DNA from: a virus
IMG/VR virus record: IMGVR_UViG_3300047557_002370
Span: 1-21,077 of that record
Length of the DNA stretch: 21,077 nt
Direction: 5' to 3' (one strand)
Program-made: the position numbers and the translations under genes
In this document: piece after piece, positions 1-21,077 of the stretch
Layout of the letters: each line of letters begins with the position of its first letter
Position numbering within the stretch: position 1 is the first letter of the stretch
The notes under the pieces: generated by a model
What the model saw: the letters and a program-made list of their open reading frames with translations, nothing else
Database searches by the model: none
What the model was told of the DNA's origin: nothing

Positions 1-190
1 TACCTGTGTACTTCGATTCTCCGAGTGCTGCATGACCAGCTCCTTGCTCGTGGTGGTAACAGATGTATTCAATTCCGGGGTGCTTGATGAAGCCGTCGTT
101 CAGTCCTGACGCTCCGCCGCCCATCAGGCCATGCACCCGGCGCACGCCTATGCTGTGCAGGTACTCTGCAATCCAGTCGGCTACTCTCAT
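1..190 (-). CDS. Thiamine-diphosphate-dependent enzyme, YerE/acetolactate-synthase-like, N-terminal fragment
   Basis: The gene runs off the left edge; only the first 63 residues are visible. They match the N-terminal Pyr domain of ThDP enzymes: a glycine-rich GGGASGLND segment at residues 24-32, then HHEQGAGHAALGE at 46-58, in which Glu48 is the conserved glutamate that activates the cofactor. The HHEQ form is typical of ThDP enzymes in O-antigen clusters. The start ATG overlaps the rfbH stop (ATGA), so the two are probably translationally coupled. In Yersinia yersiniose synthesis, the ThDP enzyme YerE adds a two-carbon unit to the product of the RfbH/E1 step. Adjacency to rfbH suggests the same job here, but the fragment cannot exclude another decarboxylase or ligase of the superfamily. 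Confidence 0.8.
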   Translation of the reverse strand, partial: MRVADWIAEYLHSIGVRRVHGLMGGGASGLNDGFIKHPGIEYICYHHEQGAGHAALGESKYTG

Positions 191-1428
191 CGGAACTCCT
201 TCATGAACTTGTCGATGGTGTCGCACACATAGTCCAGCATGGGCTGTGTCAGCGATGGCTGTACGCCCAGCCAGAAGGTGTTGTGCATCACATAGTCTGT
301 CTGCTCTAGGCTGCCGTGCACGCGGTAGTTCTGGCCCTTCAGGAACGGCTGCTTGGTAGCGTTACCAGCAAACAGCAGGCGGGTGCCGATGTTGTGGCTG
401 TTCAGGTACAGGATCAACTCTTGCCGCTTGAACTTGACGTCCGGGGCAAGCGTAATCGGGAACCCAAACCAGCTAGGGTGTGCGTCCGGGTAGACCGTCG
501 GCAGCCACAGCTCCTCGTAGTTCGACAGCCGGTTGGCCAGATAGGAGTAGTTGCCACGGCGCATGGAGATGAAGTAGTCCAGCTTCTCCAACTGAGCCAC
601 GCCACACGCAGCCTGCATCTCCGTGATCTTCAGGTTGTAGCCCACATGCGTGAACACGTACTTGTGGTCATAGCCGTAGGGCAGCCCCTCGAACTCTTGG
701 CAGTACCGCTGCTTGCAGGTGTTGTCCTTGCCAGGCTCGCACCAGCAGTCCCTGCCCCAGTCGCGGAAGGATTCCACCAGCCGGGTGAGCTTGGTGTTAT
801 TGATGATCACCGCCCCGCCTTCGCCCATCGTGATGTGATGCGCAGGGAAGAAGGACAGAGTAGCCAAGTCCCCGAAGGTGCCCACGTTCTGGTTACGCCA
901 GCGTGCGCCCAGCGCGTCACAGCAGTCCTCGATCAGCCACAGGTTGTGCTTCTTGGCCAAGGCGGCGATCTCTTCCAGATTGAACGGGTTGCCCATGGTG
1001 TGGGCTATGAAGATCGCCTTGGTCTTCTCTGTGATGGCCGACTCCAGATCCTTGGTGTCGATGTTCAAGGTCGTGTTGATGTCCAAGAACACTGGCACGG
1101 CACCGGCTTGGATGATGGGGTTGATCGTCGTGGGAAACCCGCAGGCCACACTGATCACCTCATCGCCCTTCTTGATGGCCCTCTCTCCCAGCTTGGGGGA
1201 GGTCAGTGCCATGAAGGCCACAAGGTTGGCAGAGCTGCCACTGTTGACAGTTCTGACGGCCTTGCTGCCGATCCATCGGGTGAGCGTGTCCTCGAACTCG
1301 CGGTTGAAGGTACTGGCGGTCAGCCAGCCCTTGTCCACGGCCTTGTGCATCAGCTCCTTCTCCCGCTCTCCGATCACCTGACCAGAGGCTGGGATGAAGG
1401 TTTCACCGGGTGTGAAGGCTAGGGTCAT
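187..1428 (-). CDS. rfbH: CDP-4-keto-6-deoxy-D-glucose 3-dehydrase (RfbH/E1 family)
   Basis: A 413-aa fold-type I PMP enzyme of the DegT/DnrJ/EryC1/StrS family. Two features identify it as RfbH/E1 rather than an ordinary sugar aminotransferase. First, SFFPAHHITMGEGG (residues 192-205) has His where aminotransferases carry the PLP-binding Lys. Second, Cys170, 228, 230 and 238 reproduce exactly the C-X57-C-X1-C-X7-C spacing of the E1 [2Fe-2S] cluster. E1 with a reductase removes the 3-hydroxyl of CDP-4-keto-6-deoxyglucose on the way to 3,6-dideoxyhexoses or yersiniose. No E3-type reductase is visible, so the host may supply it. Length is close to the usual size for the family. The start ATG overlaps the upstream stop as ATGA, preceded by GAGGAAG. 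Finding this in a phage is uncommon. Confidence 0.93.
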   Translation of the reverse strand: MTLAFTPGETFIPASGQVIGEREKELMHKAVDKGWLTASTFNREFEDTLTRWIGSKAVRTVNSGSSANLVAFMALTSPKLGERAIKKGDEVISVACGFPTTINPIIQAGAVPVFLDINTTLNIDTKDLESAITEKTKAIFIAHTMGNPFNLEEIAALAKKHNLWLIEDCCDALGARWRNQNVGTFGDLATLSFFPAHHITMGEGGAVIINNTKLTRLVESFRDWGRDCWCEPGKDNTCKQRYCQEFEGLPYGYDHKYVFTHVGYNLKITEMQAACGVAQLEKLDYFISMRRGNYSYLANRLSNYEELWLPTVYPDAHPSWFGFPITLAPDVKFKRQELILYLNSHNIGTRLLFAGNATKQPFLKGQNYRVHGSLEQTDYVMHNTFWLGVQPSLTQPMLDYVCDTIDKFMKEFR

Positions 1429-2195
1429 ACTTCCTCGGCTTTGGGTTGGGGTAGCTGCGGTTTCTCAGTCAGGATGCCGTCGAACTTGTGGGTACCGATA
1501 TGAGCTAGTTGTGCCCACGGTGCTGCCCAGACTGTGCCTTCGCACTTGTCGCGCCAAATCTTGCAGAAGTGGTAGTCCTCAGACAGCAGGCGCTCTCCTA
1601 TCGGCTCGATGCTGGTGGCAAAGAACTCATGGATACGGTCAGCGCCCAGCGCGCCACTCAGATCGTGCGTGTCGTTGACGTAGGTGGGGACATGGTCCTT
1701 GAGCTGCTCGAAGACTTCGCGCTTGATCAGCATGAAGCCAGTACCACCGTTCCAGATTTCCACTGGCTGGCCAAGCTCCACGCGCTGCTCGCCGGCATAC
1801 TCCTTCAGGTTGACTACGAAGGATCCGCTGTACTTGCGCAGCTCATGCGGTGGCACGCCTGCCAGAGCGGCCGCATGAATCTGTGACCAGTTGATCTCCT
1901 TCTTGGGGTAGATGCCACAGATGATCGGCTTGTCTGCCAGCAGCATCGGGAGAACGTCCTGCGGATTGAAGTGGATGTCTGCGTCGATGAACATCAGGTG
2001 GGTGAAGTCTGTCTTCAGGAACCCGTGCGCCAAGGCATTACGCGCCCGCTGGATCAGCGACTCGTTGAACAGAAAGCTCGCAGCCATGTCCACCTTGTTG
2101 TCCCGCAGGATGTTCTGTAACTGCATTAGGGACTGGGTGTAGTAACCGGCGCAAAGTCCACCGTACATCGGGGTCGCTATGAAAAGTTTAGCCAT
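1425..2195 (-). CDS. GT-A type glycosyltransferase, phage-associated
   Basis: A 256-aa protein beginning with a beta-strand segment, LFIATPMYGG, typical of nucleotide-sugar binding folds. FIDADIHF at about 69-76 provides a DxD metal/nucleotide-sugar motif (Asp71, Asp73). NGGTGFMLIKREVF further on resembles the acceptor-side strand seen in GT-A enzymes. There is no signal peptide or membrane segment, so it is probably cytoplasmic. It lies between another glycosyltransferase and rfbH, which supports a role in glycan assembly. The start ATG follows GAGGAGATTCAC, a good ribosome-binding site. Donor and acceptor cannot be read from the sequence. Confidence 0.75.
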   Translation of the reverse strand: MAKLFIATPMYGGLCAGYYTQSLMQLQNILRDNKVDMAASFLFNESLIQRARNALAHGFLKTDFTHLMFIDADIHFNPQDVLPMLLADKPIICGIYPKKEINWSQIHAAALAGVPPHELRKYSGSFVVNLKEYAGEQRVELGQPVEIWNGGTGFMLIKREVFEQLKDHVPTYVNDTHDLSGALGADRIHEFFATSIEPIGERLLSEDYHFCKIWRDKCEGTVWAAPWAQLAHIGTHKFDGILTEKPQLPQPKAEEV

Positions 2196-2205
2196 GTGAA
2201 TCTCC

Positions 2206-2922
2206 TCAAAAAGTAAAGACTTGGCGCTTGGTCCAAGGGAAGTCAGTAAATCTGCTGCTCATAAATTTGTTGTTATCCATGAACATCTGCGGCGTCATGC
2301 CACCAGTCCCATCGTGGGACAAGCGGTAGTTGGTGCTGTGCTTGCCGGTGGTGCCGCACCTGATCCTGTTGCGCATCAGCTCTGCTTGGAAGTTGCGGTC
2401 TGACACGATGGGCACGTACCAGGCGTAGCCATACCTGCGGGCAACGTCCGTGCGTACGGCATAGCAGGAGTTGTCCACGAGGTAGTGGCCGCTGGCGTTG
2501 GGCTGGCAGCCGAGCGACTCGCAGTTGTCATCACAGATCCAGTTACCCTCGTTGTCCACAATCTTGCGCAGGCTGTACGCCCAGCCGAGGTCGTTCTGTT
2601 CTATCAGGCTGGCCAGTGATTCAATGTGGTCAGGCTCGAACCAGTTATCGTCATCGAGGTAGAAGATGATGTCTTCGTCGATCACGTAAGGAGCCAGAGC
2701 ATAAACAGGAGCCATGCCGTAACCACCCCCACCGTTAGCCCGAGGTAGGTGAACGGCGACCGTATCATCCGATAGATGAGGGATGGTCTTGTCGGAATAG
2801 TCTGCACCATGGATGAATACGTAATGCGTAGCCTGCCTAGTTTGATCCTGAACACTTTTGATTGCCCTCTTTATAGTTGGTCTGCCTTGTGTGCTAGTCA
2901 CTACTGCTACGCTGAGACTCAT
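2206..2922 (-). CDS. Family 2-like glycosyltransferase
   Basis: A 238-aa protein. The N-terminus (VAVVTSTQGRPTIKRAIKSV) is the standard start of a GT2 enzyme, and FYLDDDNWFEPDHI at about 87-100 supplies the DxD motif. It lacks membrane helices and a long C-terminal domain, so it is a short soluble transferase. The start lies inside the 3' end of the upstream small gene (29-base overlap) and is preceded by AAGGAGAAGC, which fixes the start well. It probably transfers a sugar in the same pathway as its neighbours; the substrate is unknown. Confidence 0.82.
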   Translation of the reverse strand: MSLSVAVVTSTQGRPTIKRAIKSVQDQTRQATHYVFIHGADYSDKTIPHLSDDTVAVHLPRANGGGGYGMAPVYALAPYVIDEDIIFYLDDDNWFEPDHIESLASLIEQNDLGWAYSLRKIVDNEGNWICDDNCESLGCQPNASGHYLVDNSCYAVRTDVARRYGYAWYVPIVSDRNFQAELMRNRIRCGTTGKHSTNYRLSHDGTGGMTPQMFMDNNKFMSSRFTDFPWTKRQVFTF

Positions 2923-3136
2923 TCAGCTTCTCCTTCAATTGTTCAATCTCTGCCAGCAGGTCGCCGATAATCTTCAGGTGCTCCTTGTGCCGAGCTTCCA
3001 TGACGCTTACCACCCTGTCGAAGTCATGCTGCCACTGGCTCATCTTTCCGGTCAGAACTTTAGCGTTCCACCATACGTAGTCAGCGGTGATGCCTTCCGT
3101 GGTGAAATTTTCCTTGCTAATGAAATCGTCGCTCAT
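2894..3136 (-). CDS. Small predicted coiled-coil protein
   Basis: An 80-aa protein with no recognised domain. Residues from about 45 to the end are highly charged with regular leucine/isoleucine spacing (HLKIIGDLLAEIEQLKEKL), which predicts a coiled coil. The start overlaps the stop of the GT10 gene (ATGA), with AGAGGAGC upstream, and its end overlaps the next glycosyltransferase start. That packing argues it is real. A partner or adaptor role for the flanking glycosyltransferases is only a guess. Confidence 0.62.
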   Translation of the reverse strand: MSDDFISKENFTTEGITADYVWWNAKVLTGKMSQWQHDFDRVVSVMEARHKEHLKIIGDLLAEIEQLKEKLNESQRSSSD

Positions 3137-4077
3137 CGGTGCTCCTCTATCAGCCTGTACAACTGCTTCACTTCCTCGTCATTGTCGAACTGGTTGGCCT
3201 TGTCTGACCGGATGAAACTGTCTATCGCCTCCAGGTATCCGCAGTACGTGGTGTAGTCCATGTCCCGCAGGAAGTTGTACAACTCCTTGTACGACTTGAA
3301 CTCCCGCATGTCGATGTAGCACTCGGGCGGGATGTGGTTGTGAACGTTGGGCGCGCCCCAGTACACAGGGACAGTGCCGGCCATGAAGGCATCCAGAATC
3401 TTCTCGCTGATATATCCCACCGCCGTATCCGTGTTCTCGAACGTGATGGCGAACCGATACTTGCCGTACGTGGCCAGCTTGTTGCTGGTGGTGCCTTTGT
3501 AGAACGGAATCTGCCTGATATCCCAGCCGCGTCCGTACAGGTCAAAGTCAAAGATGGCGTTGTCCTTGAACCACTGGATCAGCTCTATGCGCTTCTCGTA
3601 CAGGCTGCCGGGTATGTTCTTGGCGGTCTGGATCATGACTGCCAGCTTGTTGGTAAAGAAGTCTCCCCGCGAGCACTCGCACGGCAGGCGCTCTTTCCAG
3701 TCCACGGTAAAGTTGTGCTTCTCGTATTTCTTCTTGATGGTCAGCCTGTCATCCCATGTCAGCACTCGGCTGAACTGATCGTGATACGCCTCGTCCCAGT
3801 TCTCCGGCAGGATCAGTGGCGGCTCGTACAAGATCAGGACTTTGCTGGCACCTGGTACGTCAGGCTCCACGCGAGGGCGATCCATGTAGATCACGAGGTC
3901 CACGATGTGCGGGTCTACCTGGTCGAGGGTGTACAGCTCGATGCCGGTGGACTTGCACAGTTTGTACAAGTCATTCCAAGACTGAAGCAGGTTGTGGCCG
4001 ATGTCGCTGTTCTGGTTCTTGAACAGGTAGCCATCGGTCGTGATGAACTCGTAGTGGTTATGAACTGCGACTCTCAT
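3133..4077 (-). CDS. GT10 (alpha-1,3/4-fucosyltransferase-like) glycosyltransferase
   Basis: A 314-aa protein. Residues 206-243 carry the hallmark GT10 block: KYRFAITFENT, then GYISEKILDAF, then GTVPVYWGAP. In this family the block binds GDP-fucose or a related donor. The N-terminal half (LILYEPPLILPENW, then VLTWDD) resembles the acceptor domain of bacterial FucT enzymes. No membrane anchor is seen. The start ATG overlaps the upstream stop, with GGAGAAG ahead of it. Fucose itself is not proven as the donor; another GDP- or CDP-deoxy sugar is possible given the adjacent rfbH. Confidence 0.85.
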   Translation of the reverse strand: MRVAVHNHYEFITTDGYLFKNQNSDIGHNLLQSWNDLYKLCKSTGIELYTLDQVDPHIVDLVIYMDRPRVEPDVPGASKVLILYEPPLILPENWDEAYHDQFSRVLTWDDRLTIKKKYEKHNFTVDWKERLPCECSRGDFFTNKLAVMIQTAKNIPGSLYEKRIELIQWFKDNAIFDFDLYGRGWDIRQIPFYKGTTSNKLATYGKYRFAITFENTDTAVGYISEKILDAFMAGTVPVYWGAPNVHNHIPPECYIDMREFKSYKELYNFLRDMDYTTYCGYLEAIDSFIRSDKANQFDNDEEVKQLYRLIEEHR

Positions 4078-4487
4078 AGACCGTTCTTCTCCTTCAGCTT
4101 GGCTTCAATGGCACGGGCAAACGTACTCGCAGCCATCCCAAAAATAGGATCGGAATACAAACACTCCTGCCGCTCCTCATCCGTCAGCCCAACCCATTCG
4201 CGTTCAGGCTGCACAGCGCATCGCTCGCACTTGTTACCGACACATTGGCTCCCGGTCTTGCAGGGCGGCTCCTGCTCTGGCTGCTCGCCCCACAGCGGTT
4301 TGCCGGTCATTGGGTCGTAATTCCATTCCTCGTAATTGATTGGCTCCTGCTCTGGCTGCGCTAGTGCTGCGCGTAGTGCTTCGATTGCTTTGCTCCAGTT
4401 TTCCTCAGCAATCGTTGTCATGTTGTCTCGGTGTATCTGTTCCAACGCATCCAGCGCCATCTGCGCCGCTTCTCGTAGTGTTGTCAT
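4074..4487 (-). CDS. Phage hypothetical protein with WVGLTDEE-type motif
   Basis: A 137-aa protein of a loosely conserved phage/prophage type. It has an N-terminal helix rich in Ala/Leu (LREAAQMALDALEQI), a proline/glutamate linker with repeated PEQEP, a cysteine group (Cys at about 78-93, in order C-x5-C-x4-C-x2-C) and WVGLTDEERQE near the end. The cysteines could bind a metal, but that is inference. No function is known. ATGA overlaps link it to both neighbours. Confidence 0.65.
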   Translation of the reverse strand: MTTLREAAQMALDALEQIHRDNMTTIAEENWSKAIEALRAALAQPEQEPINYEEWNYDPMTGKPLWGEQPEQEPPCKTGSQCVGNKCERCAVQPEREWVGLTDEERQECLYSDPIFGMAASTFARAIEAKLKEKNGL

Positions 4488-4684
4488 TCCTCTCCTCTCC
4501 TGATGGCCGCCGCTATGTCTGGGCTGCCCATCTCCTCACATAGTGCTGCGCATCGCTCGCGCTCTTGTGTTGCTACCATCTTTGCAAACTTGCGCATCCA
4601 AGCCATGGCCGCCGAGTCTGGGGCATAGATCAGCTCCTCCTCCTCGGCAGCCTTGTTGGCCAGCTCAAAGAGCTTCCGACTCAT
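4484..4684 (-). CDS. Small phage protein, ERERCAAL motif
   Basis: A 66-aa acidic, helical protein. Its central ATQERERCAALCEEMG followed by AAAIRRGEE is a pattern I have seen in many short phage proteins of unknown role; a similar arrangement is encoded at 9684 and 15864. It overlaps the upstream stop (ATGA) and the downstream start. No catalytic residues can be identified. Confidence 0.6.
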   Translation of the reverse strand: MSRKLFELANKAAEEEELIYAPDSAAMAWMRKFAKMVATQERERCAALCEEMGSPDIAAAIRRGEE

Positions 4685-4923
4685 CTAAACAGCCAGTCGA
4701 ACATCGCCCGCACAACAGTCAACGCTACACCTATGGCCGCATAGAACAGGATGATCCACGCACCCACATCGATGGATGACAGGTACTTCTCGTGGATATG
4801 CTGCCAGCGGTTGGTGTACTCGACTGTCGGGTTCTCGTCCGTCACGGTCTTGTAGAAAGGTGCGACGTATGCAGATCCAATCTTGGGTGGATCTTCCTTG
4901 ATGAACTTTCCATCTCTTAACAT
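4681..4923 (-). CDS. Small membrane protein
   Basis: An 80-aa protein. The first 50 residues are polar; residues about 54-73 (WIILFYAAIGVALTVVRAMF) form one transmembrane helix next to the C-terminus, ending in LFR. The polar part has no recognised domain. The start follows AAGGAGGCAACA. A hairpin at 4929-4948 pairs with this ribosome-binding site. Function unknown. Confidence 0.62.
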   Translation of the reverse strand: MLRDGKFIKEDPPKIGSAYVAPFYKTVTDENPTVEYTNRWQHIHEKYLSSIDVGAWIILFYAAIGVALTVVRAMFDWLFR

Positions 4924-4928
4924 TGTTG

Positions 4929-4948
4929 CCTCCTTAGAAACTAGGAGG
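4929..4948 (-). promoter_or_regulatory. Hairpin covering a ribosome-binding site
   Basis: CCTCCTTAG at 4929-4937 pairs with CTAGGAGG at 4941-4948, giving eight base pairs with one bulged base and a 3-nt loop. On the minus-strand message the stem occludes the AAGGAGG of the 80-aa membrane protein. It could limit translation when this gene is not reached by upstream ribosomes; it sits in one of the few real gaps (4924-4988) of the operon. Confidence 0.4.
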
Positions 4949-4988
4949 GGTTACATTAGCACAGGCGATCATGATGGTTGGCCGTCCG

Positions 4989-5273
4989 TCAATCATTCAT
5001 CAGCTCCTCGATCTGGTCGATCAAGTGATCCGCTACCTTGCGCTCGTTGATGGAAACGCTTCCAGCAAGCTCGTCCTTGTGGATGATGTCCATAGCATCC
5101 CGCAGCCCTTGCTTGTAGCCGCTGGAGAACTGGTCGCCGCCTTCCAGGATCATGGTGATGGCATCGCGCACGACCTTGCTGGCCTGCCGGCTGCGAGCCT
5201 TCTCCTTCAGTGCGGTGTGGACTTCTTCTGACAGGTAGACCGAGTACGGGACTAGCCGTTTCGATCCTTCCAT
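4989..5273 (-). CDS. Ribbon-helix-helix-like DNA-binding protein
   Basis: A 94-aa protein from the chosen ATG at 5273, which is preceded by AGGAG and overlaps the end of the upstream gene by 22 bases. A longer open frame to 5372 exists, but it would lie deep inside that gene and has no better start. VPYSVYLSEEVHTALKEKA (about 8-26) followed by SKVVRDAITMILEGG has the strand-helix-helix pattern of Arc/CopG-type repressors. The C-terminal half is helical and acidic. It is the only obvious DNA-binding regulator in the left operon and so a candidate binder of the CCTAGATSTAGG operators; that link is inference only. Confidence 0.6.
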   Translation of the reverse strand: MEGSKRLVPYSVYLSEEVHTALKEKARSRQASKVVRDAITMILEGGDQFSSGYKQGLRDAMDIIHKDELAGSVSINERKVADHLIDQIEELMND

Positions 5274-5677
5274 GACGCGAACTCCTGCTTTAGACCCAGC
5301 ATCTTTTCCACCGCCTTCTGACTCTTTGCTATGTCGGCTCGACTTTCTACGTGCAAATACCCCTTCAGCCATGTCGTGGCCTCCTTTTCTGATTTCTCAA
5401 TAATCTCGTTTGATTCATGCAGGAAGTCCCAGAACTTAGAATCCCGGCACAGCATCCCTGATACCCGCACCATGTCCTTGGCCAGCTCCTGCTCGCGGTT
5501 CATGGGCTTCTCTTCCTCGTTCAGCCTGACCATCACGGTCATATACCTTGCGCCCACAAAGTCCCGCATGATCCGTTCATCCAGGTCATCAGGGTGAATC
5601 CGCAGGGTGAGGATGTAGCCGGAGTTGTCCTGCTTGATCCCGACCTTGACGGACTCGAAACTTGGATGCTCACTCAC
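5252..5677 (-). CDS. Conserved phage protein of unknown function
   Basis: A 141-aa protein starting at GTG (GTGA overlap with the previous stop; GGAGG eight bases upstream). Residues 9-52 form a predicted beta-rich domain with IHPDDLDERIMRDFVGARY, resembling short proteins found beside SSB and recombination genes in proteobacterial phages. The C-terminal half is helical and charged. Its position directly after the PD-(D/E)XK-like and SSB-like genes suggests a DNA-metabolism role, without direct proof. Confidence 0.62.
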   Translation of the reverse strand: MSEHPSFESVKVGIKQDNSGYILTLRIHPDDLDERIMRDFVGARYMTVMVRLNEEEKPMNREQELAKDMVRVSGMLCRDSKFWDFLHESNEIIEKSEKEATTWLKGYLHVESRADIAKSQKAVEKMLGLKQEFASWKDRNG

Positions 5678-5994
5678 GATATGTCCTCCACTCTCAACAC
5701 GTACCTTCCCTTACTGTTCTTGCCCCAGCCGTGAACCTCGATCCTGATCCCGGCGTCGCGCACTTTACCGACGGTCTCTGACTCTTGGATCTTCCGTATC
5801 CGCTCGGCCACATGACTGCTGCTTGTCACCTGCACTGCCAGCACCTCGTCCTTTCTGATGGCCAAGATGTCGCACCATGTCCACAGATCCTTGCGCTGCT
5901 TTGTGAAACTGTTGAACCGCTCGACCACCTCCGGGTGGTATCCCTGCTCCCGGAGATACTCAAGGCTGCGCTGGGTGGGTGACTTGCCTGCCAT
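5674..5994 (-). CDS. PD-(D/E)XK-like nuclease-fold protein
   Basis: A 106-aa protein. SPTQRSLEYLREQG at the start, then Asp42 in WCDILAIRKDE and LAVQVTSSS at 52-60, follow the layout of a small restriction-endonuclease-like fold (D, then a strand ending in E-x-K). The E-x-K position here reads Gln55-Val-Thr57, so catalysis may be altered or lost. The start shares its A with the SSB-like stop (TGATG). Similar short proteins occur in phage recombination cassettes. An alternative is a non-enzymatic DNA-binding relative of Holliday-junction resolvases. Confidence 0.6.
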   Translation of the reverse strand: MAGKSPTQRSLEYLREQGYHPEVVERFNSFTKQRKDLWTWCDILAIRKDEVLAVQVTSSSHVAERIRKIQESETVGKVRDAGIRIEVHGWGKNSKGRYVLRVEDIS

Positions 5995-6287
5995 CAGAAC
6001 GGCAAGTCCTCTGGTTCAGCAGGTGGCGTTGGCTTGGCCGGCGGGGTGGAAACGTTGCCGTCTGGCTTCTTCCAAGTGTTCACCTTCAGGCTGAAGTACG
6101 TGCCGTAGTTGCCGTCGTTCTGCCAGCCGTCCAGCTTGACCACGATCTCGTCCTCGTCCGTGGCTTCGAGCAGAGTCTTGACGTACGCCCGGTCCAGCAC
6201 CAGCTCGCCGTACAGGTCGGGGGACTTTGGGTTGACCTTGCGCTGGCTGTAGTTCAGCCGGCCGCTGTTGGGAAACTTAGTTGCCAT
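5994..6287 (-). CDS. Single-stranded-DNA-binding-like protein with acidic tip
   Basis: A 97-aa protein. Residues 1-72 alternate beta strands and aromatic residues (GTYFSLKVNTW) consistent with an OB fold. A flexible Pro/Ala linker follows and the last residues are EPEDLPF, almost the D-D-I/L-P-F tip through which bacterial SSBs recruit partners. It is shorter than E. coli SSB (178 aa) and does not show the classical SSB N-terminus, so it is assigned by tail and context: it lies between ERF and a nuclease-like gene. The start overlaps the ERF stop by 11 bases, with GGAGAG upstream. Confidence 0.65.
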   Translation of the reverse strand: MATKFPNSGRLNYSQRKVNPKSPDLYGELVLDRAYVKTLLEATDEDEIVVKLDGWQNDGNYGTYFSLKVNTWKKPDGNVSTPPAKPTPPAEPEDLPF

Positions 6288-6975
6288 CGAAGCTCTCCTT
6301 GTAAGTCTTGAACGTGGCGGTCAGCTCGGAGTAGGCGTCGGCATCCTGCTGCTCGATGACCTTGTAGATGTTGGCGTTCGTGCGCCAGATGTTCATGACA
6401 TCATCCTTGCTGCCCGCTGAATCCAGTGCCGTAACCGTAAGTTCAACCACCACCGTGAGCCAATCCTCGAAGTTGGTGTCTGGCTCTGTCGAGACCTTGA
6501 GCTGCCATTCTTTATCCTGTCCCTCCACCTTCTTAGGAGTCGCAGCGGGTGGCTTCGGCGGTGCGGGCGGCGTTGCTTTAGGAGCCGCTTTCGGCGGCGC
6601 AGACTGCGTTGCTGCGTTGCCATCATCATCCTCCGGGGCGATAGAGCAGGCGGCCATCAGGCTGTACCTGCGGGCGTAAGACAGGGCGCTCGCAAACCCC
6701 TGCGGGTCATGCTTGGCCGCTGGCATGTAAAGGGATCCGCCGGATATCTGCTCGCCAGACTCATGAATAAAGACGGTGGAAACTTTTACACCGTTCTCAT
6801 GCTCGTCGGTTAGCTGCATCAGGTAGATGCCATTGTTGTTCAGGGCATCGATGACCGCTTCCACGCAGGCCGAGAGGTCAGCGTACTTGCTCCTGAAGTG
6901 TGGGTTGGTGGAGGTCTTCAGCGCAGGTCCGAACTCCTTCTGCGCTTTGACCAAGGCCGAGGCAATTGCTTTCAT
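6277..6975 (-). CDS. erf: ERF-family single-strand annealing recombinase
   Basis: A 232-aa protein. Residues 1-125 match the ERF superfamily: KAIASALVKAQKEFG, then NPHFRSKYADLSA, and SGGSLYMPAAKHDPQGFASALSYARRYSLMA in short sections, followed by an acidic EDDDGNAA end. A Pro/Ala/Lys linker (about 126-150) and a small helical C-terminal domain follow. ERF proteins anneal complementary single strands during phage recombination and genome circularisation. Partners are nearby: an exonuclease upstream and an SSB-like protein downstream. The start ATG follows AAGGAGAAATA. Confidence 0.92.
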   Translation of the reverse strand: MKAIASALVKAQKEFGPALKTSTNPHFRSKYADLSACVEAVIDALNNNGIYLMQLTDEHENGVKVSTVFIHESGEQISGGSLYMPAAKHDPQGFASALSYARRYSLMAACSIAPEDDDGNAATQSAPPKAAPKATPPAPPKPPAATPKKVEGQDKEWQLKVSTEPDTNFEDWLTVVVELTVTALDSAGSKDDVMNIWRTNANIYKVIEQQDADAYSELTATFKTYKESFDGN

Positions 6976-7250
6976 TATTTCTCCTTCTTCTGTAGTCCTG
7001 TCGGTTTACGTGGCGTTCCGTCCATCCTGTAGCCGTACGGGGCTTCGGGTGTTCTGATGTTGGCCATCTTCAGAGCTTCATCACTCCATATCCGCTTTTT
7101 CTTTTTCGGCTTTGATTTCTGTAACGGTGGCCTTGATTTCTGTACCACCGGATTTGATTTCTGTAGCTCTTGAGGCTTGACATTTAATGCTTTGGCAATA
7201 GCCTCCAGCTCTTCCGGCGTGGCGTCAGAGATATGGATGTCGATCCTCAT
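6975..7250 (-). CDS. Small basic protein with QKSxP repeats
   Basis: A 91-aa protein. The first 30 residues include TPEELEAIAKALNVKPQEL, a helix-turn-helix-like helical pair. Then come three 7-residue repeats beginning QKSNP, QKSRP and QKSKP, ending in KKKKR. At the DNA level they are 21-base units sharing GATTTCTGTA (about 7110-7175). The basic repeats suggest nucleic-acid contact. No known family is recognised. Located between the secreted peptide and ERF genes. Confidence 0.55.
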   Translation of the reverse strand: MRIDIHISDATPEELEAIAKALNVKPQELQKSNPVVQKSRPPLQKSKPKKKKRIWSDEALKMANIRTPEAPYGYRMDGTPRKPTGLQKKEK

Positions 7251-7259
7251 GGCCGCACC

Positions 7260-7409
7260 TTAGAAACAGTTGGTGTTGCAGTTGCCGTTGTAATCACAGC
7301 AGGTGGTGCATGTAATGAAGCGGCCGTTCTGCTGGTACGTGTGGGTGGTGCAAGCTGCGTATGCCATGCTTGCGGTCATCATTGCCCAGATTGCGATTGC
7401 GTATTTCAT
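7260..7409 (-). CDS. Small secreted cysteine-rich peptide
   Basis: A 49-aa gene. It starts at ATG 7409, overlapping the exonuclease stop (ATGA), and is preceded by the very strong AAGGAGGAG. Residues 1-19 are a signal peptide: short basic start MKY, hydrophobic core, and AYA cleavage site before Ala19. The mature peptide of about 31 residues has six cysteines (20, 34, 37, 38, 44, 48) in a Thr/Asn-rich background with CTTCC and GNCNTNC. Even cysteine number and export suggest disulphide bonds in the periplasm. Function unknown; its placement inside a DNA-recombination operon is odd. Confidence 0.75.
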   Translation of the reverse strand: MKYAIAIWAMMTASMAYAACTTHTYQQNGRFITCTTCCDYNGNCNTNCF

Positions 7410-8281
7410 AGCTCCTCCTTACGGTAGTTTTTCCACTGATCACAGAACGATGCAACCTGACAGAAGCTTTCGCATCTAGTCCTGCCACCCTCTCTGGTCT
7501 CAATAAAGTGCGCCCCTTTCTGTTCGGCCAGGAACGCTTCGGCCTGCTGCTGAATCAAAAATACTTTCTTCGCCCGCTTGCCGCCTTCCTTCATGACGGC
7601 ATAGGTCGTTGGCTTCTCCCACATCTCATCGCTCGTGCACTCTGGCATCTTGCCGCTGACGACTGCGAAGTTGGCTTCGTTGTGCAGGTTCAGGCGGGTG
7701 CGCACGAACTGCTCGCGGGTCTCGTGATCCCACAGTGGGATATCCAGCACCACGATAGGTGCCTGCGGGTAGCCTTCCTTGTTGGCTGCATCCCTGCGGC
7801 TCCAGTCACGGACGATGCCGACGATCTGTAGGCCAGAGACAGACACAGACTTCGTGGTCTCAACCAGCCATGCGTAGAGATTCAACTGGTCTACCCACTC
7901 TGTCTTCTCCTGCTGGACTGCCCAGGCTGACGTTACCTTGTAGTCGCTGATGACTAGCGTGCCGTCAGGCTGGATCTCTTGCAGGTCTATTTGGCCGGAA
8001 ATGCGCCAGCCCTCGAACGTGGTGAACAGCCGCTCCTCGACGATGTGGTTGCTATCTGCGCCGTGCTGAAGGATGTTGTGACAGGCTGATCCGAACAGAG
8101 ACCAGACACGGTCGGCTGCATCTTCCTCGATATCCTCGGCGTGCCGGCGGCGTAGCTGTACTAGCTGGGGCGGGGACAGGATCTCTGTGACGCTGATCTC
8201 GCTGTCGCCCCGGCTGTAAGTTGGCCGCTGTATGACGTTGACGAACGTCTGAGGCAGGTTGAATTTGTTGGTTAGTTTCAT
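7406..8281 (-). CDS. RecB/Cas4-like PD-(D/E)XK exonuclease
   Basis: A 291-aa protein. Active-site motifs of the RecB-type nuclease family appear in order: GSACH at 64-68, Gly96-x-Ile-Asp99 (metal-binding Asp), SDYKVTS with Asp113 and Lys115, and QLNLYAWL at 132-139 (the QxxxY motif). Near the C-terminus Cys270, 274 and 280 form a cluster reminiscent of the Fe-S region of Cas4/AddB nucleases, though the fourth ligand is uncertain. It most likely resects DNA ends for the ERF annealing protein. Start overlaps the upstream stop (ATGA). Confidence 0.88.
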   Translation of the reverse strand: MKLTNKFNLPQTFVNVIQRPTYSRGDSEISVTEILSPPQLVQLRRRHAEDIEEDAADRVWSLFGSACHNILQHGADSNHIVEERLFTTFEGWRISGQIDLQEIQPDGTLVISDYKVTSAWAVQQEKTEWVDQLNLYAWLVETTKSVSVSGLQIVGIVRDWSRRDAANKEGYPQAPIVVLDIPLWDHETREQFVRTRLNLHNEANFAVVSGKMPECTSDEMWEKPTTYAVMKEGGKRAKKVFLIQQQAEAFLAEQKGAHFIETREGGRTRCESFCQVASFCDQWKNYRKEEL

Positions 8282-8460
8282 GCTTTGCTCACTTTGCTTT
8301 CGAAGCTTGCCTTGTAAACAATGAAGTTGTGTTTATGCCCAAGCTCAACCATCGCCTTGGAAACAGTCATGGCTACTTCTTGCTTTGCTTCATCGCTCAA
8401 CGGGTAAAAGCTGGCTATGCGTACAGCCACCATCAAGTCATCTGTGATTGCTTGTGTCAT
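8278..8460 (-). CDS. First gene of the left operon, small unknown protein
   Basis: A 60-aa protein with no recognised domain. It begins MTQAITDD, has a helical middle (EAKQEVAMTVSKAMVELG) and ends SKVSKA. The ATG at 8460 is preceded by GGGAGGG, which itself abuts the downstream operator of the left promoter, so repressor binding and translation start lie within about 20 bases. Its stop overlaps the exonuclease start. Confidence 0.6.
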   Translation of the reverse strand: MTQAITDDLMVAVRIASFYPLSDEAKQEVAMTVSKAMVELGHKHNFIVYKASFESKVSKA

Positions 8461-8469
8461 GTCACCCTC

Positions 8470-8481
8470 CCTAGATGTAGA
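8470..8481. promoter_or_regulatory. Operator O_L2
   Basis: CCTAGATGTAGA, matching the consensus CCTAGATSTAGG with one change in the last base. It overlaps the predicted transcription start of P_L. Its centre is 23 bases from O_L1. Confidence 0.65.
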
Positions 8482-8484
8482 AGT

Positions 8485-8513
8485 ATACTATCCCCAGATA
8501 TAGGAAACGTCAA
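8485..8513 (-). promoter_or_regulatory. Left early promoter P_L
   Basis: On the minus strand: TTGACG (8508-8513), 17 bases, TAGTAT (8485-8490). The expected start is near 8478, about 20 bases before the first gene of the left operon. One operator lies in the spacer and one at the start site. The architecture mirrors that of the right promoter at 9631. Confidence 0.75.
8493..8504. promoter_or_regulatory. Operator O_L1
   Basis: CCCAGATATAGG, two changes from the perfect palindrome CCTAGATCTAGG found in the right promoter. It lies within the -35/-10 spacer of P_L, where a bound protein would block RNA polymerase. Confidence 0.6.
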
Positions 8514-8553
8514 CAGATAATTTGCAACAGGAACCATGTGTTGCATTCTGAGA

Positions 8554-8596
8554 AAGTCGGGAAAAAAGTCGGGACGAACTCGGGAATTCCCGACTT
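8554..8596. repeat. Cluster of AAGTCGGGA repeats and CGGGAATTCCCG palindrome
   Basis: AAGTCGGGA occurs at 8554-8562 and 8566-8574 as direct copies and at 8588-8596 inverted. A perfect 12-base palindrome CGGGAATTCCCG covers 8581-8592. The cluster lies about 45 bases upstream of P_L and outside any credible gene. A protein-binding site or origin element is possible; nothing further can be shown. Confidence 0.5.
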
Positions 8597-8631
8597 GTGG
8601 AAACGCTGCCACCTTGCAACTGTGACAAGCC

Positions 8632-8659
8632 TTGCGGTCTGCGGTGGATGTGGTAGTGT
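8632..8659 (+). promoter_or_regulatory. Possible promoter for RNA A
   Basis: TTGCGG (8632-8637), 16 bases, TAGTGT (8654-8659). The predicted start near 8665 coincides with the first base of the closing stem of RNA A. The match to sigma70 consensus is only moderate. Confidence 0.45.
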
Positions 8660-8663
8660 TTTG

Positions 8664-8800
8664 TCAGGGGAAAGCCTGGCCATCACTCTCCTTCCGTGAA
8701 TCTCCTCGGCTGGGTGAGTACCCCCTGATTTCTCGCAAGTCTGGCTTTTGAGGCGAGCCAGCAACTTTCCCCCGGTCGGTGACGCCGGGGGTCTTTTTTT
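8664..8800 (+). ncRNA. Candidate structured small RNA A
   Basis: About 137 nt between a possible promoter and a strong terminator, with no convincing open frame. TCAGGGG (8664-8670) pairs with CCCCTGA (8722-8728). Inside, AGCC pairs with GGCT and TCAC with GTGA around a small loop. After it, CTCGC (8732-8736) can pair with GCGAG (8753-8757), or CTGGC with GCCAG. It ends with the terminator at 8769-8800. No known RNA family is recognised. It may regulate by base pairing or be a leader of a longer transcript. Confidence 0.5.
8769..8800 (+). terminator. Rho-independent terminator
   Basis: CCCCCGG (8769-8775) and CCGGGGG (8785-8791) form a 7-bp GC stem with a 9-nt loop, followed by TCTTTTTTT. 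It terminates plus-strand transcription; the T-run is on the plus strand only. Confidence 0.88.
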
Positions 8801-8829
8801 GCAACTGTCTGTTCCTGTATAATTGCAAT

Positions 8830-8888
8830 AGCTAGGCGCTGGTCAGCCGAACGCACCACGGCTACGAGAGAAAGCCGGTGTCCTAGCT
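8830..8888 (+). ncRNA. Candidate structured RNA B (5' domain)
   Basis: A TATAAT at 8818-8823 would start transcription near 8830, though a clear -35 is missing. From that base AGCTAGG (8830-8836) pairs with CCTAGCT (8882-8888). Inside, CACC and GGCT pair with AGCC and GGTG around an ACGAGAGAA loop. Downstream, AGCGC (8920-8924) can pair with GCGCT (8975-8979) around a T-loop-like GTTCGACTC (8957-8965). No terminator is visible before 9304, so the RNA may be as long as about 480 nt and include RNA C. No known family is recognised. Confidence 0.42.
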
Positions 8889-9091
8889 CCAAGACGCATG
8901 AGGATTGGTTGTGCAACCTAGCGCAAGGCGTTCACGGGTTCAGTGGTGGGGCCGCCGTTCGACTCGGCAGCTCGGCGCTGTAGGGATGCCAGTCCTCAGT
9001 CGTGTTGGCGGCAAGGAAAGTAAACGGAGAATGGGCAAGCGAGCGCACTCTAAAGCGCAAGCCAGATACCTCACCGGCCACCAACAGCCCC

Positions 9092-9120
9092 TTGCATAGA
9101 TTCTGTTCCTGTCCTATCAT
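9092..9120 (+). promoter_or_regulatory. Promoter for RNA C
   Basis: TTGCAT (9092-9097), 17 bases, TATCAT (9115-9120), a good sigma70-like promoter with expected start near 9127. The spacer contains TGTTCCTGT, a word shared with other promoters in this intergenic region. The transcript would begin with a small CAGAG/CTCTG hairpin (9129-9144). Confidence 0.6.
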
Positions 9121-9170
9121 TGCGCCGTCAGAGGTGGCACTCTGTCATGCCTTGTCAGGGCAAACAAGTA

Positions 9171-9313
9171 ACCCCAGTCAGTTTAGGTGGGGCATGTGTA
9201 GTTCAGTCGTATGTTCTCTGCACGACAGTAGAGATAAGTCCCTGACAGGATATGACTGAGTTGCCCATGCCAACGGGCCATGCCCCACCTAAGTTGTCTG
9301 GGGTTTTTCTTTT
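9171..9313 (+). ncRNA. Candidate structured small RNA C with long closing stem and terminator
   Basis: Positions 9171-9196 pair with 9279-9304 over 26 positions with a single mismatch. Two of the pairs are G-U wobbles, which on the opposite strand would be A-C mismatches, so plus-strand RNA is implied. Inside, 9203-9212 pairs with 9250-9259 over ten bases, again with a G-U pair, and TCTCT (9215-9219) pairs with AGAGA (9230-9234). A GTTG/CAAC hairpin adds another branch. A TTTTTCTTTT run follows the stem directly, so the outer stem doubles as a terminator. No open frame of interest crosses it. It does not match tRNA, tmRNA or RNase P signatures. Confidence 0.68.
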
Positions 9314-9613
9314 GGTGCTCTGACCGCACCTCCCGCGAGAGCAGAGAGCCTGCATGGGCTGCCGGAGAGAGAACACTGGCCGAGGTCTCACCCGCCTGCG
9401 CGCCACGCCACCTGTCAGCGAGGGATGGCACAAGAGGGAGGATCCAGTGGTGAGACATGTCCTCCATCGAGATAATCGCTGCCTTCTGGGACAGCTAGGC
9501 CGCTGGGCAGGATCAGCAGGCTGGGCAGGGCAGATACCCCATCGAGTGCTTCGCATAGGTGGTGGGCTATCACCCATGGGGGACCTAAACGCGGAACTTG
9601 CAATACACGGATG
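9314..9613. other. Non-coding stretch with further hairpins
   Basis: Three hundred bases with no believable gene: short frames on both strands lack ribosome-binding sites and recognisable protein. Predicted stems include GGTGC/GCACC (9314-9330), GTCTCACC (9385-9392) with GGTGAGAC (9449-9456), and AGCC/GGCT around 9348. It could be a further part of the RNA locus or the upstream region of P_R. No promoter or terminator of its own was recognised. Confidence 0.45.
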
Positions 9614-9630
9614 TTGACAGGAACAATGTG

Positions 9631-9659
9631 TTGACATATCCTAGATCTAGGGGTACAGT
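9631..9659 (+). promoter_or_regulatory. Right early promoter P_R
   Basis: TTGACA (9631-9636), 17 bases, TACAGT (9654-9659): a near-consensus sigma70 promoter starting near 9666. The octamer TGTTGACA is duplicated at 9612-9619 and 9629-9636. The upstream copy with TATCCT at 9637-9642 would form a second, overlapping promoter with a 17-base spacer. Confidence 0.82.
9640..9651. promoter_or_regulatory. Operator O_R1
   Basis: Perfect 12-base palindrome CCTAGATCTAGG in the spacer of P_R, at the same place as O_L1 in P_L. Confidence 0.72.
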
Positions 9660-9664
9660 GGAAT

Positions 9665-9676
9665 CCTAGATGTAGG
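9665..9676. promoter_or_regulatory. Operator O_R2
   Basis: CCTAGATGTAGG, one change from the O_R1 palindrome, at the predicted transcription start. Its 3' end merges with the AGGAGGGG ribosome-binding site of the first right-operon gene. Centre-to-centre distance to O_R1 is 25 bases. Confidence 0.7.
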
Positions 9677-9683
9677 AGGGGAG

Positions 9684-9905
9684 ATGGAAAAATTACCAAG
9701 GGCGCTGCAACTGGCTGATTGGCTGGATGAAGTCAACGCGGCACCGCATCCGATACATACGAAAAGTGCCGCTGCTGAACTGCGCCGGCTGCATGCAGCT
9801 TTACAGGCCGAGCGTGAACGTGCGGCCATGATTTGCCACCAGTACAGAGACTGGTCGGATAACCCGGCAGAGGCAATCGCCGAAGCCATATTACGAGGAG
9901 AGTGA
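9684..9905 (+). CDS. First gene of the right operon, small phage protein
   Basis: A 73-aa helical, charged protein. ALQLADWLDE at the start and LHAALQAERERAAMICHQY in the middle, ending in AIAEAILRGE, resemble many short phage proteins of unknown role, like that at 4484. The ATG follows AGGAGGGG with good spacing. The stop overlaps the next gene. Function unknown. Confidence 0.7.
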   Translation: MEKLPRALQLADWLDEVNAAPHPIHTKSAAAELRRLHAALQAERERAAMICHQYRDWSDNPAEAIAEAILRGE

Positions 9906-10570
9906 TGATGGATATGAAAGTCAAGGAGACGCCGGTAGTTATCTCGGCACCAAAGTTCAACACGATTGAGGTTCTGCTTCAGGGTACTGCGCCGCTGGTC
10001 GTGGCCAGGTTCTCGAAGAAGGCAGAGCTGATGGCCAAGATGGCCGAAGGCAGCACGGCAAAGAGCAAGAAGGAACGCTCTGCCCGTGACTACGACAAGG
10101 AAGCAGAGGACGCACGTTACCGCTCCAGCGAGGGCTGGGAAGGTGTCAACGCTGCCGCATTCCGTGCCGGCATGATCTCAGCCTGCCGCTTGGTCGGGTT
10201 CAAGATGACACTGGCAAAGCTGTCAGTGTTCGTCGAGGCCGACGGCTTTGATTTGCAGGATGGCATCCCGCTCGTCCGTGTGTACGGCACATCAGAAACA
10301 TTCACGGCACACACCCGCAACGCAACTGGCGTGGTGGACGTGCGCTCCCGCCCGATGTACCGGGACTGGGCTATCAAGCTGCGCGTGCGGTTCGATGCTG
10401 ACCAGTTCAATGCGCAAGATGTGTACAACCTGATTGCCCGTGTAGGTGGGCAGGTAGGTCTGTGCGAAGGCCGGCCAGATTCAAAGAGCAGTGCAGGCTG
10501 TGGCTTCGGCACGTTTGAGATTGTCCCCGGCGACAGGGACAAAGAAGTCCGCAAGAAGTTTCGAATTTAA
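9905..10570 (+). CDS. Phage protein of unknown function, possible RAMP-like fold
   Basis: A 221-aa protein. Several starts exist in the same frame (GTG 9902, ATG 9905, 9908, 9914); 9905 is chosen for the TGATG overlap and GAGGAG upstream. Residues 70-125 hold GWEGVNAAAFRAGMISACR and a repeated hydrophobic pattern. The C-terminal third has WAIKLRVRFDADQF followed by a glycine-rich GGQVGLCEGRP and GCGFGTFEI. That order, strand then Gly-rich loop then GxG-F, recalls RAMP proteins such as Cas5/Cas7, but a true relationship is unproven. As an early gene it probably acts in host takeover or replication. Confidence 0.62.
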   Translation: MMDMKVKETPVVISAPKFNTIEVLLQGTAPLVVARFSKKAELMAKMAEGSTAKSKKERSARDYDKEAEDARYRSSEGWEGVNAAAFRAGMISACRLVGFKMTLAKLSVFVEADGFDLQDGIPLVRVYGTSETFTAHTRNATGVVDVRSRPMYRDWAIKLRVRFDADQFNAQDVYNLIARVGGQVGLCEGRPDSKSSAGCGFGTFEIVPGDRDKEVRKKFRI

Positions 10571-10717
10571 GCCCCGCGTTGATTTGCGTTTCTCAGTCCG
10601 GCTGACACATCTAAACTGAAAAATGCTGGAGAGCAAACGGGGCTAAATCGTTTAACTTGCTTTCCTCTCTACTAACACGAAGAGGGGGCGTGGAATGTGT
10701 CTTCCCCCTCAAATGCC
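10571..10717 (+). other. Hairpin-rich leader before the pentamer array
   Basis: AGCCCCG just after the upstream stop (about 10570-10576) pairs with CGGGGCT (10638-10644), enclosing small stems such as TCAG/CTGA. A second hairpin, GAGGGGG (10682-10688) with CCCCCTC (10704-10710), ends eight bases before the array. Neither is followed by a T-run, so simple termination is unlikely. The segment could be a structured mRNA region or processing site. Confidence 0.42.
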
Positions 10718-11517
10718 GCAGGTCCGTCCCGGCTGGGCAACGCTGGGTCAGGCTTGGTTGGGTGTGGCAGGCTTGGCGGGGACCGGCGTGACCTGTTCTG
10801 GCCCGGCCCGGTTGGGTAAGGTAAGGCAGGCTTGGAACGGCGTCGTGCGGCTAGTTTCGGTAGCGCACGGCGTGGTTCGGTATGGCAGGTGCGGCGCGTT
10901 TCGGCTCGGAAGGGCACGTCCGGGTAAGGTAGGGCGCGTTCGGGTACGGTAAGGCAGGCGACGCTAGGCGCGGTGAGGTGCGGCATCGTACGGCACGGGG
11001 GGGTGAGGAGAGGTTTGGCAGGTGTGCTCAGGATAGTCGGGGCATCGCGGGGTGAGGCAAGGCAGGTATGGCACCGCATGGTAAGTCCCGGTGGCGTGGG
11101 GTTAGGTGACGCAGGTATGGCTGGGCAACGACAGGTCTGGTTTGGGACGGCATGGATCGGTAGTGCAGGTGTGGCTCGGCTCGTTGCGGTGTCGTCAGGT
11201 TTGGTAAGGCAGGTATGGCACCGTGCGGCGCGGCAGGTTGCCGCATGGTTCGGTGCGGTCGGGACAGGCAGGTGGGGCAACGCTCGGCAAGGTCAGTCCC
11301 GGAGAGGTACCGCAGGTTAGGCGGCGCGAGGTTCGGCAAGGTTCGGTATGGTCGGGTTAGGCAGGTGTGGCTAGGGACGGCAAGGTCCGGCAAGTTCGGG
11401 TTGGATATGGCGCGGTATGGCAGGTCCGGCGTGGCAAGGTAACGTACGGCGTGGTTGGGCAACGCAGGTCAGGTGCGGAACGGCACGGTAGCGCACGTTA
11501 AGGTTCGGTGCCGCAGG
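10718..11517 (+). repeat. Degenerate pentamer array (NNNGG) with CAGG phase steps
   Basis: About 800 bases of G-biased sequence in which most successive 5-base words end in G or GG. GCAGG recurs at 10718, 10767, 10826, 10885, 10954, 11018, 11062, 11111, 11165, 11209, 11233, 11268, 11312, 11361, 11420, 11464 and 11513. The gaps are 49, 59, 59, 69, 64, 44, 49, 54, 44, 24, 35, 44, 49, 59, 44 and 49: all but the 35 equal 5n+4. So pentamers run in register and each GCAGG inserts one 4-base step (CAGG). An 18-base identical copy (AAGGCAGGTATGGCACCG) occurs at 11059 and 11206. Open frames across it on both strands are low-complexity products of the repeat. It forms the 5' region before the gene at 11537. 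Function unknown. Confidence 0.85.
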
Positions 11518-11536
11518 TAACTTTTAAGGAGAAATC

Positions 11537-12028
11537 ATGGAGATTCAAAAGGCAGAGCAATATGCAGAAGAGCGTCGCGTACTTGAGCGGCTGGCACAAC
11601 AGAACGATGGCTTGCTTATGGTGGATGACGTGCTGGAAGAGGCGCGGGATCCGCAATCAATTTTGCACAAGCATTTCCAGTGGGACGATACCAAGGCCGC
11701 AGAAGCTTACAGAAAGCAGCAGGCACGGCAGCTAATCCAAAAGGTCACAGTGACCATCGAGAAAGCCCCAGACGTGCACATCCGGGCGTTCGTCAGCCTG
11801 TCCACAGACCAGTACGAGAAGGGCGGCTATCGCATGACGGCCAACGTGCTATCGGATGACAACCTGAAAGCCCAGCTCCTGCACGACATGCAGCTCGCGC
11901 TCGTGAAGTGGAAGAAGCAGATCAACTTGCTCGACAGTGAGACAGAAGAGATTCTTGGTCGGCTGGAGCAGGTGGTCACGCGCAACATCAAGCACCGTCA
12001 GGACCGGCACAAGCAGGAGGCCGCATGA
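11537..12028 (+). CDS. Conserved phage protein of unknown function
   Basis: A 163-aa protein. VDDVLEEARDPQSILHKHFQWDDTKAAEAYRK in segments (about 29-60) resembles a widely spread phage protein type containing DP-S-LH-HF-WDD. The middle is beta-like (VHIRAFVSLSTDQYEKGGYRM) and the end is a long helix rich in Lys/Gln. The ATG follows TAAGGAGAAATC, immediately after the pentamer array. The stop overlaps the next start. Probably an early or replication-associated protein; no catalytic motif seen. Confidence 0.72.
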   Translation: MEIQKAEQYAEERRVLERLAQQNDGLLMVDDVLEEARDPQSILHKHFQWDDTKAAEAYRKQQARQLIQKVTVTIEKAPDVHIRAFVSLSTDQYEKGGYRMTANVLSDDNLKAQLLHDMQLALVKWKKQINLLDSETEEILGRLEQVVTRNIKHRQDRHKQEAA

Positions 12029-12186
12029 GATTCGAGGTCTATGACGAGGAGCGGAAACTATTCCGCAAGTTCTGGACTCGCTGGGAGGCGGCCAGGTTCA
12101 TGCAACCCGGCTGGGTGCTGGTGGAGAAAGCCAAGCATCGGGAGACCAAGCCCACGGTCGAGACACATGGGGATGCGCTCTTGTGA
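12025..12186 (+). CDS. Small phage protein, 53 aa
   Basis: The frame begins at the ATGA overlap with the preceding stop and ends at a TGA that overlaps the GTG of the next gene. The protein starts MRFEVYDEERKLFRKFW and contains WEAARFMQPGWVLVEK; it is strongly charged with several tryptophans. The tight overlaps on both sides make it credible despite its size. Function unknown. Confidence 0.65.
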   Translation: MRFEVYDEERKLFRKFWTRWEAARFMQPGWVLVEKAKHRETKPTVETHGDALL

Positions 12187-13298
12187 TCCAGTTCAATAGA
12201 TATCGTTTGCCGGACGAGACGCCGGACTTCCACGTCAAGTTTATCCAACTGGTCAACGCCATCGTCCATGAGATAGACAACGTGTACTACATGCACAAGT
12301 CCATGGACCTGCTGCGGTCGCTGGCACAGAGCTACCCACTGAACGAGCGGATCCCTGCCGTCGCTGCTCGGATGTTCTTCTGGGGCAAGTGTGCATGGGC
12401 TGACATCCAGCCGATGCTGCCGCGTGAATTGCCCAATACATTCTTCTACAAGCAGGAGATTGTCGGGTGCGTTGGCTTCGAGCGTGCGGCCAGAGAGTGG
12501 GGCATAGACGAGGACAAGTGGCAGCTTTACCAAGGGCTGGATACGCAGATGAACAAACATCTCAATTCCAGTGGGCAGGCCGTGTATTACCAGCCTCGCA
12601 GCTCCGGCTTCTTCTCTGTCATCGAGAACATCATCGCCGCTCAGACCGTGGCCGAGATGGATGGGCACGACTTCTATGTAGACCTGTCCGGCAACTGGTG
12701 GAATTACCACGAGCCGTTCGACGAAGTCTTTCCAGAAGCATTCAGGTACGGCAGCGGTACTCCACAGATGAACTTCGATGGTTTTCGCAAGGTCTGGCTA
12801 CAGCCCACGGATCTGACCGCGTTGTACCTAGCTGATGCCAAATGTCGGGCGTATGACTATGTGATGAAAGACTTGTACCAGATCGGCACGGTGTCAGGCA
12901 TGGAAGAAGCAGGCGTGATGTTCGTTCGAGGTGGTGACAAGCTACAGGCAGAGACCATTCGCCCGCCGCGTGATATGTGGTTCAAGGAACTTCGCTGGAT
13001 GGCACGCAGGTGCAGCTCGCGGATCGTCCTGTCAGATGACGCAGACCTGGCAGAGGATGTATGCAACCTTGATGGGTATGCAATCAACGGCGGGGATCAT
13101 GTGGAGGGCGGCTATCATCACCAGCCCGGACGCAAGGTTAGTTGCCTGCCTATCATCAACAACTACTTGAAGATGATCGAGGCGAAGGAAAACATGTCTT
13201 GCCCATCGGCAAACATCGTGAACGCAGCACAGTGGTCACGATGTGACACTGAGAACTACAGTCTCAGCAATCCTGTACATCGTTACCTTTTGATATGA
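12183..13298 (+). CDS. GT-B glycosyltransferase, NodZ/FUT8 (fucosyltransferase)-like
   Basis: A 371-aa protein starting at GTG (GTGA overlap). Residues 1-130 are a helical region of unknown role. From 135 the pattern resembles GDP-fucose transferases of the NodZ/FUT8 type: GFFSVIENIIAAQTVAEMDG (142-161), FYVDLSGNWWNYHEPF, and the donor-binding VMFVRGGDKLQAE (245-257) with Arg249, Asp252 and Lys253, followed by SSRIVLSDDADLAEDV. Family members use H-x-R-R/G-x-D-K at that place. It lies among replication genes, far from the left glycan cluster. Fucose as donor is inference; a related deoxy-sugar is equally possible. Confidence 0.6.
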   Translation: MIQFNRYRLPDETPDFHVKFIQLVNAIVHEIDNVYYMHKSMDLLRSLAQSYPLNERIPAVAARMFFWGKCAWADIQPMLPRELPNTFFYKQEIVGCVGFERAAREWGIDEDKWQLYQGLDTQMNKHLNSSGQAVYYQPRSSGFFSVIENIIAAQTVAEMDGHDFYVDLSGNWWNYHEPFDEVFPEAFRYGSGTPQMNFDGFRKVWLQPTDLTALYLADAKCRAYDYVMKDLYQIGTVSGMEEAGVMFVRGGDKLQAETIRPPRDMWFKELRWMARRCSSRIVLSDDADLAEDVCNLDGYAINGGDHVEGGYHHQPGRKVSCLPIINNYLKMIEAKENMSCPSANIVNAAQWSRCDTENYSLSNPVHRYLLI

Positions 13299-13305
13299 GG
13301 TGATC

Positions 13306-13428
13306 ATGGAAACGTTTGAAGCACTGACATTTTTTGGCGGCATCCTGATGGGAATGGGTGTGTTGCTTTTTGTTCTAGCGGCCACGGTCGCATACATTTT
13401 GGGGGTAGATGATGAATCTGAGTCTTGA
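13306..13428 (+). CDS. Small single-pass membrane protein, 40 aa
   Basis: A 40-aa protein from ATG 13306, preceded by GAGGTGATC. After METFEAL comes one long hydrophobic stretch (about 8-33, FFGGILMGMGVLLFVLAATV) and an acidic tail, DDESES. It overlaps the start of the ParB-like gene by 20 bases. No known family. Confidence 0.6.
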   Translation: METFEALTFFGGILMGMGVLLFVLAATVAYILGVDDESES

Positions 13429-14218
13429 AAAAATTAAGATCGACGGCGGCACACAAAGCCGAGCAAAGATCGATCAAGACGTAGTTGCCGACTACTGCGA
13501 AAAGATGCGTGAGGGTGCGCAGTTCCCGCCCATCGTTGTGTTTTATGACGGAGCAGAGTATTTCCTAGCCGACGGTTTCCACCGTTACTTCGCAGCCAAG
13601 AAAGCAGGCAGCCCTGGATTCAAGTGCGATATTAGAGAAGGCACGCTTCGAGATGCAATCTTGTATTCGTTCGGAGCAAACATCAGCCACGGGTTGCGCC
13701 CGTCAATAGCAGACAAGCGTAAATCAGTCACCGCCATGTTGCTAGATATTGAGTGGCAGGAATGGTCTGACCGCGAGATCGCCAGAAGATGCGGCGTCAG
13801 TCACACTTTTGTTGCTGCGATCCGCAAAGAACTCGGAGCAGAAAAGACAGAGACCAAGTTCAAGCGAGATGGAAAAGTTACCAGCAGGAAAGAGAAACCC
13901 AAGCAGGAAGATCCTGTTGCCACGTTCAGCGAGGACGAGGTCGAGCGCGAGGAGATGACTGCGGCAGTGCAGCAATTGCGAGAAGAGAACGAAGACCTGC
14001 AAGATCAGCTAACAGTTGCACTCGCTGCAAGTTTTGATGAAATTGAAAAAGAGAAAGCCCAGTCTGTCATTAAGGATTTACGCGCACAGATCAGGCTATT
14101 GGAGATAGAATTAAAAGCCGTCACAAGTTCGCGTGATCAGTTCCAAGCAGAGAACGCGCAGTTGATGAAGCAAGTGCAGATGTTGCAAAAGAAGTTGAAA
14201 AAACTCGAAGGCAATTAA
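13409..14218 (+). CDS. ParB/Srx-domain protein with HTH and long coiled coil
   Basis: A 269-aa protein. Residues 1-75 form a ParB N-terminal (sulfiredoxin-like) domain, with QSRAKID, FPPIVVF and LADGFHRYFAAKKAG, in which GFHR replaces the usual GERR/GxRR. Residues 118-142 (EWSDREIARRCGVSHTFVAAIRKEL) are a helix-turn-helix. A charged linker and a coiled coil (about 175-269) follow. Phage ParB-like proteins act in partition, transcription control or as nucleases; the altered motif leaves CTP binding uncertain. Two adjacent ATG codons exist; the first is used, with GGGGGTAG upstream. Confidence 0.82.
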   Translation: MMNLSLEKIKIDGGTQSRAKIDQDVVADYCEKMREGAQFPPIVVFYDGAEYFLADGFHRYFAAKKAGSPGFKCDIREGTLRDAILYSFGANISHGLRPSIADKRKSVTAMLLDIEWQEWSDREIARRCGVSHTFVAAIRKELGAEKTETKFKRDGKVTSRKEKPKQEDPVATFSEDEVEREEMTAAVQQLREENEDLQDQLTVALAASFDEIEKEKAQSVIKDLRAQIRLLEIELKAVTSSRDQFQAENAQLMKQVQMLQKKLKKLEGN

Positions 14219-14263
14219 CCACTAACCCCAAGCTGGCGGGTGTGCCAGCAGAGAAGGAGATGT

Positions 14264-15736
14264 ATGACACTCAGCCTCCGCTCCTATCAGGAGCAGACAT
14301 TGAACGCCCTGCGTGATGGCTTTGCAAAGGGCAAGCGAGCACAAATCCTGTACGCCCCAACAGGTGCAGGCAAAACAGAAATGGCAATCGAGCTGATGCG
14401 AGCGACGAAAGCCAAGGGCAACAAAGCAGCCATGCTTCTTGATCGTGTAGTTCTATGCGATCAAACATCCCGAAGGTTAGAGAAGTACAAGATCGATCAC
14501 GGTGTCATGCAAGCAGGGCACTGGCGGTATCGTCCGTACGAAAACATCCAGGTCTGTTCTGCGCAGACGTTGGAGCGACGCGGCTCGTTCCCAGGGCTGA
14601 ACCTTCTCATCGTGGACGAGGCACACCAGACCCGCGAGCAAACGATGGAGTTCATCAAGAACAATCCAGGCGTGCGCGTCATCGGCCTGACTGCAACCCC
14701 GTTCACGAAAGGTCTCGGCAAAGTCTACGACAACGTGGTCAGCACGGTCACGACCAAGCAACTGGTAGACGAGAAGATACTTGTGCCTTTGCGCGTGTTC
14801 ATCGCCAAAGAAATTGACATGGACGGCGCAAAGAAGGTGGCGGGCGAGTGGTCGCAGCAGGAAGCCAGCACCCGAGGCATGAAGATCACGGGCGACATCG
14901 TGTCAGAGTGGATCAAGAAGACGCATGAGATATTCGACCGGCCTGTGAAGACCATCGTGTTCGCGTCGGGTGTGGATCACGGCGTCCATCTCGCTCGCAA
15001 GTTCCAGCACGAAGGGTACAACTTTGTGTGCATCAGCTACCGTGACGATGACGAATGGAAGAAGCAGGTCATCGAAGACTTCAGCAAACCTGACACAAAG
15101 ATACACGGCCTGATTGCGACGGACATATTGACCAAAGGGTTTGATGTGCCTGACGTTCTGATCGGTGTGTCAGCCAGGCCGTTCAGCAAGTCTTTGTCAT
15201 CGCACATCCAGCAGATGGGGCGCGTTATGCGCGGTCATGAGGGCAAAGAGTTTGCCGTTTGGCTGGATCACAGCGGTAACTATCTGCGCTTCCGTGAGGA
15301 CTGGGAAGAAGTGTACGAGCAGGGCGTGGACAAGCTGGACGAGGGCAAGGAGAAGGCAAAGAAGGAACCCACGCAGAAGGAGAAGGAAGCAGCCAAGTGT
15401 CCGGTGTGTGCAGCCTTCTGGCCAAGCGGCGATACCTGTTTGAACTGCGGCCATGTACGCGAGCGCAAGAACAAAGTCATCGCGGTCGAGGGTGAGATGG
15501 TCGAGTTGTCCGGCACAGTCTCGCGGGAAAGCAAGCAGGACTTCTGGAACCAGATGGTCTGGCTCATGCGCTATCAAGGGTGGTCGAAGGGCAGGGCAAG
15601 CCATACCTACAGGGAGAAGTTCGGCGTGTGGCCGAAAGGTCTGAGCGATACCAACCCGCAGATGCTATCGGCTGATACCAAGAAGTTTATCGACAAGAAG
15701 CTGCACGCATTCCTGAAAAAGATAGGGAGGAGATAA
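14264..15736 (+). CDS. SF2 DEAH-type DNA helicase with zinc finger
   Basis: A 490-aa protein. ATG 14264 is chosen because AGAAGGAGATGT precedes it; the frame is open 24 bases further upstream without a ribosome-binding site. RecA-like domain 1 holds LRSYQEQTL (Q-like motif), APTGAGKT (31-38, Walker A), DEAH (118-121) and TATPF (143-147). Domain 2 holds GLIATDILTKGFDVP and QQMGRVMRG (motif VI, 316-324). Cys379, 382, 392 and 395 form a C-x2-C...C-x2-C zinc knuckle. It is close to UvsW/RAD25-type phage helicases that unwind origin or recombination intermediates. Lies between ParB-like and primase genes. Confidence 0.92.
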   Translation: MTLSLRSYQEQTLNALRDGFAKGKRAQILYAPTGAGKTEMAIELMRATKAKGNKAAMLLDRVVLCDQTSRRLEKYKIDHGVMQAGHWRYRPYENIQVCSAQTLERRGSFPGLNLLIVDEAHQTREQTMEFIKNNPGVRVIGLTATPFTKGLGKVYDNVVSTVTTKQLVDEKILVPLRVFIAKEIDMDGAKKVAGEWSQQEASTRGMKITGDIVSEWIKKTHEIFDRPVKTIVFASGVDHGVHLARKFQHEGYNFVCISYRDDDEWKKQVIEDFSKPDTKIHGLIATDILTKGFDVPDVLIGVSARPFSKSLSSHIQQMGRVMRGHEGKEFAVWLDHSGNYLRFREDWEEVYEQGVDKLDEGKEKAKKEPTQKEKEAAKCPVCAAFWPSGDTCLNCGHVRERKNKVIAVEGEMVELSGTVSRESKQDFWNQMVWLMRYQGWSKGRASHTYREKFGVWPKGLSDTNPQMLSADTKKFIDKKLHAFLKKIGRR

Positions 15737-15867
15737 TGACAAGAGAGGACATTATCCGCATGGCGCGGCAATTGTGGTGTGCATTAAAAGGGCATGGAGG
15801 AATAGCACAAATTGGCGTAAGTACAGCGTGGCGATGCAAACGGTGTGGAAAGGTCGTGCAAATATGA
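15736..15867 (+). CDS. Small zinc-ribbon-like protein, 43 aa
   Basis: The start ATG shares its A with the helicase stop TAA, and the stop overlaps the next start (ATGA). The first eleven residues (MTREDIIRMAR) nearly repeat those of the following gene. The rest has Cys15, His20, Cys34 and Cys37 (WRCKRCGK), a plausible single zinc site. It may be a hybrid created by partial duplication of its neighbour. Function unknown. Confidence 0.58.
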   Translation: MTREDIIRMARQLWCALKGHGGIAQIGVSTAWRCKRCGKVVQI

Positions 15868-16085
15868 ACAGAGATGACATTATCCGCATGGCGCGGGAGG
15901 CCGGACTGCATTTGGCGACGGACGTAAATTGGATGCCAATCATTGGGCTTGAATACGCTGAGAAGTTTGCCGCGTTAGTCGCAGAGGCAGAGCGCGAGGC
16001 GTGTGCTGATATAGCAGAAAATTGGAGATGTAACGGTATGCCGAGGACGGTATTGGCAGATCAAATCCGCGCAAGGGGGCAATGA
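15864..16085 (+). CDS. Small phage protein with EREACADI motif
   Basis: A 73-aa protein starting MNRDDIIRMAREAG, sharing its first codons with the preceding gene. VAEAEREACADIAEN and the final DQIRARGQ fit a very common class of short phage proteins of unknown function, also represented at 4484 and 9684. It overlaps both neighbours. Confidence 0.65.
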   Translation: MNRDDIIRMAREAGLHLATDVNWMPIIGLEYAEKFAALVAEAEREACADIAENWRCNGMPRTVLADQIRARGQ

Positions 16086-16942
16086 TGGACTTCATCCAGT
16101 TTGCCAGGTCGCATGGCATCCTGATCAACGAGTTGCCGCCGGTCGGCGTGTGGAAACGTTACCGGACAGAAGATCATCCGAAGAAGAAGAATGGCAGCGT
16201 CAAGTACATGGGGACTCACGGCTTTGTGCAGAACCATGCGGTGTCTACGGTCGTGGCATTGTGGAAGCCTGACCCTGACAACCGTCTGAACTCACCTGAC
16301 ATGAGGGCAATCATCATCAGCCAAGCGCGCGCCGAGCAGGAGCGCAAGAAGCTGGCAACGCAAGCGGTCAGCAAGGCGGTGGCAATGCTCAACGAAAGCG
16401 GCTACTCGACTCACCCGTACCTGGTGAACAAGGGTTTTGCCGACGAGCAAGGCAGCGTGCTGATGATCGAGGGCAAGCCTGTCCTTCTCATTCCAATGCG
16501 GTGCGGCAAGTCGCTGGTCGGGCTGCAACAGATATGGCCGGATGGTCAGAAGAAGTTTTTGTACGGCCAGAAAACAGCCGGTGCGACCTTCAGCTTTGAC
16601 AACAAGGGCGTGAACATTGTCTGCGAGGGGTACGCCACGGCCTTGTCCGTTCGTGCGGCTATGAAGCAGCTGAAGCGGCGGTACACAATTCACGTTTGCT
16701 TTTCCGCTGGCAACATGGTCAAGGTGGCGGCAGGGCTGGAGCCTGGCCTTGTGATCGCGGACAACGACAAGTCCGGCACAGGGCAGGCGGCTGCGGCTGA
16801 AATAGGCTGGCCAATCTGGATGTCTAATCGGGAAGGCGAGGACGCAAACGATTACGCGCAGCGTGTCGGCCTGTTCGGGTTTACACAAAGCCTGACTCAA
16901 TCAATGCTCGACATCGGTGCGAGCAGGCATTACGAGCGATAG
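16082..16942 (+). CDS. Toprim-domain DNA primase (TraC/phage type)
   Basis: A 286-aa protein. After an N-terminal zinc-free region, a linker and a partial primase core (PYLVNKGF, then VLLIPMR) comes a Toprim domain: IVCEGYATALSV with Glu182, and VIADNDKSGTGQ with Asp227 and Asp229, which bind the catalytic metals. EDANDYAQ follows. It has no helicase domain; the adjacent SF2 enzyme could supply unwinding. Short Toprim primases of this layout are common in phages and conjugative plasmids. The start overlaps the upstream stop. Confidence 0.85.
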   Translation: MMDFIQFARSHGILINELPPVGVWKRYRTEDHPKKKNGSVKYMGTHGFVQNHAVSTVVALWKPDPDNRLNSPDMRAIIISQARAEQERKKLATQAVSKAVAMLNESGYSTHPYLVNKGFADEQGSVLMIEGKPVLLIPMRCGKSLVGLQQIWPDGQKKFLYGQKTAGATFSFDNKGVNIVCEGYATALSVRAAMKQLKRRYTIHVCFSAGNMVKVAAGLEPGLVIADNDKSGTGQAAAAEIGWPIWMSNREGEDANDYAQRVGLFGFTQSLTQSMLDIGASRHYER

Positions 16943-17104
16943 GCCACCGTCTGAGAACGGCTGAACCGCTGCCAGCATGGACATGATTTCCACGCCCATA
17001 CTGAGGCAGCGATCGCCAGCCACGCTGTAATCGGAAACCACCCTGACCTGACCTAGTTCATCTTCGATCAGGTACAGGGTGAACATGCGCGGGTGATTAT
17101 TCAT
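16901..17104 (-). CDS. Last gene of the reverse block, 67 aa
   Basis: Starts at ATG 17104, inside the end of the upstream gene (ATGAATAA overlap), and ends 42 bases inside the convergent primase gene. The protein begins MNNHPRMFTLYLIEDELGQ and has a beta-rich first half. No family recognised. The upstream longer frame (to 17161) lacks a better start. Confidence 0.5.
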   Translation of the reverse strand: MNNHPRMFTLYLIEDELGQVRVVSDYSVAGDRCLSMGVEIMSMLAAVQPFSDGGLSLVMPARTDVEH

Positions 17105-17345
17105 GCGCGCAGGATAGCAGGTCGGCTGCCGCGCGCTCGAAAGCGGAGCGTGTATCGTCAATCATCTCGGCGATGTCGCTGCCAGGATAATCTTCAACTG
17201 TTTCCCAAACAGTTACATCGTCGGAATCGTAGTGCTGGCCGGAGCGCAGCAAGTCAAGAATGTCGGCGTATGACATATCGACAGGAAAGTCGGAAAGCCA
17301 CTGATTCAGGGCAAAAGTTTCGGCGGTTTCGCGCAGTGTTTTCAT
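17097..17345 (-). CDS. Small acidic unknown protein, 82 aa
   Basis: Starts at ATG 17345, after the shared leader GGAGATCAGACG. The sequence begins MKTLRETAETFALNQWL and is acidic, with SYADILDLLRSG and DDVTVWETVEDYPGSDIAEMID. The pattern suggests a short alpha/beta protein. Function unknown. Confidence 0.6.
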   Translation of the reverse strand: MKTLRETAETFALNQWLSDFPVDMSYADILDLLRSGQHYDSDDVTVWETVEDYPGSDIAEMIDDTRSAFERAAADLLSCAHE

Positions 17346-17399
17346 CGTCTGATCTCCCATAGTTAACAAAAGTTTAATGTGGTAATATTTCCAAGAGCC

Positions 17400-17774
17400 T
17401 CACTTTTTCCGAAAGCTGTCAGCAAATTTTTGGTTGCCTGTGGCATGGAGCATGGCATCGGCTAGATTGTCAAAAGTTTTACCGCGCGCGCGGACGGTAA
17501 GTCGCGGACGGCCTTCAGCTTTCGCAATAAGCGCAAGCATGTCCGATCGCAATTGCCGGACGATGCCAGGCTTGTATGCGGTATCGGCTTCAATATCTTC
17601 AATGAAGGGTAACAGGCAATAAAGCATGTCCAGCATGTCCGGCGCGGCTGCCATCAGTCGGCCGATATTCAGCGGTATGTCGCGGGCTATTTCCTGATCG
17701 CCTGAGCCGATCGTACATCGGTCGTCGGCAATATCGGCAAGCCAGATTTGCTCGGCGGTCGTGGAGTAGGTCAT
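17400..17774 (-). CDS. Unknown protein, 124 aa
   Basis: Starts at ATG 17774 after GGAGATCAGACG. It is a mixed alpha/beta protein with APDMLDMLYCLLPFIEDIEAD and LRSDMLALIAKAEGRP, helical features typical of short phage or plasmid proteins. No domain recognised. An AT-rich gap of about 54 bases follows before the next gene. Confidence 0.58.
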   Translation of the reverse strand: MTYSTTAEQIWLADIADDRCTIGSGDQEIARDIPLNIGRLMAAAPDMLDMLYCLLPFIEDIEADTAYKPGIVRQLRSDMLALIAKAEGRPRLTVRARGKTFDNLADAMLHATGNQKFADSFRKK

Positions 17775-17785
17775 CGTCTGATCTC

Positions 17786-17971
17786 CTAAAAATTCTTGGC
17801 AATTTGCTTAAAGGCGCGCAGATAATCCAGCGCGTTGCGGTAGTCGTCGCATCTGATCTTGTCGTGCAGTTCGCCGTTTGGCCGGTAGCATTTGACTGTC
17901 CAAAAATGGCGCGGGCGGTCGGCTTCGATGACGGTGTGCGCGCCATTGCGGAAGGTTTTAATTTGAATCAT
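17786..17971 (-). CDS. Small unknown protein, 61 aa
   Basis: Starts at ATG 17971 with the third copy of the GGAGATCAGACG leader. The protein is beta-rich and basic (MIQIKTFRNG, then HFWTVKCYRPNGEL). Its stop overlaps the ribosome-binding site of the next gene. The longer frame reaching 18241 has no ribosome-binding site and would overlap the neighbour in another frame. Function unknown. Confidence 0.58.
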   Translation of the reverse strand: MIQIKTFRNGAHTVIEADRPRHFWTVKCYRPNGELHDKIRCDDYRNALDYLRAFKQIAKNF

Positions 17972-17985
17972 CGTCTGATCTCCTG

Positions 17986-18279
17986 TTAATTGTTCCATGC
18001 CAATATTGGGAGGCGCGTTGATCGTTCCCGAATCCAGCCCCAATAATTTGAAAATGGGACGCTGCACCGCAGCCCTTCGCCGGTCGCAAGTTCGAACCCT
18101 GGCGGCGGGGATTTCGAGTCGGGCACTAAGGCAAGCTGGCCGTTCTCGTTGGCGGTCGATGGCCGGAAGTACAAGTAAAGCGGCTCCAGGTTTCCGGCGT
18201 TTGCTGCATCCTGCGCGGTTCTGATTCCGGCCTCGGCGCAAGCGGTCACAATGTCGTTAAATTTCATCCAGGGTTTCAT
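17986..18279 (-). CDS. Unknown protein, 97 aa
   Basis: Starts at ATG 18279 after GGAGACCGCACG, a diverged form of the leader used by the next three genes. Contains MKFNDIVTACAEAGI and FRPSTANENGQLALVPDSK, a proline-rich middle and an aromatic end. No family recognised. Overlaps the upstream gene by four bases. Confidence 0.57.
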   Translation of the reverse strand: MKPWMKFNDIVTACAEAGIRTAQDAANAGNLEPLYLYFRPSTANENGQLALVPDSKSPPPGFELATGEGLRCSVPFSNYWGWIRERSTRLPILAWNN

Positions 18280-18479
18280 CGTGCGGTCTCCATTGAGGCA
18301 ATCATTCGGGGCGGTGGGCTGAATACTTCGATGGCATAACCCAGCGCGGCGATATCGCGCAGCGCGTGGGCGGTCAGAGTTTTAGTGCCAGCAATGCGGG
18401 CGAATAGTTCAGCGGCTTTGCAGTGCGGGTAGATAACTTCGATGCCGTAGTTTTTCTCTGCGCGGACTGTGATTTTCAT
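18276..18479 (-). CDS. Small unknown protein, 67 aa
   Basis: Starts MKITVRAEKNYGIEVIYPHC; a beta strand then a helix (AAELFARIAG) and another strand (GYAIEVF). The order resembles a small KTSC/translation-factor-like fold, without a firm match. The ribosome-binding site is GAGGAGTTAACACA. Confidence 0.57.
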   Translation of the reverse strand: MKITVRAEKNYGIEVIYPHCKAAELFARIAGTKTLTAHALRDIAALGYAIEVFSPPPRMIASMETAR

Positions 18480-18491
18480 TGTGTTAACTCC

Positions 18492-18824
18492 TCAGAATTG
18501 GCGGTAAACGATGCCGCCGTTTTTGGTTTCGCCAATCAAAACGCCCTGATCGGCTAGATAATCCAGCAACTGTGCGCGCTGCTCCTCCTCGTTTTCTGTT
18601 TCATCAATTTCAACTGAATAATCAGAGGCGATGCTTTCCCAGTCGCTTTCCGCAAAATCGCAGCAAAGGCCGATTACGTCGAGTTCAAAATCCTCACCGC
18701 AGGATTGTTCGACCTCCTCAATGTAATTAAACAAAACTTGCAACCCTTCATAACTGAACTGGTTGCCGCGTCCGGCTTTGTGGAAGGCATCGCGAAAGTC
18801 GTAAACAGAAATTGTCGTTTTCAT
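18492..18824 (-). CDS. Conserved phage/mobile-element protein, 110 aa
   Basis: MKTTISVYDFRDAFHKAG, then NQFSYEGLQVLFNYIEEVE and FELDVIGLCCDFAESDWES belong to a family of acidic small proteins spread through phages and mobile elements of many bacteria. It is strongly acidic, which would suit a DNA-mimic role, but no activity is established. The ATG follows GGAGCAATCATT. Confidence 0.68.
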   Translation of the reverse strand: MKTTISVYDFRDAFHKAGRGNQFSYEGLQVLFNYIEEVEQSCGEDFELDVIGLCCDFAESDWESIASDYSVEIDETENEEEQRAQLLDYLADQGVLIGETKNGGIVYRQF

Positions 18825-18838
18825 AATGATTGCTCCTA

Positions 18839-19123
18839 TTAATTGAGGTCTAAGGCGTGCTGCTGCGGATAGCGGGCGTGGTTGGTGAAGTAAAAGCGAA
18901 CGGTGTAGCAGTCGGCGTGCAAGCGGCTTACAGCGTCAACGGCAAATTGCGGCTGCTCGTCGGCGGTGGTAACGGTCAAGTCGGGCAGCGCGCAAAAGGT
19001 GAGCATGTAAGCGTCAAGTTCGGCGGCTTCGTCGTCCGAAAGTCCGGTGTAATCGGCGTTTATCAGGGCGGGCAGCCAATGGGCGGCGAGCGTTTCCTCG
19101 TAATAATCGTTTAGTCTGTGCAT
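18839..19123 (-). CDS. Unknown acidic protein, 94 aa
   Basis: Starts at ATG 19123 after GAGGCCGACC, the second shared leader. Begins MHRLNDYYEETLAAHWLPAL, then GLSDDEAAELDAYM and VRFYFTN near the end. Similar short proteins are met in plasmids and phages, often near antirestriction genes. The longer upstream frame (to 19171) ignores the leader and is rejected. Confidence 0.6.
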   Translation of the reverse strand: MHRLNDYYEETLAAHWLPALINADYTGLSDDEAAELDAYMLTFCALPDLTVTTADEQPQFAVDAVSRLHADCYTVRFYFTNHARYPQQHALDLN

Positions 19124-19131
19124 GGTCGGCC

Positions 19132-19296
19132 TCAGTCGATTTCGGGTTGTGTGCGGGCAAGGGCGGCGCAAAATAAGCTTGTGCCGGTGGTAAAAAATCC
19201 GCTGGCGTGGTCAATGTGGCCGAGCGTCCAGGCGGCTAAACATACGCCGGCCAGGATTAGGCAAGCGGCGCAAAGGGCGGTATTAAATAGGCGCAT
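19132..19296 (-). CDS. Small membrane protein, 54 aa
   Basis: Starts at ATG 19296 after GAGGCCGACC. The hydrophobic first segment (residues 5-24, with ALCAACLILAGVCLAAWTL) reads as a transmembrane helix, and SGFFTTGTSLFCAALA (32-47) is a possible second. Ends QPEID. The stop lies two bases inside the leader for the next gene. No family recognised. Confidence 0.55.
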   Translation of the reverse strand: MRLFNTALCAACLILAGVCLAAWTLGHIDHASGFFTTGTSLFCAALARTQPEID

Positions 19297-19585
19297 GGTC
19301 GGCCTCTGGAGTGGTAAAAGTTGCGATAAGCCAGCAACAATCGGGAAAGCCTCGGTTGTCGTGGCGTAAGTGATCTGGCGGGTTATCAGTGCCGAGAGGG
19401 AAGTAATAAAGATCGGCGTGTTCTAGGCCGAAAGCTTCCATTGTCTGCACAAGTTCGCCGAATTTTCCCTTTGCTACGGCCACTGAAAACAGTCCGCCAC
19501 CGAGCGATTTACATTGCAGTCGGTCGAGTTCGCCGTATATGGCAAAGCGGGTATCGTGCGGTAGGTCATAAAATGATCGGTTCAT
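19283..19585 (-). CDS. Unknown protein, 100 aa
   Basis: Starts at ATG 19585 after GGAGCAAATACT. MNRSFYDLPHDTRFAIYGEL, then LFSVAVAKGKFGELVQTME and HADLYYFPLGTDN suggest a small alpha/beta protein. The frame extends 96 bases further upstream but without a ribosome-binding site and through a GC hairpin. Overlaps the next gene by 14 bases. Confidence 0.57.
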   Translation of the reverse strand: MNRSFYDLPHDTRFAIYGELDRLQCKSLGGGLFSVAVAKGKFGELVQTMEAFGLEHADLYYFPLGTDNPPDHLRHDNRGFPDCCWLIATFTTPEADHAPI

Positions 19586-19603
19586 AGTATTTGCTCCAAT
19601 GGT

Positions 19604-19623
19604 GGCCGGCGCGATGGCCGGCC
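19604..19623 (-). repeat. GC-rich intergenic hairpin
   Basis: GGCCGGC (19604-19610) and GCCGGCC (19617-19623) form a perfect 7-bp stem with a 6-nt loop in the gap between two genes of the reverse block. No T-run follows, so an mRNA-processing or stability role is more likely than termination. Confidence 0.45.
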
Positions 19624-19631
19624 GGTAACAG

Positions 19632-19808
19632 TCAGTAGAGTTCTTCGGCGTGATCTTCCAGGGCGGTAACAAGTCCGTCAAAATCCTCAGATGCGCCCAG
19701 GATTGATGCGAGCGTGAAAACGGTTTGCTGGTCGATGCCGAAATCCTCGGCCAGTGCTTCCAGGTATGCGCGGCGGTTTGCGTATCCGTTGGCGGTGTAA
19801 TCGTTCAT
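19632..19808 (-). CDS. Small acidic unknown protein, 58 aa
   Basis: Starts at ATG 19808 with the leader GAGGCCGACC. MNDYTANGYANRRAYLEALA, then FGIDQQTVFTLASILG and FDGLVTALEDHAEEL; the middle could be a short helical domain. No family recognised. Confidence 0.58.
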   Translation of the reverse strand: MNDYTANGYANRRAYLEALAEDFGIDQQTVFTLASILGASEDFDGLVTALEDHAEELY

Positions 19809-19818
19809 GGTCGGCCTC

Positions 19819-20070
19819 TCAGGGTTGATAACGGGGCAAATTGCGGACGAAGGTGTTTTCTTGGTATTGCTCGCGGTATTCGACCGGCTCGCCGGCGGCG
19901 GTCTTGGCGGCGTGAAAAACGGCAAAATCGCAATCTTCTTCTAGGTAGGTCATGTCGCCTTTTTGGTAAGAGTAATTGCTGATCTTGTGGGTGATGCCGA
20001 GCGCGTCAAGTTCGGCGCGGGGAACTTCAAGCCAGCCATGGCCAGGGTCAGTGATAAAGCGATAAGTCAT
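19819..20070 (-). CDS. Conserved mobile-element protein, first gene of the reverse block
   Basis: An 83-aa protein from ATG 20070. MTYRFITDPGHGWLEVPRAE, then ISNYSYQKGDMTYLEEDCDF and AAGEPVEYREQY belong to a small protein family found in phages and plasmids of proteobacteria. It is beta-rich and acidic. Function unknown. The promoter at 20120-20147 and its operator lie directly upstream. The longer frame to 20295 would run through the promoter. Confidence 0.68.
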   Translation of the reverse strand: MTYRFITDPGHGWLEVPRAELDALGITHKISNYSYQKGDMTYLEEDCDFAVFHAAKTAAGEPVEYREQYQENTFVRNLPRYQP

Positions 20071-20091
20071 GGTTTCACCTATAAAGTAAGG

Positions 20092-20123
20092 GCGATACAG
20101 GGGCGTATCGCTTGGTTTGATAC
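20092..20123. promoter_or_regulatory. Inverted-repeat operator of the reverse block
   Basis: GCGATAC (20092-20098) and GTATCGC (20105-20111) form a perfect inverted repeat with a 6-base spacer; a further GATAC lies at 20119-20123. The element begins at the -10 box of the leftward promoter and covers the start site, so a bound repressor would block it. Confidence 0.55.
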
Positions 20124-20147
20124 TAGCAGATGCAATACATTGCGCAA
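20120..20147 (-). promoter_or_regulatory. Promoter of the reverse block
   Basis: On the minus strand: TTGCGC (20142-20147), 16 bases, TAGTAT (20120-20125), with a start expected near 20113. The rest of the gap to 20296 contains TTGCAAT-type words (TGCAATACATTGC) but no clear rightward promoter. Confidence 0.6.
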
Positions 20148-20296
20148 GTGTGTTTCGATATGTTTGCAATGGTATTTTTCTATCAGGTTTGCCAGGTTGA
20201 TTGATTTTCCGCATTTGTTCCGGTATCGTGCGGGCAATTAGGGGCGTGGCCGGCAGGCTGCGCGGCGGCAGTGAGCGAAGCGAACAGCGGTGCAAA

Positions 20297-21019
20297 ATGA
20301 ACAGAAAAGCGATAAAGGCTCAGGTAAAGACCAAAGGGATAGAGCAGGCAATGCGCTTACCAAAGGGCACACTTACGCCCAAAATGCGGAAGTTCGCGGA
20401 AGCTGTAGCGTTAGGCAATACCGGCGCGGATGCTTATAGGCAAGCGTACAGCGACAAGGGAAGCGTCGATACTATCGGGAACAATGCCAGCCGGTTAAAA
20501 GCGGATGCTAGGATAAAAGCAGAGATAGAACGCATTGAACGGGCAAATCAGCTAGCGGCGTTGCATTCCGCTAGTGGCTTGCGGTCTATTGTCATTTCCA
20601 CGCTTGCCGAGATAGCAACAAACCCAGAGGAAAAAGCTGCAACGCGCGTCCAGGCTGTGCGTTCTATCGGCCAATTGGTCGGCGTTGATGCCTTCCGCGA
20701 GACAAAGCGCGTAGAACACGTTAAGGATTCCGGCGAACTTCGCGCGCAGATATTAGACCAGCTAAAAGGGATGATGCTCGGTTCCCAGGATGCCGTCGAC
20801 GTAGACGCTGACTCATTGCTGGCGGAATTGTCCGGTGATGATGCGGCCGGCGCGGAACCCCACCACGCCCCCACCACCCCAAATCAGGAATGGGACTCCG
20901 ACTCGCATGTACATACTATTCCACACGAACCCTCCCCAGCAGAAACCACCCCTTTGTCCGAGGAATCGCCCACCCCCGGGGGGGATATTTTTGGCGAAAA
21001 AGATGAGGTTACCAAATGA
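20297..21019 (+). CDS. terS: Terminase small subunit
   Basis: A 240-aa protein from ATG 20297. Residues 24-75 carry the usual TerS DNA-binding helices: LTPKMRKFAEAVALGNTGAD, AYRQAYSD, then NNASRLKADARIKAEIERIE. A central helical region (residues about 80-150) probably forms the oligomer. The C-terminal 60 residues are Pro/Thr/Glu-rich and presumably disordered. TerS recognises the packaging start and feeds the large subunit. No strong ribosome-binding site precedes the ATG (GCGAACAGCGG). The stop overlaps the next start (ATGA). Confidence 0.85.
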   Translation: MNRKAIKAQVKTKGIEQAMRLPKGTLTPKMRKFAEAVALGNTGADAYRQAYSDKGSVDTIGNNASRLKADARIKAEIERIERANQLAALHSASGLRSIVISTLAEIATNPEEKAATRVQAVRSIGQLVGVDAFRETKRVEHVKDSGELRAQILDQLKGMMLGSQDAVDVDADSLLAELSGDDAAGAEPHHAPTTPNQEWDSDSHVHTIPHEPSPAETTPLSEESPTPGGDIFGEKDEVTK

Positions 21020-21040
21020 GCAATGTGGTAACGTTACCAC
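21008..21040. promoter_or_regulatory. Palindromic site at the terS/terL junction
   Basis: GTGGTAACGTTACCAC (21025-21040) is a perfect 16-base palindrome inside the first codons of the downstream gene. GTTACCA also occurs at 21008-21014, giving three half-sites in 33 bases. It could be a packaging site recognised by TerS or a regulatory operator. Confidence 0.5.
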
Positions 21041-21077
21041 GAGAAAGTGTTAAATCCGTGGCGAAAAAAGTTCACAT
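21016..21077 (+). CDS. Probable terminase large subunit, N-terminal fragment
   Basis: Only 20 codons are visible, starting MSNVVTLPRESVKSVAKK. No motif can be seen. The assignment rests on the ATGA overlap with terS and the usual terS-terL order. It runs off the right edge. Confidence 0.5.
   Translation, partial: MSNVVTLPRESVKSVAKKVH

What the first reader, a model, noticed from the sequence alone, without database searches (positions are those of the whole stretch)
10718..11517. Pentamer array with arithmetic 5n+4 spacing of GCAGG nodes
About 800 non-coding bases are written in NNNGG words of five bases. Each of 17 GCAGG nodes introduces one 4-base word, so 15 of 16 node spacings are 4 modulo 5 (the exception is 35). 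Sequence between nodes is degenerate but the register is kept, so spacing rather than sequence appears to be selected. This is not a simple tandem repeat, CRISPR, iteron set or coding repeat, and I know no described element like it.
Basis: seen in the sequence. Interest (0 to 1): 0.92.

Follow-up and report, generated by a model that had tools for sequence, protein, structure and literature searches.

The report
Phage guide-RNA array of VIPR type
The odd five-letter array is a row of sixteen guide RNAs of the newly described phage VIPR system, a relative of CRISPR, and one of its guides matches a DNA-recombination gene of rival phages letter for letter.

Summary
Window 10718-11517 is a non-coding array of five-base words. 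GG recurs at lag 5 far above shuffles (z = 10.7), and 15 of 16 GCAGG spacings are 4 mod 5.

It is not an unknown element. The words are YNNGG, the repeat of guide RNAs (vrRNAs) of VIPR systems, published as a preprint in 2026 (PMC13142463). The gene before the array encodes a Vipr homologue: profile match to PDB 36pp 'SUSP1 Vipr', E = 5e-14, with a Cas7/Csm3 fold. The gene after it is a conserved accessory candidate. Most arrays found by DNA pattern alone lie beside the same two genes.

Each stretch between CAGG nodes is one guide. Only the NN letters carry information: they are conserved between divergent phages while the framework drifts. Read with the published one-base skip they match rival-phage genes, with the skipped base at codon position 3.

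The window's guide at 11313-11361 decodes to YGESNSIRY and matches a DUF669 ssDNA-binding protein gene 18/18 in 12 phage contigs. Sister guides hit the neighbouring Sak4 gene. Other skips and shuffles do not match.

Differences from SUSP1 VIPR: no 3' tails, contiguous guides delimited by CAGG, unrelated accessory gene. Expression and repression are inferred.

The parts
9902..10570 (+). vipr gene (222 aa RAMP/Cas7-like protein, phrog_4652)
   Evidence: Profile A1 matches PDB 36pp_D 'SUSP1 Vipr protein' E 5.4e-14; hhalign to SUSP1 protein E 3.5e-15; AlphaFold2 model pLDDT 89.6 matches Csm3/Cmr/type VII Cas7 chains, best 8do6_E E 3e-5
10718..11517 (+). vrRNA guide array: 17 CAGG nodes, 16 guides of YNNGG words
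10719..10767 (+). guide 1: NN = CC CC TG AA TG CA TT TG GT; NN conserved in L007 and L015
   Evidence: pattern scan gave only chance-level hits, best 17/18
10768..10826 (+). guide 2: NN = TT GG CC GT CT CT CC CC TG AA AA; relatives in L007, L067, L002
   Evidence: no target found
10827..10885 (+). guide 3: NN = TT AC GT GC TA TC AG AC GT TC AT; NN core shared with 6 other guides
   Evidence: no target found
10886..10954 (+). guide 4, 13 words
10955..11018 (+). guide 5, 12 words
11019..11062 (+). guide 6, 8 words
11063..11111 (+). guide 7, 9 words
11112..11165 (+). guide 8, 10 words
   Evidence: node at 11166 read as TAGTG CAGG
11166..11209 (+). guide 9, 8 words
11210..11233 (+). guide 10, only 4 words, perhaps a remnant
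11234..11268 (+). guide 11, begins with a six-base word TTGCCG (the spacing-35 exception)
11269..11312 (+). guide 12, 8 words
11313..11361 (+). guide 13: NN = TA GG GA TC AA TC AT CG TA; decodes to YGESNSIRY; 18/18 match at 12 sites in DUF669 ssDNA-binding protein genes of other phages
11362..11420 (+). guide 14, 11 words
11421..11464 (+). guide 15, 8 words
11465..11513 (+). guide 16, 9 words; followed by the last node 11514-11517
11537..12028 (+). candidate vap (accessory) gene, 163 aa, phrog_15946, conserved beside the array; not homologous to SUSP1 vap1

Best explanation
The array encodes about sixteen VIPR guide RNAs (vrRNAs), embedded in a vipr - array - vap operon of a tailed phage. Each guide is the stretch between two CAGG nodes. 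In each YNNGG word only NN is read; Y and GG form the framework bound by one Vipr (RAMP) subunit. Vipr coats the guide, and the complex finds double-stranded DNA in which successive NN pairs are separated by one free base. In coding DNA the free base is usually codon position 3, so synonymous changes there do not let a rival escape. Binding would repress the target gene. Guides of this phage family converge on the Sak4 / DUF669 recombination module of other phages; the window's guide 13 matches the DUF669 ssDNA-binding protein gene. Shown here by computation: array grammar, linkage to Vipr and a second protein, the one-base-skip match, node-to-node guide borders, target identity. Inferred from PMC13142463: transcription, loading into Vipr, DNA binding, repression.
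For: Vipr homology by sequence and fold. 93 of 101 array loci found by DNA pattern alone have the Vipr-like and/or Vap-like gene close by, and all 261 such ORFs are on the array's strand. Repeat grammar equals the published YNNGG (PMC13142463). NN conserved while framework drifts: 80 divergent pairs against 5-8 in shuffles. NN composition fits codon positions 1-2. Targets: in 120 contigs gathered with one guide's target pattern, hits outside the scan motif at skip 1 are 250 perfect, against 3 for shuffled guides and 1, 0 and 4 at skips 0, 2 and 3. Window guide 13: 18/18 at 12 sites; 300 word shuffles never reach 18, other periods reach 14. Matches stop at the nodes. Contig L361 carries perfect targets of both window guide 13 and the L009/L010 guide (20/20), and comes from the same IMG sample number, 3300031951, as L010.
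Against: No expression data. A target was found for only one of the window's 16 guides; four pattern scans for other conserved guides gave nothing or chance-level hits. No conserved 3' tail between guides, unlike SUSP1. About 20% of words break GG. Host and rival are not shown to share a cell.
Confidence: 0.94

Rival explanations
1. A protein- or packaging-related DNA site array, or replication origin, in which spacing of GG and CAGG is what is recognised and NN is free.
For: Register is kept over 800 bases and in all relatives; the array lies in an early or replication gene region.
Against: NN letters are conserved between divergent phages while framework letters drift and match target genes exactly at one spacing only; the array is tied to a Cas7-like protein and always on its strand.
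Confidence: 0.03
2. The guides correspond to rival-phage genes but act in another way than DNA repression, for example on antisense transcripts or as decoys.
For: All targets listed with five or more hits lie in coding sequence and mostly in sense orientation; nothing here shows binding to DNA.
Against: Guides that read like the coding strand cannot pair with the mRNA; codon statistics show antisense guides too, as expected for DNA targeting on either strand; DNA binding and repression were shown for SUSP1 (PMC13142463).
Confidence: 0.06
3. Low-complexity expansion by replication slippage without function.
For: Words differ in number between relatives.
Against: Hypervariable NN, exact target matches, wide distribution and strict gene linkage.
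Confidence: 0.01

Closest known systems
VIPR, Escherichia phage SUSP1 (type II; PMC13142463, PDB 36pp)
   Same: Vipr RAMP protein, YNNGG repeats with free NN, one-base-skip target reading, phage-borne, two-gene locus, targets in other mobile elements.
   Different: SUSP1 has separate vrRNAs of about 12-16 words, each with a 3' tail and no CAGG node; here guides follow one another without tails, split by a four-base CAGG word; accessory protein unrelated to SUSP1 vap1.
VIPR types with 'staggered arrays with overlapping vrRNAs' (PMC13142463, fig. S18)
   Same: Possibly this array kind: a -1 shift at every node would look staggered.
   Different: Cannot be compared; the supplement was not readable here.
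CRISPR-Cas class 1 (type III Csm3 / Cas7 backbone)
   Same: Cas7-fold protein that coats a guide RNA (fold match).
   Different: No direct repeats and spacers in the array; noncontiguous code.

Membership tests
VIPR | Vipr protein: RAMP homologue with RRM core and glycine-rich loop | tested here: met
   PDB 36pp_D E 5.4e-14; hhalign E 3.5e-15; Cas7/Csm3 fold; invariant glycines and consensus VGIGEWRP loop
VIPR | vrRNA of tandem YNNGG with hypervariable NN (published 9-16 repeats) | tested here: met
   Grammar; guides mostly 7-13 words, so some are shorter than 9
VIPR | NN read with a one-base skip on target DNA | tested here: met
   250 perfect hits outside the scan motif at skip 1 against 1, 0, 4 at skips 0, 2, 3 and 3 in shuffles; window guide 13 18/18
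VIPR | Linked accessory vap gene | tested here: met
   phrog_15946 gene conserved beside the array; which vap class is unknown, not vap1
VIPR | Natural targets in competing phages or mobile elements | tested here: met
   Sak4 and DUF669 genes of other phage contigs; by sequence only
VIPR | vrRNA expressed and bound by Vipr; represses target | not testable with these tools
   needs RNA-seq, pull-down, reporter assay
VIPR type II (SUSP1 / P. fulva) | Invariant structured 3' tail on each vrRNA | tested here: not met
   No sequence between guides other than CAGG against tails in SUSP1
VIPR type II (SUSP1 / P. fulva) | vap1 accessory protein | tested here: not met
   hhalign of A2 with SUSP1 vap: no match
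VIPR with ribozyme-interspersed arrays | hammerhead ribozymes between guides | tested here: not met
   No Rfam ribozyme hit in the window or in 14 loci scanned
CRISPR-Cas | Identical direct repeats separating unique spacers | tested here: not met

The most novel reading that the evidence does not exclude
A VIPR lineage with its own array grammar: tail-less guides set end to end, each border marked by a -1 register slip (CAGG) that is itself the processing or loading signal, used by phages to disarm the recombination module (Sak4 and its ssDNA-binding partner) of rivals, with guides that track leucine codon changes (CTx and TTx versions).
Probability: 0.4. Interest if true: 0.75.

Novelty: new member of a known kind. 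Interest (0 to 1): 0.6.

Why it matters
It gives an independent, purely computational confirmation of the VIPR skip code, in a lineage whose array and accessory gene differ from the one tested in the laboratory. It names a concrete native target, the Sak4 / DUF669 recombination genes of other phages. It shows a compact array of about sixteen guides in 800 bases and how its borders are written. It also points to cultured carriers (mycobacteriophages Saal and Gorge, Gordonia phage Pipp) in which the idea can be tested directly. It removes the claim that this is a spacing-only element of unknown kind.

Tried and rejected
BLAST of the region against named phages found nothing, as expected for a free NN code. 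Rfam: no ncRNA family fits the array. Tandem Repeats Finder: only a fragment. Pfam and PADLOC: no family for the Vipr homologue. The first target search contained a counting bug and was redone; among the roughly 2 Mb of VIPR-carrying and unrelated loci there was no enrichment at any skip. Target scans of viral contigs for cluster 1 (0 hits), cluster 2 / window guide 3 (9, no extension), window guide 1 (27, best 17/18) and guide 2 (7) were treated as negative. A Saal guide searched in 299 genomes of the Nocardia order gave 1-mismatch hits in ordinary chromosomal genes, some antisense; rejected as chance. A first run of the decisive target test failed on an index error and was repeated. PDB fold search of the accessory protein gave nothing reliable; BFVD gave only uncharacterised phage proteins.

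Full report
OBSERVATION. The region reads as five-base words ending in GG. GG recurs at lags 5, 10, 15 and 20 with z of 8.6-10.9 over dinucleotide shuffles and is depleted between them; 15 of 16 GCAGG spacings are 4 mod 5 (binomial 4e-10). A word-level parse gives YNNGG words and a four-base word CAGG at each node. The one exception in spacing is a six-base word after 11234.

RELATIVES. The window is a whole 21,077-base IMG/VR record. Searches with the two flanking proteins returned 41 loci; nearly all carry an array beside the genes, on the same strand, with different words; the few without a detected array end before it. A spacing-aware DNA pattern in viral contigs and in prokaryote genomes brought arrays in unrelated contigs, including Aureimonas ureilytica and MAGs named Eubacterium, Sphingobacteriales and Planctomycetaceae. 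Many other genome hits were ordinary GC-rich tandem repeats and were set aside by requiring CAGG tetramers and at least 15 different words.

GENE LINKAGE. Of 142 loci with such arrays, 125 encode a homologue of the upstream protein and 126 of the downstream one. Among 101 loci reached by the DNA pattern (some are second copies of core contigs), orders are vipr-array-vap (35), vipr-vap-array (33) and others; 8 show neither gene, several of them with the array at the edge of the stored DNA; all 261 such ORFs lie on the array's strand. Cultured phages have the set too: mycobacteriophages Saal and Gorge and Gordonia phage Pipp, and so does the assembled cyanophage Cy-LDV1.

IDENTITY. A profile of the upstream protein matches one PDB entry well, 36pp 'SUSP1 Vipr protein', E 5.4e-14. 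The AlphaFold2 model (pLDDT 89.6) matches Csm3, Cmr and type VII Cas7 chains (Foldseek E 3e-5, TM about 0.4, so a fold-level match only). The only paper found, PMC13142463, describes VIPR: Vipr, an ancestral RAMP, with vrRNAs of 9-16 YNNGG repeats whose NN letters pair with dsDNA with a one-base skip and repress it; seven types exist, some with staggered overlapping arrays. The SUSP1 locus read directly shows separate tracts with tails and no CAGG node, and its accessory protein is unrelated to the one here.

THE CODE, TESTED HERE. (a) NN against framework: between guides of different phages there are 80 pairs with overall DNA identity under 85% but NN identity of at least 85% over 7 or more words; word-shuffled guides give 5-8. 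For example, window guide 1 and an L015 guide share seven NN in a row while framework letters differ. So sequence, not spacing alone, is selected. (b) Codon signature: NN dinucleotides resemble codon positions 1-2 of phage genes (correlation 0.80) better than other phases, and 267 guides fit sense phase best against 222 +/- 9 expected from base composition (antisense 165 against 137 +/- 8). In 114 of 120 the frame has skip = wobble and a long ORF with the same upstream motif, reading ...SIEDAGYGKGYVAAL.... The protein is a Sak4-like ssDNA annealing protein (phrog_124, Pfam AAA_24). (d) Other sites: in these 120 contigs, hits outside the scan motif are 250 perfect matches at skip 1, 3 when guides are shuffled, and 1, 0 and 4 at skips 0, 2 and 3. 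They read TVKADVGFN, YDRYVIK, IKRFDSPE and MTVIQIAH at fixed distances in or beside the Sak4 gene. (e) The window's own guide 13 (11313-11361) reads YGESNSIRY and matches 18/18 at 12 sites in the next gene, a DUF669 / ssDNA-binding protein (phrog_2300, phrog_6015, Pfam DUF669); shuffles never reach 18. Several phages that use AGC for a serine mismatch at exactly that word. (f) Borders: target flanks do not continue into the neighbouring words across the node, so one guide = node to node. (g) No VIPR locus held here contains the target sites tested, and the window phage itself has an Erf-type annealing protein, so it does not hit itself at these sites.

MECHANISM. Shown by sequence: guide units, code, target genes, protein partner. 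Inferred from the published system: transcription with the operon, cutting or loading at nodes, DNA binding, repression. The role of the CAGG slip as border signal is inference; the last word before it is biased (YAAGG favoured, third base never G), which fits a recognition feature.

LIMITS. Fifteen window guides have no known target. The target set was gathered with one sister guide, so counts for that guide are biased; the counts in (d) and (e) exclude its motif, but neighbouring genes travel together, so the contigs are not independent trials. The VIPR supplement could not be read, so the type cannot be named and prior description of this array form cannot be excluded.

Noticed in passing
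L283 (Gordonia phage Pipp) 3703-3972: Annotated gene 43 lies inside the guide array between the Vipr-like and Vap-like genes and is probably not a protein gene.
   Followed up: partly
L285 (Mycobacterium phage Saal) about 4484-4871; L282 (Gorge): Cultured mycobacteriophages carry a short array upstream of the vipr-vap pair (gp51-52 in Saal); in Gorge a single 1218-base ORF covers the region of both.
   Followed up: partly
L284 (Cyanophage Cy-LDV1) 5538-5986 and 6282-6739: Two arrays in one locus, between and after the two genes.
   Followed up: no
window 10682-10714: GAGGGGG ... CCCCCTC inverted repeat just before the array, a similar one in L009, but absent in L011 where the array starts at the vipr stop codon.
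   Followed up: no
window 187-4077 (- strand): A cluster of genes that by eye look like an aminotransferase and glycosyltransferases next to the replication genes; not annotated further.
   Followed up: no
L354 10685-11168: A contig that carries a Sak4 target site also holds a YNNGG array of its own: a target phage that may itself be armed.
   Followed up: no
L144 1349-2547: Five tRNA-like genes just upstream of the VIPR locus.
   Followed up: no
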